Translations under genes and position numbers: made by a program
In this document: in pieces, positions 1 through 64,000 of the stretch
Position numbering within the stretch: position 1 is the stretch's first letter
How the letters are laid out: every line of letters begins with the position of its first letter
Source: an uncultured Pelagibacteraceae bacterium
GTDB lineage: Bacteria; Pseudomonadota; Alphaproteobacteria; Pelagibacterales; Pelagibacteraceae
Assembly: GCA_902543575.1 (NCBI GenBank)
Contig: CACBYV010000005.1
Coordinates: 29,013 to 93,012, forward strand
Length of the DNA: 64,000 nucleotides
Direction of reading: 5' to 3'
Notes under the pieces: model-generated
What the model was told of the DNA's origin: nothing
Database searches by the model: none
What the model saw: only the letters and a program-made list of their open reading frames with translations

Positions 1-4
1 AAAG

Positions 5-412
5 ATGATTCATTTAGGAAAAAATACAAAAAGTAAAATTATTTCAAAAGGAATTAGTGCAGGTAAATCAGATATGACTTACAGAGGTTTGGTAGATATT
101 TCAAAAAATGCATCCAATTCTACAAATTATACTCAATGTGATTCATTATTAATGGGTAATAAATGTGGAGCGCACACAGTACCTTACATTAAGAATAAAA
201 ATTCAAATTCTAATATTGCTCATGAAGCAACCACATCAAAAATTAGTGAAGATCAATTACATTATTGTCAGCAAAGGGGACTAAATCAAGAAGAAGCCGT
301 AGGACTTATTGTTAATGGTTTTTGTAAAGAGGTATTGCAACAATTGCCAATGGAATTTGCTGTGGAAGCTCAAAAATTAGTTGGAATAAGTTTAGAAGGA
401 AGTGTTGGTTAA
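5..412 (+). CDS. sufB: Fe-S cluster assembly protein SufB, C-terminal part (5' end outside window)
   Basis: ORF translation resembles the SufB C-terminus (NKCGAHTVPYI...HEATTSKISEDQLHYCQQRGLNQEEAVGLIVNGFC); directly upstream of sufC. Confidence 0.93.
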   Translation: MIHLGKNTKSKIISKGISAGKSDMTYRGLVDISKNASNSTNYTQCDSLLMGNKCGAHTVPYIKNKNSNSNIAHEATTSKISEDQLHYCQQRGLNQEEAVGLIVNGFCKEVLQQLPMEFAVEAQKLVGISLEGSVG

Positions 413-1147
413 ATGTTAAAAATTAACAATTTAAACGCAAAAATTCAGGAAAAATCTATATTAAGTGGTTTTAATTTAGAAATAAAGCCTGGTGAAGTTC
501 ATGCAATAATGGGACCTAATGGATCGGGAAAGAGTACTTTGTCGAATATTCTATCAGGTAAAAAGGGATACGAAGTATCAGGGGAAATATTATATGACAA
601 TAAAAATTTGTTTGATCTTGAAACTGAAGAAAGAGCTCATGAAGGTATTTTTTTGGCATTCCAGTATCCTTTAGAAATACCTGGGGTGAATACAAATATT
701 TTTTTAAAAACATCCTTAAATTCAATTAGAAAAGCTAGAGGTGAAAAAGAATTAGATGCTTTAGAGTTTTTAAAATTAGTCAAAGAAAAAGCAAAAGAAC
801 TTAAATTTGATGAAGAAAAATTAAATAGACAATTAAATGTAGGTTTCTCTGGCGGTGAAAAAAAGAAAAACGAAATTTTACAAATGTCAATTTTAGATCC
901 GAAATTATCTATACTAGATGAAACAGACTCTGGATTAGATATTGATGCTCTTAAAATAGTTGCAGATGGAGTTAATGCATTAAGAAAAAAAAATAATTCA
1001 TTTTTAATAATTACTCACTATCAAAGACTACTTGATTATATAAAACCTGACTTTGTGCATGTTCTTATGGGTGGAAAAATTATTAAATCAGGTGGTGCAG
1101 AATTAGCTTTAGAGTTAGAAAAAAAAGGATATGAAAATTTCAATTAA
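413..1147 (+). CDS. sufC: Fe-S cluster assembly ATPase SufC
   Basis: Walker A GPNGSGKST, SGGEKKKNE signature, LDETDSGLDIDAL; operon position. Confidence 0.96.
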   Translation: MLKINNLNAKIQEKSILSGFNLEIKPGEVHAIMGPNGSGKSTLSNILSGKKGYEVSGEILYDNKNLFDLETEERAHEGIFLAFQYPLEIPGVNTNIFLKTSLNSIRKARGEKELDALEFLKLVKEKAKELKFDEEKLNRQLNVGFSGGEKKKNEILQMSILDPKLSILDETDSGLDIDALKIVADGVNALRKKNNSFLIITHYQRLLDYIKPDFVHVLMGGKIIKSGGAELALELEKKGYENFN

Positions 1148-2392
1148 ATGGAACAAAAATTAAAAACAGATTTTGATAAATTTATAAGTATGTCTAATTT
1201 CTCAAACCAAGAGATTAAATTAAAAAAAGAAGCTCTAGATAATTTTTTGAAAAATGGATTTCCTAGCAGAAAATTAGAAAACTGGAAATTTTCAGATATA
1301 AAACAGATAATAAAAAAAAATATTGGTGAACTAAAATTTTATAATGATTACAACATTAAATATGAAATTAACGACGAAATTTTTATAAAGGAAATTGAAC
1401 ATAATAAAATTGTTATTATTAACGGTAAAGTTGAGCGATTGAGTTTCGAATATGAAGAAAGCGATAAAATTAATTTAACGACTTTAGAAAATTTTAACCA
1501 AAACCCAAATGATGATAATTCTCTTTTAAGTCTAAATAATTCTTTTTCTAATAAAATACATAATATTTTAGTTAAAAAAAATTATTCATTCAAAAAGCCT
1601 TTAATTATATATCAAATAACAAATGAGAAAGTGAGCAACACTAATATTAATTTTCAACTAAAGTTTGATTTAGAAGAAAACAGCTCAATAAAAATTATTA
1701 ATCTTTCTGACGATAATTCAGAAAAGAATTTCATTAACAATTTATTTAATTTTAATCTTGGTAAAAATGCAATTCTTAAGAATTATAAAATAGATAAAAA
1801 AAGTAATACAAATATTAAGTATGATTATTCTAGTATTACTCAAAAAGAAAATAGTATTTCTGAAACATTTATATTTTCATCTGGTTCAGATTATAAAAAA
1901 AATGAAGTCAGCTGTAATCTTGATGGTCAATATTCGTCGGCATTTATTAATGGAATACACTTATTGTCTAAAAATAAACACCACGAAATAAAAACTAATA
2001 CTAACCATTTGTATGAAAACACGAAAAGTTATCAGTTAATAAAAAGTGTAATTGATGACAGTTCAAAGTCTGTCTACCAAGGAAAAATATATGTGGATTC
2101 TAAAGCTCAAAAAACTGATGGTTATCAATTAAGCAAAGCGGTGCTTTTAAATGAACAAGCAGAATTTAATGCAAAGCCTGAACTAGAAATTTATGCTGAT
2201 GACGTTAAATGTTCACATGGTTCTGCATCAGGTAGTTTAGATGAAGATTCTATTTTTTATTTAATGTCTAGAGGATTAGACAAAAAAACTGCAAAAGAAT
2301 TATTAATTAACGGTTTTCTTTTAGATGTTGTTGAAAAAATTACAGATGAAGAAATTAAAAAATTATTAAAAAATATGATTGGATTAAATTAA
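1148..2392 (+). CDS. sufD: Fe-S cluster assembly protein SufD
   Basis: C-terminus HGSASGSLDEDSIFYLMSRGL...LINGFL typical of SufB/SufD; operon position. Confidence 0.92.
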   Translation: MEQKLKTDFDKFISMSNFSNQEIKLKKEALDNFLKNGFPSRKLENWKFSDIKQIIKKNIGELKFYNDYNIKYEINDEIFIKEIEHNKIVIINGKVERLSFEYEESDKINLTTLENFNQNPNDDNSLLSLNNSFSNKIHNILVKKNYSFKKPLIIYQITNEKVSNTNINFQLKFDLEENSSIKIINLSDDNSEKNFINNLFNFNLGKNAILKNYKIDKKSNTNIKYDYSSITQKENSISETFIFSSGSDYKKNEVSCNLDGQYSSAFINGIHLLSKNKHHEIKTNTNHLYENTKSYQLIKSVIDDSSKSVYQGKIYVDSKAQKTDGYQLSKAVLLNEQAEFNAKPELEIYADDVKCSHGSASGSLDEDSIFYLMSRGLDKKTAKELLINGFLLDVVEKITDEEIKKLLKNMIGLN

Positions 2393-3609
2393 TGAATATA
2401 GATGATATAAAAAGAGAATTTCCAATTTTTGACGATAAAATTCAAAATAATGATTTAGTATATTTAGATAGTGCTAATTCATCTCAAAAACCAAGAGTTG
2501 TTGTAGATAGAATTTATGATTTTTATACAAAAGAGTTTTCTAATGTAGGTAGAAGTGTTCATTATTTGGCGGTTGCTGCTACCAATTTATATGAACAAAC
2601 AAGAGTATCAGTTCAAAAATATATTAATGCTAAAGATAAAGATGAAATCGTATTTACTAAAGGTGCTACAGAAGCAATTAATTTAGTCGCTAACACTTTT
2701 GGTCAAAAATATTTATCTGAAGGAGATGAAGTATTGTTGACTGAACTCGAGCATCATTCAAATTATGTTCCTTGGCATTTTCTTAGAAAAGCAAAAAATA
2801 TAAAAATAGAATTTGCTGAAATTAATGATAATGGCGAAGTAACATTAGAAGCTATAGAAAAAAAAATTACAAACAAAACAAAGATAATTAGTGTAAGTCA
2901 TTTATCGAATGTGACAGGCGCAATATTACCTATCAAAGAAATTGTACAATTGGCTCATTCGAAAAATATACCGGTTCTAATTGATGGTTGCCAAGGCGCG
3001 CCTCACTTAAAATTAGATATGCAGGATATTGATTGTGATTTTTATGCAATATCTGGACATAAAATGTACGGACCAACTGGAATAGGTATTCTATATGCTA
3101 AAAAAAAATGGCTTGAAGATTTGCCCCCATATCAAGGTGGAGGAGGAATGATAAATGAGGTTAAAAAAGAAGGTATTACTTATGGTGAATTACCTAATAA
3201 ATATGAGGCTGGAACAATGGCTACAGCTCAAGTTATAGCTTTTAATGAATCCATAAAATTTATGGAAAAAATTGGTATTCAAAATATCGAAAAACATGAA
3301 AAAGAATTATTAGACTACGGACTAGAAAAGTTAAGAAAAAATAATTCAGTTAATATTATAGGAAATCCAAAAGAAAAGGGTGGGGTTATATCATTTACTA
3401 TTGAAGGTATTCATCCACATGATATTGCAACAATTCTTGATGAAGATGGAGTAGCTATTAGAGCAGGGCATCACTGCTGTCAAATATTACATGATAAATT
3501 AAATTTACCCGCAACTGCAAGAGCTTCATTTGGAATTTATAATACTAAAGATGATATTGATAAGCTTAATGAAGCAATAAATAAATGTAAAAAAATTTTT
3601 AACTTATAA
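2392..3609 (+). CDS. sufS: Cysteine desulfurase SufS
   Basis: PLP lysine motif SGHKMYGPTGIGILY, RAGHHCCQ active-site Cys; 1-nt overlap with sufD. Confidence 0.96.
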   Translation: MNIDDIKREFPIFDDKIQNNDLVYLDSANSSQKPRVVVDRIYDFYTKEFSNVGRSVHYLAVAATNLYEQTRVSVQKYINAKDKDEIVFTKGATEAINLVANTFGQKYLSEGDEVLLTELEHHSNYVPWHFLRKAKNIKIEFAEINDNGEVTLEAIEKKITNKTKIISVSHLSNVTGAILPIKEIVQLAHSKNIPVLIDGCQGAPHLKLDMQDIDCDFYAISGHKMYGPTGIGILYAKKKWLEDLPPYQGGGGMINEVKKEGITYGELPNKYEAGTMATAQVIAFNESIKFMEKIGIQNIEKHEKELLDYGLEKLRKNNSVNIIGNPKEKGGVISFTIEGIHPHDIATILDEDGVAIRAGHHCCQILHDKLNLPATARASFGIYNTKDDIDKLNEAINKCKKIFNL

Positions 3610-4073
3610 TGGACTTAAAAGATTTATATCAAGAAATAATATTAGACCATGGAAAAAACCCAAGGAATTTAGGAAAGTTTGATAATTATAATAAAGATGC
3701 AAAGGGAAATAATCCTTTATGTGGTGATAATGTTCATGTCTATCTCAGATTAAATGAAAATAAAAAAGTTGAAGATATTGCATTTGAAGGTCATGGCTGC
3801 GCTATTTCAATGGCATCGGCATCAATTATGACTGATATGGTTAGAGGCAAAGAGGAGAAAGAGGTAAAAGAAATTGTAACTGATTTTTTAGGAATGATAA
3901 AAGAAAAAGATTCTTTAGAAACTAATATTTTAAAAGATGATGAAAAAACTAAATTAATGAGTTTATCTGGTGTTAAGCAATACCCTATGAGAGTAAAGTG
4001 TGCAACTTTATCTTGGCATACTCTCACATCAGCATTAGATAATTCAGATCAAATTGTAAAAACAGAAGAATGA
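3609..4073 (+). CDS. sufU: SufU/IscU-type Fe-S scaffold or sulfur acceptor protein
   Basis: LYQEIILDHGKNPRN, NPLCGD, GCAISMASASIM and a third Cys (RVKCATLSW) are SufU-like. Confidence 0.88.
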   Translation: MDLKDLYQEIILDHGKNPRNLGKFDNYNKDAKGNNPLCGDNVHVYLRLNENKKVEDIAFEGHGCAISMASASIMTDMVRGKEEKEVKEIVTDFLGMIKEKDSLETNILKDDEKTKLMSLSGVKQYPMRVKCATLSWHTLTSALDNSDQIVKTEE

Positions 4074-4372
4074 AAATAGATCTTAAAGAAAAAGTAATTG
4101 CTGAAATAAAAAAAATTTATGATCCTGAAATACCTGTTAATATATACGAATTAGGATTGATATACGATATTATCGTTAATAATTCAGAAGTTAAGGTTAA
4201 AATGACTTTAACCACACCAAATTGTCCAGTAGCTGAAAGTTTGCCTAAAGAAGTTAAAGACAGTATATTAGAAATTAAAGAAGTTTCAAAAGTAGATCTT
4301 GATTTAGTCTGGGAACCACCATGGGACAAATCAATGATGTCAGAAGCTGCAAAACTTGAATTAAATTTATGA
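4070..4372 (+). CDS. sufT: DUF59/SufT-type metal-sulfur cluster assembly factor
   Basis: IYDPEIPVNIYELGLIY...TTPNCPVAESLP...VWEPPWDKSMMSEAAK is a DUF59 signature. Confidence 0.88.
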   Translation: MKIDLKEKVIAEIKKIYDPEIPVNIYELGLIYDIIVNNSEVKVKMTLTTPNCPVAESLPKEVKDSILEIKEVSKVDLDLVWEPPWDKSMMSEAAKLELNL

Positions 4373-4704
4373 CAAAACAAATTATAACACTAAGCGATAA
4401 CGCAGCTCAAAGGATAAAAGAAATTATGTCTAATGCTGAAAAAGATTCTTTAGGAGTTAGAGTTGGTGTTAAGTCAGGTGGGTGTGCAGGGATGTCTTAT
4501 GTTATGGAGTATACAAAAGAAGCAAACCCAAATGACGAAGTAATAGAAGATAAGGGTGTAAAAGTGTTTATAGATTCTGCAGCAGTCATGTATTTACTTG
4601 GAACAGAAATGGATTTTAAAAAAGAAAAATTTTCCTCACAATTTGTATTTAATAACCCGAATGAAACTGAGAGATGTGGATGCGGGGAGTCCTTTAAAAT
4701 ATAG
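4369..4704 (+). CDS. sufA: HesB/IscA-family Fe-S carrier SufA
   Basis: GVKSGGCAGMSYVMEY and CGCGESF cysteine motifs. Confidence 0.9.
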   Translation: MTKQIITLSDNAAQRIKEIMSNAEKDSLGVRVGVKSGGCAGMSYVMEYTKEANPNDEVIEDKGVKVFIDSAAVMYLLGTEMDFKKEKFSSQFVFNNPNETERCGCGESFKI

Positions 4705-4763
4705 TATTTAATATACGCATATCAGCATTGCGTTTATTGCATATCTATGATAGAATCATTGAT

Positions 4764-4928
4764 ATGAACACTTTTGAGCATAAAAACCTCATTAACTCTG
4801 AAGTTAAAACACAAAAAAGAAAATCTTTATTCAGAAGTTTAATTAAACCAGTAGAAGCGGGCGCACATGGCACCCTCAACTACGTGGTTAAAAAAGGTTT
4901 AGGAAAAAATAAAATAGCTAAAAAATAA
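4764..4928 (+). CDS. Small basic protein of unknown function (54 aa from the likely ATG)
   Basis: ORF track starts at TTG 4728; ATG at 4764 is a more plausible start (MNTFEHKNLINSEVKTQKRKSLFRSL...). Lys/Arg-rich. Confidence 0.5.
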   Translation: MNTFEHKNLINSEVKTQKRKSLFRSLIKPVEAGAHGTLNYVVKKGLGKNKIAKK

Positions 4929-4937
4929 AAAAGCTAT

Positions 4938-6344
4938 TTAACAACTATAGTACATATCAAACTCAATAGGATGAGGTGTATGTTCAAAGTTGTGTATTTC
5001 CTCAAATTTAAGAGCAATATAAGCGTCAATTTGATCGTCAGTAAATACTCCACCTTGAGTTAAAAACTTTCTATCTTTATCTAAACTTTCCATTGCTTCT
5101 CTTAATGATCCGCAAACAGTTGGAACTTTTTTAACTTCCTTCTCTGATAAAGCGTAAAGATCTTTATCAAAGGATTTACCTGGATCAATTTTATTTTTGA
5201 TACCGTCAATTCCTGCCATTAACATCGATGCAAATGTTAAATATGGATTACCAGATGCATCTGGGAATCTAATTTCACATCTTGCTCCTTTTTTGCTTAG
5301 AGTTATCGGAATCCTACAAGAAGCTGATCTGTTTCTAGCAGAATAAGCAAGTAATACCGGAGCTTCAAAACCTGGAATTAATCTTTTGTAACTATTTGTT
5401 GTAGCATTTGAAAATGCATTAATCGCCTTAGCATGTTTAAGTATTCCACCAATATAATAAAGCGCAGTTTGTGACAAACCTGAATATTTATTTCCAGAAA
5501 AAACTGGAGTTTTTCCTTTCCAAACTGATTGGTGAACGTGCATTCCTGATCCATTATCACCTTTTACAGGTTTAGGCATAAACGTAGCAGTTTTACCAAA
5601 TGAATGTGAAACCATTTGAACTACATATTTATATAATTGAACATTATCTGCTTGATCAACTAATGTACCAAAAAGCATTCCAAGTTCGTGCTGACTTGGA
5701 GCAACTTCATGGTGATGTTTTTCAACTGTAATACCTACGTCTCTTAAACCTTTTAGGTATTCACCTCTTATATCCTGAGCACTATCTACTGGAGGGACTG
5801 GAAAATATCCACCTTTAACTCCAGGTCTATGACCCATATTTCCGTTTTCATAATTTTTTCCTGAATTATATGGACCTTCAGTACTATCTATGGAAAAACT
5901 TGTTTCGTTCATATCGTTTTTAATTTTAACATCATCAAAAACAAAAAATTCTGGTTCAGGACCAAAGTAAGCTTTATCACCTATTCCAGTCTTCTTTAAA
6001 TAAGCTTCAGCTTTCTTCGCTATTCCTCTTGGATCTCTTTCATAAGGATTTCTTTTAATTGCATCTAAAATATCGCAAAATAAAACAAGAGTATTATGAG
6101 ATGTAAATGGATCAACTATCTGTCTGTTTAAATCTGGTTTTAATATCATGTCAGACTCATTTATTGCCTTCCATCCAGCAATAGACGATCCATCAAAAAA
6201 TACACCATCTGTTAACATGTCCCCGTCAACTACCGATGCATCCATAGTTAAGTGCTGTAATTTACCTCTTGGGTCTGTAAATCTTAAATCGACAAACTCA
6301 ATTTGCTTGTCTTTCATCATTTTTAGAACTTTGCTTGCGCTCAT
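4938..6344 (-). CDS. glnA: Type I glutamine synthetase
   Basis: 468 aa; FVDLRFTDPRGK, FGPEPEFFVFDD, NGSGMHVHQS, NRSASCRIP motifs; AGGAG-like RBS upstream. Confidence 0.97.
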   Translation of the reverse strand: MSASKVLKMMKDKQIEFVDLRFTDPRGKLQHLTMDASVVDGDMLTDGVFFDGSSIAGWKAINESDMILKPDLNRQIVDPFTSHNTLVLFCDILDAIKRNPYERDPRGIAKKAEAYLKKTGIGDKAYFGPEPEFFVFDDVKIKNDMNETSFSIDSTEGPYNSGKNYENGNMGHRPGVKGGYFPVPPVDSAQDIRGEYLKGLRDVGITVEKHHHEVAPSQHELGMLFGTLVDQADNVQLYKYVVQMVSHSFGKTATFMPKPVKGDNGSGMHVHQSVWKGKTPVFSGNKYSGLSQTALYYIGGILKHAKAINAFSNATTNSYKRLIPGFEAPVLLAYSARNRSASCRIPITLSKKGARCEIRFPDASGNPYLTFASMLMAGIDGIKNKIDPGKSFDKDLYALSEKEVKKVPTVCGSLREAMESLDKDRKFLTQGGVFTDDQIDAYIALKFEEIHNFEHTPHPIEFDMYYSC

Positions 6345-6425
6345 ATTATCTCCTGTAGAATTAAATATCTGGGTTAATTACCAATATTGTTATAATAAAG
6401 AATACATATAATGAGGATATCACCT

Positions 6426-6482
6426 ATGCAATTTAAACATATAATTTTGCTAATAATTTCAGTGCTTTTTAATCAATCATGA
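6426..6482 (+). CDS. Putative 18-aa hydrophobic leader/micro-ORF (MQFKHIILLIISVLFNQS)
   Basis: ATG preceded by GAGG about 9 nt upstream; stop TGA ends 8 nt before the likely ATG of the next gene. Not in the ORF track. Confidence 0.25.
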   Translation: MQFKHIILLIISVLFNQS

Positions 6483-6489
6483 GTTGAAT

Positions 6490-6969
6490 ATGACTTTATT
6501 AAATAAAGAACCAGTTAAAAGAGCTGAGAAGTGTCTTAAAGAGTTTGACGAAAATCTATCAGTTGTTGAATTACAAAACTCAGCAAAAACAGCATTGGAT
6601 GCAGCAAATTCATTAAATTGTGAAGTAGGAGCAATTGTTAAAAGTCTGCTTATTAAGATAGAAAATGATTTTTTACTTTGTTTAGTTTCTGGTGACAAAA
6701 GATGTTCGTTAAATAAATTAAAAAAAATTTCTGAAAAAAAAAATGTAAGAATGGCTTCTGCTGACGAGGTTAAATCTCAAACAGGATATACAATTGGAGG
6801 TGTATCTCCCGTAGGTCATATAAATAAAATTCAAATATTTATAGATAATTCTCTAAGTAGGTTTACAGATATTTTTGCTGCAGCTGGTCATCCTAATGCG
6901 ATTTTTAAGATCAATTATGAAAAATTAATTCAAATTACAAAAGGTGATGTGAAAGATATTACAGAATGA
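6490..6969 (+). CDS. YbaK/ProX-type aminoacyl-tRNA deacylase
   Basis: GAIVKSLLIK...LVSGDKRCSLNKL...GYTIGGVSPVGH motifs. Likely ATG at 6490; track uses TTG 6484. Confidence 0.85.
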   Translation: MTLLNKEPVKRAEKCLKEFDENLSVVELQNSAKTALDAANSLNCEVGAIVKSLLIKIENDFLLCLVSGDKRCSLNKLKKISEKKNVRMASADEVKSQTGYTIGGVSPVGHINKIQIFIDNSLSRFTDIFAAAGHPNAIFKINYEKLIQITKGDVKDITE

Positions 6970-7853
6970 AGCAAGCTAATTTAACAGATTATATTTTATT
7001 AACATTATTATCAATAATTTGGGCATCTGCTTTTTTTAATATTAAAATTGCAACAGAATCTTTCGGTCCAATGACAATTGCTTTTTTGAGAGTATTTTTT
7101 GGATCTATACCTGTATTAATTTTATGTTTTTATAAAAAAATAGTAATTGAAGCATTTTCAAAAGATTGGCATTGGTTCATGTTAATAGGACTAATCAATT
7201 TAGTTATACCATTCTTTTTAATTGCTTATGGAGTAAAATCTGTGCAAAGTAATTTGGCTGCAATTTTGATGTCCACTACTCCTTTGAGTTCTACCATATT
7301 AGGTCACTTTTATACAAAAAATGAAAAATTTAATTTTGCAAAAACTGTTGGAATACTAATTGGATTTGCAGGAATTGTTTATTTGTTTTCTGATAATATT
7401 TTAATTGATGAAAATAATTTTCTTTCAGCAATATTAATTTTAGTAGGATCAACATGTTATGTAATAGGTGGAGTTTTAACACTTAAAATTAGTAAGAAAA
7501 AAAATGAAAACGTTACTGGATCAATATTAATTTGGGCAACTCTGATTTTATTTCCTTTGATGTGTTTATTAGAAACACCTTGGGAAAATACTCCATCAAT
7601 AAATTCAACCATGTCAGTAATTTATCTTGGTATAGTACCAACAGGAGTTGCGTGGCTTTTAAGGTTTAAAATTTTGAAAAAGAATGGTTTAATTTTTCAA
7701 TCTCAAGTCTCATACTTAATTCCAATCTTTGGAATTATTTTAGGCTATATATTTTTAAGTGAATTAATAACTTACAAGGTATTAATATCTTTATTGGCTG
7801 TCGTTGTGGGAATTTATTTTGTTAGAAAAGCAGATACAAAAATTATTATTTAA
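6966..7853 (+). CDS. EamA/DMT-family transporter
   Basis: About 10 hydrophobic segments; SIIWASAFFNIKIA N-terminus. Confidence 0.88.
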   Translation: MKQANLTDYILLTLLSIIWASAFFNIKIATESFGPMTIAFLRVFFGSIPVLILCFYKKIVIEAFSKDWHWFMLIGLINLVIPFFLIAYGVKSVQSNLAAILMSTTPLSSTILGHFYTKNEKFNFAKTVGILIGFAGIVYLFSDNILIDENNFLSAILILVGSTCYVIGGVLTLKISKKKNENVTGSILIWATLILFPLMCLLETPWENTPSINSTMSVIYLGIVPTGVAWLLRFKILKKNGLIFQSQVSYLIPIFGIILGYIFLSELITYKVLISLLAVVVGIYFVRKADTKIII

Positions 7854-8763
7854 ATGAAGATATAGAGCTAATATGCTCTGGTTTTGTCTCACAACATCCA
7901 CCTAAAATTGTTGCCCCACCTTCTATAAATTTTTTTGATAGATTATAAAATTCATTTGCATCAAAATTATCTCTTTTTCCTAAAGATTGATTAGGATTTA
8001 CTCCAATTTCATGAGGTTTTGCTGTATTAAATGTCTGTATTGGGCCCGGTTCATCAACTCCCCACAAATTTATTTTAAATCCAAATGGTACTTCACAATT
8101 TAAAAATTTATCTAATACTGATAGAGATATTTCTGGAGAAATACATGCACAGACTATACCAAGTGTATTTTCATCTTGAATAATTTCAAGTAATTGCTCA
8201 ATTTTTTCTTCTGAGGGTAGGTCACCATTTTTTTTTAAATGTATTCCAATTAAAACTTTTTTGTTTAATTTTTTAGATATATTAAGAGCGGCTTTAACTT
8301 CATTAGTGCTGCTAATAACATCTAAGTATAAAAAATCAGTAAATTCACTTAAAATATCAGCTTGTTCAAACATATCTTCCTCTATTAATTTGATATCGCG
8401 ATCATCAGTTATATAAGTGTTTCTTTGGCTTGGAATTGATCCAGCTACTAATATATTTTTCTTTGATAAATCTTTAGCTTTGATTGCAAGTTTACATGCA
8501 ATTTCGTTTAATTTTTTGAATTTATCACCAACTTTATTTTCTATTAATCTAAATTTTCTACAACTAAAGGTGTTAGTAACAATAACATCTGAGCCTGCGT
8601 TGATATATGATAGATGAGTATCAACTAACATTTGATGATATTTTTCATCCAATAAAGCGCTAGCAGACCATAAAGTCCCCATAGATACCATTCCTTTTTC
8701 AAGTAATAATTGACCCATACCACCATCTAAAATTCTTATTTTTTTAAAAAAATTGTTATCCAT
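7846..8763 (-). CDS. Homocysteine S-methyltransferase family protein
   Basis: ILDGGMGQLLLEKG, VTNTFSCRKF, GGCCETKPEHI zinc-Cys motif. Confidence 0.88.
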   Translation of the reverse strand: MDNNFFKKIRILDGGMGQLLLEKGMVSMGTLWSASALLDEKYHQMLVDTHLSYINAGSDVIVTNTFSCRKFRLIENKVGDKFKKLNEIACKLAIKAKDLSKKNILVAGSIPSQRNTYITDDRDIKLIEEDMFEQADILSEFTDFLYLDVISSTNEVKAALNISKKLNKKVLIGIHLKKNGDLPSEEKIEQLLEIIQDENTLGIVCACISPEISLSVLDKFLNCEVPFGFKINLWGVDEPGPIQTFNTAKPHEIGVNPNQSLGKRDNFDANEFYNLSKKFIEGGATILGGCCETKPEHISSISSFK

Positions 8764-9616
8764 TTTTTTTATCCCTTGTAGCTATAAATACTCCAACGGT
8801 TGTTATTAAAAAACCAATTATGTCAGTAAATGTTAATTGTTCATTTAAAAATATCCATGCCATCACTGCTGAAGTAGGAGGTACTAAAAAAAATAAAGTA
8901 GTAGTTTTGCCCACAGTACCCCTTTTGATTAAAAACATAAGAATAGTAAAAGCTCCAAATGAAACTAATATAATTTGGTGAGACATACCCAATATAAAAC
9001 TAGTTGTAAAATTTATGTAAGCATTTTCAAATATAAACATTAATAATAGATTAAAAAGGCATCCACCAACTGCTTGATACGCATTGTTAACTGACAAAGC
9101 TAAATTTCCACTCAATTTTTTTTGCCATAATGTTCCAGCCGTTATTGCAAATAAAGCTAAGACTGTAGCTAACAATCCTAAAGGAGGAATTTCTTTTCCA
9201 AAATCAATACCTAAGACAGTGACAGAACCAATGAAACCTAAACTGATACCTACCCACTGTTTCCAAGATATTTTTTCTCCAAAAATAGGACCAGATAAAA
9301 TATTCGTTAAAATCGGTTGAAGTGTAACTATTAAAGCTACAATTGCAGCTGGCATCCCAATTGAAAATGCATACCAACATCCACCTAAATAAATTCCATG
9401 AAATAAAATACCTGTTGAAAGACTTTCAATAATATTTTTTAATTTTCCAAAAATTTTATCATTACTGAGATAAGCAAATACAAGAAAACCAATTGTTACA
9501 ATCCCAAACCTAAATGCTAAAGCTGCAAATGGAGAAGCGTTTTGAACAATTTCTTTCCCAGATATGAATGCCGAAGACCATAATAATATAAAGAGCAAAG
9601 GAAATGATTTTGTCAT
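8756..9616 (-). CDS. EamA/DMT-family transporter
   Basis: Multi-TM, LWSSAFISGKEIV N-terminus; 8-nt overlap with the methyltransferase gene. Confidence 0.86.
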   Translation of the reverse strand: MTKSFPLLFILLWSSAFISGKEIVQNASPFAALAFRFGIVTIGFLVFAYLSNDKIFGKLKNIIESLSTGILFHGIYLGGCWYAFSIGMPAAIVALIVTLQPILTNILSGPIFGEKISWKQWVGISLGFIGSVTVLGIDFGKEIPPLGLLATVLALFAITAGTLWQKKLSGNLALSVNNAYQAVGGCLFNLLLMFIFENAYINFTTSFILGMSHQIILVSFGAFTILMFLIKRGTVGKTTTLFFLVPPTSAVMAWIFLNEQLTFTDIIGFLITTVGVFIATRDKKNG

Positions 9617-9639
9617 GGTAAAGATATATGGCGTAATAT

Positions 9640-10437
9640 CTAATTTTTGTTGTGAATTCTATCCATTTCTTGAAGTTCGACTTCAAGTTTGTCTAATTCT
9701 TCACCACCAGCCATCATACTAAGAAGCTTTTCTCTAGAAATATCTTTTTTTTGGAATGTTCCCATGCTTTTTCCTCGGTTAAGTACAGTGAAACTATTAC
9801 CAACAGGGTAAGCATGATGTACATTATGAGTAATTAAAATTACAGCCAATCCCTCAGACGCAGCCTTTACAATATATTTTAATACCATTGATGCTTGATG
9901 AACTCCTAAAGCAGAAGTTGGTTCATCTAAAACTAAAACTTTTGCACCAAAATATATAGCTCGTGATATTGCTAGGCATTGTCTTTCACCACCGGACATA
10001 GTTCCAACTGCCTGAGATGGATCTCTAACATCGATACCTATCTGTCCCATTCTATCTGCTGCTATCTGATTTGCTTTTTCCACATCAAAAGTTTTAAGGA
10101 AAGGAATACCTTTTTGAGGCTCTCTTCCCATAAAAAAATTTCTAGTAACACTCATTAAAGGAACTAATGCTAGATCTTGATAAACTGTTCCTATACCAAT
10201 ATCTAAAGCATCTTTAGGTGAGTCAAAAACAATTTTATTATCTTCAAATATAATTTCTCCTTCATCAGGCTTATGAACACCTGCTAAAGTTTTAATTAAA
10301 GTCGACTTTCCTGCTCCATTATCTCCAAGTAAGCACATGATCTCACCTTTTTTTAATCTCATAGTGACATCTTTAAGCGCTATTACCTTACCAAAAAACT
10401 TACTAATATTATTAAATTGAACGAGATAGTCTGACAT
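9640..10437 (-). CDS. Sugar/inositol ABC transporter ATP-binding protein (FrcA-like)
   Basis: [39 protein letters not shown]. Confidence 0.93.
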
Positions 10438-11564
10438 TATTTACTCTCAGTCACTTTCTTTCTGATATAATTATTAAACACTACAGCTATCAACATCATT
10501 GCTCCTAAGAAAACTTTAAACCAATCAGTGTCAACATCTGTATAAAATATTCCCATAGATACAGTGCCAAATATAATTGCACCAAAAGCAGCACCTATTG
10601 CAGATCCATACCCTCCAGTTAAGAGACACCCACCAACAACAGCAGCTGCAATAGCTTCTAGTTCTTTTAAAGTACCTCTCATAGTATCTGCGGAACCCGC
10701 ATCTAATACTTGAATACAAGCAAAAATAGTAGAAGCAACTGCCGTACCAATAAATAAACTTATTTTTACCCTTCCAACAGGCACACCCACATTTGTTGCT
10801 CCAACCTTATCGCCTCCAGATGCGAAGATCCAATTACCATATCTTGTTTTCATCAATATCCATGTTGCAAACAATGTTAATGCAATAAACCAAATAACTG
10901 ATGGAGGTATTCCAGTTGCAAGAGGAGTTCCATCAGTTCTTAGTTCAATTAATTTTAATGATCCCAACCAAGTAAAAAGCCATTTAAAAGTATCTGTAGC
11001 AAATAACCAAGCTAATGGATCATCTTCAATTAATACTCTTAGTCCTGGAACTTGAGTTCTACCAGTAATCAATCTTGTTATTGCTAATGTCAAACCTCTT
11101 AAAATAAAAAGCATTGCAAGTGTTACAATAAAAGATGGCAAACCAGTTTTGACAACCATTATGCCATTAAAGTATCCTACCAATACTGCCATAGCGAAAG
11201 CAAAAACTATACTCATCCATAGTGGCCAACCCCAATAAATTGCAGGAATTGCGATACAAATTCCAGCAAAGCCAATCATTGATCCAATTGACAAATCAAA
11301 TTCACCACCAATCATTAACATTGCTGCTGCTATTGCTATAATTCCTAAATTAGCTGAAACATCGAGGAAATTAAGCATTCCATAGGCGCTAAACATACCA
11401 GTATCGCCAGCTACAATTCCAAAAAATATAAATACAAGTATTGAGCCACCTAATGCACCTAGCTCAGGCCTATTCAATAAAACTCTTAATGGTGATATTT
11501 TTTTTAGACGTTCGTCTTCATTAAGACTACTTTTTGATGAAATACTTTTTGATTTTAATGACAT
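10437..11564 (-). CDS. Sugar/inositol ABC transporter permease
   Basis: [13 protein letters not shown] and [19 protein letters not shown] motifs of ribose-type permeases. Confidence 0.92.
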
Positions 11565-11578
11565 TTAAATTTTGAAAA

Positions 11579-11609
11579 AAGGCCTGACTATAAAATTTAG
11601 TCAGGCCTT
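11579..11609 (-). terminator. Hairpin (12-bp stem, 7-nt loop) with T-tract on the minus strand, between SBP gene and permease gene
   Basis: + strand AAGGCCTGACTA-TAAAATT-TAGTCAGGCCTT preceded by AAAA; minus strand reads hairpin then TTTTTT. Confidence 0.85.
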
Positions 11610-11620
11610 AAATATAGATT

Positions 11621-12544
11621 TTATCTATAACCTTGAGCTGCCCATTTAATTACTTTAGCAGCATTATCAGGAGTAACAAATCCAGGTCCAGTCATAACTA
11701 CACCAGCAGGCATTGTTCCCCATCTCATGTACTGAGCAAAAATAGCTATAGGCAAATAACCTTGTAGATATTGTTGTTGGTCAATTAAAAACTCTACTTT
11801 ACCTGCAGCAGCAGCTTTTAACATGTTAGGTGACATATCAAATGTTCCTAATTTAACATTTCCAACTTTACCAGCAGCTTCTAAAGCTTTTAGCGCTGCT
11901 TCACCAGATAAACCAGCTCCTAAAGTTAGAATAGTGTCATATCCACCACCTAATTTTGCAGCAACAGCTTTTTGAATTTCAGTTGGGTCATTTGATGTTC
12001 CAAGAATATCAACTGATCCACCAAAACCTTTTTTGAAACCTGCACATCTTCTATCAAGCGCTACGTTTCCAACTTCGTGGTTAACGCATAAAGCTTTTTT
12101 TCCTCCAGCAGCTTTCATTTTTTGTCCGCCACCAACACCAGCTTCAAATTCAGTTTGACCTACGTGTGCACTAATTCCTAATGATGCATAGTCATCCGAA
12201 CCAGAGTTCATAGAAACCACTGGTATACCAGCAGCTATTGCTGCTTTAACAGATTTTCCTAATGCAGCTGCATCAGGCAAAGTAATTACAATACCTTTTG
12301 GTTTTTGTGATACAGCGTTATCAATTAGTTTTGCCATTTCAACCATGTCAAAAGTTCCAGGCGCAGTGTATTTGCAAGATACTCCCATATCTTTACAAGC
12401 AGCATCAACTCCATTTTTAGCTACCGACCAAAAAGGGTCATTAGCTTGTCCATGTGAAACAACAATTATATCAGTTGCTAATGCTGATACAGACATCATT
12501 GCCCATGCAGCAACAGCTAATATAAAGTTCTTTATTGTTTTCAT
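11621..12544 (-). CDS. Sugar/inositol ABC transporter substrate-binding protein
   Basis: Signal peptide; VVSHGQANDPFWSVAKNGVDAA...NAVSQKPKGIVITLPD typical of the periplasmic binding protein family. Confidence 0.93.
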   Translation of the reverse strand: MKTIKNFILAVAAWAMMSVSALATDIIVVSHGQANDPFWSVAKNGVDAACKDMGVSCKYTAPGTFDMVEMAKLIDNAVSQKPKGIVITLPDAAALGKSVKAAIAAGIPVVSMNSGSDDYASLGISAHVGQTEFEAGVGGGQKMKAAGGKKALCVNHEVGNVALDRRCAGFKKGFGGSVDILGTSNDPTEIQKAVAAKLGGGYDTILTLGAGLSGEAALKALEAAGKVGNVKLGTFDMSPNMLKAAAAGKVEFLIDQQQYLQGYLPIAIFAQYMRWGTMPAGVVMTGPGFVTPDNAAKVIKWAAQGYR

Positions 12545-12649
12545 TTTTAATTTCCTCTCTTAAATAAAAGTTAACTTTTAAACATTAAAGCTAACATAAA
12601 TTTATTTAGATTGTAAAGAAGCAGGTTGTATTCAACCTAAAGTTGATTT

Positions 12650-13663
12650 CTAGTATTTTATTTTTTCAAACTTTTTTGATTTTAATGACCTGATAGCACT
12701 TTCAGCAATTTGAATTGAAATCTTTCCATCAATAAAACCACTTTTAGGTCTCGAATTTGATCTAAATAATTTCGCTAGATCATTTAATTGTTCTTTGTAT
12801 GCTTGATCGTATCTTTCTATAAAAAAATGTTTAAAGCGTGAACGTGCATTTGTACTTTTATTAGAATACAAACTAATCTCATTTTCTTTGATATTATCAG
12901 AAATAATCATTCCTTTACTTCCAAAGAGCTCTACTCTTTGATCATATCCAAAACTACAATGTCTCGAATTACTTATAATACATTGAACTCCATTTTTTGT
13001 TTTCAAAATTGCAGTAGCAAGCTCAAAATCTTTAAGTTTATTGAAGTATTTATTAGAAATATTACTCCCAGTAGCAAATATAGAAACAAATTCATCTTTA
13101 CCTGCATAATATCTTGCTAGATCGAAATCATGTATCATCATATCTTTAAAAATACCACCTGAAGCCTTTAAATAATTTATAGATGGAGCAGCCGGATCTC
13201 TGCTAGTAATAATAATTTTCTCTAGCTTTCCTATTTTGCCTTTTATTAAATTACTTTTTAGAGAACTGTGACCTGGATCGTATCTCCTATTAAATCCAAT
13301 TTGAATTTTATGATTAAATTTATTTATTTTTTTTTCGTAATTTTTAATTTTTTTTAAATTTAAATCTAAAGGTTTTTCACAAAATACTGTTTTATTACTT
13401 TTTATACTTTCATATATAAATTTAAGATGAGTTGATGTAATAGAAGATATAAAAATACAATCAATTTTTTTATCTTTATATGCTATTTGAGGGCTTTCAA
13501 TATTTTGACAATTTAGATTTTTTGAAAGTTTTTTTGCAATTTTTTTATTAACATCAAAAATATATTTAAGATTAAAATTTTTATTATTTATTAAATTATT
13601 TGCATGCATTAGTCCTATTCTTCCCAAACCGAATAATGCTACGTTAATTAAATTTTTACCCAT
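12650..13663 (-). CDS. iolG: Gfo/Idh/MocA oxidoreductase, inositol 2-dehydrogenase-like
   Basis: VALFGLGRIGLMHA, EKPLDLN, GFNRRYDPGH, DMMIHDFDLARYY. ATG at 13663 is the likely start; track start 13690. Confidence 0.78.
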   Translation of the reverse strand: MGKNLINVALFGLGRIGLMHANNLINNKNFNLKYIFDVNKKIAKKLSKNLNCQNIESPQIAYKDKKIDCIFISSITSTHLKFIYESIKSNKTVFCEKPLDLNLKKIKNYEKKINKFNHKIQIGFNRRYDPGHSSLKSNLIKGKIGKLEKIIITSRDPAAPSINYLKASGGIFKDMMIHDFDLARYYAGKDEFVSIFATGSNISNKYFNKLKDFELATAILKTKNGVQCIISNSRHCSFGYDQRVELFGSKGMIISDNIKENEISLYSNKSTNARSRFKHFFIERYDQAYKEQLNDLAKLFRSNSRPKSGFIDGKISIQIAESAIRSLKSKKFEKIKY

Positions 13664-14793
13664 TGTTTTTTTAATGATGATTTCTTGCATGCATCAATGA
13701 ATTTAGCAGTCTCCAAACCTTCTTCTTCGTTAGGAAAATAAAATCTTTTTTTTGTATTTGTTTTTAAATATTCAGCAAATTCCTTATATATATTTGCAAA
13801 AGCATCTAAATATCCTTCAGGGTGACCAAATTTTACTCTAGAAAATTTTTTTGAAAAATTTGCCTTTGTATATCCTCTTTCTAAAAACTTTACTGCTCCT
13901 TTGCTTGGATTAAATTTTAGATAATTTGGATCATTTTGAACCCATTCTAAACTTCCTTTAGACCCATATACTCTAATTCTTAAACCATAAACACCACCTT
14001 TAGCTGTTACACATGTCCATACAATTCCTTTAGCACCATTATTAAAATTAACAAAAACTTGTGCGTTATTATCCATATTAACGTCCTTCGAATATTTACT
14101 TACATCGGCTATCAGTTTTTCTCCTTTAAGGCCTGTAATATAAATTGCTAGATGATATGCGTGTGATCCTATTTCATTGAGAACTGCTGATACACCAACA
14201 ATTTTTTTATCAACTTTCCATTTAAAAACCTTTTTTGAATTTGTTTTTGAAATTTTATTACCATCTGTCCAATCCTGAATATATTCAACATTTATATATT
14301 CAACTTTTCCGATTTTTCCTTTTTCCACTAAATTTTTTGCTTCTCTTACCATTGGATAAGATGAATAGTTGTGAGTCAGTGCATATTTAATTTTTTTGTT
14401 ATTTTTAATCGCTTTATATAGTTTTTTTCCTTGCTCAAGATTTCCAGCAAATGGTTTGTCTGAAATTACATGTATATTTTTTTTTATAAAATTCTCTGCA
14501 ATAATTTGATGACTTGATGGTGGAGTCATTATTGCTACAACATTAATACCATCTTTTCTTTTCGCTTCTTTTTCAGACATCTCCTTGTAATTTGAATAAC
14601 ATCTCGATTTGTCTAAACCTATACTTTGTCCAAATTTCCTAGATTTATCAACACTTCTAGAAAATACCCCTGCAACGATTTCGTATTTGTCATCATATCT
14701 AGATGAAATCCTATGAACATGTCCGATCCAAGATTCAGGTCCTCCTCCAACAATTCCAAGTTTAAATTTTTTAGGTTTAATTTTTTGAAGCAT
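13648..14793 (-). CDS. Gfo/Idh/MocA-family oxidoreductase
   Basis: GIVGGGPESWIGHVHRISSRYD, SDKPFAGN, GSHAYHLA motifs. Confidence 0.85.
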   Translation of the reverse strand: MLQKIKPKKFKLGIVGGGPESWIGHVHRISSRYDDKYEIVAGVFSRSVDKSRKFGQSIGLDKSRCYSNYKEMSEKEAKRKDGINVVAIMTPPSSHQIIAENFIKKNIHVISDKPFAGNLEQGKKLYKAIKNNKKIKYALTHNYSSYPMVREAKNLVEKGKIGKVEYINVEYIQDWTDGNKISKTNSKKVFKWKVDKKIVGVSAVLNEIGSHAYHLAIYITGLKGEKLIADVSKYSKDVNMDNNAQVFVNFNNGAKGIVWTCVTAKGGVYGLRIRVYGSKGSLEWVQNDPNYLKFNPSKGAVKFLERGYTKANFSKKFSRVKFGHPEGYLDAFANIYKEFAEYLKTNTKKRFYFPNEEEGLETAKFIDACKKSSLKKQWVKI

Positions 14794-14819
14794 CTAATAT
14801 CATAACAAAACTATTATTT

Positions 14820-15722
14820 ATGTCAGTAAAATTAGGTATAGCCCCAATAGCTTGGAGCAATGATGACATGCCTGAGCTTGGTGGTGATACTTCGCTTGAA
14901 CAATGTCTTTCTGAAGCTAGTGAAGCAGGATTTAAAGGAATAGAGTCTGGTGGAAAATTTCCAAAAACATCAAAAGAATTAATCCCTATATTAAATAAAT
15001 ATAATTTAAAATTATGCTCAGGTTGGTATGGAGCAAATTTAAGAAAAAATACTTTTGAAGAGGAAAAATTAAAAATTCAAAACCAATTGAAACTATTTCA
15101 AGATTGTAAAGCACCCTGCATGGTTTTTGCCGAAGTTTATGGTTCTATTCAAGGTGATCCAAATATAAATTTGTCTAAAAGACCTAGAATGGATTTAGAC
15201 GAGTCTAAAAAATATTATGAAAAAATTTCAGAAATGGGAAAATATCTAGAGGATCAAGACATGCCCCTTGCTTACCATCATCATATGGGAACTTGCATTG
15301 AAAGTGAAGAAGATACAAGAAGATTATTAGAAAACACAGATGGTAGTGTCAAACTAACTTTAGATACTGGACACATGTTATTTGCAAAAGGAGATAGTTT
15401 GAAAATTTATAAAGAATTTAAAGAAAGAATAATTCATATACATTGCAAAGATATGAGAAAAAATGTTTTAGATAATTCATTAAATCACGATTATAGTTTT
15501 AGACAGGCTTTTTTAGAAGGAGCCTTTACTGTTCCAGGAGATGGTTGTATTGATTACAAGCCTTTTTTTGACTTGTTAAAAGAACAAAATTATTCTGGAT
15601 GGTTAGTTGTAGAAGCAGAGCAAGATCCAGCAAAAGCAAATCCTTTTGAATATGCTAAAATTGGATACAAATATCTAATTGAAACTTTAAAAAGTGCAAA
15701 TTTAGAAATCGAAAATAATTAG
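14820..15722 (+). CDS. iolE: Myo-inosose-2 dehydratase-like sugar phosphate isomerase/epimerase
   Basis: LGIAPIAWSNDDMPELGGDTSLEQCLSEASEAGFKGIE and YHHHMGTCIES motifs. Confidence 0.9.
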   Translation: MSVKLGIAPIAWSNDDMPELGGDTSLEQCLSEASEAGFKGIESGGKFPKTSKELIPILNKYNLKLCSGWYGANLRKNTFEEEKLKIQNQLKLFQDCKAPCMVFAEVYGSIQGDPNINLSKRPRMDLDESKKYYEKISEMGKYLEDQDMPLAYHHHMGTCIESEEDTRRLLENTDGSVKLTLDTGHMLFAKGDSLKIYKEFKERIIHIHCKDMRKNVLDNSLNHDYSFRQAFLEGAFTVPGDGCIDYKPFFDLLKEQNYSGWLVVEAEQDPAKANPFEYAKIGYKYLIETLKSANLEIENN

Positions 15723-16223
15723 CTATCTATATAAAGAAGTTAATTCATTATTACCAGCAGCAACACATGGAGATTTAAAACAAGTACCAACAATCCACTC
15801 TGATCCTGGATCTGGTAGAAAATTTGATGACATTATAAAAATAACACCCATTTCTACTGACTGACCAGCTTTTCCCTCTGCTTTTATTCTTGGGTCAGGG
15901 TCTGTTTTAACTTTATTGTCATCTGAAAATGGATTTTCAATCTTAAGATTATCATTTATATGATTAACAACCTTTTCTGCTATCCATTCAGCATTACATG
16001 GATCACCCCAAACAGTTATTTTCCCCTCATCATTATTTCCGCAATTATTAATTTCGCCATTAATAAAATCGACAACTTTTTTATGATTTTCTTTTACTAA
16101 ATTTGCACGAGCTTCAACCTCAGGTCTTGTACTCGCTGTCCATATCAACATTCCTACAACATAAACAGCCGATATAATGATAAGAAACTCTAATAATCCA
16201 AAATTTTTTAATTTTAAGCTCAT
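15723..16223 (-). CDS. Type IV pilin/pseudopilin-like protein of unknown function
   Basis: Single N-terminal hydrophobic helix with F+1/E+5-like KNFGLLEFLIIISAVYVVGMLIW; Cys-containing C-terminal domain. Confidence 0.45.
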   Translation of the reverse strand: MSLKLKNFGLLEFLIIISAVYVVGMLIWTASTRPEVEARANLVKENHKKVVDFINGEINNCGNNDEGKITVWGDPCNAEWIAEKVVNHINDNLKIENPFSDDNKVKTDPDPRIKAEGKAGQSVEMGVIFIMSSNFLPDPGSEWIVGTCFKSPCVAAGNNELTSLYR

Positions 16224-17179
16224 GAGATTTTTACTATTTTTGACTTTTCCAATTTATTGTCAAAAAAATCAATAATATTTTGGACTGTTTCAATACCCAT
16301 TCTAGATAAACATTCTTCGGTAAATACTGCTGAATGAGGGCTTAAAAATGCTTTCTTATTTTTTAGCAATGGATTATCTAAAGATGGAGGCTCCTTTTCA
16401 AAAACATCAAGCCCTGCACCAAAAATTAAATCTTCGTTTAATGCCTTATTAAGATCTTCCTCATTAATAATACCACCTCTTGCAGCATTAATTAAAATAC
16501 AATTTTTTTTCATTTTTTTTATCATTTCATAATTGATTAAATGTTTTGTATTTTCGTTTAGAGGCATATGAATTGAAATTGCATCCATTTTATTTAAACT
16601 CTCATTTAAATCATTAATTTTAGTACCACCAACTTTTTTAATTTCCTCTTCGCTGACAAAAGGATCGTAAACAAAAATATTCATTTCTAAACCCTTACAT
16701 TTTTTAAGTAAGCATTTTCCAATACGTCCAAAACCTGCAATTAAGATACTTTTATTCCATAACTCAATTGTTTTAGGAAGCTTAGTTCTATCACTGAACT
16801 TTCCAGTTTTTACTGTCTCGTTGTACATGTTATTTCTTTTTGCAATGCTGAATAGCATGAATAAAACATGTTCTGCTACTGCTTGAGCATTTGCTGTAGC
16901 TGTTATTGCTAATGTGATATTGTTTTGCTTAGTTGCTTTCAGATCTATATTATCATAGCCTACACCATGTCTAGATATCACTTTTAAATTCTTAGCAGAG
17001 TCTATAATTTCTTTTGACAATTTAGATGTTCTAATACTTATCCCATCACAGTCTTTTATTTTATCTTTCAAAAATTCTGCATCTGTATTATCTACAACTT
17101 CAAATTCAAAATTTTTATTTCCTTTAAGTAAATCAATACCATGATTATGTATCGATCCTATTATTAAGATTTTTTTCAT
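16220..17179 (-). CDS. D-2-hydroxyacid dehydrogenase (phosphoglycerate dehydrogenase-like)
   Basis: ILIAGFGRIGKCLLKKC, NAARGGIINEEDL, SPHSAVFTEEC. Confidence 0.9.
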   Translation of the reverse strand: MKKILIIGSIHNHGIDLLKGNKNFEFEVVDNTDAEFLKDKIKDCDGISIRTSKLSKEIIDSAKNLKVISRHGVGYDNIDLKATKQNNITLAITATANAQAVAEHVLFMLFSIAKRNNMYNETVKTGKFSDRTKLPKTIELWNKSILIAGFGRIGKCLLKKCKGLEMNIFVYDPFVSEEEIKKVGGTKINDLNESLNKMDAISIHMPLNENTKHLINYEMIKKMKKNCILINAARGGIINEEDLNKALNEDLIFGAGLDVFEKEPPSLDNPLLKNKKAFLSPHSAVFTEECLSRMGIETVQNIIDFFDNKLEKSKIVKIS

Positions 17180-17203
17180 ACGTAAAAGTTTATACTTTAT
17201 TTA

Positions 17204-17995
17204 TTAATAGGCTTTAGATAATTCTGATTTAACTGTGCCTTTTAAATTTTCAACTGTATTTTTTGCACCCGCACTTATAAATCTGGAGTCTGCTCCAACT
17301 GTTACAAATTGAAAACCTTTTTCAATCATTTTTTTTGCATAGTCAGTACTTCCGTTATGAATTCCAGCAAATATATTGTTTTTTTTTGCATGCTCTAATA
17401 TTCTAAGTATTTCTGAATAAGCTTTAGTATCTTCACCTTTATCAAAACCAGGCTTTTCTCCTATAGCCAAACTTAAATCAGCAGGCCCTATGTAAATACC
17501 ATCAAGGCCTGGGGTACTCATAATTTCATCAAGATTTTCTAAAGCTTCTTTAGTTTCAATCATAGCCATTTTTAATATTTCATCGTTTGCATGATCTCCA
17601 TAATCAGGACCTCCATAGATTAACCCTCTCATTGGACCAAAACTTCTATATCCATCTGGTGGATATTTACATGCTTGAACAAATCTTTCTGCTTCTTTTC
17701 GATTACTTACCATTGGGCAAATGATTCCATAACATCCAGCATCTAAAATTTTCATAATTTGACCAGGTTCATTCCAATTAACTCTTGCCAAAGGCACGAC
17801 TTCTGTCGCTGAAATCACTTGCATCATTGGCATTGCATTCGTGTAATCAACGAGCCCGTGTTGCATATCAATTGTTAATGAGTCCCATCCTTGTTGAGCC
17901 ATTGTTTCTGCCGAAACAGTACTTGGAATTTGTAACCAACCATTGATTACAGCTTTGCCATTTTTAATTATTTCTTTGGCTTTATTTTTTCTCAT
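17204..17995 (-). CDS. HpcH/HpaI-family class II aldolase
   Basis: WLQIPSTVSAETMAQQGWDSLTIDMQHGLVDY, GIYIGPADLSLAIG. Confidence 0.93.
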   Translation of the reverse strand: MRKNKAKEIIKNGKAVINGWLQIPSTVSAETMAQQGWDSLTIDMQHGLVDYTNAMPMMQVISATEVVPLARVNWNEPGQIMKILDAGCYGIICPMVSNRKEAERFVQACKYPPDGYRSFGPMRGLIYGGPDYGDHANDEILKMAMIETKEALENLDEIMSTPGLDGIYIGPADLSLAIGEKPGFDKGEDTKAYSEILRILEHAKKNNIFAGIHNGSTDYAKKMIEKGFQFVTVGADSRFISAGAKNTVENLKGTVKSELSKAY

Positions 17996-17999
17996 TTAC

Positions 18000-19442
18000 T
18001 CAGGTTTTTAGACCCATATGGGTATACTTTATATTCAGGTAATCTTTTATAGCCATAGATCCACCTTCACGACCGTAACCGGTTTGTTTTATTCCACCGA
18101 ATGGAGCTTCAGCAACTGCAACTGCAGCTGTATTTACTGCTACACAACCGGTTTCCATCATCTCTGATGCTCTATTAGCTTTGTCCATTGAGTTTGTATA
18201 TAAATAGCTACAAAGTCCCAGGTCATTATTATTTGCTCTCTCTACTACTTCGTCAAAATCCTTGAAAGTTAAAACAGGTACTAAGGGACCAAAAGGTTCT
18301 TCTTTCATAATTGTAAAATTATCCTGCACATCATCAAATACTGTTGGTTCAAAATAATAACCTTTATTAAATCCTGAAGGTCTACCCCCACCTAAAACAA
18401 CTTTTGCACCTTCAGTCTTTGTAGTTTCGACTAATTTTTCAATTTCTTCCAAACGTTTTGCTGTTGTTAAAGGTCCTAAGTCAGTGCCTTCATCCATTCC
18501 ATTTCCAATTTTTAATTTTTTTGCTCTATCAACAAAAGCATTTACAAATTCTTCTTTTCTTGTTTCTTGAATGTAAAACCTATTTGGAGATATACAAACT
18601 TGACCATTGTTACGAAATTTTGCTGTTATTGCCATATCTGCAACTTTATTCATGTCAACATCGTCAAATACTATAAATGGAGAATGACCACTTAATTCCA
18701 TTGTAACTCTTTGAACTTTATCTGCAGCTTTTTTAAGTATTAATTTTCCAACACGTGTTGAGCCAGTTATAGAAACTTTTTTTATTATATCTGATTCAAG
18801 TAATTCATTTGATATTTCAGCCGGGTCTCCAGATAATAAATTGACTACTCCATCAGGTACTCCAGCATCTTTACAAATATTTACAAGTTCCATAACTGCT
18901 CCAGGCGTAATTACATCTGGTTTACAAATAACTGAACAACCAGCAGCCAGTGCAGTTGAAATTTTTCTAGATGCTAAAACTATGGGAAAATTCCATGGCA
19001 CAAGTGCTGCTACAACACCTACTGGCTGATAGTAAACATGAACTCTTGTTTCTGGAAATCTACTTTGTAATGTTTCACCATAAATTCTCTTAGTTTCTTC
19101 TGCATTCCATTCAAATATATCTGCTCCACCACCAACTTCTCCAATTGCTTCTTTAAGAGGTTTTCCAACTTCAAGTGTAAGCCATTTAGCTAATACATCT
19201 TTTCTTTCACGCATCAAATCTGCAATTTTTCTTATTACATAAGACCTCTGCCATGGAGTAGTATTTTTCCAAGTTTCGAGTCCTTTCTCTGCTGATTTTA
19301 ATGCTTTTTGAACGTCAACAGACGATGCTTTTGATGCTTCTCCTAAAACTTCTTCTGTTGCTGGATTGATAACTTTATAAGTTTCTTTTTTTTCTGCTTG
19401 TTGCCACTGACCATTAATGAATTGACCAAAATTGCTATACAT
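18000..19442 (-). CDS. NAD(P)-dependent aldehyde dehydrogenase (succinate-semialdehyde-type)
   Basis: VPWNFPIVLASRKISTALAAGC, VTMELSGHSPFIVFDD, NNGQVCISPNRFYI. Confidence 0.94.
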   Translation of the reverse strand: MYSNFGQFINGQWQQAEKKETYKVINPATEEVLGEASKASSVDVQKALKSAEKGLETWKNTTPWQRSYVIRKIADLMRERKDVLAKWLTLEVGKPLKEAIGEVGGGADIFEWNAEETKRIYGETLQSRFPETRVHVYYQPVGVVAALVPWNFPIVLASRKISTALAAGCSVICKPDVITPGAVMELVNICKDAGVPDGVVNLLSGDPAEISNELLESDIIKKVSITGSTRVGKLILKKAADKVQRVTMELSGHSPFIVFDDVDMNKVADMAITAKFRNNGQVCISPNRFYIQETRKEEFVNAFVDRAKKLKIGNGMDEGTDLGPLTTAKRLEEIEKLVETTKTEGAKVVLGGGRPSGFNKGYYFEPTVFDDVQDNFTIMKEEPFGPLVPVLTFKDFDEVVERANNNDLGLCSYLYTNSMDKANRASEMMETGCVAVNTAAVAVAEAPFGGIKQTGYGREGGSMAIKDYLNIKYTHMGLKT

Positions 19443-19494
19443 ATTTTTTAAATTGTGTTTAATTGTTAAAAGTTAAATATTTATATATAGAATA

Positions 19495-21339
19495 ATGAAA
19501 AAAATAAAGCTCACTTGTGCACATGCAATAATAAAACATCTTATTGCTCAAAAAATTTTAATAGACGGTAAAAAAGAGCAGTTATTTGCTGGAGCTTTTG
19601 GTATTTTTGGACATGGCAATGTTGCTTGTTTAGGACAAGCTCTACAAGAAAATCAAGATAAATTACCAACTTATAGAGGACATCATGAGCAAAATATGGC
19701 TCTGACTGGAATAGCATATGCTAGAGCTAAAAGAAGAAAACAATTTTTTGTTGCAACTAGTTCAGTTGGGCCAGGATCTACAAATATGGTTACAGCCTCG
19801 GCAGTTGCTATGAGCAATAGACTTCCAATTTTATTTTTACCTGGAGATACATATGCAAACAGAATGCCTGACCCGGTTCTACAACAAGTAGAGCATTTTA
19901 ATAATCCTGGCATTACTCAGAATGATGCATTCAAACCAGTAACAAAATATTTTGATAGAATTACAAGACCAGAACAAATCTTACAAACATTACCTCAAGC
20001 AATCCAAACAATGTTAGATCCAGCAGATTGTGGACCAGCTTGCTTATCATTATCACAAGATGTCCAAGGTGAAACATATGAATATCCTGAGGAATTTTTT
20101 AAAGAGAGAGTTCATAATATTAGACGACCAAGACCTGATGATTTTCAAATAAAACAAGCAGCAGAGCAAATTAAAAAATCTAAAAATCCTTTATTAATTT
20201 CAGGTGGAGGGGTTTTCTACTCTGATGCAATGGAAGATCTAAGTAATTTTGCAATTAAACACAATATACCAGTTACACAAACAGTTATGGGCTACTCTAC
20301 AATGAAGAGAGACCACTCTCATTTCTTAGGTCCCATAGGTGGTCTTGGTGGCAAAGCAGCAAATAATTTAGCAAAACAAACTGACCTAGCTATTGCTGTT
20401 GGAACAAAATTAGCTGATTTCACAACTGGGTCGTGGGCAAATTTTGAGAACCCAGACTTTTCACTTGTTAGTGTTAATGTCTCTAGATTTGATGCTAGCA
20501 AACATTTGGCGCAATCAGTAATAGGTGATGCAAAAGTAAGCTTACAAGAGCTATCAAATGCCTTGGGAGATTGGAAAGCATCTGATGAATGGCATAAAAA
20601 ATCAAGAGATGAATTAAAAAATTGGAATGATTATGTAGATAAAGAAAGCGGTCCAACTAATCAAGAACTACCTAGTTATGCACATGCTGTAGGAGCAATA
20701 TATCGTAATTCAGATCCAACGGACATTGCTGTTACTGCTGCAGGTGGATTAGTTGGAGAAGTTGTGCAAATTTGGAGGCCAAAAGAATTAAATACACATG
20801 AAACCGAATGGGGTTTTAGCTGTATGAGTTATGAAATTTCTGGTGCATTAGGAGTTAAAATGGCAAACCCAGATAAAGAAGTAATAGCTTTTGTAGGAGA
20901 TGGATCTTATTTACTTTTTAATTCAGATATTTATTCATCAGTTATAACAAATAATAAATTAATAATAGTTTTATGTGATAATGGAGGCCATGCCGTTATT
21001 AACAGGCTACAATTGTTTAAAGGCGGAAAAGAATTTAATTGTCTATTTAATAGTTCAAAAGCTCCAAATCTAGTCCCTGTTAATTTTGCTAAACATGCAG
21101 AGAGCATGGGTGCAAAATCTGAGGAGGTATCATCTATTTCTGAATTAGAGGAAGCATTTAAAAGAGCTAAAAAATCTGATGTAACTTACTTAATTTCAAT
21201 AAAAACTCATTCTTATGAGTGGTTAGAAGGATCTGCTTACTGGGAAAGTCCTACTTTAGAAATGCCATCAACAAAAGAAAATGAAGAGGCATTAAAACTT
21301 CATAAAGAAGGAAAATCAAAGCAAAGACAAGGTGTCTAA
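19495..21339 (+). CDS. iolD: 3D-(3,5/4)-trihydroxycyclohexane-1,2-dione hydrolase (ThDP-dependent)
   Basis: FGIFGHGNVACLGQAL, TYRGHHEQNMALTGIAYAR, PDPVLQQVEHFNNP; ThDP motif GDGSYLLFNSDIYSSV. Confidence 0.93.
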   Translation: MKKIKLTCAHAIIKHLIAQKILIDGKKEQLFAGAFGIFGHGNVACLGQALQENQDKLPTYRGHHEQNMALTGIAYARAKRRKQFFVATSSVGPGSTNMVTASAVAMSNRLPILFLPGDTYANRMPDPVLQQVEHFNNPGITQNDAFKPVTKYFDRITRPEQILQTLPQAIQTMLDPADCGPACLSLSQDVQGETYEYPEEFFKERVHNIRRPRPDDFQIKQAAEQIKKSKNPLLISGGGVFYSDAMEDLSNFAIKHNIPVTQTVMGYSTMKRDHSHFLGPIGGLGGKAANNLAKQTDLAIAVGTKLADFTTGSWANFENPDFSLVSVNVSRFDASKHLAQSVIGDAKVSLQELSNALGDWKASDEWHKKSRDELKNWNDYVDKESGPTNQELPSYAHAVGAIYRNSDPTDIAVTAAGGLVGEVVQIWRPKELNTHETEWGFSCMSYEISGALGVKMANPDKEVIAFVGDGSYLLFNSDIYSSVITNNKLIIVLCDNGGHAVINRLQLFKGGKEFNCLFNSSKAPNLVPVNFAKHAESMGAKSEEVSSISELEEAFKRAKKSDVTYLISIKTHSYEWLEGSAYWESPTLEMPSTKENEEALKLHKEGKSKQRQGV

Positions 21340-21344
21340 AATTC

Positions 21345-22498
21345 ATGAATAAAGTTTTTAAGGTTGGTCTCATAGGATGTGGCCATATCGCAGAAACATA
21401 TTTTAGGGGACACCAATATTTTAATAATTTCAAAATCGTTGCTTGTGCGGATATTAATCAAAAAGCAGCTGAAAAATGTGCGAAATTATACAACATCAAA
21501 TCAATGACTGTTAATGAAATACTAAAAGATAAAGATATAGAGGTAATTTTAAATTTAACAATTCCTCAATCACATTATTCTGTGTCAAAAAAAGTATTAA
21601 ACGCAGGAAAGCATGTTTATTCAGAAAAACCATTAGCAACATACTTTCAAAAAGGAAAAGAGTTAGTGGCTTTGGCAAAACAAAAAAAATTATACATTGG
21701 TAATGCGCCAGATACTTTTCTTGGAGGAGGTGGACAAAAAGCAAAGGAATTAATTGACTCTGATTTGATTGGACAAATCAAACTTGGAAATGCAATCTTT
21801 GCATTTCCTGGTGTTGAAAACTTTCATCCAAAACCAGAGTCTTGGTATAAAAAAGAGGGAGGACCGGTAATAGATATGGGTCCTTATTTTTTACAACACT
21901 TGTTAATCTTTTAGGGCCAGCTAAACAGGTGCAAGGAAGAACATTAACAGCATTTAAAAGAAGAAACTATAGAGCAGGTCCAAATAAAGGAAAAACATTC
22001 AAGGTTGAAACACCAACTACTTATTTAGCAACAATTCAATTTCATAATGAAGCAATTATTCAAGTCACTTTATCCTTTGATGTGATAAATCATCAAAGAA
22101 ATCATATGGAACTTTATGGAACTAAAGGATCAATTATTGTTCCTGATCCAAATATGTTTGGTGGATCTGTTTATATTTCTGTTACTGAAGGTGGTCGTTG
22201 GGGTGAACATAAAACCGATAAAATGCATTTAGGAAAAATAAATATTACATCTGCAAGCGGTAGATCCAATGAGTCACCAACAAATGCAAACTATAGAAGT
22301 GTTGGCATGTCTGAGATGTTGTATTCAATAGAAAAAAAGAAAAAACATCGATGTTCAGGAGAGCTATCTCTTCATGTTTTAGATATAATTGAGTCTACTA
22401 TGAAAGCCGCAACAACTGGAGTACCTCAAAAAATTAAAACTAAGTGTGAAAAACCAAAAAGATTTACAGAAGAAGAAGTAAAAAAAATTCTCTTATAG
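21345..22498 (+). pseudogene. Gfo/Idh/MocA-family oxidoreductase split by an apparent 1-nt deletion in a T homopolymer at 21887-21892
   Basis: ORFs 21345..21914 and 21929..22498 are the two halves of one family. T6->T7 restores ...GPYFFTTLVNLLGPAKQVQGRT... (384 aa). Confidence 0.85.
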
Positions 22499-22501
22499 AT
22501 T

Positions 22502-23521
22502 ATGAAAGATATTGCAATTGTTGATCCATATCCAAGAACTATGCAGCTTATTTTTTCAAAACCAAAATTAAATGAGTTAAAAAATAAATTTAAGCTTATT
22601 TTCGCACCAAAAATAAATAAACAGAAATTTTATATTAATAATATTCATAAAGCGAAATTTATAATTGGACAGCCCGATCTTCCTAAATTTTTATTAATAA
22701 AAGCAAAAAAGTTGAAAGCAGTAATAAATGTCGAAAGCAACTTTTTAGATAATATGGATTATAATTATTGCTTTGATAAAGGTATTCACGTTATTGCAAC
22801 TTCACCTGTTTTCTCAAAACCAGTTGCAGAGATTGCACTTGGATTTACACTCTCTCTTCTTAGAAATATTCATGGAGCAAATCAGGATTTCATTAATAAA
22901 AAGGAAAAGTATGGATTAGATGGAAATCTTAAGGCTTCATTGTTATCAGAAAAAAAAATTGGATTATTGGGATTTGGAGATTTAGGGAGAGCTTTGGTTC
23001 CATTATTGAAACCATTTTCGAGTAAAATAAATATCTATGATCCTTGGATACCAAACAAAAAAATAATTAATCAAGGATATAAACCAATTACTTTAAAAAA
23101 AATGTTTAAAGAATGTGAAGTTATTTATGTACTTGCTGCAATTACTACAAAAAACAAAGGACTGATTGATAAAAAATTACTCAATCTTATGAAATCAAAC
23201 TCAATTTTTATACTAATGAGTAGAGCTGCAGTCGTTAATTTTAAAGATTTAAAAAATAGACTTAAAAAAGGTGATATTTATGCAGCACTTGACGTTTTTC
23301 CCGAAGAACCAGTTAAAAAAAATGACCCAATAAGAAAATTAAAAAATGTTTTATTCTCAGCACATAGAGCGGGTGCTTTAGACGAGGCATTCAAGGAAAT
23401 GGGCAATATTGTTTTTGAAGACATGAAATTAATTTCAAAAAATCTTAATCCAAGATTTTGTAAAAAAGCTCTAAGAAAAACTGTTCATCTTTTGAGATCA
23501 AAACCTGTTGCAATTAATTAA
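22502..23521 (+). CDS. D-2-hydroxyacid dehydrogenase
   Basis: GLLGFGDLGRALVPLL, PEEPVKKNDPIRKLKNVLFSAHRAGA. Confidence 0.87.
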   Translation: MKDIAIVDPYPRTMQLIFSKPKLNELKNKFKLIFAPKINKQKFYINNIHKAKFIIGQPDLPKFLLIKAKKLKAVINVESNFLDNMDYNYCFDKGIHVIATSPVFSKPVAEIALGFTLSLLRNIHGANQDFINKKEKYGLDGNLKASLLSEKKIGLLGFGDLGRALVPLLKPFSSKINIYDPWIPNKKIINQGYKPITLKKMFKECEVIYVLAAITTKNKGLIDKKLLNLMKSNSIFILMSRAAVVNFKDLKNRLKKGDIYAALDVFPEEPVKKNDPIRKLKNVLFSAHRAGALDEAFKEMGNIVFEDMKLISKNLNPRFCKKALRKTVHLLRSKPVAIN

Positions 23522-23543
23522 TTTTTTTTTTAATTTAAATTAA

Positions 23544-24293
23544 ATGACTTCAACAAATAAATTGCTCTTAGAGGCTAAAGGTATCACAAAGTATTTTGGA
23601 ACAATAACTGCTTTAGAAAATGTAAATTTAAAAGTGCACGAAGGTGAATGTTTAGGTGTAGTAGGAGATAATGGTGCAGGCAAATCTACACTAATGAAAG
23701 TTTTATCTGGTTTATACAAACCAAGTGCAGGTGCTTTATTTTTTGAGGGCAAAGAACATGTGTTAGATAGCCCAAAAGACTCTCAAAATTTAGGCTTAGA
23801 AATGGTTTATCAAGATCTTGCATTGGCAGGTAATTTACCCATTGGAGAAAATATATTCTTAGGAAGAGAGCCTACAAAAAATATTGGCTTCTTAAAATTT
23901 CTAGATTTTAAAAAAATTCAAGAAATGACAAGCGCACACTTAGAGAAACTAAAAATAAATGTTAAAAGTGCTGATCAGAAAGTAGAGGAATTATCTGGAG
24001 GACAAAGACAAGCGGTTGCAATAGCTAGGTCAACAGCATTTAATGCTAAAGTTGTTATAATGGATGAACCAACTGCTGCTTTAGCAATAAAAGAAGTTGG
24101 AAAAGTATTAGACTTAATTAACAAATTAAAAAGTACTGGCGTAGGTGTTATAGTAATAAGTCATAGAATGGATGATATTTTTACTGTTTGCGACCGAGTA
24201 ATGGCACTTTTTCAAGGAACAAACTTTGCTGAGTCTCAATTAGATAAAACTTCAAGAGATGAAGTCATTGGTTGGATTATGGGAAAAAAATAA
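23544..24293 (+). CDS. Sugar ABC transporter ATP-binding protein
   Basis: [39 protein letters not shown]. Confidence 0.93.
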   Translation: MTSTNKLLLEAKGITKYFGTITALENVNLKVHEGECLGVVGDNGAGKSTLMKVLSGLYKPSAGALFFEGKEHVLDSPKDSQNLGLEMVYQDLALAGNLPIGENIFLGREPTKNIGFLKFLDFKKIQEMTSAHLEKLKINVKSADQKVEELSGGQRQAVAIARSTAFNAKVVIMDEPTAALAIKEVGKVLDLINKLKSTGVGVIVISHRMDDIFTVCDRVMALFQGTNFAESQLDKTSRDEVIGWIMGKK

Positions 24294-24294
24294 A

Positions 24295-25308
24295 ATGGAC
24301 GATAAGGAAAAAAAACAAGATAGCTTATACGTAAAACTTATTCCATATTTTGAAAAATACGGGATTTTACTATTATTAGTTATCATGATCTTGGTAATGC
24401 ATATTTTGCAACCAGATGTCTTCTTGTCATGGAGAAATGTAACAAACGTATTCAAACAAATATCTTGGCAATCAATGTTAGCTTTAGGTGTTTTTATGGT
24501 GATTGTGACTGCGGGTATAGATCTATCAGTTGGCTCAATAATGATGCTTTCATTGATGATTTTAGCAATAGTGGCTAAAGCTGGAGCACCTTGGTTTATA
24601 GTTGTTCTAGTACCTTTATTTGCTGGATTTTTATGCGGGTTGATAAATGGTTTGGGGATAACACTTTTAAGAATGCCTCATCCTTTTATAATGACTTTAG
24701 GAACTCTTTATATTTTTAGAGGAACAGGAAACTTAATATCAGGCGGAACACCCATAAGTGGATTTACCGATGAAGTTAGGTACTTAGGTCATGGTAGAAT
24801 AGATCTTACTTGGTTAGGATTAGAGAAATCTCAATATCTCCCTGTAAGCTTAGTTTTAATCGCGGTTGTATATTTTGTTTTTTGGGTTTTCTTGAATCAT
24901 AGTCGAACAGGAAAGTGGATTTATGCAATTGGTGGAAACCCAAGCGCAGCAAGAGCTTCAGGAATTAATGTTAATAAAATTTTAATAATTGTTTATTCAC
25001 TTTGTGGATTTTTATCAGGTATTGGGGCATTAATTTTAGCAGGAAGAACAGACTCTGGTTATCCTAATGCAGGATTACAATCTGAATTGGATGCTATCGC
25101 AGCATGTATAATTGGAGGAGCTAGTTTCTTTGGTGGTAGAGGAACAGTTCTTGGAGTTTTTGCCGGAGTGATGATTATGGGAATTTTAAGAAATGGACTT
25201 AATTTGATGGATGTAAGTTCTTTCTGGCAACAAGTATTGATTGGCTCGATCATTGTATTAGCAGTTTACGTGGATGTTTTAAGAAGAGATTTCGGCACGA
25301 GGAAATAA
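24295..25308 (+). CDS. Sugar ABC transporter permease (ribose-type)
   Basis: VTAGIDLSVGSIMML, AACIIGGASFFGGRGTVLG. ATG 24295 fits directly after the ATPase stop; track starts 24259. Confidence 0.92.
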   Translation: MDDKEKKQDSLYVKLIPYFEKYGILLLLVIMILVMHILQPDVFLSWRNVTNVFKQISWQSMLALGVFMVIVTAGIDLSVGSIMMLSLMILAIVAKAGAPWFIVVLVPLFAGFLCGLINGLGITLLRMPHPFIMTLGTLYIFRGTGNLISGGTPISGFTDEVRYLGHGRIDLTWLGLEKSQYLPVSLVLIAVVYFVFWVFLNHSRTGKWIYAIGGNPSAARASGINVNKILIIVYSLCGFLSGIGALILAGRTDSGYPNAGLQSELDAIAACIIGGASFFGGRGTVLGVFAGVMIMGILRNGLNLMDVSSFWQQVLIGSIIVLAVYVDVLRRDFGTRK

Positions 25309-25415
25309 ACACGTCAAAGTTGAATAGATGCTATCATAAGAGACCCTGTAAACAGTTGAATTTTTTTTAAAAATTTTATTAAATTAAGCTTTAATAATTA
25401 TTAAAGGGGAAATTT

Positions 25416-26348
25416 ATGAGAGAACTATCAAGAAAAATTGTTGTTTTAGTATCAGCAATTTTTTTATCGATAAGCATGATTTCAGCTTCTTTTGCTGATG
25501 GTCATGGTAAAAAAATCTTGTTCAGTATTAAAGGTCCTGGGTCTGGAAATCCTTTCTGGGCTTCTGTTACAAAAGGTGCTGAAGAAGAAGCTAAAAAATT
25601 AGGTGTTAAGTTAATCTTGGTTGCGCCACCTCAAGAAGGTGATGTTCAAGCACAAATTAACCAAGTGGAAGACCAACTTGCTAAAGGTGTTGATGCTTTA
25701 GCTCTTGCACCAGGAGATCCAAATGCATTCGCTCCAATTGTAGATGACGCTATCAAAAGTGGTGTTCCAGTTGTATTCGTAGATACAAAAGGGATCAATG
25801 AAGGTGTTACTTTTATTGGAACTAACAATATGAATGGAGCAGAATTAGCTGCTAAATTCATTTGTGACAAAACTCCAAAAGGTTCAGATGTTGCAATTTT
25901 GACTGGAATAGAGTCTCAATCAACAGCTTTACTAAGAAGAGACGGTGCAATTAAAGGATTTAAAAATTGCGGTTTAAATATAGTTGCTACTCAAACAGCT
26001 GAGTGGGATACTGCAAAAGGTAGATCAGTTACTGAGTCTATTATTTTGAAAAATCCTAACATCAAAGCAATATTTGCTTCAAATGACAATATGGGCTTAG
26101 GTGCTATGCAAGCTCTTAAAGATGCAGATATGAATGATGTTGTTGTTGTTGGTTTTGATGCAACTCCAGATGCTGCTACAAGTATCTTAAAAGGTGAAAT
26201 GACTGCAACTATTGCTCAGTTCTCATATAACATGGGTGCTTACGGTGTTAAATATGCACTTGAGCTAGCTAATGGTGGAAGTATTGATCCAAACATTGAT
26301 ACTGGAACACAACTAGTAACAAAAGAAAACGCTAACGATTTTAAATAA
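25416..26348 (+). CDS. Sugar ABC transporter substrate-binding protein
   Basis: Signal peptide; FSIKGPGSGNPFWASVTKGAEEEAKKLG, VVVGFDATPDAA. Confidence 0.93.
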   Translation: MRELSRKIVVLVSAIFLSISMISASFADGHGKKILFSIKGPGSGNPFWASVTKGAEEEAKKLGVKLILVAPPQEGDVQAQINQVEDQLAKGVDALALAPGDPNAFAPIVDDAIKSGVPVVFVDTKGINEGVTFIGTNNMNGAELAAKFICDKTPKGSDVAILTGIESQSTALLRRDGAIKGFKNCGLNIVATQTAEWDTAKGRSVTESIILKNPNIKAIFASNDNMGLGAMQALKDADMNDVVVVGFDATPDAATSILKGEMTATIAQFSYNMGAYGVKYALELANGGSIDPNIDTGTQLVTKENANDFK

Positions 26349-26367
26349 TCATTAGTCTATAACATTT

Positions 26368-26404
26368 AAAAAAGGGTGGAATTTTTATTCCACCCTTTTT
26401 TTTT
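26368..26404 (+). terminator. Rho-independent terminator after SBP gene
   Basis: GGGTGGAAT-TTTT-ATTCCACCC stem-loop flanked by A-tract and followed by T9. Confidence 0.94.
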
Positions 26405-26422
26405 ATGTAATATAATCTTTTA

Positions 26423-26884
26423 ATGTTAATAAATATTAACCCAGTTTTAAGCCCTGATTTACTTTTTCATTTAAGATCTATGGGTCATGGTGAGAAAATT
26501 ATTCTTGCTGATGCTAATTTTCCCGCAAACTCTATGAACAAGAATGTAATACGATTAGATGGGGTAGATATTAAAAGTGCAGCAAATGCAATTTTATCTG
26601 TTTTTCCATTAGATAGTTTTATCGTATCACAAGGGGGCTCACCTGCACTTAGAATGGAAGTAGATGATAAACCAGAGGAACTAACTGAAACTCATAAAGA
26701 ATTTATTGAAGCAGTAAAAAATAATTCTGGTCCCCAATGGAAAGTTGGATCAATTTCAAGACAAAATTTTTATGAAGAAGCAAAAAAAGCATATTGTATT
26801 GTAACCACTACAGATGCTCGACCTTTTGGATGTTTTATTATTACTAAAGGAGTTATTCTTCCTGACGGTAAAGTCTGGTCTTAA
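26423..26884 (+). CDS. RbsD/FucU-family sugar mutarotase
   Basis: LININPVLSPDLLFHLRSMGHGEKIILADANFPA; C-terminal ARPFGCFIITKGV. Confidence 0.92.
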   Translation: MLININPVLSPDLLFHLRSMGHGEKIILADANFPANSMNKNVIRLDGVDIKSAANAILSVFPLDSFIVSQGGSPALRMEVDDKPEELTETHKEFIEAVKNNSGPQWKVGSISRQNFYEEAKKAYCIVTTTDARPFGCFIITKGVILPDGKVWS

Positions 26885-26888
26885 TTAA

Positions 26889-27803
26889 ATGAAATCTATA
26901 TGTGTATTTGGAGTATTTGTTGCAGACTTATGTTTTATTGGTGAAAAAATTCCTGAAGTAGGGCAAACTATTTTAGGAACAAAACACTTGATAGGACCTG
27001 GAGGAAAAGGATCTAACCAAGCCATTGCTGCAGCAAGACTTGGCGGAAACATAAGTTTTATTACAAAAGTAGGTGATGATAATAATGCTGAAATGGCGCT
27101 AAATTTATATAAATCCTCTGGAGTAAATACCGATTATATTATTAAAGACAAAAATCACTCAACTGGAGTTGCTGGCATTATGATTAATGCTAATACAGGT
27201 GATAATGCAATAAACATCATACCAGGCGCTGCTGGCACTTTAAGTAGTTCTGATATAGATAATAATTTAAAAGCAATCGAGAATTCAGATATATTCTTAA
27301 CACAATTAGAAACACCATATGATGTTACTAGTTATGCTTTACAAAAAGCTAAAGATACTGGATCAATTACTATTTTAAATCCAGCTCCGGCTTCAAAAAT
27401 ATCTGAGAATGACTTTAAAAACATAGACTATTTTACACCAAATGAAACTGAGGCTAGTTTTTATTTAGAAAAGAAAATAGAAACAAAATCTGAAATAGAA
27501 AATGCAGCTAAAGAATTTTTAAAAAAAGGAGTAAAAAATATTCTAATAACCCTTGGTTCTAAAGGAGTTTATTTTTCAAATGGAAACGAAAGCCATTTTG
27601 TGGATGCTCATAAATTAAATGATGATGTAAAAGATACTACTGGAGCAGGAGATGCATTTAATGGAGCTTTTAGTGTGGCATTAGCTAAATCGTTAAAAAT
27701 TGTTGATGCATTAGAATTTTCTAATAAAGTTGCTGGCATTTCTACAACTAAAGAAGGGGCTGCAAATTCAATGCCAAGTATCAATGAAGTAGAAAATTAT
27801 TAA
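26889..27803 (+). CDS. rbsK: Ribokinase/PfkB-family sugar kinase
   Basis: GPGGKGSNQAIAAARLGG, DTTGAGDAFNGAF. Confidence 0.88.
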   Translation: MKSICVFGVFVADLCFIGEKIPEVGQTILGTKHLIGPGGKGSNQAIAAARLGGNISFITKVGDDNNAEMALNLYKSSGVNTDYIIKDKNHSTGVAGIMINANTGDNAINIIPGAAGTLSSSDIDNNLKAIENSDIFLTQLETPYDVTSYALQKAKDTGSITILNPAPASKISENDFKNIDYFTPNETEASFYLEKKIETKSEIENAAKEFLKKGVKNILITLGSKGVYFSNGNESHFVDAHKLNDDVKDTTGAGDAFNGAFSVALAKSLKIVDALEFSNKVAGISTTKEGAANSMPSINEVENY

Positions 27804-28979
27804 TTACTCAATAATTTTAAATTCTGATTTATATTTATCTGTAATCTTAAGCCCAAGACCTGGAACATTATCATCTAGATCTATCATTCCATTTATTGGA
27901 GCAGGATCACCTTCAAAAATATAATAAAATAGTTCGTTACCAATTTCTACATCATGAACTGGAAAAAACTCTGAGATAGGACAATTAAAATTCGACATTG
28001 TTAAATGATAGTTATGCATTTGACCTGCATGTGGAATTACTGGAACTTGATAAGCCTCTGCAAGAGCATTTATTTTCTGAGCGATTGTAAATCCACCAAC
28101 TCTATTATTATCATATTGAATGTAGCTAACTGCTTTGAGGTCTAACAATTGTTTAAAACCAAATAGATTAAATTCATGTTCTCCCCCAGAAATTGGTATA
28201 GCGTTCATATTATTCAGTTCCGCATACCCATGAATATCATCAGCAATAACAGGTTCTTCTAACCATCTTGGATTAAATTTTACCAATTTAGGTATCATTC
28301 TTTTTGAATAATCTAGGTTCCAACCCATATAACATTCTAACATTAAGTCAGTATCATCGCCGATTACTTCTCTTACAGCTTCTACAAGTTCAATGTTTTT
28401 TCTCATACCTTCAGGACCATCTTTTGGTCCCCAACCAAATCTCATTTTAAACATTTTAAAACCTTGTTTTTTATACTTTTCAGCTTCATTTTGTAAATCT
28501 TTGATAGGTTGGCTATAAAGTTTTGAAGCATAAACAGGTATCTTTTCTTTTGTTCTACCCCCCAACAATTTAAATACGGGTTTGTTAGTTAACTTTCCTA
28601 ATATATCCCAAATAGCAATATCAATTGCAGATATTGCAACCATACCCAAACCTCTTCTTCCCCATGCATGAGTTCTTCTATACATTTTTTCCCAGATGTA
28701 AGCGTAATCAAAAGGATCTTCTCCTATAACTAATGGTTTAAGATACTCATCAATAGTTTTTTTTACTAACTGAGGTGCAAGAGCTGCATTACCAATTCCA
28801 ATATGACCATCATCAGTTTCAATTTCACAAATTAACCATTCATGAAATCTGAAAGAACCCATGGCATCTGATTTTTCATAAAGTAAATCTGATGCATTTG
28901 TGCAAAAATTATTTTGTGGAGGAACTGTTTTACCATTCCATTGATATACTTTTGTTCTTATATCTTTAATTTTAGACAT
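27804..28979 (-). CDS. Enolase-superfamily sugar acid dehydratase (L-rhamnonate dehydratase-like)
   Basis: [55 protein letters not shown] motifs. Confidence 0.8.
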
Positions 28980-29972
28980 TTAATTTAAATTTTGAGCCAT
29001 TCTTAGTGCAATTTTAAACGATTGCAATGTTGGCTCCAAATTTGCCTGATTTTTTCCAGCAATATCAAACGCAGTTCCATGCGCAGGTGTTGTTATTGGA
29101 ATTGGAAGACCACCTTGAACTGTTACCCCTCTATCAAATCCAAAAGCCTTTAGTCCAGATTGAAGAGCGTCATGATACATTCCAACAATACAATCATGAT
29201 TTTTATTTTTAAATGCTGTAATGAAAGAAGTATCACATGGTAAAGGACCATCAGCATTAATACCAAGTTTTTTTGCTTCCTCTATTGCTGGTATTATCTC
29301 ATCTTTTTCTTCATTACCAAACTCTGCATGAGGGTTAAGAGCTTGAACCGCAACTCTTGGATTTTCTATACCGTTTAATTTCATTGCTTCATTAATCAAT
29401 TTTATTGGCTCCATTATTTTATCTTTCTTAATATGTTCTGGAACTTCTTTGATAGGTATATGAGATGTCACTCGTGCAGTCCAAAAATTATCTACTACAT
29501 TAAATTCACAAAAAAAACTTTTTACATTTAATTTATCAGCCATATGATGTAATTCGTCATCAAATTTACATCCACCTAATTTTAAGCTTGTCTTATTAAA
29601 AGGACCAAAATTAATAGCATCAATTTTTTTCTCTTTCGCAAGTTCTAGTGCTAAATTTAATGCATTTAAAACAGTTTCTCCAGATTCGGCAGAGCACTCT
29701 GATAAATTATAATCTTTGTTTTTACCCTTAGAGATATCTAAAAAATACTTACTTTTTTTATCAAAATTTATTTCATCAAAATCAGTAACAATTTCTAGGT
29801 CTGAATTATTTCCTGAAATTTTATCTCCAGCATTTAAAATATTTTTTTCACCAATTATAGTAATGTTTGCATTCGATAGTTCGTTTTGGGTCAAAAGTTT
29901 TGATATAAGTTCTGGTCCAATACCTGATGGATCTCCAAGCAATAAAGCAATATTTTTTTTCTTATTTGTCAT
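28980..29972 (-). CDS. PdxA/PdxA2-family 4-hydroxythreonine-4-phosphate (or D-threonate/erythronate phosphate) dehydrogenase
   Basis: LLGDPSGIGPELI, ALNPHAEFGNEEKDEIIPAIEEAK, GMYHDALQSGLKAFGFDRGV. Confidence 0.88.
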   Translation of the reverse strand: MTNKKKNIALLLGDPSGIGPELISKLLTQNELSNANITIIGEKNILNAGDKISGNNSDLEIVTDFDEINFDKKSKYFLDISKGKNKDYNLSECSAESGETVLNALNLALELAKEKKIDAINFGPFNKTSLKLGGCKFDDELHHMADKLNVKSFFCEFNVVDNFWTARVTSHIPIKEVPEHIKKDKIMEPIKLINEAMKLNGIENPRVAVQALNPHAEFGNEEKDEIIPAIEEAKKLGINADGPLPCDTSFITAFKNKNHDCIVGMYHDALQSGLKAFGFDRGVTVQGGLPIPITTPAHGTAFDIAGKNQANLEPTLQSFKIALRMAQNLN

Positions 29973-30041
29973 TTTTTTTCTTACTGTTTCTAACAGATTA
30001 TGATTAAATATTTAAATATAAATTAACTTAAGAGGGAAATA

Positions 30042-31016
30042 ATGAAAAAAAGCTTTAAACTATTTTTAGCTGCTGCTTTTTTAGTAACTGAATTTTTTGT
30101 TGTAGCACTTCCACTTATGATTACATCTGCAAAAGCAGATGGTCATCCAATACAAGCAATTACTCATGCTGGTTTTGGTGGTGGAACAGATGTTACTACG
30201 AGAATGATGTTGTTAAGAGCAAGAAGAGTTTTAAAACAAGACATGCAATTAGTTAATAAAAAAGGTGGTGGTGGAGCTGCATCTATGGACTACATGATGA
30301 CACTTCCTGCTGACGGTAATCACACTTTGACTTGGACTACTGGTCACGCTGTATCAATGGCTTTAGGTAAAACAAAAGTCAAAATAAGCGATATGCAACC
30401 GCTAGCTAGAGGAACTGATGATCCTCAACTATTTGTTGTTAATTGTAATAATGACATCAAAGATGCTAAGAAATTTATTAGCACTCAAAAATCAAAATCA
30501 CTAAAATATGGAACAACTCACACTGGTGGAATTGATGATGTTAGTGCAATTGCATTTACTAAAAAAGGTGGATTAAAAGATCCAACTATTGTTGCTTACA
30601 AAGGTGTTGCGCCAATTAAAACTAACCTAATCAAGGGAGATATTGATGTAGGAGTTTTAAATTTAGGTGAGGCCCTAACTGAAATTAATGAAGGCAAACT
30701 TTGTGTTTCAGTTGTATTAGCAAATAATAGAATGGCTAAAATAGGAGACTCTCCAACGGCAAAAGAATTAGGGATACCTGTTTCTTTATCTACTGTTAGA
30801 GGTTTCGTAACTAAAAAAGGTGCTCCAGCAGACAGAGTTAAACAACTAGAAGCTGGAATGATGAAAGCTATGAGCCACAACTACTATAAAAATTTCCTAA
30901 CAGAAATTGGTCTTGATGAATCTAGTGTTGTAGGCGCAGATGAATGGGGCAAGCAAATGGAAGAAATGCTTGCTGAAATGACAGCTCAACTCAAAGCATT
31001 GGGTTACATTAATTAA
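30042..31016 (+). CDS. Tripartite tricarboxylate transporter substrate-binding protein (TctC-like)
   Basis: Signal peptide; HAGFGGGTDVTTRMM...KKGGGGAASMDYM; followed by TctB- and TctA-like genes. Confidence 0.9.
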   Translation: MKKSFKLFLAAAFLVTEFFVVALPLMITSAKADGHPIQAITHAGFGGGTDVTTRMMLLRARRVLKQDMQLVNKKGGGGAASMDYMMTLPADGNHTLTWTTGHAVSMALGKTKVKISDMQPLARGTDDPQLFVVNCNNDIKDAKKFISTQKSKSLKYGTTHTGGIDDVSAIAFTKKGGLKDPTIVAYKGVAPIKTNLIKGDIDVGVLNLGEALTEINEGKLCVSVVLANNRMAKIGDSPTAKELGIPVSLSTVRGFVTKKGAPADRVKQLEAGMMKAMSHNYYKNFLTEIGLDESSVVGADEWGKQMEEMLAEMTAQLKALGYIN

Positions 31017-31034
31017 TAAATTTTGTACATTTAA

Positions 31035-31541
31035 ATGAATGATGTACATAACGAAAAAGGGACAAACAAAAGTTTGTCCCTTTTTTTTAAAAGTTCATTC
31101 ATTGTTTCAGCTTTAATAATATTAATTTCTTCAATTCTATTATACTTTACGTTTACTTTTGACATAGTGCCTCCTATATTAAATAGAGGTATACAGCCAG
31201 CAACGTTTCCAAAGGCCCTATTAATTTTAATTATTGCGCTAACTTTATTAACTTATTTTATTTCTCTTAAAAATCCCTGGAAAAATGAAAAAAAATTACC
31301 TAATTCATTTTACATCACTTTGCTTTCATTTGTTGTTTTTATAACTGTTTCAAAATTTTTAGATTTCTTTTTAGGCATAGCATTAATTTCAATCATAGTT
31401 TCTTACTTTTGGGGAGAAAGAAGAGTTGCCTATTTAATAATCGTATCAATTATATTTCCTTTAATTGTTTTTGTATTTTTTGAAACAATTTTAGGATTAC
31501 GATTTCCACCTGGAATTATTACAAACCTTTATTACGGATAA
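31035..31541 (+). CDS. Tripartite tricarboxylate transporter small membrane subunit (TctB-like)
   Basis: 4 hydrophobic segments, FPKALLILI; between TctC- and TctA-like genes. Confidence 0.85.
   Translation: MNDVHNEKGTNKSLSLFFKSSFIVSALIILISSILLYFTFTFDIVPPILNRGIQPATFPKALLILIIALTLLTYFISLKNPWKNEKKLPNSFYITLLSFVVFITVSKFLDFFLGIALISIIVSYFWGERRVAYLIIVSIIFPLIVFVFFETILGLRFPPGIITNLYYG
31054..31088 (+). terminator. Intrinsic-terminator-like hairpin inside the start of the tctB ORF
   Basis: AAAAAGGGACAAAC-AAAA-GTTTGTCCCTTTTTTTT: perfect 9-bp GC-containing stem extended by A-T pairs, 4-nt loop, T8. Confidence 0.88.
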
Positions 31542-31542
31542 A

Positions 31543-33021
31543 ATGGAAAATTTAGGTTTAATCTTTGCTCCTTTATTTAGTTATAAATTATTAATTGTTT
31601 TATTTTTTGGAACAATTTTTGGATTAATTCTTGGAGTTCTTCCTGGACTAGGGCCAACAACAGGCGGTGCTTTAATATTACCTTTTACGATGACGCTAGA
31701 TCCACTATCTGCAATTGTTTTACTAACTGCAATTTATTGTGCAGGAACTTATGGAGGTGCAATTACTGCAATTTTAATAAATACCCCTGGAACCCCTGCA
31801 GCAGCAGCCACATGTTTAGATGGTTACCCTTTAGCACAAAAAGGAGAAGCTGGAAGAGCTTTAGGTATGGCTACTGTTTCAAGCGTAATTGGTGGAATTG
31901 CTAGTGTTATAGTTCTTATATTTTTTGCTCCTTTACTAGCAAATTTAGCTTACGAATTCGGTCAACCTGAATATTTTGCGCTAGCAATTTTTGGATTAAC
32001 TATGCTTGCATCAATTGGTGAAGGCAGTCCTATTAAAAATTTAATTGCTGGTGCTTTTGGAATTCTAATTTCAACTGTTGGTAAAGATTTTATGACATCT
32101 ATAGATAGGTTTACATTTGGAATTAATGAATTGACTGAAGGTATTGGTTTTATTCCAGTAGTAGTAGGTTTGTTTGCTATTAGTGAAATGTTAACTCAAT
32201 CTACTTTAATAAATCAAATATTTAATAGAGTAGCTTTAAAAGCAGTTAAACTTCCATCAATCGATGATTATAAAAAAACTTGGAAAACAATAATTAGATC
32301 AAGCGGCATAGGATCATTTATTGGTGTTTTGCCAGCAGAGGGAGGAACTGTTGCATCTTTAATAGGATATGCTGAAGCAAAAAGATGGTCAAAAAAACCT
32401 GAGGATTTTGGGAAAGGATCAATTGAAGGAATAGCTGGAGCTGAAGCAGCAAATAATGCTGCTACTGGAGGAGCTATGGTTCCAACGCTAGCTTTAGGCA
32501 TTCCTGGTAGTGCGACTACAGCAGTAATACTTACAGGATTAATCATACATGGTGTAAGACCTGGTCCAGATTTATTTAGAGAGCAACCTGAGTTTCTTTA
32601 TGGAATATTTGGATCAATGCTCATTGCAAATATTTTATTCTTCGTATTAGGATTTTTTGGAGCTAAAATATTTGCAAGAATAACTCTAGTTCCAAATAAA
32701 TTATTATGGCCAATGATTTTTGCAGTTTCTGTTTGTGGAACATATTCTTTAAACCAGTCAATTATTGATGTTTGGTTGATGCTTTTATTTGGAGTTATTG
32801 GTTTTTTTATGAGAAGATATGGATTTTCAGTTGTACCTGTAATTATAGGTTTAATTTTAGGTGAATTAGTAGAGGGAACTTTAAGACAATCGCTTGTTAT
32901 TTTCGATGGAAACTGGTTAATGTTCCTTCAAAGACCTATAGCTTTAACATTTTTTGTTTTATCTTTAATTGCTTTAAGTTTTCCATTAATAAAGAGAAAG
33001 AAAAAAAATGATAAAGTTTGA
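31543..33021 (+). CDS. Tripartite tricarboxylate transporter large permease (TctA-like)
   Basis: GTIFGLILGVLPGLGPTTGGALILPFT, YGGAITAILINTPGTPAAAATCLDGYPLAQKGEAGRAL. Confidence 0.96.
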   Translation: MENLGLIFAPLFSYKLLIVLFFGTIFGLILGVLPGLGPTTGGALILPFTMTLDPLSAIVLLTAIYCAGTYGGAITAILINTPGTPAAAATCLDGYPLAQKGEAGRALGMATVSSVIGGIASVIVLIFFAPLLANLAYEFGQPEYFALAIFGLTMLASIGEGSPIKNLIAGAFGILISTVGKDFMTSIDRFTFGINELTEGIGFIPVVVGLFAISEMLTQSTLINQIFNRVALKAVKLPSIDDYKKTWKTIIRSSGIGSFIGVLPAEGGTVASLIGYAEAKRWSKKPEDFGKGSIEGIAGAEAANNAATGGAMVPTLALGIPGSATTAVILTGLIIHGVRPGPDLFREQPEFLYGIFGSMLIANILFFVLGFFGAKIFARITLVPNKLLWPMIFAVSVCGTYSLNQSIIDVWLMLLFGVIGFFMRRYGFSVVPVIIGLILGELVEGTLRQSLVIFDGNWLMFLQRPIALTFFVLSLIALSFPLIKRKKKNDKV

Positions 33022-33757
33022 TCTAAGTAACAGAGTTGCAGTTATAACGGGTGGTGCCCAAGGTTTTGGATTTGCAATCGCGGAAAGATTCATTCAATCA
33101 GGAGCAAAAGTTGTTATATGGGATATTGATGAACAAGAAGCAAAGAAAGCCGTTGAAAAAATAAATTCAGAAAACATAAGTTATAAAATTGTAAATGTAT
33201 GTAACTTTGAAGAGATTTCTAAAAGCTTAAAAGATATTGAGACTGAACATAATAAAATAGATATCTTTGTAAACAATGCTGGGATAACTGGTATGAACAA
33301 AACAGTTGCAGAATATCCTATTGAGGAATGGGAAAAAGTAATTCAATTAAATTTAAATGCAGTATTTTACTGTTGTAAAGCAGTTGTTCCTTATTTGGAA
33401 AAAAATAATTATGGAAGAATAGTTAATATTGCTTCAATTGCCGGAAAAGAAGGCAATCCTAATGCTGGAGCTTATAGCACATCAAAAGCAGGAGTTATTG
33501 GTTTAACAAAATCTCTAGGAAAAGAATTAGCATTAAAAAATATAGCAGTAAATTGTGTAACACCAGCGGCTGCAAAAACAAGAATATTTGATCAAATGAC
33601 CGAAGAACATATAAATTACATGCTTTCAAAGATACCAAGAAATAAGTTTGCAAAAGTAAATGAATTGGCTTCTTTAGTAACTTATTTAGCTAGTGAAGAA
33701 AACTCTTTTGCGACTGCAGCAGTGTTTGATCTAAGTGGGGGAAGAGCTACTTATTAA
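33008..33757 (+). CDS. SDR-family oxidoreductase
   Basis: VAVITGGAQGFGFAIAERF, NNAGITG, YSTSKAGVIGLTKSLGKELA. Confidence 0.93.
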   Translation: MIKFDLSNRVAVITGGAQGFGFAIAERFIQSGAKVVIWDIDEQEAKKAVEKINSENISYKIVNVCNFEEISKSLKDIETEHNKIDIFVNNAGITGMNKTVAEYPIEEWEKVIQLNLNAVFYCCKAVVPYLEKNNYGRIVNIASIAGKEGNPNAGAYSTSKAGVIGLTKSLGKELALKNIAVNCVTPAAAKTRIFDQMTEEHINYMLSKIPRNKFAKVNELASLVTYLASEENSFATAAVFDLSGGRATY

Positions 33758-33781
33758 TGTATTTAATTTAATATTTTTCAT

Positions 33782-34810
33782 ATGAAATACTCTGCATCTA
33801 AAAATAGATACTCAAACATGTTATATAGGACATGCGGTGATAGTGGAGTAAAATTACCTTTAATAAGCTTGGGTCTTTGGCATAATTTTGGAGCCAAAAT
33901 CCCGCTTTCAAATATTAAAAAAATCTTATTTTACGCTTTTGATAGAGGTATTACGCATTTTGATTTGGCGAATAATTATGGCCCACCATATGGAAGTACC
34001 GAAATTAATTTTGGAAAAATAATAAGTAAAGACTTAAAAAAATATAGAGATGAACTCATCATATCATCTAAAGCTGGTTATGATATGTGGGAAGGACCTT
34101 ATGGAGAATGGGGATCAAAAAAACATATTATTGCAAGCTGCGATCAAAGTTTAAAAAGAATGAAGGTTGATTATTTTGACATATTTTATTCACATAGATT
34201 TGATCCAAATACACCTTTAGAAGAGACAGCAGATGCTTTAGAAACTATTTATAAATCTGGTAAAGCTTTATATATTGGCATTTCATCTTATTCCTCCAAA
34301 AAGACAAATCAAATCTACAAAATTTTAAAATCAAGAAATATTAAATTGTTTATTCATCAACCATCATATTCGTTAATAAATAGATGGATTGAAAAAGATT
34401 TGACTAAGACAATAAGAAAACTAAAAATTGGATGTATTGCTTTTTCTCCACTAGCTCAAGGAATGCTATCAGATAAATATTTAAAAAAGATACCTAAAGT
34501 TTCAAGAGCAAGTGATATTACATCATACTTAGATAAATCATTAATAACAAAAAAAAACTTAAAGATTGTTTCTGATTTAAATAAGATTGCAATTAAAAGA
34601 GGGCAATCTTTATCTCAAATGGCAATTTCTTGGGTTTTATCAAATAATTATGTAACATCTGCTCTGATAGGAGTTAGAAGTTTAAATCAATTAAAAGAAA
34701 ATTTGGAAAGTTTAAACAAACTTAGTTTTTCAGCCTCTGAAATGAAAATAATTAATAAAACTGCAAAAGATGGTAATATTAACATCTGGAAGCAGTCAAG
34801 CTCATATTAA
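33782..34810 (+). CDS. Aldo/keto reductase (YghZ/L-glyceraldehyde-3-phosphate reductase-like)
   Basis: SGVKLPLISLGLWHNFG, THFDLANNYGPPYGSTE, FSPLAQGMLSDKYL. Confidence 0.9.
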   Translation: MKYSASKNRYSNMLYRTCGDSGVKLPLISLGLWHNFGAKIPLSNIKKILFYAFDRGITHFDLANNYGPPYGSTEINFGKIISKDLKKYRDELIISSKAGYDMWEGPYGEWGSKKHIIASCDQSLKRMKVDYFDIFYSHRFDPNTPLEETADALETIYKSGKALYIGISSYSSKKTNQIYKILKSRNIKLFIHQPSYSLINRWIEKDLTKTIRKLKIGCIAFSPLAQGMLSDKYLKKIPKVSRASDITSYLDKSLITKKNLKIVSDLNKIAIKRGQSLSQMAISWVLSNNYVTSALIGVRSLNQLKENLESLNKLSFSASEMKIINKTAKDGNINIWKQSSSY

Positions 34811-34811
34811 A

Positions 34812-35720
34812 ATGTATATTGGTATTGATTTAGGTGGAACTAAAACAGAGTCCATTATATTAGATAAAAAAGGTAATGAGTTAGAGAGAATAAGAAAATC
34901 AACCCCAAAAAATTACAACGGTACACTTGATATAGTTTGTGAACTAGTAAATTATTTAGAGGATAAATATAAATCTAAATGTAGTGTAGGTGTAGGCTCT
35001 CCTGGAGCTCTTTCTTTTGAAAACGACTGTATAAAAGGTGGTAATTCAACATGGTTAAATAATAGACCATTAAAAAAAGATTTAGAACTTAGATTAAATC
35101 GAAATATTTTTTTAGAAAATGATGCAAATTGTTTTGCATTGTCGGAGTCAATTGATGGAGCAGGAAAAAATGATGATGTTGTTTTTGGAGTAATAATTGG
35201 AACAGGGGTTGGTGGTGGTCTCGTTATAAACAATAAAATTATCAATGGTCATAATAATATAACTGGAGAGTGGGGCCATAATCAGATGCCATTGGGCTCA
35301 AATGACAAATGGAATAGACATGATTGTTATTGTGGAAAAAAAGGATGTATAGAAACTTTTTTATCGGGCCCAGGTTTCTCAAGACATTTTTATGACATGT
35401 TTAAAATTAATCTCGATGCTAAAATTATACAAGATAATGCTAATAATGGAGATGAAAAATCTTTAGAATTTATTTCTCAATATCTAGACTATCTAGCAAG
35501 AGGACTTTCCCAAGTCATAAATATTGTTGATCCTGGAGCTATAGTTTTAGGTGGAGGTGTTTCAAATATGAAGCAAATTTATGAAAATATAAATCCTAAA
35601 TTAAAAAAATATGTGTTTAGCGACACTGTAAATACAAAAGTATTAAAACATATTCACGGTGACTCTAGTGGAGTAAGAGGAGCTGCTGATCTAGGAAGAT
35701 ATGGCGAATTAAATCAATAA
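34812..35720 (+). CDS. ROK-family sugar kinase (fructokinase-like)
   Basis: GIDLGGTKTESI, GTGVGGGLVINNKI, CYCGKKGCIETFLSGPG. Likely ATG at 34812; track start 34770. Confidence 0.92.
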   Translation: MYIGIDLGGTKTESIILDKKGNELERIRKSTPKNYNGTLDIVCELVNYLEDKYKSKCSVGVGSPGALSFENDCIKGGNSTWLNNRPLKKDLELRLNRNIFLENDANCFALSESIDGAGKNDDVVFGVIIGTGVGGGLVINNKIINGHNNITGEWGHNQMPLGSNDKWNRHDCYCGKKGCIETFLSGPGFSRHFYDMFKINLDAKIIQDNANNGDEKSLEFISQYLDYLARGLSQVINIVDPGAIVLGGGVSNMKQIYENINPKLKKYVFSDTVNTKVLKHIHGDSSGVRGAADLGRYGELNQ

Positions 35721-35723
35721 AAT

Positions 35724-36584
35724 ATGAAAAAAGTTAAAATTGGTTTCATTGGAATAGGGTTAATGGGATATCCAATGGCAAAAAATCTCATAAAATCTAA
35801 ATATCAAATCAAAGTTTTTAATAGAACTAAAAATAAAGCCCTTAAATTAAAAAAATTTGGTGCAGAAGTATGTAATTCTTTAAAGGAAGTTGTTTCAGAC
35901 CGAGATTTAATAATTACAATGCTATCTGATGATAAGGCTATAAAAAAAATATATTTCAACTCAGAATTTTTAAAAAATTTAAAAGTAGGATCTACTGTTA
36001 TAGATATGAGCTCTGCAAATCCAAAAACAGCAATTAATTTATCAAAATTATTAAAAAAATATAAAATTAATTTTTTAGACGCACCAGTTTCCGGAGGCAC
36101 AAATGGTGCAGAGAATGCAGAGCTCGCCATAATGGTTGGTGGAGATAAGAAAGTTTTTTCTAAAAATTTAAATATACTTAAGAAATTAGGCAATCCTGTT
36201 TTAGTTGGAAAAAACTCTGCAGGTCAAATAGCAAAATTAGCTAATCAAATAATAGTTGGAATTACAATTGGATCTGTTGCAGAAGCAATTAAACTATCAC
36301 AAAAAAATAACGTAAATCCAATTAATATTCTCACAGCATTAAAAGGAGGATGGGCTGACAGTAAAGTTTTGCAAACTCACGGACTAAGAATGATCAAAAA
36401 TGATTTTAAACCAAGAGGAAAAAATTTTTCGCAATTAAAAGATATGAAGAACATCCTTGATTGTGCGAAAAATAATAAGTTAGAATTACCTTTATCTAAA
36501 ATAGTAAAAAAAATGTATAATAAACTTGTTAAAAAGGGTTTAGGTAATTATGATCATAGTTCGTTATACAAAAGCTATAAATAA
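35724..36584 (+). CDS. NAD-binding 3-hydroxyisobutyrate/2-hydroxy-3-oxopropionate dehydrogenase family
   Basis: GFIGIGLMGYPMAKNL, DAPVSGGTNGAENAELAIMVGG. Confidence 0.9.
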   Translation: MKKVKIGFIGIGLMGYPMAKNLIKSKYQIKVFNRTKNKALKLKKFGAEVCNSLKEVVSDRDLIITMLSDDKAIKKIYFNSEFLKNLKVGSTVIDMSSANPKTAINLSKLLKKYKINFLDAPVSGGTNGAENAELAIMVGGDKKVFSKNLNILKKLGNPVLVGKNSAGQIAKLANQIIVGITIGSVAEAIKLSQKNNVNPINILTALKGGWADSKVLQTHGLRMIKNDFKPRGKNFSQLKDMKNILDCAKNNKLELPLSKIVKKMYNKLVKKGLGNYDHSSLYKSYK

Positions 36585-36598
36585 TTATTGGAGATGAG

Positions 36599-37441
36599 AT
36601 GAAATTACTAAGAGTAGGAGAAAAAAATAAAGAAAAGCCAGCTATATTAGATAAAGATGGAAAGTTGAGAGATATATCTAAACATATAATTGATTTAGAT
36701 CCAACTCATTTAAATTTTGAAACATTTGAAAAAATTAAACAAATTGATTTATCATCACAGCCCGAGATTTCAAATAATACAAGAATTGGTTCATGCATAA
36801 CTAAACCAGGAAAATTTATTGCAATCGGATTAAATTTTTCTGACCATGCAGCGGAAACTGGAGCAAAACCACCGACAGAACCAATTGTATTTATGAAAGC
36901 CACTAGTTCAATCAATGGACCAAATGATGATATTGAAATTACAAGCTATTCAAACAAACTAGATTGGGAAGTTGAGCTAGGTTTAGTTATTGGAAAAAAT
37001 GCTAAAAATATTCCAGAAAAAAATTCACAAGATTATATCTTAGGCTATTGTTTAGTGAATGATGTAAGTGAGAGGGAGTGGCAAATAGAAAAAATGGGAC
37101 AGTGGGTAAAAGGAAAGTCGCACGATACATTTGGTCCTGTTGGTCCATATCTTGTGACCAAAGATGAGATTAATGATGTAAACAACCTAAATATGGAATT
37201 AGATTTAAATGGTGAACGAATGCAAACGGGTAATACAAAAACAATGATTTTTAATGTAGATCATATTGTTTCATATGTTAGCAGATATATGTCCCTTCAA
37301 CCTGGAGATATCATTACCACAGGAACACCCCCAGGAGTTGGAATGGGAATGAAGCCACAAAAATTTTTAAAAGCAGGTGATGAAATGAGGCTTTCAATTG
37401 AACTTCTTGGTGAACAAAAATCAAAAATAGTAGCAATTTAA
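36599..37441 (+). CDS. Fumarylacetoacetate hydrolase family protein (2,4-diketo-3-deoxy sugar acid hydrolase-like)
   Basis: GQWVKGKSHDTFGPVGPYLVTKDEI, QTGNTKTMIFNVDHIVSYVSRYMSLQPGDIITTGTPPGVGMG. Confidence 0.88.
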   Translation: MKLLRVGEKNKEKPAILDKDGKLRDISKHIIDLDPTHLNFETFEKIKQIDLSSQPEISNNTRIGSCITKPGKFIAIGLNFSDHAAETGAKPPTEPIVFMKATSSINGPNDDIEITSYSNKLDWEVELGLVIGKNAKNIPEKNSQDYILGYCLVNDVSEREWQIEKMGQWVKGKSHDTFGPVGPYLVTKDEINDVNNLNMELDLNGERMQTGNTKTMIFNVDHIVSYVSRYMSLQPGDIITTGTPPGVGMGMKPQKFLKAGDEMRLSIELLGEQKSKIVAI

Positions 37442-37475
37442 TCCAAATATAATCTCTTTTTTGATATAATAAATT

Positions 37476-40157
37476 GTGATCAAAAGAGACCTATACTACG
37501 AGAGAATTCCTACAAAATCATTAAGAGAGGATGTTAGGTTTTTAGGAAATTCATTAGGAAATGTAATTAAAGAACAAGAAGGTAAAAGCTTTTATAATCT
37601 TGTTGAGAAAATTAGAAAGTTATCAAAAGCAAACAAAATCCAAAAAAAATCATATAAAAAAATTTCTAGTGAAATAAAAAGTATTAATCCTAAAAATACT
37701 TACAAACTTGCAAGAGCATTTAATCATTTTATGAATTTTATAAATCTAGCTGAGTCTATTGATGCATCTAGACAACTAAACCAATATGAAAATAAAAGAG
37801 ACGGTAAAAATCAAAAAAATATTTTTATAGAAGAAATTTTTGAGAAATTATTTAAAAATAAAAAAATTAATAATAATAAAATATATAGTTTTGCAAAAAA
37901 TTTAAATATTGGAATAGTTTTGACAGCCCATCCAACAGAGGTCAAAAGAAGAACTTTAATTCAAAAATACCATAAAATTACAGAAATACTTGAAGAAAGA
38001 GAGTTATTTAAAGATCACTCTTCAAAAATAAAATCTTTAAATAAAAAAATTCATGATGAATTTACAATTATCTGGAATACAGATGACTTAAAAAGATCAA
38101 AACCGTCTCCAGCCGATGAAGCGCGATGGGGTCTTGCAATAATAGAGGATAGTCTTTGGGAAACTATTCCAAAAGTCTACAGAAGACTCAATGATATATT
38201 TTTGAAAAATATGGGTAAAGGTTTGCCAAAAAATTTTAATCCTATTGAGTTTGGATCATGGATGGGAGGTGATAGAGATGGAAATCCAAATGTAACTTCA
38301 AAAGTAACAAAAGAAGTTTTATTATTATCAAGATGGGAAGCGGCAAAATTGTATGAAAAAGAACTTACTAAATTAATTAGATCATATTCAATGAAAAAGT
38401 GTTCAAAAAAAATTCAAAAACTTACAGGAAAATCATTTGAACCTTACAGAGTTTTCTTAAGACCTTTAAGAGATAAAATGCGATTTACTCATCGAGCAAT
38501 TGAACAGTTTATAGTGAACAAAAAACCTTTAGACTATAACAAATTGCTAAACTCAAAAGAAGAAATTTTAAAACCCCTTAGAATTGTCCGTGAATCTTTA
38601 GAGGAAAATCAAAGTGAAAATATCGCAAGCGGTGATTTATTAGACTTAATGAGAAGAGCAAAATGTTTTGGAATTAATTTAGCAAAACTAGATATTAGAC
38701 AAGAATCATCTAGACACTCACAATTAATTAATGAACTTGTTCAGAAAAAAAATAAACACCATTATTTAAAATGGAGTGAGGAGGAAAAAATTAAATTTTT
38801 ATTATCTAAGATGAAAAAAAAATCTAATTTCATCAAAAATTTTAATTTTAAAAATAAAGAAAACAAAGAAGTTTGGTCAACATTTAAAATTTTATCTGAA
38901 GAGCCACCTGAATGTTTGGGGGCTTATGTTATTTCAATGACATCATCTGCATCTGACATTCTCTCTGTTTTATATTTGCAAAAAGAAGCAAATATTAAGA
39001 ATAGATTAAGAGTTGTCCCTTTATTTGAAACATTAGATGACTTAATTAATGCAAAATCAATAATGGCTAGCTTGTTTTCATTAAAGTGGTACAGAGATTT
39101 AATAAAAAATAAACAAGAAGTCATGATTGGATATTCAGACTCTAGCAAAGATGCTGGAAAAATTTGTGCAAGTTGGCATCAATATAAGGCTCAAGAAGAA
39201 ATTATTAGAATTGCAAAAAAATATAAAATAGATGTTACTTTCTTTCATGGAAGAGGTGGTTCAGCGGGTAGAGGTGGAGGTCCAATTCAAGCTACTTTAA
39301 AATCTCAGCCGCCAAATACAGTTAATGGAAAAATTAGAATAACCGATCAAGGAGAAGTTATTCAGCAGAAATATGGATATCAGCCTTTAGCAATTTATAA
39401 TTTATGTAGCTATATAGGAGCGGTAATGGAGGCAACATTAACACCACCTCCAGTCCCTAAAAAAGATTGGAGAAATCTAATTGAAAAAATGTCTGATATT
39501 TCAAAAAGTTCATATAGAAAAAATATTAATCAAAGTTCAGATTTTATTAAATATTTTAAAACCGTTACGCCACATGTGTCTTTAGGAAAACTTTCAATTG
39601 GATCAAGACCGTCTAAAAGAAAGAATATTGATAATATCAAAGGTTTAAGAGCAATACCCTGGGTATTTGCTTGGACACAAATAAGACTAATGCTCCCAGC
39701 ATGGCTTGGAAGTGCAGAAGCTTTAAGATATTCATCGATAGAAAAATTTGAGAAAACACTAATAGATATGGAAAAAAATTGGCCTTTCTTCAATTCAATG
39801 ATGGATATCTTGGATATGGTAATTTCAAAAGTGGACCCAGATATTTCTAAAATATATGAGGAATACTTAGCTGATAAAGATTTAAAAAGAGTTGGAAAAA
39901 AACTTAGGTTCCAATTCGAAGTTATTAAAAAATTAAATAAAAAAATTACGCCTAAAGAAATTATAAATGAAAGAAAAAAGTTTAGATCAGGAGTTATTGT
40001 AAGAAATATTTACACAGAAGTATTAAATATAATTCAAGCAGTAGTTATGAATAAAATCAAAAATAAAAAATTGAATTCAGAAAAAAAAAATGATCTTAAT
40101 GATGCATTATTAACATCTATTGCAGGTATTTCAGCTGCAATGAAAAATACTGGTTAA
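37476..40157 (+). CDS. ppc: Phosphoenolpyruvate carboxylase
   Basis: 893 aa; VLTAHPTEVKRRTL, GGDRDGNPNVT, FHGRGGSAGRGGGP. Confidence 0.96.
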   Translation: MIKRDLYYERIPTKSLREDVRFLGNSLGNVIKEQEGKSFYNLVEKIRKLSKANKIQKKSYKKISSEIKSINPKNTYKLARAFNHFMNFINLAESIDASRQLNQYENKRDGKNQKNIFIEEIFEKLFKNKKINNNKIYSFAKNLNIGIVLTAHPTEVKRRTLIQKYHKITEILEERELFKDHSSKIKSLNKKIHDEFTIIWNTDDLKRSKPSPADEARWGLAIIEDSLWETIPKVYRRLNDIFLKNMGKGLPKNFNPIEFGSWMGGDRDGNPNVTSKVTKEVLLLSRWEAAKLYEKELTKLIRSYSMKKCSKKIQKLTGKSFEPYRVFLRPLRDKMRFTHRAIEQFIVNKKPLDYNKLLNSKEEILKPLRIVRESLEENQSENIASGDLLDLMRRAKCFGINLAKLDIRQESSRHSQLINELVQKKNKHHYLKWSEEEKIKFLLSKMKKKSNFIKNFNFKNKENKEVWSTFKILSEEPPECLGAYVISMTSSASDILSVLYLQKEANIKNRLRVVPLFETLDDLINAKSIMASLFSLKWYRDLIKNKQEVMIGYSDSSKDAGKICASWHQYKAQEEIIRIAKKYKIDVTFFHGRGGSAGRGGGPIQATLKSQPPNTVNGKIRITDQGEVIQQKYGYQPLAIYNLCSYIGAVMEATLTPPPVPKKDWRNLIEKMSDISKSSYRKNINQSSDFIKYFKTVTPHVSLGKLSIGSRPSKRKNIDNIKGLRAIPWVFAWTQIRLMLPAWLGSAEALRYSSIEKFEKTLIDMEKNWPFFNSMMDILDMVISKVDPDISKIYEEYLADKDLKRVGKKLRFQFEVIKKLNKKITPKEIINERKKFRSGVIVRNIYTEVLNIIQAVVMNKIKNKKLNSEKKNDLNDALLTSIAGISAAMKNTG

Positions 40158-40865
40158 ATGATAGAATTATTTGTTGCATTTGGAGCTGGATTGATAAGCT
40201 TTTTGTCTCCATGTGTACTTCCATTAATACCTGGATATATATCTTATATTTCTGGAAGCTCTTTAAATGAGTTATTAGAAAAAAAAACAATTAATATAAT
40301 CCCTATAGTTTTATTTACTTTTGGTTTTTCCGTTGTTTTTATAAGCTTTGGAGCTACCGCAACTTTTTTAGGTTCTTTAATTTTAAGTAACTCTTTTGAA
40401 TTAAGAATTATTGCAGGAAGTATAATAATCATTTTCTCCCTTCATATTATGGGATTAATTAATATTAAGTTTTTAAATTATGAAAAAAGAATTAATACTA
40501 AGATTAAATCAGGAAATTTTAGCTCAATATTAGTTGGTATGGCATTTGGATTTGGATGGACTCCATGTATTGGACCTATTTTGGGATCAATATTAGCTTT
40601 AGCTTCAATTGAGCAAAGTTTGAACCGAGGCATATTGTTACTTGTGTTCTATTCACTTGGTTTAGCACTACCATTTATTGCATCAGGTTATTTGATTCAA
40701 CGTTTTATGGTTGTTACAAAAAATCTAAAATCAAAAATGATAACTATTTCAAGAATTGGTGGAGGATTATTATTGATAACAGGAATATTAATGATTACAA
40801 ACCAGTTGCAAGCTTTAGGATTTTACATATTAAAGTATTTTCCTTTACTTCAGAAACTTGGATAA
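40158..40865 (+). CDS. ccdA: CcdA-type cytochrome c biogenesis/thiol-disulfide transporter
   Basis: GLISFLSPCVLPLIPGYISYISG, FGFGWTPCIGPILGSIL. Confidence 0.92.
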   Translation: MIELFVAFGAGLISFLSPCVLPLIPGYISYISGSSLNELLEKKTINIIPIVLFTFGFSVVFISFGATATFLGSLILSNSFELRIIAGSIIIIFSLHIMGLINIKFLNYEKRINTKIKSGNFSSILVGMAFGFGWTPCIGPILGSILALASIEQSLNRGILLLVFYSLGLALPFIASGYLIQRFMVVTKNLKSKMITISRIGGGLLLITGILMITNQLQALGFYILKYFPLLQKLG

Positions 40866-40867
40866 AA

Positions 40868-41456
40868 ATGAAAATATACCAAATCGATTGCAGCGCTAGA
40901 AAAGAGGGTTCTACCTCAAGGATGCTTGCAAAAAAAATACTTGATAAAGTTAAAAAAGACGATGATGAAGTCATTTATAGAGATCTAGATGACGAAATGC
41001 TTTTTATATCTGGTTTAACTGAGTCTGGAATGAAAATTCCAAAGAATGAGCAAACAGATGAACATAAAAAAAATGTTTGAATTGTCTGATAAGTTAGTAT
41101 CAGAGTTAAAAGAATGTGATGTAATTATTATATCAGTGCCAATTTATAATTTTGGCCCACCAGCAACACTTAAAGCTTGGGCTGATCTTGCAGCCAGAGT
41201 AAAATTGACATTTAAATACGGCGATGACGGAAGAAGAAAAGGTTTATTAGAAGATAAGCAGGTCTATTTAGTAATTACTTCTGGTGGAACAAAAATACAA
41301 GGGGAAGAAGACTTTTTAACTCCATGGTTGATACATATGTTAAATTTTTTTGGTATTAAAAAAATTGATATAGTTGCAGCAGATCAAATGGCTTTAGATT
41401 ATGAAAAGTCGATAAAAAATGCTGAAGAAAAAATAAAAGAACTATTTAAAGATTAA
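40868..41456 (+). pseudogene. FMN-dependent NADH-azoreductase-like flavoprotein split by an apparent 1-nt insertion in an A8 run (41066-41073)
   Basis: ORFs 40868..41080 and 41046..41456 join if A8->A7: ...TDEHKKMFELSDKLVSELKECDVIIISVPIYNFGPPATLKAW... (195 aa). Confidence 0.85.
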
Positions 41457-42549
41457 ATTTTCTTTTTAAATGTCTAAGTTTACCTTCTGTGCTGTCAAAA
41501 TCAATGTAGCATCCTTGTAAATATCTATCACCTTCGTTAACATCATATTTTGTTCTTCCATGAAGCAATCTATGATTGTCCATCATTAATAAATCTCCAC
41601 TTTCTAATTTAAATTCAACTTTATATTTATCAGAGTTGTATAATTCAGAAATTTTATTTCTAGCTTTATAGAATAAATCCAATTTTGATTTTTCTAATAT
41701 CGGAGCATAATCTAATCTAGGACTAAATCTAACTTGTTTAAAATTATTTTTTTCATCCAATTTAATTAACTCAGACATATCTTCTAGAACAACTGTTTTG
41801 TCTATAAATTTAAATTTTACTTTTACTGAAGATAAAATTTCATAATATTCTGGATAATCCTCTTTAATTTTTTCACTTACTGTGTAACCATCAACCAAGG
41901 TAGAATTTCCTCCACTCACATTATTTGTAATACAATGCAATAATTGAACACAAGGAACTGGTTTTCTATACGGATTATCTGTATGTGGAGATAATGCTAA
42001 TGATGTATAAGCCAAATCATTTGGATTAGGTACAGATCTTACATTAAAAAATTCCCCAAAATTTGTTCTTCTGACACTGCCAATCGAATTTGCAAATTTG
42101 ATAATAAAATTATCTTGAGTTGGAACATTAGTTAAAACTACAAAACCATACTTATAGAATGATACTAATAAATCATACATGATTTTTTTTTCAAAAATAT
42201 CATTTTCAAATTTAAATTTTTGAAAATTGTTAAAATTTGAGTCCCATTTAATTTTGTCAATTGAAATAGGATCAAGATTTTGTGATTTATACTCATTTAA
42301 TATTTGATCTTCTTTTATTTTATAATTGGTTCCATCATTGAAAAATAAATTAAGCAATCCATCTTCACTCTCAATTTTTTCTATATCAATGTTAGTATTT
42401 ATAGAATTTGGATCAAATAATCTTTGTTGATTTCCTTTATCCATAGCATCTTCGTTATTTATTCTTTCTCTAAGCCAAAATGGATGTATTTCTTCTTTAT
42501 TATTTCCACTATTTATAAATACTTTTTTAGAATCGATTTCTATTTTCAT
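41446..42549 (-). CDS. Gamma-butyrobetaine dioxygenase-like 2-OG/Fe(II) oxygenase
   Basis: N-terminal HPFWLRERIN; TauD-like SPHTDNPYRKP and MMDNHRLLHGRTKY. Confidence 0.9.
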   Translation of the reverse strand: MKIEIDSKKVFINSGNNKEEIHPFWLRERINNEDAMDKGNQQRLFDPNSINTNIDIEKIESEDGLLNLFFNDGTNYKIKEDQILNEYKSQNLDPISIDKIKWDSNFNNFQKFKFENDIFEKKIMYDLLVSFYKYGFVVLTNVPTQDNFIIKFANSIGSVRRTNFGEFFNVRSVPNPNDLAYTSLALSPHTDNPYRKPVPCVQLLHCITNNVSGGNSTLVDGYTVSEKIKEDYPEYYEILSSVKVKFKFIDKTVVLEDMSELIKLDEKNNFKQVRFSPRLDYAPILEKSKLDLFYKARNKISELYNSDKYKVEFKLESGDLLMMDNHRLLHGRTKYDVNEGDRYLQGCYIDFDSTEGKLRHLKRKFNL

Positions 42550-42636
42550 CTATCTAGATTCATCTATCAAATTCTAAAATTTTCAAGATATTTTATTTGA
42601 ACTAGTTGTATATTTTAACTATTACTCATCAGATAA

Positions 42637-43440
42637 ATGACCTTCAAAAAAACAAAAGATTTCAAGATTTATTACACCTTTTTGAATAAGCTTGCTAAGG
42701 ATTTAACTAATTTTTATTACACCAAACTTAACAAAACTTTTACAATTAATAACAAGTTAAAAGGCAAGGGCTATGATCCTGTTACCAGTGCTGATAAAGC
42801 TTTTGAAAAATTTATAAGAAAAAAGATTAATGATAAGTTCCCAGATCATCAAATTATCGGTGAAGAGTTTGGAGCAAAAAAGACAAAAAGTCTATTTTCA
42901 TGGATAATTGACCCAATTGATGGGACAAGATCATTTGTAGCTGGAAATCCTACATGGAGCAATTTAATTTCTCTAAATTATAACGACACCCCTATAATTG
43001 GTTTAGCAAATTTTCCAAGAATGAAAAGATACTATTTAAATCAAGATGATAAATCTGCTTTTGTGTTTGAAAATGGAAAAAAAAGAAAATTAAAAGTAAA
43101 CAAAAAAATAAAATTTAATTATTTGAAATTAGCTGCTGCTTTTCACGGAACTTTGTCTTTTCAAAAACAAAAAAAAATAATGAAATTTATTAAGAGAATG
43201 CAGTTTCCATGTTTTGATGCACTAACATATTGCCAATTAGCAGAGGGAAGACTAGATATTGTAGCTCAATGTGCAAACAAAATTTGGGATATACATCCTA
43301 TAATACCAATTATTGAAGCATCAGGTGGAATAATTACTACATGGGATAATAAAGATGCTTCATTAGGTGGAAACATAATTGTTTCAAATAATTTATCAAA
43401 TCATAAAAAAATTTTAAAATTGCTTAAGCCAGCTACATGA
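42637..43440 (+). CDS. Inositol monophosphatase/histidinol-phosphatase family protein
   Basis: GYDPVTSADKAFEKFI, IIGEEFG, WIIDPIDGTRSFVAGNPTW. Confidence 0.92.
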   Translation: MTFKKTKDFKIYYTFLNKLAKDLTNFYYTKLNKTFTINNKLKGKGYDPVTSADKAFEKFIRKKINDKFPDHQIIGEEFGAKKTKSLFSWIIDPIDGTRSFVAGNPTWSNLISLNYNDTPIIGLANFPRMKRYYLNQDDKSAFVFENGKKRKLKVNKKIKFNYLKLAAAFHGTLSFQKQKKIMKFIKRMQFPCFDALTYCQLAEGRLDIVAQCANKIWDIHPIIPIIEASGGIITTWDNKDASLGGNIIVSNNLSNHKKILKLLKPAT

Positions 43441-44162
43441 AAAATATAATTGTTCTTCAACACATTAAAATTGAGGATCCTGGTTATATTAAAGATTTAA
43501 TGTTAGAGGACAAAGTTCATATTAAAACTGTAGAACTTGACGAAGGGGAAAAAATACCAGATGATTTAACCAAATTTGATGCAATGTTTTGTATGGGCGG
43601 ACCAATGGATACTTGGATGGAAAAAGATTACCCTTGGTTAATAGAAGAAAAAAAAAAAATCAAAGAATTTGTAGTAGACTTAAAAAAACCATATTTAGGT
43701 TTTTGTTTAGGTTGTCAATTATTAGGAGAGGTAGTTGGAGGTAAAGTAGTTAAATCAAAAAATCCAGAGATAGGTATTTTAGATATTAATTTTTTAAATA
43801 GTAAAAAAGATGATTTATTATTTAAAGAATTTCCTGATATTATTAAATCACTCCAATGGCACTCATATGAAGTTCAAAATCTAGAAAATAATAATGATAT
43901 AACTCTTTTAGCGTCATCTCCTGAAACGAAATACCAAATTTTTAAATACAAAAAACATGCTTACGGTATTCAATTTCATATAGAGATAAAAGATACCACT
44001 GTAGGAGAATGGGGATGTGTGCCCGAATATAAGTCTGCTTTAGAGAGTCAGTTAGGACAAGGAGCTCTTGATAAATTTGATAGTGATGCGAAAGACAATA
44101 TTCAATCTATGAACAAATATTCTAAAATTCTTTACGAAAACTTCAAAAAAATAGTGAATTAA
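43437..44162 (+). CDS. Class I glutamine amidotransferase (GMP synthase GATase-like)
   Basis: CMGGPMDTW, YLGFCLGCQLLGEVVGGKV, GIQFHIE. Confidence 0.9.
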   Translation: MKNIIVLQHIKIEDPGYIKDLMLEDKVHIKTVELDEGEKIPDDLTKFDAMFCMGGPMDTWMEKDYPWLIEEKKKIKEFVVDLKKPYLGFCLGCQLLGEVVGGKVVKSKNPEIGILDINFLNSKKDDLLFKEFPDIIKSLQWHSYEVQNLENNNDITLLASSPETKYQIFKYKKHAYGIQFHIEIKDTTVGEWGCVPEYKSALESQLGQGALDKFDSDAKDNIQSMNKYSKILYENFKKIVN

Positions 44163-44223
44163 ATCACTTTAGTTTACATAATTAATAAGTTAGATTTTTA
44201 TTTTAATAATATAGGAGAGAGAA

Positions 44224-45786
44224 ATGAAGTATGGGTATTTTATAAAAATTTTATTGGCTTTTTTTCTAGCTTTTGCTCCAACACAAGCATTTGCAAAAAC
44301 TATTAAATGGTCAATGCAGGGTGATAGTTTAACACTTGATCCTCATGCTCAAAACGAAGGTCCTACCACTCAAGTATCTAGACAAGTATACGAAGCTCTA
44401 GTTACTAGAGGATTAGATATGAAAATTGGACCTCAACTAGCAACAGAGTGGAGAACTCAAGGTCCTAATACTTGGATCTTTAAATTAAGAGAAGATGTTA
44501 AATTTTCAGATGGCACTCCATTTACATCCGAAGATGTTGTATTTAGTATTTTAAGAGCAAAACAAAGAACATCTGATTTTAAAGAATATATAAGTACAGT
44601 ATCAGGTGTAAAAGCAGTTAATGACTACACAGTAGAAATAACAACAAGTAAACCAAATCCAATTCTTTTAAACCAACTTTCAAACATTTTTATAATGTCA
44701 AAAAAATGGAGTGAAAAGAATTTTGCAGTTATGGCACAGAACTGGGATGCTGGACAAGAAACATTTTCAGCCACAAATGCTATGGGAACTGGACCATTTA
44801 AAATTACATTAAGAGAACCAAATACTAAAACAGTTTTCAAACGTAATAAAAAATGGTGGGGAACAATGAAAGATGATAAAGTAACTGAAATTCATCTACT
44901 ACCTATAAAAAATGCAGCTACTAGAGTTGCAGCTCTTTTATCTGGTGAAATTGATGTTGTTACTGATGCACCTGTGCAGGATTTGGCAAGAATTAAAAAT
45001 TCACCAGCTCACAAAGTGGAAAGCACTGCTCAAATGAGAACTATATTCCTAGGAATGGATCAGGGAGCAGATAAACTTAGAACAGGTAATACAGGTGATA
45101 ACCCATTTAAAAAGAAAGCAGTAAGACAAGCACTCTATCAAGCAATAGATATTGAGGCTATTAAGAAAAAAGTAATGAGAGGTTTAAGTGAACCTGCTGG
45201 AATTATTACTTTTCCAGGTGTTAATGGATATACAGAGGAACTTGATAAGAGACTTCCTTATGATGTAGCTGCTGCAAAAAAACTTTTAGCTGATGCTGGA
45301 TATCCAAATGGATTTGAAGTTGAGCTTAGATGTCCAAATGACAGGTATGTAAATGATGAAGCTATATGTACAGCTGTTGTTGGTATGTTAGGTAAAATCG
45401 GTGTTAAAGTAAATTTATTTGCTCAAACAAAAAGTAAGCACTTTAAAGAACTAAAAGACAATCAAGGTGACTTTTATATGTTAGGTTGGGGAGTTCCAAC
45501 TTTAGATAGTCATTATGTTTTCCATTACTTATATGAAAGTGGAGCAAGCTGGAACAGAGTTAACTTTAGTAACTCTGATGTAGATGCCGCGATAAGAGTT
45601 ATGGAAGGTGAAGTTAACCTAGATAAGAGAAATGCTGCGATAGCTAAAGCTTGGAAAATAGTAAAAGATGATATTTCTTATCTTCCTTTACATCACCAAG
45701 TTATATCTTGGGCTGCAAAAAAAGATGTTAATGTTCCGATAAGACCGAATAACGAACCGTTATTCCGTTTTGCGAGCTTTGACTAA
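44224..45786 (+). CDS. Peptide/oligopeptide ABC transporter substrate-binding protein
   Basis: Signal peptide; WSMQGDSLTLDPHAQNEG, EWRTQGPNTWIFKLREDVKFSDGTPFTSEDVVFS. Confidence 0.94.
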   Translation: MKYGYFIKILLAFFLAFAPTQAFAKTIKWSMQGDSLTLDPHAQNEGPTTQVSRQVYEALVTRGLDMKIGPQLATEWRTQGPNTWIFKLREDVKFSDGTPFTSEDVVFSILRAKQRTSDFKEYISTVSGVKAVNDYTVEITTSKPNPILLNQLSNIFIMSKKWSEKNFAVMAQNWDAGQETFSATNAMGTGPFKITLREPNTKTVFKRNKKWWGTMKDDKVTEIHLLPIKNAATRVAALLSGEIDVVTDAPVQDLARIKNSPAHKVESTAQMRTIFLGMDQGADKLRTGNTGDNPFKKKAVRQALYQAIDIEAIKKKVMRGLSEPAGIITFPGVNGYTEELDKRLPYDVAAAKKLLADAGYPNGFEVELRCPNDRYVNDEAICTAVVGMLGKIGVKVNLFAQTKSKHFKELKDNQGDFYMLGWGVPTLDSHYVFHYLYESGASWNRVNFSNSDVDAAIRVMEGEVNLDKRNAAIAKAWKIVKDDISYLPLHHQVISWAAKKDVNVPIRPNNEPLFRFASFD

Positions 45787-45795
45787 ATAATTTAT

Positions 45796-45825
45796 TACAA
45801 GCCCTTTTTAATTAAAGGGCTTGTA
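45796..45825 (+). other. Strong mRNA hairpin without clear T-tract, between SBP and permease genes
   Basis: TACAAGCCCTTT-TTAATT-AAAGGGCTTGTA: perfect 12-bp stem, 6-nt loop. Confidence 0.85.
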
Positions 45826-45845
45826 TAAAAATAAAATTTCATAAA

Positions 45846-46829
45846 TTGATAAAGTATTTTTTCAAACGATTGTTTCAATCTGCAATGGTTATGCTTGTCG
45901 TAGCTTTTGTATCTTTTTCTCTTTTTAATTTTGTAGGAGACCCAATAAATAACATGGTGGGTGAGGAAACATCAGATGAAGAAAGAGCTGAGTTAAGAGA
46001 AACCTTGGGTTTAATGGACCCAATTCATGTACAATTTACTAGGTTTATAATTAATGCCTCTAAAGGAGAATTTGGAATATCTTATCAATTAAGAAGACCT
46101 GTATCAGAATTAATCATTGAAAGATTACCGGCAACAATTGAATTAGTTTTAATATCTGCTCTAATTGCATTGGTTTCTGGTACTTTATTGGGAGTATATA
46201 CAGGCATAAAAAGAAAAGGTTTTTTGAGTGATTTTATCTTAGCAGTTTCTTTATTAGGTGTTTCTCTTCCAACTTTTGTAATTGGTATTTTATTTATTTA
46301 TCTTTTTGCAGTTATATTAGGCGTTCTACCATCGTTTGGAAGAGGTGAGGTGGTAGAGCTAGGATTTTGGTCGACAGGCTTTTTAACCATATCAGGTTTA
46401 AAAGCAATTATATTACCATCAGTTACTTTAAGTCTTTTTCAAATGACCTATATAATAAGACTCGTCAGAGCTGAAATGATGGAAATACTTCAGACTGATT
46501 ACATAAAGTTTGCAAGAGCTAGAGGCATTAATGAAAAAAGCATTAATTATAAGCATGCACTTAAAAATGGACTAATTCCAGTAATAACTATTGCTGGAAT
46601 AAATATTGGAACATTAATTGCTTTTTCAATAATTACGGAAACAGTATTTCAATGGCCAGGTATGGGATTTCTTTTTATTCAAGCTGTTCAGTTTGTAGAT
46701 ATTCCAATCATGTCAGCGTATTTAGTTTTTATAGCATTCGTTTTTGTAATGATAAATTTTATAGTTGATATTTTGTATTACTTTATAGATCCAAGGATTA
46801 GGGTTAAAGGAGATTCAGCTAGTGGATAA
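45846..46829 (+). CDS. Peptide ABC transporter permease (DppB-like)
   Basis: TTG start; GEFGISYQLRRPVSELIIERLPATIEL, RARGINEKSI. Confidence 0.93.
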   Translation: MIKYFFKRLFQSAMVMLVVAFVSFSLFNFVGDPINNMVGEETSDEERAELRETLGLMDPIHVQFTRFIINASKGEFGISYQLRRPVSELIIERLPATIELVLISALIALVSGTLLGVYTGIKRKGFLSDFILAVSLLGVSLPTFVIGILFIYLFAVILGVLPSFGRGEVVELGFWSTGFLTISGLKAIILPSVTLSLFQMTYIIRLVRAEMMEILQTDYIKFARARGINEKSINYKHALKNGLIPVITIAGINIGTLIAFSIITETVFQWPGMGFLFIQAVQFVDIPIMSAYLVFIAFVFVMINFIVDILYYFIDPRIRVKGDSASG

Positions 46830-47751
46830 TAAAGTTTTAACAACTTGGGATAAAATAAAGGATAGTGAAATTTATTTTAGTTTTATAAAATCTCCTACAG
46901 CAATAGTTTCATCGATTTTATTAGTAATAATATTTTTCTGTTCATTTTTTGTAGAATTTATCACACCTTATAATCCATTCGATCCATCCTCTTTATCTTT
47001 AATGGATGCATTCACTCCACCATCCTGGACTAGTGATGGAAAAGTAGAATTTTTACTTGGTACTGATGGACAAGGAAGAGATATGTTATCAACTATTCTT
47101 TATGGATCTAGAATATCTTTGATTGTTGGTTTCTCAGCAATTTTATTTAGTTTAATTTTAGGAGTTGGATTAGGTCTTACCGCTGGTTTTTTTGGTGGCA
47201 AGTATGAAATGATTGTTATGAGATTAACTGATGTTCAGTTAACAGTACCAAGTATTTTGATGGCTCTTCTGGTTGATGGTATTGCTCGAGGTATAATTTC
47301 GCGTGAACTTCATGATGAGATGGCAATATATGTTTTAATTTTTGCAATTGGTATTTCAGAGTGGCCGCAGTTTGCAAGAGTATCAAGAGCAGCAACTTTA
47401 GTTGAAAAAAATAAAGATTATGTTTCAGCCTCAACAATTATTGGAGTTTCTAATTTTATAGTAATGTTTAAACATATTCTTCCAAATATAATGAGACCAG
47501 TACTTGTTATTGGAACTATAGGTCTTGCATTAGCAATCATTGCAGAAGCCACATTGAGTTTTCTAGGTGTTGGCGTTCCCCCAACTACTCCTTCTTTAGG
47601 AACTTTGATTAGACTTGGAAATGATTTTTTATTTTCTGGTGAATGGTGGATTACTTTTTTCCCAGCAATATTCTTAGTTGTTTTAGCTTTTTCCATTAAT
47701 CTATTAGGAGACTGGATGAGAGACACACTTAATCCTAAATTGAAAAAATGA
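46822..47751 (+). CDS. Peptide ABC transporter permease (DppC-like)
   Basis: FLLGTDGQGRDMLSTILYGSRISLIVG, EATLSFLGVGVPPTTPSLG. Confidence 0.94.
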   Translation: MDNKVLTTWDKIKDSEIYFSFIKSPTAIVSSILLVIIFFCSFFVEFITPYNPFDPSSLSLMDAFTPPSWTSDGKVEFLLGTDGQGRDMLSTILYGSRISLIVGFSAILFSLILGVGLGLTAGFFGGKYEMIVMRLTDVQLTVPSILMALLVDGIARGIISRELHDEMAIYVLIFAIGISEWPQFARVSRAATLVEKNKDYVSASTIIGVSNFIVMFKHILPNIMRPVLVIGTIGLALAIIAEATLSFLGVGVPPTTPSLGTLIRLGNDFLFSGEWWITFFPAIFLVVLAFSINLLGDWMRDTLNPKLKK

Positions 47752-49430
47752 GCTTTTTAAAAATACAAAATTTAAGTGTGGATTATAAATTGAGAAAAGA
47801 GACGGTTCATGCTGCAAAAAATATTAATATTGAGATAAAAAGAGGAGAAATTGTAGGATTAGTTGGGGAATCTGGGTCTGGAAAAAGTACTGTAGCAAAT
47901 GCAATAATTGATTTAATTGACGAACCAGGGAAAGTGTCCGAAGGATCAATTTATTTAAGCGACATAAATATTCATGAAAATAAAAAAAATATTCTTAGTT
48001 TAAGAGGAAAAAAAATTGGATTTATTTTTCAAGATCCTCAGACATCTTTAAATCCTATCTTAACAATTGGACAACAACTTATTGAAACAATCCAAACTCA
48101 TTTAAACCTCAGTAACTCAGAAGCAAAAGAAAAATCAATAAATCTTTTAAAAGAAGTAGGCATAAAAGATGCTGAAAAAAGATTTAATGATTACCCTCAT
48201 CAATTTTCAGGAGGCATGAGACAAAGAGTTGTTATATCGCTTTCTTTATGTTGTGAACCAGAGTTGTTAATTGCAGATGAGCCCACAACTGCACTTGATG
48301 TATCAATACAATCACAAATATTAGAACTTATCAAAAAACTGACTAAAGAAAGAAATTTAGCAGTTATATTAATTACACATGATATGGGAGTTATAGCAGA
48401 GACTACCAATAGAGTTGCTGTCATGAAAAATGGTAATTTGGTAGAATTGGGAACAACAAAGCAAATATTAACAGAACCAAAAGAAACTTATACAAAAAGT
48501 TTAGTTAGTTCTGTTCCTCCCACAAATAAAAAGATATCCAGATTTAAAATTATAGAGAAAGAAAATAATAACCAGGAAAATATTAATTTAAAAATTTTAA
48601 ACAGATGGAATAAAAGAGAAATTTCAAAAAAAGATTTAGTTCAAATAAAAAATCTTTCTAAAACTTTTAATGAAGGTTTTTTTACAGAAAAATCTCAAAA
48701 TAATGTATTAGCAGTTGATACTGTTTCATTTAATATACAAGAAGGAAAATCTTTTGGACTTGTTGGTGAAAGTGGCAGTGGAAAAACTACAATTGCAAAA
48801 ATGATTGTTAATTTATTTAAACCCACCTCAGGTGAAATTTATTTTGATGATGTATGTATTAATAATATAAAAAGTAACAAAGAATTACTTAAATTTAGAA
48901 AACAAATTCAAATGATATTCCAAGATCCGTACTCTTCGTTGAATGGTAGGCTTAAGGTTAAAGATATCATTGCTGAACCTATAAAGTTACATGATGCAAA
49001 TATTAGCTCTAATGAATTAAATGAGTATATAAATGATCTCTTAGACTCTGTGGAGTTATCCAAGTCTTCAGCTGAAAGATATCCTCATGAGTTTTCAGGA
49101 GGACAGAGACAAAGAATTTCTATTGCAAGAGCATTAGCAACAAAACCAAGATTATTAGTTTGTGATGAGCCAACATCTGCTTTGGATGTGAGTATTCAGG
49201 CTCAAATACTAAATTTACTTAAAGATTTACAAGAACAACTTAATTTAACTATCCTTTTTATAAGTCATGATCTACCAGTTGTTCGACAAATGTGTGATGA
49301 TATTGGAGTTTTAAGGAATGGAAAACTATGCGAGGTGTCTGAGACGGAAGAGTTGTTTAAAAATCCAAATCATGAATATACTAAGGAATTATTAAGATTA
49401 ATGCCTAAAATAGAAACAATTTACAATTAA
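47748..49430 (+). CDS. Fused dual-ATPase peptide ABC transporter subunit (DppD-DppF-like)
   Basis: Two Walker A motifs (GESGSGKSTVA, GESGSGKTTIA) and two signature motifs (SGGMRQR, SGGQRQR). Confidence 0.95.
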   Translation: MSFLKIQNLSVDYKLRKETVHAAKNINIEIKRGEIVGLVGESGSGKSTVANAIIDLIDEPGKVSEGSIYLSDINIHENKKNILSLRGKKIGFIFQDPQTSLNPILTIGQQLIETIQTHLNLSNSEAKEKSINLLKEVGIKDAEKRFNDYPHQFSGGMRQRVVISLSLCCEPELLIADEPTTALDVSIQSQILELIKKLTKERNLAVILITHDMGVIAETTNRVAVMKNGNLVELGTTKQILTEPKETYTKSLVSSVPPTNKKISRFKIIEKENNNQENINLKILNRWNKREISKKDLVQIKNLSKTFNEGFFTEKSQNNVLAVDTVSFNIQEGKSFGLVGESGSGKTTIAKMIVNLFKPTSGEIYFDDVCINNIKSNKELLKFRKQIQMIFQDPYSSLNGRLKVKDIIAEPIKLHDANISSNELNEYINDLLDSVELSKSSAERYPHEFSGGQRQRISIARALATKPRLLVCDEPTSALDVSIQAQILNLLKDLQEQLNLTILFISHDLPVVRQMCDDIGVLRNGKLCEVSETEELFKNPNHEYTKELLRLMPKIETIYN

Positions 49431-49439
49431 GGAGGTGAA

Positions 49440-49832
49440 ATGGCAGTTTTTAATATGATTGAAGAAGCTGATGCTACAGGAAAAGTGAAAGAGGTATTTG
49501 AAGATATAAAAAAGAAGAGAAATACAGACTACATAAACAATTTTTGGAAAATGTTAGCCAACAACCCAGAAACTTTAGAGAGAACTTGGACCTCTATACA
49601 GCAAGTGATGAAAAAAGGTGCTTTGGATGAAATGACAAAAGAGCTTATTTATGTTGCAGTTTCAATGACAAATAGTTGTGAGTATTGTATTAAATCTCAC
49701 AGTATCGCTGCTAAATCTAAAGGTGCTACTACAGAGATGTTAAGCGAACTTATTGCAGTTGTTGCAATGGCAAATGAAACAAACAGACTTGTTGAATCAT
49801 ATCAGGTAAAAGTTGACAAAGTTTATGAATGA
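49440..49832 (+). CDS. Carboxymuconolactone decarboxylase/AhpD-like protein
   Basis: TNSCEYCIKSHSIAAKSKGAT active-site CxxC. Confidence 0.87.
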   Translation: MAVFNMIEEADATGKVKEVFEDIKKKRNTDYINNFWKMLANNPETLERTWTSIQQVMKKGALDEMTKELIYVAVSMTNSCEYCIKSHSIAAKSKGATTEMLSELIAVVAMANETNRLVESYQVKVDKVYE

Positions 49833-50385
49833 TAGAGCCAAAGCAATATTAGATTTTTGGTTTGATGATATGGTCGTTGAAAAGCGATTTAAAAGAGATG
49901 ATAATTTTGATCAATTGATTAGAGACAAATTCAAAGATGATCATGAAAAAGCTACTTTAAATGAATATGATGATTGGCAAGATGAACCATTAAGCACTCT
50001 AGCTTTAGTTATTTTATTGGATCAATTTTCAAGAAATTTATATAGAGATGATAAAAAAGCTTTTGAGTTTGATCATAAAGCAAGACTGATTGTAAATGAT
50101 GCAGTCTATAACGGGTATCTTGATCAAATGGATGAATATCAACGTTTTTTCATGCTATTGCCATACATTCACAGTGAAGAAGTTATAGATCATGATAGAG
50201 CATATAAATTGTTGGATAACTATTTACCTAATCATCCAAACTATAATGAGATAAAAAAATTTTGGAAAGATCATACCGCTGCAATTAAACGATTTCATAG
50301 ATATCCTCATCGAAATAAAGTTATGGGGAGAAAATCTACACCAGATGAGTTAAAATTTTTGGAGAGTCCAAATTCCTCTTGGTAA
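49813..50385 (+). CDS. DUF924-family protein
   Basis: ILDFWFDD, LALVILLDQFSRNLYRDDKKAFEFD. Confidence 0.87.
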   Translation: MTKFMNDRAKAILDFWFDDMVVEKRFKRDDNFDQLIRDKFKDDHEKATLNEYDDWQDEPLSTLALVILLDQFSRNLYRDDKKAFEFDHKARLIVNDAVYNGYLDQMDEYQRFFMLLPYIHSEEVIDHDRAYKLLDNYLPNHPNYNEIKKFWKDHTAAIKRFHRYPHRNKVMGRKSTPDELKFLESPNSSW

Positions 50386-51300
50386 TTATTCTATTGGATA
50401 ATCCCAAGCATCTCCGCCAATTACCTTTGATATAGCAGAAAAATCTTTCGAACTGTTTCCATCCTCACAAAACTTTGAATATATTTCTAATGCCATCTCT
50501 CCTAATGGAGTAGATGCATTTGCATTTTTAGCACATTCATTTGCAAGTTTTAAATCTTTGTTCATCATACCTGCAGAAAAGCCTGGCTTATATTTATTGT
50601 TAGATGGAGTTCCTTCAATTAATCCAGGTAAAGGTGGATAAACTGAAATAGGCCAACTATTTCCGGAAGCATTTTTCATAATTTCATGAACTTTCTTTAT
50701 ATCTATATTCAATCTTCTTGCTAACATTAATGACTCTGAAGCAGCAATCATTGTTATTCCAAGAGACATGTTGTTACAAATCTTTGCACCGTTTCCGCTT
50801 CCTATTTCTCCAGCATGATAAATATTTTTACCCATTAATTTTAAAATAGGTAAAGCTTGATTAAATGCATCATTTGATCCACCAACCATAATATTTAAAG
50901 TTGCTTTTTGTGCACCCATCACCCCACCACTTACTGGTGCATCAATCATCTTAATACCTTTTTCATTTGCTTTCTTTCCTATTTCTTTAGAGGTATCTAT
51001 ATCGATTGTTGAACAATCTATTAGTAGACAATTTTTAGAAACTTTATCTAGAACACCATTTTCTTTTAAATAAACTTCTTTTGAATGTTTTCCCTCAGGC
51101 AGCATAGTGATTACAACAGACGTTTCACTATTGATTAGTTTTCCAAAATCCTTCTCAACATCAAGATTATTTTCAACTGCTTTATCAATCATTTCTTTAG
51201 AAACATCAAAAACCTTAACCTTTTTCCCAGCATTTTTTAAATTACAGGCCATTGGGTTTCCCATATTACCAACTCCTATAAAAGCTATATTTTCACTCAT
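50386..51300 (-). CDS. 3-hydroxyisobutyrate dehydrogenase / tartronate semialdehyde reductase family
   Basis: AFIGVGNMGNPMACNL, DAPVSGGVMGAQKATLNIMVGG. Confidence 0.92.
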   Translation of the reverse strand: MSENIAFIGVGNMGNPMACNLKNAGKKVKVFDVSKEMIDKAVENNLDVEKDFGKLINSETSVVITMLPEGKHSKEVYLKENGVLDKVSKNCLLIDCSTIDIDTSKEIGKKANEKGIKMIDAPVSGGVMGAQKATLNIMVGGSNDAFNQALPILKLMGKNIYHAGEIGSGNGAKICNNMSLGITMIAASESLMLARRLNIDIKKVHEIMKNASGNSWPISVYPPLPGLIEGTPSNNKYKPGFSAGMMNKDLKLANECAKNANASTPLGEMALEIYSKFCEDGNSSKDFSAISKVIGGDAWDYPIE

Positions 51301-51312
51301 ATGACATCCTCT

Positions 51313-51534
51313 CTATTTAGTAATTTTTTCCACTAATTTATTAACCAACGGTGCAACAAAAGTTGTTGCAACTAATGCAACTGGCAAACTAATAGACCAA
51401 GCTTTGAAAAATCTTTTATAATAAAATTCATCATAACCTGTATTTATAAATGTAATAATTAGGGTCATTAACAAACTCATTCCTAAACCCATAAAAAAAA
51501 CGAAAAGAATTTTAGAGAATTTTTTTGGAAACAT
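51313..51534 (-). CDS. Small two-TM membrane protein (DUF2798-like)
   Basis: FFMGLGMSLLMTLIITFIN...AWSISLPVALVATTFVAPLVNKLV. Confidence 0.72.
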   Translation of the reverse strand: MFPKKFSKILFVFFMGLGMSLLMTLIITFINTGYDEFYYKRFFKAWSISLPVALVATTFVAPLVNKLVEKITK

Positions 51535-52409
51535 TATTTATATTTGTCTTCAATATCGTAATATTCGTTGAAGCCAACTATATCTCTTAAGTCTGAAAAT
51601 TTAGAAACATTTTTATTATAAACTTTATTTTTCATATTATTCAAACATTCTTGCATCGTTTTTACTGATGCACTCATTAGGGTTAGAGGCATTACAGCAA
51701 TTTTATAACCAATTTCTTCTATTTCATTAATTTCTAATAATGGAGTTTCACCATCTTCGATCAAATTTAACATATGATGACCTGGAACTTCTTTGATAAT
51801 TTTTTTCATATCTTCTTTATTTTTAACAGCTTCAATAAATAAAATATCAACACCAAGTTTTGAAAATGATTGCATTCTTTTAATTGCATCATCTAATCCT
51901 CTAGTTGCTATGGCATCAGTTCTTGCCATTATTAAGATATCTTTATTTCCATATTCTCTTGCATCCACTGCAGCTTTAATTCTTGAGTTAGCTTCATCAA
52001 GATCGACAACATCTTTTCCCTTTGTGTGACCACATTTTTTTGGCCACTTTTGGTCTTCAATCATCACACCAGCTGCTCCTGCATCCGCATACCCTCTTAC
52101 AGTTCTAAATACGTTCACTGAATTTCCATATCCAGTATCCCCATCAAATATTATTGGAATTGATGTAGCATTGCATATATTTCTTACTTGTTCTGCCATT
52201 TCAGAAAAAGAAATTAAACCTGTGTCCGGCATACCAAGTTTTGTTGATGAAACACTGAAGCCAGACATAAACCCAACTTTCAAACCTTCTCTTTCAATTA
52301 ATTTTGCTGATAATGCATCAAAGCATCCAGGCATTACAATTATTTCTGGTCCATCTAATAGTTGTCTTAGTTGTTCTGCTTTATCTTTTGATTTTATTTT
52401 TGAAAACAT
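51534..52409 (-). CDS. Isocitrate lyase/PEP mutase superfamily carbon-carbon lyase
   Basis: MPGCFDALSAKLIEREG, FDGDTGYGN, MIEDQKWPKKCGHTKGK, IMARTDA. Confidence 0.93.
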   Translation of the reverse strand: MFSKIKSKDKAEQLRQLLDGPEIIVMPGCFDALSAKLIEREGLKVGFMSGFSVSSTKLGMPDTGLISFSEMAEQVRNICNATSIPIIFDGDTGYGNSVNVFRTVRGYADAGAAGVMIEDQKWPKKCGHTKGKDVVDLDEANSRIKAAVDAREYGNKDILIMARTDAIATRGLDDAIKRMQSFSKLGVDILFIEAVKNKEDMKKIIKEVPGHHMLNLIEDGETPLLEINEIEEIGYKIAVMPLTLMSASVKTMQECLNNMKNKVYNKNVSKFSDLRDIVGFNEYYDIEDKYK

Positions 52410-52411
52410 AT

Positions 52412-53683
52412 TTATAATTTAAAAGGTATATATAATGCTAGGTCAGGGAATAAGTAAATAACAAATACTGTAAATAACATTATAATGACAAAAGGTATCA
52501 CACCTTTAGCTATTTCTGACATTTTTGCTTTACCAATTGCTTGGAGAACATAAATATTTAGTCCAACAGGTGGTGTAATTAATGCACACTCAATCATTAG
52601 TGTAAAAATTATTCCAAACCAAATTAAATCAATATTCATTGCAGCGATTGAAATCGAAAATATAGGCATCATGATTAAAATTAATGAAAGGGTTTCCATT
52701 ATAAATCCTAAGATTAGCAAAGTAATACAAACAACAAGTATAAATAAACCAGTCTCATTAATATTAGTAACTATGAAAGATGATAAATCTTGAGGAATTC
52801 TATAAAGCGAAATTGCTTTACCAAAAACTTTAGCTCCTGCAATAATTATAAATATTGTAACTGTAGTTTTCATTGTCTCCAAACCAGCTTCGATAAAACC
52901 TTTAAAATCCAATCTTTTTTTAGCCACAACATAGATAAATGATATTAAAAAACCAATACCACCTGCTTCTGTTGGTGTATAAATTCCAGCATAAATTCCA
53001 CCCAGCATAATGAAGGCCATTAATAATATTGGCAAACCTCTTTTTGTATATTTAATTTTTTCTTCTAAAGTACTGGATACATTTTGAACTTCTTTATTAA
53101 AAAATTTCACGTAAAAAACTGAAAAGATAATAAAAAATAATGCTAAAACTATTCCTGGCCCAATTCCTGCAAGAAACATACTTAGTACAGACTCTTCAAC
53201 AACAAATGCATAAACAATCATTGGAATTGATGGAGGAATTAAAATCCCTAAAGTTCCACCCGCTGCCAAAATACCTAAAGTAAAGTTTCTGTGATAACCT
53301 CTATTAATCATTGCAGGAAATGCTACAGTTGAGATTGTTGCTGCAGTAGCCACTGATGATCCAGATATAGCAGCAAAAATACTGCAAGAAACTATAGTTG
53401 CTATTGCTAAACCGCCTGGAAAATTTCCAACCCAGCTTTGAGCAAAATTAAAAAGATCTTCTCCAACACCTGCTTTTAATAATATATTAGACATCATCAA
53501 AAACATCGGAACAGCTAATAAAATAAAGTTATCTGCCACACTGTAAAAAGTTTGTGGGATCATTAATGGAGAAATATCTCCAAATAACATTAAACCCAAT
53601 CCTATAGAGCCTAAACCAAATGCTATTGGCACTCCTAAAAAAAGCACAAAAAATAACAAAAATAAGATTATTGCTACTGTCAT
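52412..53683 (-). CDS. dctM: TRAP transporter large permease (DctM-like)
   Basis: SGSSVATAATISTVAFPAMINRGYHRNFTLGILAAGGTLGILIPPSIPMIVY. Confidence 0.96.
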   Translation of the reverse strand: MTVAIILFLLFFVLFLGVPIAFGLGSIGLGLMLFGDISPLMIPQTFYSVADNFILLAVPMFLMMSNILLKAGVGEDLFNFAQSWVGNFPGGLAIATIVSCSIFAAISGSSVATAATISTVAFPAMINRGYHRNFTLGILAAGGTLGILIPPSIPMIVYAFVVEESVLSMFLAGIGPGIVLALFFIIFSVFYVKFFNKEVQNVSSTLEEKIKYTKRGLPILLMAFIMLGGIYAGIYTPTEAGGIGFLISFIYVVAKKRLDFKGFIEAGLETMKTTVTIFIIIAGAKVFGKAISLYRIPQDLSSFIVTNINETGLFILVVCITLLILGFIMETLSLILIMMPIFSISIAAMNIDLIWFGIIFTLMIECALITPPVGLNIYVLQAIGKAKMSEIAKGVIPFVIIMLFTVFVIYLFPDLALYIPFKL

Positions 53684-54156
53684 TTAATTATATCTTTGAT
53701 GTATTTAGGTACTTCGAAAAGCACTCTTAATACCAAAAATGCAAAACATAATGGTATCGCAAATTCTGTAAGAAAGGATGGAACATCTAAAATTGTAGAG
53801 CTTGTTCTTCCAACTTTAAGAGAGTCGTAAGCAATTAACCATCCATAATAAAGTACAAATCCACTAAAAATTAAAATGAATATTGCACTTATTAAATCTA
53901 ATATCTTTTTTCCTTTATCTCCTACTTTGTCATATATAACTGTTATTCTGATAAAATCATTTTTATGAAAAGTATAAGTTAAAGCTAAATAAGTAGCCCA
54001 AATTTGTAAAAATCGAGAAATTTCGTTTACCCAAATAGTAGGTGAATTAAATATGTATCTCATGATAACTTCATAAGAAACTATAAAGCCTATCATAATA
54101 AATAACGCTGAAGCTAAATAGCCAGAATATTTTACAATTTTGTCGTAGGTATTCAT
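53680..54156 (-). CDS. dctQ: TRAP transporter small permease (DctQ-like)
   Basis: IVSYEVIMRYIFNSPTIWVNEISRFLQIWATYLA. ATG at 54156 preferred; the GTG start in the track (54171) is inside a palindrome. Confidence 0.92.
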   Translation of the reverse strand: MNTYDKIVKYSGYLASALFIMIGFIVSYEVIMRYIFNSPTIWVNEISRFLQIWATYLALTYTFHKNDFIRITVIYDKVGDKGKKILDLISAIFILIFSGFVLYYGWLIAYDSLKVGRTSSTILDVPSFLTEFAIPLCFAFLVLRVLFEVPKYIKDIIK

Positions 54157-54162
54157 TTGAAA

Positions 54163-54184
54163 ACCCCGCACTTAAGTGCGGGGT
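54163..54184 (-). other. 22-bp perfect palindrome/hairpin between dctP and dctQ
   Basis: ACCCCGCACTT|AAGTGCGGGGT; on the minus strand followed by TTTTC then the dctQ ATG. Confidence 0.92.
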
Positions 54185-54195
54185 ATTTATACGAT

Positions 54196-55185
54196 TTAAA
54201 GTTTGTTTGCAGCTTTTACAAGTTGATCACCAACTCCACCAGCTCCACCTGTTCTAGAAATGTAATCATCAATAACAGATGACGATGCCTTTTTAAGAGC
54301 AGAAACTTCAGAACTACTTAGGTTTACAATGTTCATTCCATTTGCTTTTGCTTCTTTGTAAGCCCCAGCTTCAATGTTAGCCATGTCATCTCTAACAGCT
54401 TTTTCAGCTACTTTTGATGCTTCAGCTATAGCGTCTCTTTGTTTTTGAGTTAATGAGCTTAGCCATTTATCATTAGCAACAACAACGAATTCGATATCGC
54501 CATGATTTGTAACAGTTAAAGTATCCATTACTTGATATAATTTTCTAGATTTTACACCAGATACACCAGTCATACCTGCATCAACTGTATTTCTTTGGTA
54601 AGCTAAATATTGCTCAGATCCAGATATTAATGCTGGTTTACCACCTAAAGAGCTCACAAAAGCTCCAAGTGTTTTTCCAAATACTCTAATTTTTTTATCT
54701 TTAAAGTCAGCTGGAGTTTTCATCGGACCACCATTGGATAACATAATTGCTGACCCATAAGCTTGATAATAAAGTGGAACTGCTCCTGTCTTAGCTATTG
54801 CAGGATCAAGAATAGCTCTTATCTCGGATCCAGCTTGAGTTGCTTTTCTTACTTTTTGTTCTGAGTCAAATAAGAATGGAAGATAGAAAACATCAACTTC
54901 AGGATTAGTTCCTGCAAATCTTGTTATAGATGCAACACCAGCTTCGATTGCTCCTGAACCAACAGCTTGTGGAACTTCTTTATCTTTGTAAAGTTGCGCA
55001 GAGTCGTAAATCTCAACTTTAATGTCTGATCTTGATTCTAATTCTTTTTTAAATACCAAAAGGTTCTGACCTAAGTGAGCCTTTAATGGTAATTGAAGTG
55101 TAATTCTCATTTTTGTTTCTGCCAAACTCGCACTGGCAAAAGAAACGAAAATCAGAGAAAATATTATTCTTTTAAAGATTTTCAT
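54196..55185 (-). CDS. dctP: TRAP transporter substrate-binding protein (DctP-like)
   Basis: Signal peptide; AVGSGAIEAGVASITRFAGTNPEVDVFYLPFLF; KKIRVFGKTLGAFVSSLGGKPALIS. Confidence 0.94.
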   Translation of the reverse strand: MKIFKRIIFSLIFVSFASASLAETKMRITLQLPLKAHLGQNLLVFKKELESRSDIKVEIYDSAQLYKDKEVPQAVGSGAIEAGVASITRFAGTNPEVDVFYLPFLFDSEQKVRKATQAGSEIRAILDPAIAKTGAVPLYYQAYGSAIMLSNGGPMKTPADFKDKKIRVFGKTLGAFVSSLGGKPALISGSEQYLAYQRNTVDAGMTGVSGVKSRKLYQVMDTLTVTNHGDIEFVVVANDKWLSSLTQKQRDAIAEASKVAEKAVRDDMANIEAGAYKEAKANGMNIVNLSSSEVSALKKASSSVIDDYISRTGGAGGVGDQLVKAANKL

Positions 55186-55260
55186 GTTATTTCCCTCTTT
55201 TTTGTTTAATCTGACTATTTAAGTCGACTTTAAAATTAAATACAATATTAATAATCATCA

Positions 55261-56160
55261 ATGAATTGGATAATTGTAGCTATTTCTGGGGCTTTTTTTC
55301 AAAATCTTAGATCAACTTTACAGAAAAAACTTAATCAAAAGGTATCAACTATTGCATCTACTTATGTAAGATTTGCTTATGCATTACCATTTGGGACAAT
55401 TTTATTTTTTTTGTATTTTCAAGACTTAAATGTAATCCCTGAAATTCTAAGTCAAAAAAAATTTATATTTAACGTATTATTAGGTTCAATTTTCCAAATA
55501 ATTTTTACATTTGTTTTACTTTACTTATTTAGATTTGCTAATTTTGTAGTTGGAACTTCATTAAGTAAGACTGAAGTTATTCAGGTTGCGATTTTTGAAT
55601 ATTTGATAATAGGGGACAAATTAAATAAATTTGGAATAACAGGTATTATCGTATCTACAATTGGAGTAATTATACTTTCGATTAAAGACTTAAGTTTATT
55701 TCTAAAAAACTTATTTTCAAAAACGACTTTAATTGGTTTATCCGCAGGGCTATTCTTGGGTTTAAGCGTTGTATATTTTAGAGCAGCAGCATTAACATTG
55801 GAAAATTTTAGTAATAACTTTGAAAAAGCTATAGCAACCCTATTTTTTGGTCTAGTTATACAAACAACATTAGTTACTATTTATTTAATTATATTTGAAA
55901 AGTCACAGTTTAAAAAATTATATGAAAACAAGTACGAATGTTTGACAGCAGGATTAGCTGGATTTCTCGCAACATTATCTTGGTTTTATGCTTTTACGTT
56001 AATACAGTCTTCATTTGTTAGAGCTATCGGCCAAATAGAATTATTATTTAGCTATGTGTCTTCAAAGTATATGTTTAAAGAAAAAGTCAAAATTACAGAA
56101 ATTTTAGGGATAATTATATTTGTAGTAGGTGTACTAATTTTACTACTTAATAAAAGCTAA
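55261..56160 (+). CDS. EamA/DMT-family transporter
   Basis: Ten hydrophobic segments. Confidence 0.85.
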   Translation: MNWIIVAISGAFFQNLRSTLQKKLNQKVSTIASTYVRFAYALPFGTILFFLYFQDLNVIPEILSQKKFIFNVLLGSIFQIIFTFVLLYLFRFANFVVGTSLSKTEVIQVAIFEYLIIGDKLNKFGITGIIVSTIGVIILSIKDLSLFLKNLFSKTTLIGLSAGLFLGLSVVYFRAAALTLENFSNNFEKAIATLFFGLVIQTTLVTIYLIIFEKSQFKKLYENKYECLTAGLAGFLATLSWFYAFTLIQSSFVRAIGQIELLFSYVSSKYMFKEKVKITEILGIIIFVVGVLILLLNKS

Positions 56161-56492
56161 TTAATTCTTCCAAGATAATTAACCATTACAACACCAATAA
56201 TAATTAAAAAAATCCCAATTAACCCATACATATTTGGTATCTGGTTATATTTAATCATACCGAAGACTAAAATAGCAGCCACTGTTGTCCCACTATAAGT
56301 AGCATAAGTAAAACCTACAGGTATCATAGACATAGCTTTTGCAAGTCCATACATAGTTATACACATAAAAGCTATTGATAATATCGTTGGGGTTAATTTT
56401 GAAAATCCATCTGAAATTTTAGCAAAACTATTTGCAGCAATTCCTGTTGATATAGCTAATACTAAATAAATATAACCAGATAATGGTTTCAT
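56157..56492 (-). CDS. Small multidrug resistance (SMR)-family protein
   Basis: 111 aa, four TM segments, LAISTGIAANSFAKISDGFSKLTPTILSI, PVGFTYATYSG. Confidence 0.88.
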   Translation of the reverse strand: MKPLSGYIYLVLAISTGIAANSFAKISDGFSKLTPTILSIAFMCITMYGLAKAMSMIPVGFTYATYSGTTVAAILVFGMIKYNQIPNMYGLIGIFLIIIGVVMVNYLGRIN

Positions 56493-56824
56493 TTATTTGT
56501 TCCTAATAAGTTAACTATTAAGACACCCGATATAATTAAAATCAATCCAATTATTGTATAAAAATTTGGTACTTGATTAAATTTTATAACACCAACAGCA
56601 GCTGTTGCAATTATACATAAGCCTGCAAAAGAGGCATATGTTATTCCAACTGGTATACTTTTCATAACTAAAGACAAAGTATACATGCATCCAACAATTG
56701 TTACTGCTGTGATTATGCTAGGTATTAATAATGTAAAACCTTGAGCACTTTTAGCAAAACTGTTAGATGCTGTTCCAAGAATTACTGCGATTAATAAAAT
56801 TATATAAGCAGTTATATTATTCAT
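56489..56824 (-). CDS. Small multidrug resistance (SMR)-family protein
   Basis: Paralogous to the adjacent SMR gene (AVILGTASNSFAKSAQGFTLLIPSII, PVGITYASFAG). ATG at 56824 preferred over track start 56881. Confidence 0.88.
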   Translation of the reverse strand: MNNITAYIILLIAVILGTASNSFAKSAQGFTLLIPSIITAVTIVGCMYTLSLVMKSIPVGITYASFAGLCIIATAAVGVIKFNQVPNFYTIIGLILIISGVLIVNLLGTNK

Positions 56825-57413
56825 TTGCCTTCGACCATTTGATTGCATCTTCCATTCTATCATCTCCCCAGAATATTTCATTTTTTACAACAAATGACGG
56901 ACTTCCAAATATTTTGTTTTTTCTAGCTTTTTCTGTATTTGATAAATAAATATTATTTATTTCCTCAGAGCTTGCCTCTGAAACAATCTTTTCTTTATCT
57001 AAGCTTAGTTTTTCGCAGATTTCACTCAAGTTGGGTTCAACAGCAGGCTCTTTTCCTTCTTGAAACCATCGTTTATACGTAAGCTGAACGTAATCTACAC
57101 CCCAGTTATTTTTTAAACCTAATATTGCAATTTTATTAGCTAAATCAAATTCTGTTAAAGGGTAAGGGACTGGTGTTTTGGCAAAAAATCCATAATTTTT
57201 TGCTCGTCTTTCTATGTCCCTCCACATGTAATCTACTTTATTTTTTTTTTCTTTAGGAAAGGGAACATTGTTCATTTCTTTCATTATTGCTCTCACACTA
57301 AAAGGAGTCCAGTTAAACTTAATTTGATGTTGTTTTTCTGCTTCTAGTGCTCGAGTAACGGAAAGATAGGTATAAGTACTTCCAATAGAAAAATAAAAAT
57401 CTATGTTGTTCAC
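56817..57413 (-). CDS. DsbA-family 2-hydroxychromene-2-carboxylate isomerase-like protein
   Basis: IDFYFSIGSTYTYLSV, FNWTPFSVRAIM, IFGSPSFVVKNEIFWGDDRM. Confidence 0.87.
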   Translation of the reverse strand: MNNIDFYFSIGSTYTYLSVTRALEAEKQHQIKFNWTPFSVRAIMKEMNNVPFPKEKKNKVDYMWRDIERRAKNYGFFAKTPVPYPLTEFDLANKIAILGLKNNWGVDYVQLTYKRWFQEGKEPAVEPNLSEICEKLSLDKEKIVSEASSEEINNIYLSNTEKARKNKIFGSPSFVVKNEIFWGDDRMEDAIKWSKANE

Positions 57414-57734
57414 TTATTTTGGCATTGGCGTTGCGCCAGTCTCTAAACTAATCATTTTACCATCTTTGTATTTGTAGACTGCCATAACTGCTTCTACATT
57501 ACCATCATCAAATGTTACGAACGCATGGTGAACACCAACTTCATCATTTTCATAAACAATTCTAGTTTTATCTTGCTTGATATCACCACTCATTGCCCAT
57601 TTGATAACATCACCTTTAGTTAAAACACTCCCTGATTTATGCATTGTGAATTTAAAATCATCATGCAAAAGTTCGTTCATTGCTGCTTCATCTTTATTTT
57701 TAATTGCAGCACTATATTTTTCTAATATTGACAT
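57414..57734 (-). CDS. SnoaL/NTF2-like small protein
   Basis: YSAAIKNKDEAAMNELLHDDFKFTMHKSGSVLTKGDVIKW. Confidence 0.75.
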   Translation of the reverse strand: MSILEKYSAAIKNKDEAAMNELLHDDFKFTMHKSGSVLTKGDVIKWAMSGDIKQDKTRIVYENDEVGVHHAFVTFDDGNVEAVMAVYKYKDGKMISLETGATPMPK

Positions 57735-57745
57735 TTTTTTCTCCT

Positions 57746-58036
57746 TTATGCTCCTTTAATTATTAATGTATTTGATACTGTATTATCTAATCTAATTTGT
57801 CTGATAGGTTTATATATTTCTGAATTGTACCACTCAAAAACTTTTTCATAGGATGGGAATTTAATTACAACAGTTCTTGGATATTTCCACTCACCTTCAA
57901 TAACTTCATTTTCGCCACCTCTTATTATGTATTCGCCGCCAAACATTTGAGCAGTTGGAGGAGCTTTTTCCAAATACTCTTTGTAATTTTCAGGATTTAG
58001 CACATTAATATTTAATATGATATATCCTGAAGGCAT
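57746..58036 (-). CDS. DUF1330-family protein
   Basis: GYIILNINVLNPENYKEYLEKAPPTAQMFGGEYIIRGG. Confidence 0.85.
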   Translation of the reverse strand: MPSGYIILNINVLNPENYKEYLEKAPPTAQMFGGEYIIRGGENEVIEGEWKYPRTVVIKFPSYEKVFEWYNSEIYKPIRQIRLDNTVSNTLIIKGA

Positions 58037-58059
58037 TACAAACCTTATTACAAAAATTA

Positions 58060-58350
58060 TTACATATCTACTTTATTTAATTCGTAGACACTGTAACTTT
58101 CCATAACTTCTTTCATAACTGGACCTGATACTGGATTACTTCCATCTATAAACGCTTTAAGGGCAGCTTTATCGGTCACAAAAATTTTAAACATTACTGT
58201 TTTTTTGTCAGGTGCAACTGTTCCAATTGTTTTTGATACATTTGCAACTTTCGATCTCTCTGCCATACCAGCATCCGATTGCATAAAGCCCATAAACTTT
58301 TCTAGCATCCCTTCTTTAAGGTGAGCTACTACTAATGTTTCTGTTTCCAT
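58060..58350 (-). CDS. Small (96 aa) ferredoxin-fold/DABB-like protein of unknown function
   Basis: METETLVVAHLKEGMLEKFMGFMQS...VMFKIFVTDKAALKAFIDG. Confidence 0.6.
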   Translation of the reverse strand: METETLVVAHLKEGMLEKFMGFMQSDAGMAERSKVANVSKTIGTVAPDKKTVMFKIFVTDKAALKAFIDGSNPVSGPVMKEVMESYSVYELNKVDM

Positions 58351-58377
58351 CTTTTATCCTTTCTTTATATTGATTGT

Positions 58378-58668
58378 TTATCCACTAAAATTTTCCATAA
58401 AATCTTCGTGCATTGGTGTAACCTTTGCTGAATCTAAATCCACACCTGCTTCAGCTCTTGCTGCATGAAGTTCTTTGTCATTTTTAAATGCTTCAAAACC
58501 TTCCATGGTTGCATACTTAACGATTACAGTAAATTTTGTAGGGTCTTCTTTAGATACACCAGCAAAGATAATAGTAGCACCAAATCCTTTAATTTTTTCA
58601 GCATTTGCTTTTACCATATTCATCCAAGATGAAAATGATTTTATATTTTCTTCTATTTTTATGATCAT
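58378..58668 (-). CDS. Small (96 aa) ferredoxin-fold/DABB-like protein of unknown function
   Basis: FSSWMNMVKANAEKIKGFGATIIFAGVSKEDPTKFTVIVKYATMEGFEAFKNDKE; same length as its neighbour. Confidence 0.6.
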   Translation of the reverse strand: MIIKIEENIKSFSSWMNMVKANAEKIKGFGATIIFAGVSKEDPTKFTVIVKYATMEGFEAFKNDKELHAARAEAGVDLDSAKVTPMHEDFMENFSG

Positions 58669-58681
58669 TTCTTTTTCCTTT

Positions 58682-59080
58682 CTATTTAACTGGAGTCATA
58701 ATCTTCTGACCTTCGACTCCAATTGCAACTACTATTGCTTTAGCAGGCACATTTCCAATATTTTTCGACTCGTGTACAATTCCAACATCTTCAACAAATG
58801 CATCACCAGCTTTGAATACTTGGGTTTTTCCTTCGTGAATTAATTCAATTTCACCTTGCTGGATCATAATTAAAACTGGAAATGAGTGCGTATGAGGAGT
58901 TACTGGAGCTCCTACAGGCACAGTAAATTCAAAAGCTGTTATTTTTGCTTTTCCAGTAGGGTATACAATATCATTTCCCATTCCTGTTTGACTTGTTGAT
59001 AGAATTCTCTTTACATGGCTATCTGCGTAAACATTAGCTGTAAATAAACTTAATATTAATACTAAAATTGTTTTTTTCAT
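58682..59080 (-). CDS. Secreted cupin-domain protein
   Basis: Signal peptide MKKTILVLILSLFTANVYA; cupin core PVTPHTHSFPVLIMIQQGEIELIHEGKTQVFKAGDAF. Confidence 0.88.
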   Translation of the reverse strand: MKKTILVLILSLFTANVYADSHVKRILSTSQTGMGNDIVYPTGKAKITAFEFTVPVGAPVTPHTHSFPVLIMIQQGEIELIHEGKTQVFKAGDAFVEDVGIVHESKNIGNVPAKAIVVAIGVEGQKIMTPVK

Positions 59081-59092
59081 TTTTCCTTTCAG

Positions 59093-59560
59093 TTAGTTCA
59101 AATTATAAGTACCAACGATTTGATTGTAAGATTGTACAACTCCATCTTTAGCTGAGTCAATTTGCGCATAAGATGTTGTTCCACCTCCAGAAATATTCTC
59201 ATATTTCCCTGTTCCACTTACAAACTTCCATCTTAATATTTTTCCCATTACGCCTTCGTAATGTGTTGTTGTAGTACTACCATCTTCAAATTTGTTTATA
59301 CAAACGCCTGTCTCAAAACCTTTTCCTTTAAGTCCAACAATTGATCCAACACAATATGATGAAGATCTGTCACCAAAAGTTGTTCCCTCAATAGCTTTAT
59401 TACCAATAGTTCCTTCATATATTATCGAAAAATTGCCTTTATCATCACCTATAACTTTAGAAGTGCCAGAGAAAAAACCAGTTTGTTTAATTTGTCCTTG
59501 CTCAGCAAAAGCTGTACTTGACATAAATACGAAAATTAAAATAAAATATAATTTTTTCAT
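59093..59560 (-). CDS. Secreted beta-barrel-like protein of unknown function
   Basis: Signal peptide MKKLYFILIFVFMSSTAFA; Gly/Thr-rich short beta repeats (GTGKYENISGGGTTSY). Confidence 0.6.
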   Translation of the reverse strand: MKKLYFILIFVFMSSTAFAEQGQIKQTGFFSGTSKVIGDDKGNFSIIYEGTIGNKAIEGTTFGDRSSSYCVGSIVGLKGKGFETGVCINKFEDGSTTTTHYEGVMGKILRWKFVSGTGKYENISGGGTTSYAQIDSAKDGVVQSYNQIVGTYNLN

Positions 59561-59566
59561 AAACTC

Positions 59567-59941
59567 TTACTTCTTAATTGCATTGAACATGCTTAGTGTG
59601 TCATCAAACGCAATAAATAATGTCAGTTTACCATCATCGCCTACTTCAAAATAATGACCAAAAATAGTATCCATGCCATCTGCCTTAGCAGTTGCTTTAA
59701 CAAACACTTTATTCCCCTCACTAATCATCATATCAGGGGTTACTGAAAAATTACTCCAAAGATTTGGAACTTGCATCATGGTTTTCATATATGCCTCTTT
59801 GCCTTTATGAGTTCCTGACATTGGATGTTTATCCCCAGGATAAATCCAAGTGATATCATCATGTACCATTTCCATAAATCCCTCCATATCTCCTTTGCCA
59901 AAAAGTTCATATCCTTTTTTAACTACATCTTTTGCGTCCAT
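59567..59941 (-). CDS. SnoaL-like ketosteroid isomerase-fold protein
   Basis: GYELFGKGDMEGFMEMVHDDITWIYPGDKHPMSGTHKGKEAY. Confidence 0.87.
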   Translation of the reverse strand: MDAKDVVKKGYELFGKGDMEGFMEMVHDDITWIYPGDKHPMSGTHKGKEAYMKTMMQVPNLWSNFSVTPDMMISEGNKVFVKATAKADGMDTIFGHYFEVGDDGKLTLFIAFDDTLSMFNAIKK

Positions 59942-60023
59942 AAAATTTCCTTAATTTTTTAATTATTATTATTTATTGTAAGTTAAAAATGTAATGGTTT
60001 TATTACAGTGCTGGTATGCGTGA

Positions 60024-61025
60024 TTATATCCAGTCGGGATAAGGCAAACCTTTTTCAATTAAAAAAGGTTTATTAAACATCTTTGAGTTGTATCTGTCTG
60101 ATTTGTCGCAAAGAATAGTGACAATAGTTTTACCTGGTCCTAATTTTTTCCCTAATCTAATTGCACCTGCAATATTTACTCCACAACTTGTTCCAAGACT
60201 TAAACCTTCATTTTTGATTAAATCATATAGTATTGGCAAAGATTCTTTATCTTCAATTGAAAAAGCTCCATCTATTTTTGCTTCTGCAAAATTAGCAGTT
60301 ACTCTGCTGGATCCAATGCCCTCAGTTATTGATCCACCTTCAGCTTTTAGCTCTCCGTTTTCAATATGATTGTAAAGAGAGGATCCCTTTGGATCTGATA
60401 GATAAATTTTTATATCTTTATTTTTTTCTTTTAAAAAAGTACTTACTCCACCAATAGTTCCACCAGTTCCAGAAGAACATACAAATCCATCAACTTTACC
60501 TTCTGTTTGTTCCCAAATCTCGGGACCCGTTGTATTGTAGTGACCTTTAGAGTTTGCGGTATTATCAAATTGGTTTGCCCAAACAACTCCGTGATTATTT
60601 GAACTTTTTAGCTCCTCAGCCATTCTAGCAGCAACTTTAACAAAGTTATTTTCATCTTTATAAGGTTTTGGTGGAACTAATTTTAAATCTGCACCAATAT
60701 TTCTTAATGTATCTTTTTTTTCTTGAGTTTGATTATCATTCATTACAATAATCGTTTTGTAACCTAGTGAATTTCCAATAAGGCATAAACCAATACCAGT
60801 GTTTCCTGCAGTTCCTTCTACAATTATTCCACCTTTAGATATTAATTTTTTTTGTTCAGCATCCCTTATTAAAGCAAGTGCTGCTCTGTCTTTTACAGAT
60901 CCTCCTGGATTTAAATATTCGGCTTTACCATAAATGTTACAGCCAGTTATTTCAGATGCAGCTTTCAGTTTTATTAAAGGAGTATTTCCAATTGATTGGA
61001 TAAAATCATCCTTGTAATTTTTCAT
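60024..61025 (-). CDS. cysK: Cysteine synthase A (O-acetylserine sulfhydrylase)
   Basis: IGNTPLIKLKAAS, NPGGSVKDRAAL, EGTAGNTGIGL, GTGGTIGG. Confidence 0.92.
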   Translation of the reverse strand: MKNYKDDFIQSIGNTPLIKLKAASEITGCNIYGKAEYLNPGGSVKDRAALALIRDAEQKKLISKGGIIVEGTAGNTGIGLCLIGNSLGYKTIIVMNDNQTQEKKDTLRNIGADLKLVPPKPYKDENNFVKVAARMAEELKSSNNHGVVWANQFDNTANSKGHYNTTGPEIWEQTEGKVDGFVCSSGTGGTIGGVSTFLKEKNKDIKIYLSDPKGSSLYNHIENGELKAEGGSITEGIGSSRVTANFAEAKIDGAFSIEDKESLPILYDLIKNEGLSLGTSCGVNIAGAIRLGKKLGPGKTIVTILCDKSDRYNSKMFNKPFLIEKGLPYPDWI

Positions 61026-61600
61026 TATTCTTTTTCCTCATTGCCATTTGTAACAGCATAAGGTTTAAATTCTTCAGTTGCTGTTCCAACATTCTTGGCA
61101 GGTATTCCTACCATAACAGCATTTTCAGGAACATTTTTTGTGACAACTGCATTAGCTCCAATTCTTGCATTTTTCCCTACAACTACAGGCCCCAAAATCT
61201 GCGCTCCTGAACCAACAACAACATTATCATGAAGAGTAGGGTGTCTTTTAATTTCTCTTTGATCATTGGAATTTATGCTTGGAGATATTCCACCTAAAGT
61301 AACCATATGATAAATTGTTACGTTATCTGCAATGTCAGATGTTTCACCTATAACAACGCCCATACCGTGATCAATAAATAAATTTTTACCTATCTTAGCT
61401 CTTGGATGAATTTCAATACCAGTTAAAAATCTTGAAAATTGAGAAATTATTCTTGCGATAAGATCAAATTTTGCAGTAGCAAAAAAATTTGCAATTCTGT
61501 GAAAAAATACAGCCTTAACACCGGGGTAAGTTAATATTACACTTAACTTAGATCTTGCTGCTGGATCCCTATCAATAATTGATTGCAAATAGTCATTCAT
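61025..61600 (-). CDS. cysE: Serine O-acetyltransferase
   Basis: [44 protein letters not shown]. Confidence 0.94.
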
Positions 61601-61637
61601 AGACAGCCTATATAGTTATTAATGTTGGAATTTAAAG

Positions 61638-62333
61638 TTAATTAATATTGTCTAAAGTAAGCCCTTTTACATTAGCTGGCACTGCGACATCCATCATTTT
61701 TGGATTTGCAAGATTTAGATTATTCATTATATCCGCGTATTCTTCCTTTGAACTTACTTGTAATCTTGGATTATTATTTTTTTCATTTTCAATAGTGGAA
61801 AATTTCTTGCCATTATAATCATGAGCTGGAAATACGAGAGTTTTTTCGGGTAATTTTAATAATTTATTAAATATAGAATCATAAGCATCGTAAGCATTAC
61901 CATTTTGAAAATCTGTTCTACCACTTCCATTTATTAAAAGTGTATCTCCAGTAAAAACTCTATCATTCATCAAAAAACTATAAGAGCAGTCAGTATGACC
62001 AGGAGTATAAATTGCTTGAAGTTCAACTTCTTCAACTTTAATTTTTTCACCATCTTTAATTCTTAGATCTATCACTTCTGATTTAGATTTTTCTCCCATA
62101 ACTCTTATACAGTTTGTTCTTTTATTTAATTCATTTAACGCTGAGATATGATCAGCATGAATGTGAGTATCAATTACTTTAACAAGTTTAAGATCTAAAT
62201 TATTTAATATAGTTGAATACTCATCAGAATGTTCAATGACCGGATCAATTATTAATGCTTCTCTACCTTCCCCACTTGCAATTATATAAGTGTACGTAGA
62301 AGATTTTTGATCGAAAAGTTGTTCAAATATCAT
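61638..62333 (-). CDS. MBL-fold persulfide dioxygenase (ETHE1)-like
   Basis: VIDTHIHADHISAL, YTPGHTDCSYSFLM, TGDTLLINGSGRTDFQ, FPAHDYNG. Confidence 0.9.
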   Translation of the reverse strand: MIFEQLFDQKSSTYTYIIASGEGREALIIDPVIEHSDEYSTILNNLDLKLVKVIDTHIHADHISALNELNKRTNCIRVMGEKSKSEVIDLRIKDGEKIKVEEVELQAIYTPGHTDCSYSFLMNDRVFTGDTLLINGSGRTDFQNGNAYDAYDSIFNKLLKLPEKTLVFPAHDYNGKKFSTIENEKNNNPRLQVSSKEEYADIMNNLNLANPKMMDVAVPANVKGLTLDNIN

Positions 62334-62407
62334 AAATACCTAACTTTATAAAAGTTTGCTTAGTAAAACAATCTTTCATATAATATTTTTTTTATAAGGA
62401 GGAGACA

Positions 62408-63067
62408 ATGTTAAAAATAAATAGTATGTGTCCTGATTTTCAAGCTAAAACAACTGAAGGAGATATTTCTTTCCACGAATGGTTAGGTGATAGTTGGGGA
62501 GTTATTTTTTCACACCCTAAAGATTTTACACCAGTTTGTACTACAGAACTTGGTGCTTTAGGTTTAATGAAAGATGAGTTCGATAAAAGAAATGTCAAAG
62601 TGATTGGTTTAAGCGTTGACGGGGTAGAGGATCATAAAAAATGGTTAGATGATATTAAAGATGTATCTGGTACAAAACCAAATTATCCAATTATTGCTGA
62701 TGAAGATTTAAAAGTAGCAAAATTATTTAATATGTTGGAAGCAGATGCTGGAACAACATCAATGGGTAGAACTGCAGTTGATAATGAAACTGTAAGAACA
62801 ATTTTTGTAATCAGACCTGATAAGAGAATTGGATTATATCTTACGTATCCTATGGCAACTGGAAGAAACTTTTTAGAGATTTTGCGTGCAATAGACTCTA
62901 TGCAGCTAACAGCTAAACATAAAGTAGCTACTCCTGCAAATTGGAAAAAGGGAGAGGATGTTGTTATTTTGCCAGCAATTAAAGATGACGAAGCTAAAAA
63001 AATATATCCAGATGGATGGGAAACTGTAAAACCTTATCTAAGAAAGGTCCCAGATCCCTCTAAGTAA
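62408..63067 (+). CDS. 1-Cys peroxiredoxin (Prx6 family)
   Basis: FSHPKDFTPVCTTELGALG, IFVIRPDKRIGLYLTYPMATGRNF; RBS AAGGAGGAGA upstream. Confidence 0.95.
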   Translation: MLKINSMCPDFQAKTTEGDISFHEWLGDSWGVIFSHPKDFTPVCTTELGALGLMKDEFDKRNVKVIGLSVDGVEDHKKWLDDIKDVSGTKPNYPIIADEDLKVAKLFNMLEADAGTTSMGRTAVDNETVRTIFVIRPDKRIGLYLTYPMATGRNFLEILRAIDSMQLTAKHKVATPANWKKGEDVVILPAIKDDEAKKIYPDGWETVKPYLRKVPDPSK

Positions 63068-63068
63068 A

Positions 63069-63725
63069 TTGGATAAAAATATTTTAAACCGACAATCTCA
63101 GCATTGGGAAACTAATTTCTCAAATAAGCCTGAGATGTTTGGTTTAGAACCAAGTTTACCTGCAAAAAAAGCTTTAAATATTTTCAAAGAAAACAATTTT
63201 TCTAAAATTGTTGAGTTAGGAGCGGGCCTAGGAAGAGATAGCATTTACTTTGGAAAAAATTCGATAAATGTTACCGCATTAGACTATAGTGAAAATGGAA
63301 TTAAAGTTATTAATGAAAAAATAAAAAAAGAAAATCTAACATCTTCAATTTCTACATTAAAATTTGATATAAGAGAGGACTTGCCATTTGAGAGTAATTC
63401 AGTTGAAGCTTGTTATTCACATATGCTTTATTGTATGGCTTTAACTCAGAAAGATTTGGACAAACTTAATAGCGAGATTCATAGAATTTTAAAACCAGGA
63501 GGAATAAATATTTACACAGTCAGAAATACTGATGATGGGGACTATAAAAAAGGAATTCATAGAGGAGAAGATTTATATGAAATAGATGGTTTTATAATTC
63601 ATTTTTTTTCAAAAAAGACAATTCAAAATTTAATAAATGGATATGAAAATTTGTCTATTGATTATTTTGAAGAGGGTTCTTTTCCAAGAAAATTATTTTT
63701 TGTTTGTAATAAAAAAAAAAATTAA
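63069..63725 (+). CDS. Class I SAM-dependent methyltransferase
   Basis: VELGAGLGRDSIYFGK, LDYSENGIKVI, LKPGGINIYTVRN; TTG start. Confidence 0.85.
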   Translation: MDKNILNRQSQHWETNFSNKPEMFGLEPSLPAKKALNIFKENNFSKIVELGAGLGRDSIYFGKNSINVTALDYSENGIKVINEKIKKENLTSSISTLKFDIREDLPFESNSVEACYSHMLYCMALTQKDLDKLNSEIHRILKPGGINIYTVRNTDDGDYKKGIHRGEDLYEIDGFIIHFFSKKTIQNLINGYENLSIDYFEEGSFPRKLFFVCNKKKN

Positions 63726-63991
63726 ATGTATTGCTTGTTATCTTCATTTACAGCATCTTGAAGCCTATCTAAAAAATCAGGAATTGCACTTTTAACTCTG
63801 CTCCAAGTTGGAATAAATGGTGTATCCATAGGATTTAAATAAAATGCTTCACCAGCTTTCATTATATTTATCGCAAAAAGTTCAACAGCCTTTTCTTCGG
63901 TATGAGAATCGAATTTTAGACCGTTCATTTGTGCATCACTTCTATATATATCAATTAAATCTAAAGCTGACCTATAATAAGTTGCTTTCAA
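63722..63991 (-). CDS. Hypothetical protein (start possibly outside window)
   Basis: Open minus-strand ORF reaching the window edge; acidic/helical, no recognised family. Confidence 0.45.
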   Translation of the reverse strand: MKATYYRSALDLIDIYRSDAQMNGLKFDSHTEEKAVELFAINIMKAGEAFYLNPMDTPFIPTWSRVKSAIPDFLDRLQDAVNEDNKQYI

Positions 63992-64000
63992 GGATCTAAA

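Follow-up and report, generated by a model that had tools for sequence, protein, structure and literature searches.

A terminator-like hairpin fused with the tctB translation start in a tripartite tricarboxylate transporter operon of the SAR11 clade

Why should a gene in the middle of an operon carry, within its first codons, what looks like a transcription terminator? The question is raised by tctB of a tripartite tricarboxylate transporter (TTT) operon in a 64,000-nucleotide stretch of DNA (the window) from a SAR11 (Pelagibacteraceae) genome of 1.19 Mb; the closest tctB orthologs are Pelagibacteraceae records throughout. Pfam assignments give the operon order tctC-tctB-tctA on the forward strand, with a PdxA-family gene divergent from it. 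The solute-binding protein (SBP) gene tctC (30042-31016; PF03401 TctC, E 6e-19) ends with a TAA stop codon at 31014-31016 and is followed by tctB (31035-31541; PF07331 TctB, residues 23-158), encoding the small membrane subunit, and, 3' of the element discussed here, by tctA (31543-33021; PF01970 TctA, E 6e-160), encoding the large membrane subunit. An earlier note on this DNA had pointed to two hairpins at the tctB start and had regarded them as an attenuator-like arrangement of no recognised class, in which a ribosome initiating at tctB could disrupt the terminator.

Both hairpins are present at the positions given in that note, and they overlap codons 1-18 of tctB. The first (P0; 31024-31048, forward strand) is based on a 7-bp inverted repeat, TGTACAT (31024-31030) and ATGTACA (31042-31048), with arms of 31024-31031 and 31041-31048; as in start-codon-sequestering hairpins, the tctB AUG (31035) lies within the loop of this conserved hairpin. 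The repeat occurs once in the window, for an expectation of 0 from shuffles. The second hairpin (31053-31086, forward strand) has the build of an intrinsic terminator: a 9-bp G+C-containing core (GGGACAAAC at 31059-31067 and GTTTGTCCC at 31072-31080), a 4-nt loop (AAAA, 31068-31071) and, directly 3', a T8 tract (31081-31088), which codes for the Leu-Phe-Phe region and is where tctC-only transcripts are predicted to end. Its stem begins at codon 7, the G+C core occupying codons 9-16, and can be extended to 15 bp by pairing of the A-run into the T-run (31053-31067 / 31072-31086). Owing to this overlap of stem and T tract, a simple terminator scan of the window made no call at this site. For the 79-nt region 31014-31092, folding predicts these two hairpins and nothing else, at -27.4 kcal/mol, compared with -8.4 ± 2.3 kcal/mol for dinucleotide shuffles (z = -8.3; 0 of 200 as good).

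For a comparison across the clade, 105 loci carrying this tctB were gathered from SAR11 genomes; codon usage was compared in 47 distinct sequences, and 32 distinct regions were used for the pairing statistics. P0 and the terminator are present in all intact orthologs examined, and RNAalifold recovered the same two-hairpin structure from the ortholog regions unprompted. Across the 32 regions, 96.4% of cells are paired, versus 41-63% for slid versions, with double-sided changes at 8 pairs, a number that 0 of 500 shuffles reached. The terminator alone has 99.3% of cells paired and double-sided changes at 5 pairs; P0 alone (91.8%) also covaries, though less than the terminator, an example being the GTACAC/GTGTAC version in one ortholog (L022). 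The T tract is retained at a length of ~8-9, with interruptions confined to a few distinct sequences. Judged from these alignments, the RNA structure over the tctB start is under selection. A tctB copy broken by stops (G216:C10:15314-15815, L123; one TGA and four TAA over two overlapping matches) still has the hairpin and T tract at its start. A tctB region is also found at both ends of contig CACEIC010000009.1, in opposite orientations (L032, L037), and likewise of G038:C10; these duplicates are probably artefacts of single-cell assembly.

Could the N-terminal peptide of TctB account for this conservation, the hairpin being a by-product or due to chance? The peptide (K-R/G-A/T-N-K-S-L-P/S-F/L-F-F) is fairly conserved itself, but the way in which it is encoded makes this reading extremely improbable. 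In the 47 distinct sequences, codons 9-15 are almost invariably rare synonyms (AGG or GGG, AAC, TTG, CCC, TCC) with a genome usage of 5-20%: AGG/GGG occurs in 47 of 47, AAC at 38 of 40 Asn residues, CCC at every Pro, and TTG for Leu. At residues conserved between two clades, codon identity is 98% for codons 8-18 and 89% for codons 2-7, compared with 37% for codons 19-30, 56% for codons 31-168 and at most 76% for the other 11-codon windows sampled. Furthermore, some of the compensatory changes alter residues, and more distant tctB genes (46-59% identity; L106-L108, L122) encode different N-terminal residues while hairpin and T tract lie in the same place. This comparison of N-termini, suggested in the earlier note, thus points to pairing as the feature that is kept, and the constraint on the 5' end of tctB is, as far as codon usage reveals it, one that acts on nucleotides, beyond the protein.

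The same alignments bear on where tctB begins. As had been noted, there is no in-frame ATG, GTG or TTG between 31035 and the first transmembrane segment, and the Pfam TctB domain begins at residue 23. The ATG is invariant in the 47 distinct sequences, and the frame is retained in all intact orthologs. The gap between the tctC stop codon and this ATG varies from 18 to 25 nt in single-nucleotide steps, whereas the coding part and the loops vary only by 3 nt. Taken together, this provides strong indirect evidence for 31035 as the start of tctB and for an open frame through the hairpin, translated in read-through transcripts, as the earlier note had supposed. A non-canonical start further downstream is not favoured, given the universal ATG and the coding-length changes of 3 nt only.

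The position of the hairpin directly after an SBP gene is shared with other operons. We examined 60 close same-strand gene junctions in the window for a hairpin of -16 kcal/mol or lower within 90 nt of the stop codon. Five passed, and their upstream genes are exactly the five SBP genes recognised by a signal-like N-terminus and Pfam (Peripla_BP_4 twice, SBP_bac_5, DctP and TctC), compared with 0 of the 55 other junctions. Besides the tctC-tctB hairpin, they are located after the Peripla_BP_4 gene at 25416-26348 (26349-26410, forward strand; -20.5 kcal/mol, T8), the SBP_bac_5 gene at 44224-45786 (45787-45835, forward; -18.7 kcal/mol), the Peripla_BP_4 gene at 11621-12544 on the reverse strand (11570-11620, reverse; -19.5 kcal/mol) and the DctP gene at 54196-55185 on the reverse strand, just before dctQ (54150-54195, reverse; -19.6 kcal/mol). 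As a background, junctions were taken from the window and from two other genomes, the latter sampled as 20 stretches; 11 of these 330 junctions (3.3%) passed, the five SBP junctions of the window among them. The tctC-tctB hairpin, between SBP and permease genes, thus belongs to an association above background. With a slightly longer search span of 130 nt, 21 of 22 DctP genes, which encode TRAP SBPs, are followed by such a hairpin in six SAR11 genomes. For ABC-type SBP candidates the count is 22 of 30, the eight misses being four genes without a permease downstream (L204-L207) and four with weak, doubtful family matches. Kinship between the SBP genes of different genomes makes the counts non-independent, yet several binding-protein families, unrelated to one another, are included. 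In the SAR11 clade, as far as these genomes represent it, an SBP gene is therefore as a rule followed by a hairpin, in most cases one with a T tract. The description of the element as attenuator-like and of no recognised class holds in part: its fusion with the start of the next gene looks unusual, but the hairpin is not an isolated case.

On these grounds we consider it probable that the element is an intraoperonic terminator, or 3' stabilising hairpin, of the tctC message that has merged with the translation initiation region of tctB. RNA polymerase leaving tctC would mostly halt at 31081-31088, yielding a stable tctC-only mRNA, and the minority of polymerases reading through would transcribe tctBA, so that output of TctC would exceed that of the membrane subunits. 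In Escherichia coli, the repression of a terminator by a ribosome at a stop codon extends over ~30 nt (PMC4824070); the distance from the tctC stop codon to the GGG of the terminator stem is 42-50 nt in the orthologs, which exceeds this limit and supports a terminator that functions despite the ribosome terminating on tctC. A terminator placed within 100 bp of the start of an open reading frame does work in E. coli (PMC4824070).

Several SAR11 hairpins after SBP genes have no T tract (L113, L118, L159, L162, L163, L165 and L200-L203, in TTT, TRAP and ABC operons), and termination alone can therefore not explain all of them. Their common role may, to judge from sequence, be stabilisation or processing instead, which counts against the reading we prefer. 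In the form in which the tctB hairpin would be a barrier to 3' exonucleases or an RNase processing site, stabilising the tctC mRNA that is cleaved from a full-length tctCBA transcript, with little termination, this alternative gains from the strong hairpins without T tract at paralogous TTT and several TRAP junctions. It is nevertheless quite unlikely, since in the tctB family a T tract of ~8-9 has been retained even though it constrains the protein sequence.

The position of the AUG 5' of the terminator in all intact orthologs raises a different option, i.e., the translation-dependent attenuator implied by the earlier note. A ribosome initiating at tctB would unfold the terminator and allow read-through, failure of initiation would end the transcript after tctC, and P0 would set the rate. 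The conserved P0 surrounding the AUG, the reading frame kept through the hairpin and a stop-to-start distance (18-25 nt) compatible with coupled re-initiation all fit such a mechanism. In E. coli, however, an AUG 30 bp upstream reduced terminator efficiency by only ~10%, because over the first ~100 bp RNA polymerase stays out of reach of a new ribosome (PMC4824070), and here the A of the tctB AUG is a similar 24-25 nt from the G+C stem. Neither folding nor inspection of the region revealed an alternative or antiterminator pairing; there is one dominant fold, in which P0 and the terminator are compatible. In the TRAP operons of the same genomes the hairpin precedes the dctQ start codon, whereas in the TTT operon of the window it follows that of tctB, and read-through in the former would thus take place without translation of the hairpin. 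Disruption of the terminator by the initiating ribosome is, as stated, unsupported, and a switch on failed initiation, although possible, is not needed to explain the data when hairpins after SBP genes are the rule in the clade. Moreover, initiation on non-stop RNA ahead of a terminator halved expression of the upstream gene in E. coli (PMC4824070). By analogy with these two effects, ribosome-dependent antitermination ranks second: it is possible, but unlikely as the main function.

The halved expression also suggests what P0 may contribute to an intraoperonic terminator. With the AUG in its loop, 8-12 nt past the tctC stop codon, P0 would keep initiation at tctB low or tied to a ribosome finishing tctC, leaving fewer ribosomes on tctC-only RNA, which lacks a tctB stop codon. 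Ribosomes on such RNA would otherwise stall and flag the mRNA for tmRNA-linked decay, and the limit set by P0 would protect the tctC message. SAR11 possesses tmRNA (PMC2704228). The role of P0 as an initiation limiter is inferred only, and in the folding model P0 would act equally on terminated and read-through RNA, which counts against it.

That GTACAT/ATGTAC is conserved in the tctB clade beyond what pairing requires could instead indicate a ligand-, protein- or sRNA-responsive switch, with a factor binding the GTACAU/AUGUAC hairpin. We regard this as highly doubtful: a more distant ortholog (L122) appears to substitute CGTGC/GCACG, which also folds as P0, the motif is essentially confined to tctB, with no regulon, and the 24 Rfam matches, none reaching the gathering score, provide no link to a known riboswitch or cis-regulatory RNA. 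The arm spacing of 15-19 nt disfavours a rigid dimeric DNA operator, and an operator for a dimeric regulator was rejected as the main idea in view of this variable half-site spacing and the lack of a regulon.

Other TTT families add variants of the arrangement. An independent case comes from a second TTT operon in the genome of the window (L253; G000 contig 6, 69500-72500) and 29 related loci within L254-L283. There, a conserved hairpin (GAGCAGTGA...TCACTGCTC) includes the GTG start of tctB in its 5' arm, with 98.9% of cells paired versus 32-63% when slid; T6-T7 follows in one genome set and a C-interrupted T tract in another. Here the hairpin containing the GTG would itself take the initiation-limiting role of P0. 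One genus has a consensus-like Shine-Dalgarno sequence (AAAGGAGGAGCAGTG) that extends into this GTG-containing stem. In a third family (L113-L121), codons ~8-20 of tctB form strong hairpins that mostly lack a T tract, which suggests a stabilising or translational role instead of termination, and in a fourth family the hairpin is intergenic. From the GTG-in-stem arrangement and the in-frame hairpins of the third family, the overlap of hairpin and tctB start probably arose more than once. A covariance-model search for further members returned tctB alone at 82 bits or more and everything else at 50 bits or less, the inspected matches in the latter range being mostly ordinary terminators. Compared with shuffles, most tctB starts of other alphaproteobacteria lack such a hairpin and a few hold one (L155, L131). 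These two, from non-SAR11 genomes with a GC content of 0.61-0.64, have strong inverted repeats in the N-terminal codons of tctB (ACCGGGCTGC-ACCA-GCAGCCCGGTTT in L155) and are possibly independent cases in GC-rich genomes. A bolder version of our preferred reading is a dual-code element with separate origins in several TTT families of SAR11; in it the SBP terminator would also gate the tctB start, and termination and initiation would be coupled. We consider this doubtful, though worth tentative consideration; if true, transporter stoichiometry could follow ribosome availability.

How does the element compare with known systems? Intraoperonic partial terminators or stem-loops after binding-protein genes are represented by the malE-malF REP region and the TRAP dctP-dctQ stem-loop. 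The tctC-tctB hairpin likewise directly follows an SBP gene within an operon, with more SBP than permease expected; unlike these, which are usually intergenic, it is located inside the next open reading frame and is accompanied by a second hairpin at the start codon. It resembles the early-ORF terminators of PMC4824070, where an intrinsic terminator ~30 bp past an AUG is functional despite translation, but that is a synthetic E. coli construct, while the tctB terminator is natural, deeply conserved and codon-constrained. With leader-peptide attenuators of the pyrBI and trp type (PMC4824070) it shares a terminator that overlaps or adjoins a short translated region, but it lies mid-operon in a structural gene, has no leader peptide of its own and no regulatory codon run, and mutually exclusive terminator and antiterminator structures were found neither by folding nor by inspection of the region. 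As in hairpins that sequester a start codon or Shine-Dalgarno sequence in translational coupling, the tctB start is in a hairpin close behind an upstream stop codon; P0 differs in being combined with a terminator, and in the second TTT operon one hairpin serves both purposes. Stem-loops after SBP genes and early-ORF terminators are thus known kinds, while the fusion of a terminator to the beginning of the following gene does look unusual. Our literature search found no description of a SAR11 case or of a dctP-dctQ stem-loop, which is weak evidence of absence as subscription journals fell mostly outside the search. A 2009 survey of structured RNAs in Pelagibacter was limited to long intergenic regions (PMC2704228) and would have missed elements overlapping coding sequence.

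In tctB, the same nucleotides are conserved for the RNA structure that they form and for the protein that they encode, the purpose probably being to keep TctC far above the membrane pump. A further prediction is that ribosomes stall on RNA without a stop codon at the tctB terminator, a naturally occurring and conserved site. SAR11 bacteria have few regulators and abundant solute-binding proteins. If our reading is right, the ratio of SBP to permease in many of their transport operons would be fixed by hard-wired hairpins recognisable in the sequence, and TTT operons would have moved this control into the coding region with its function retained.
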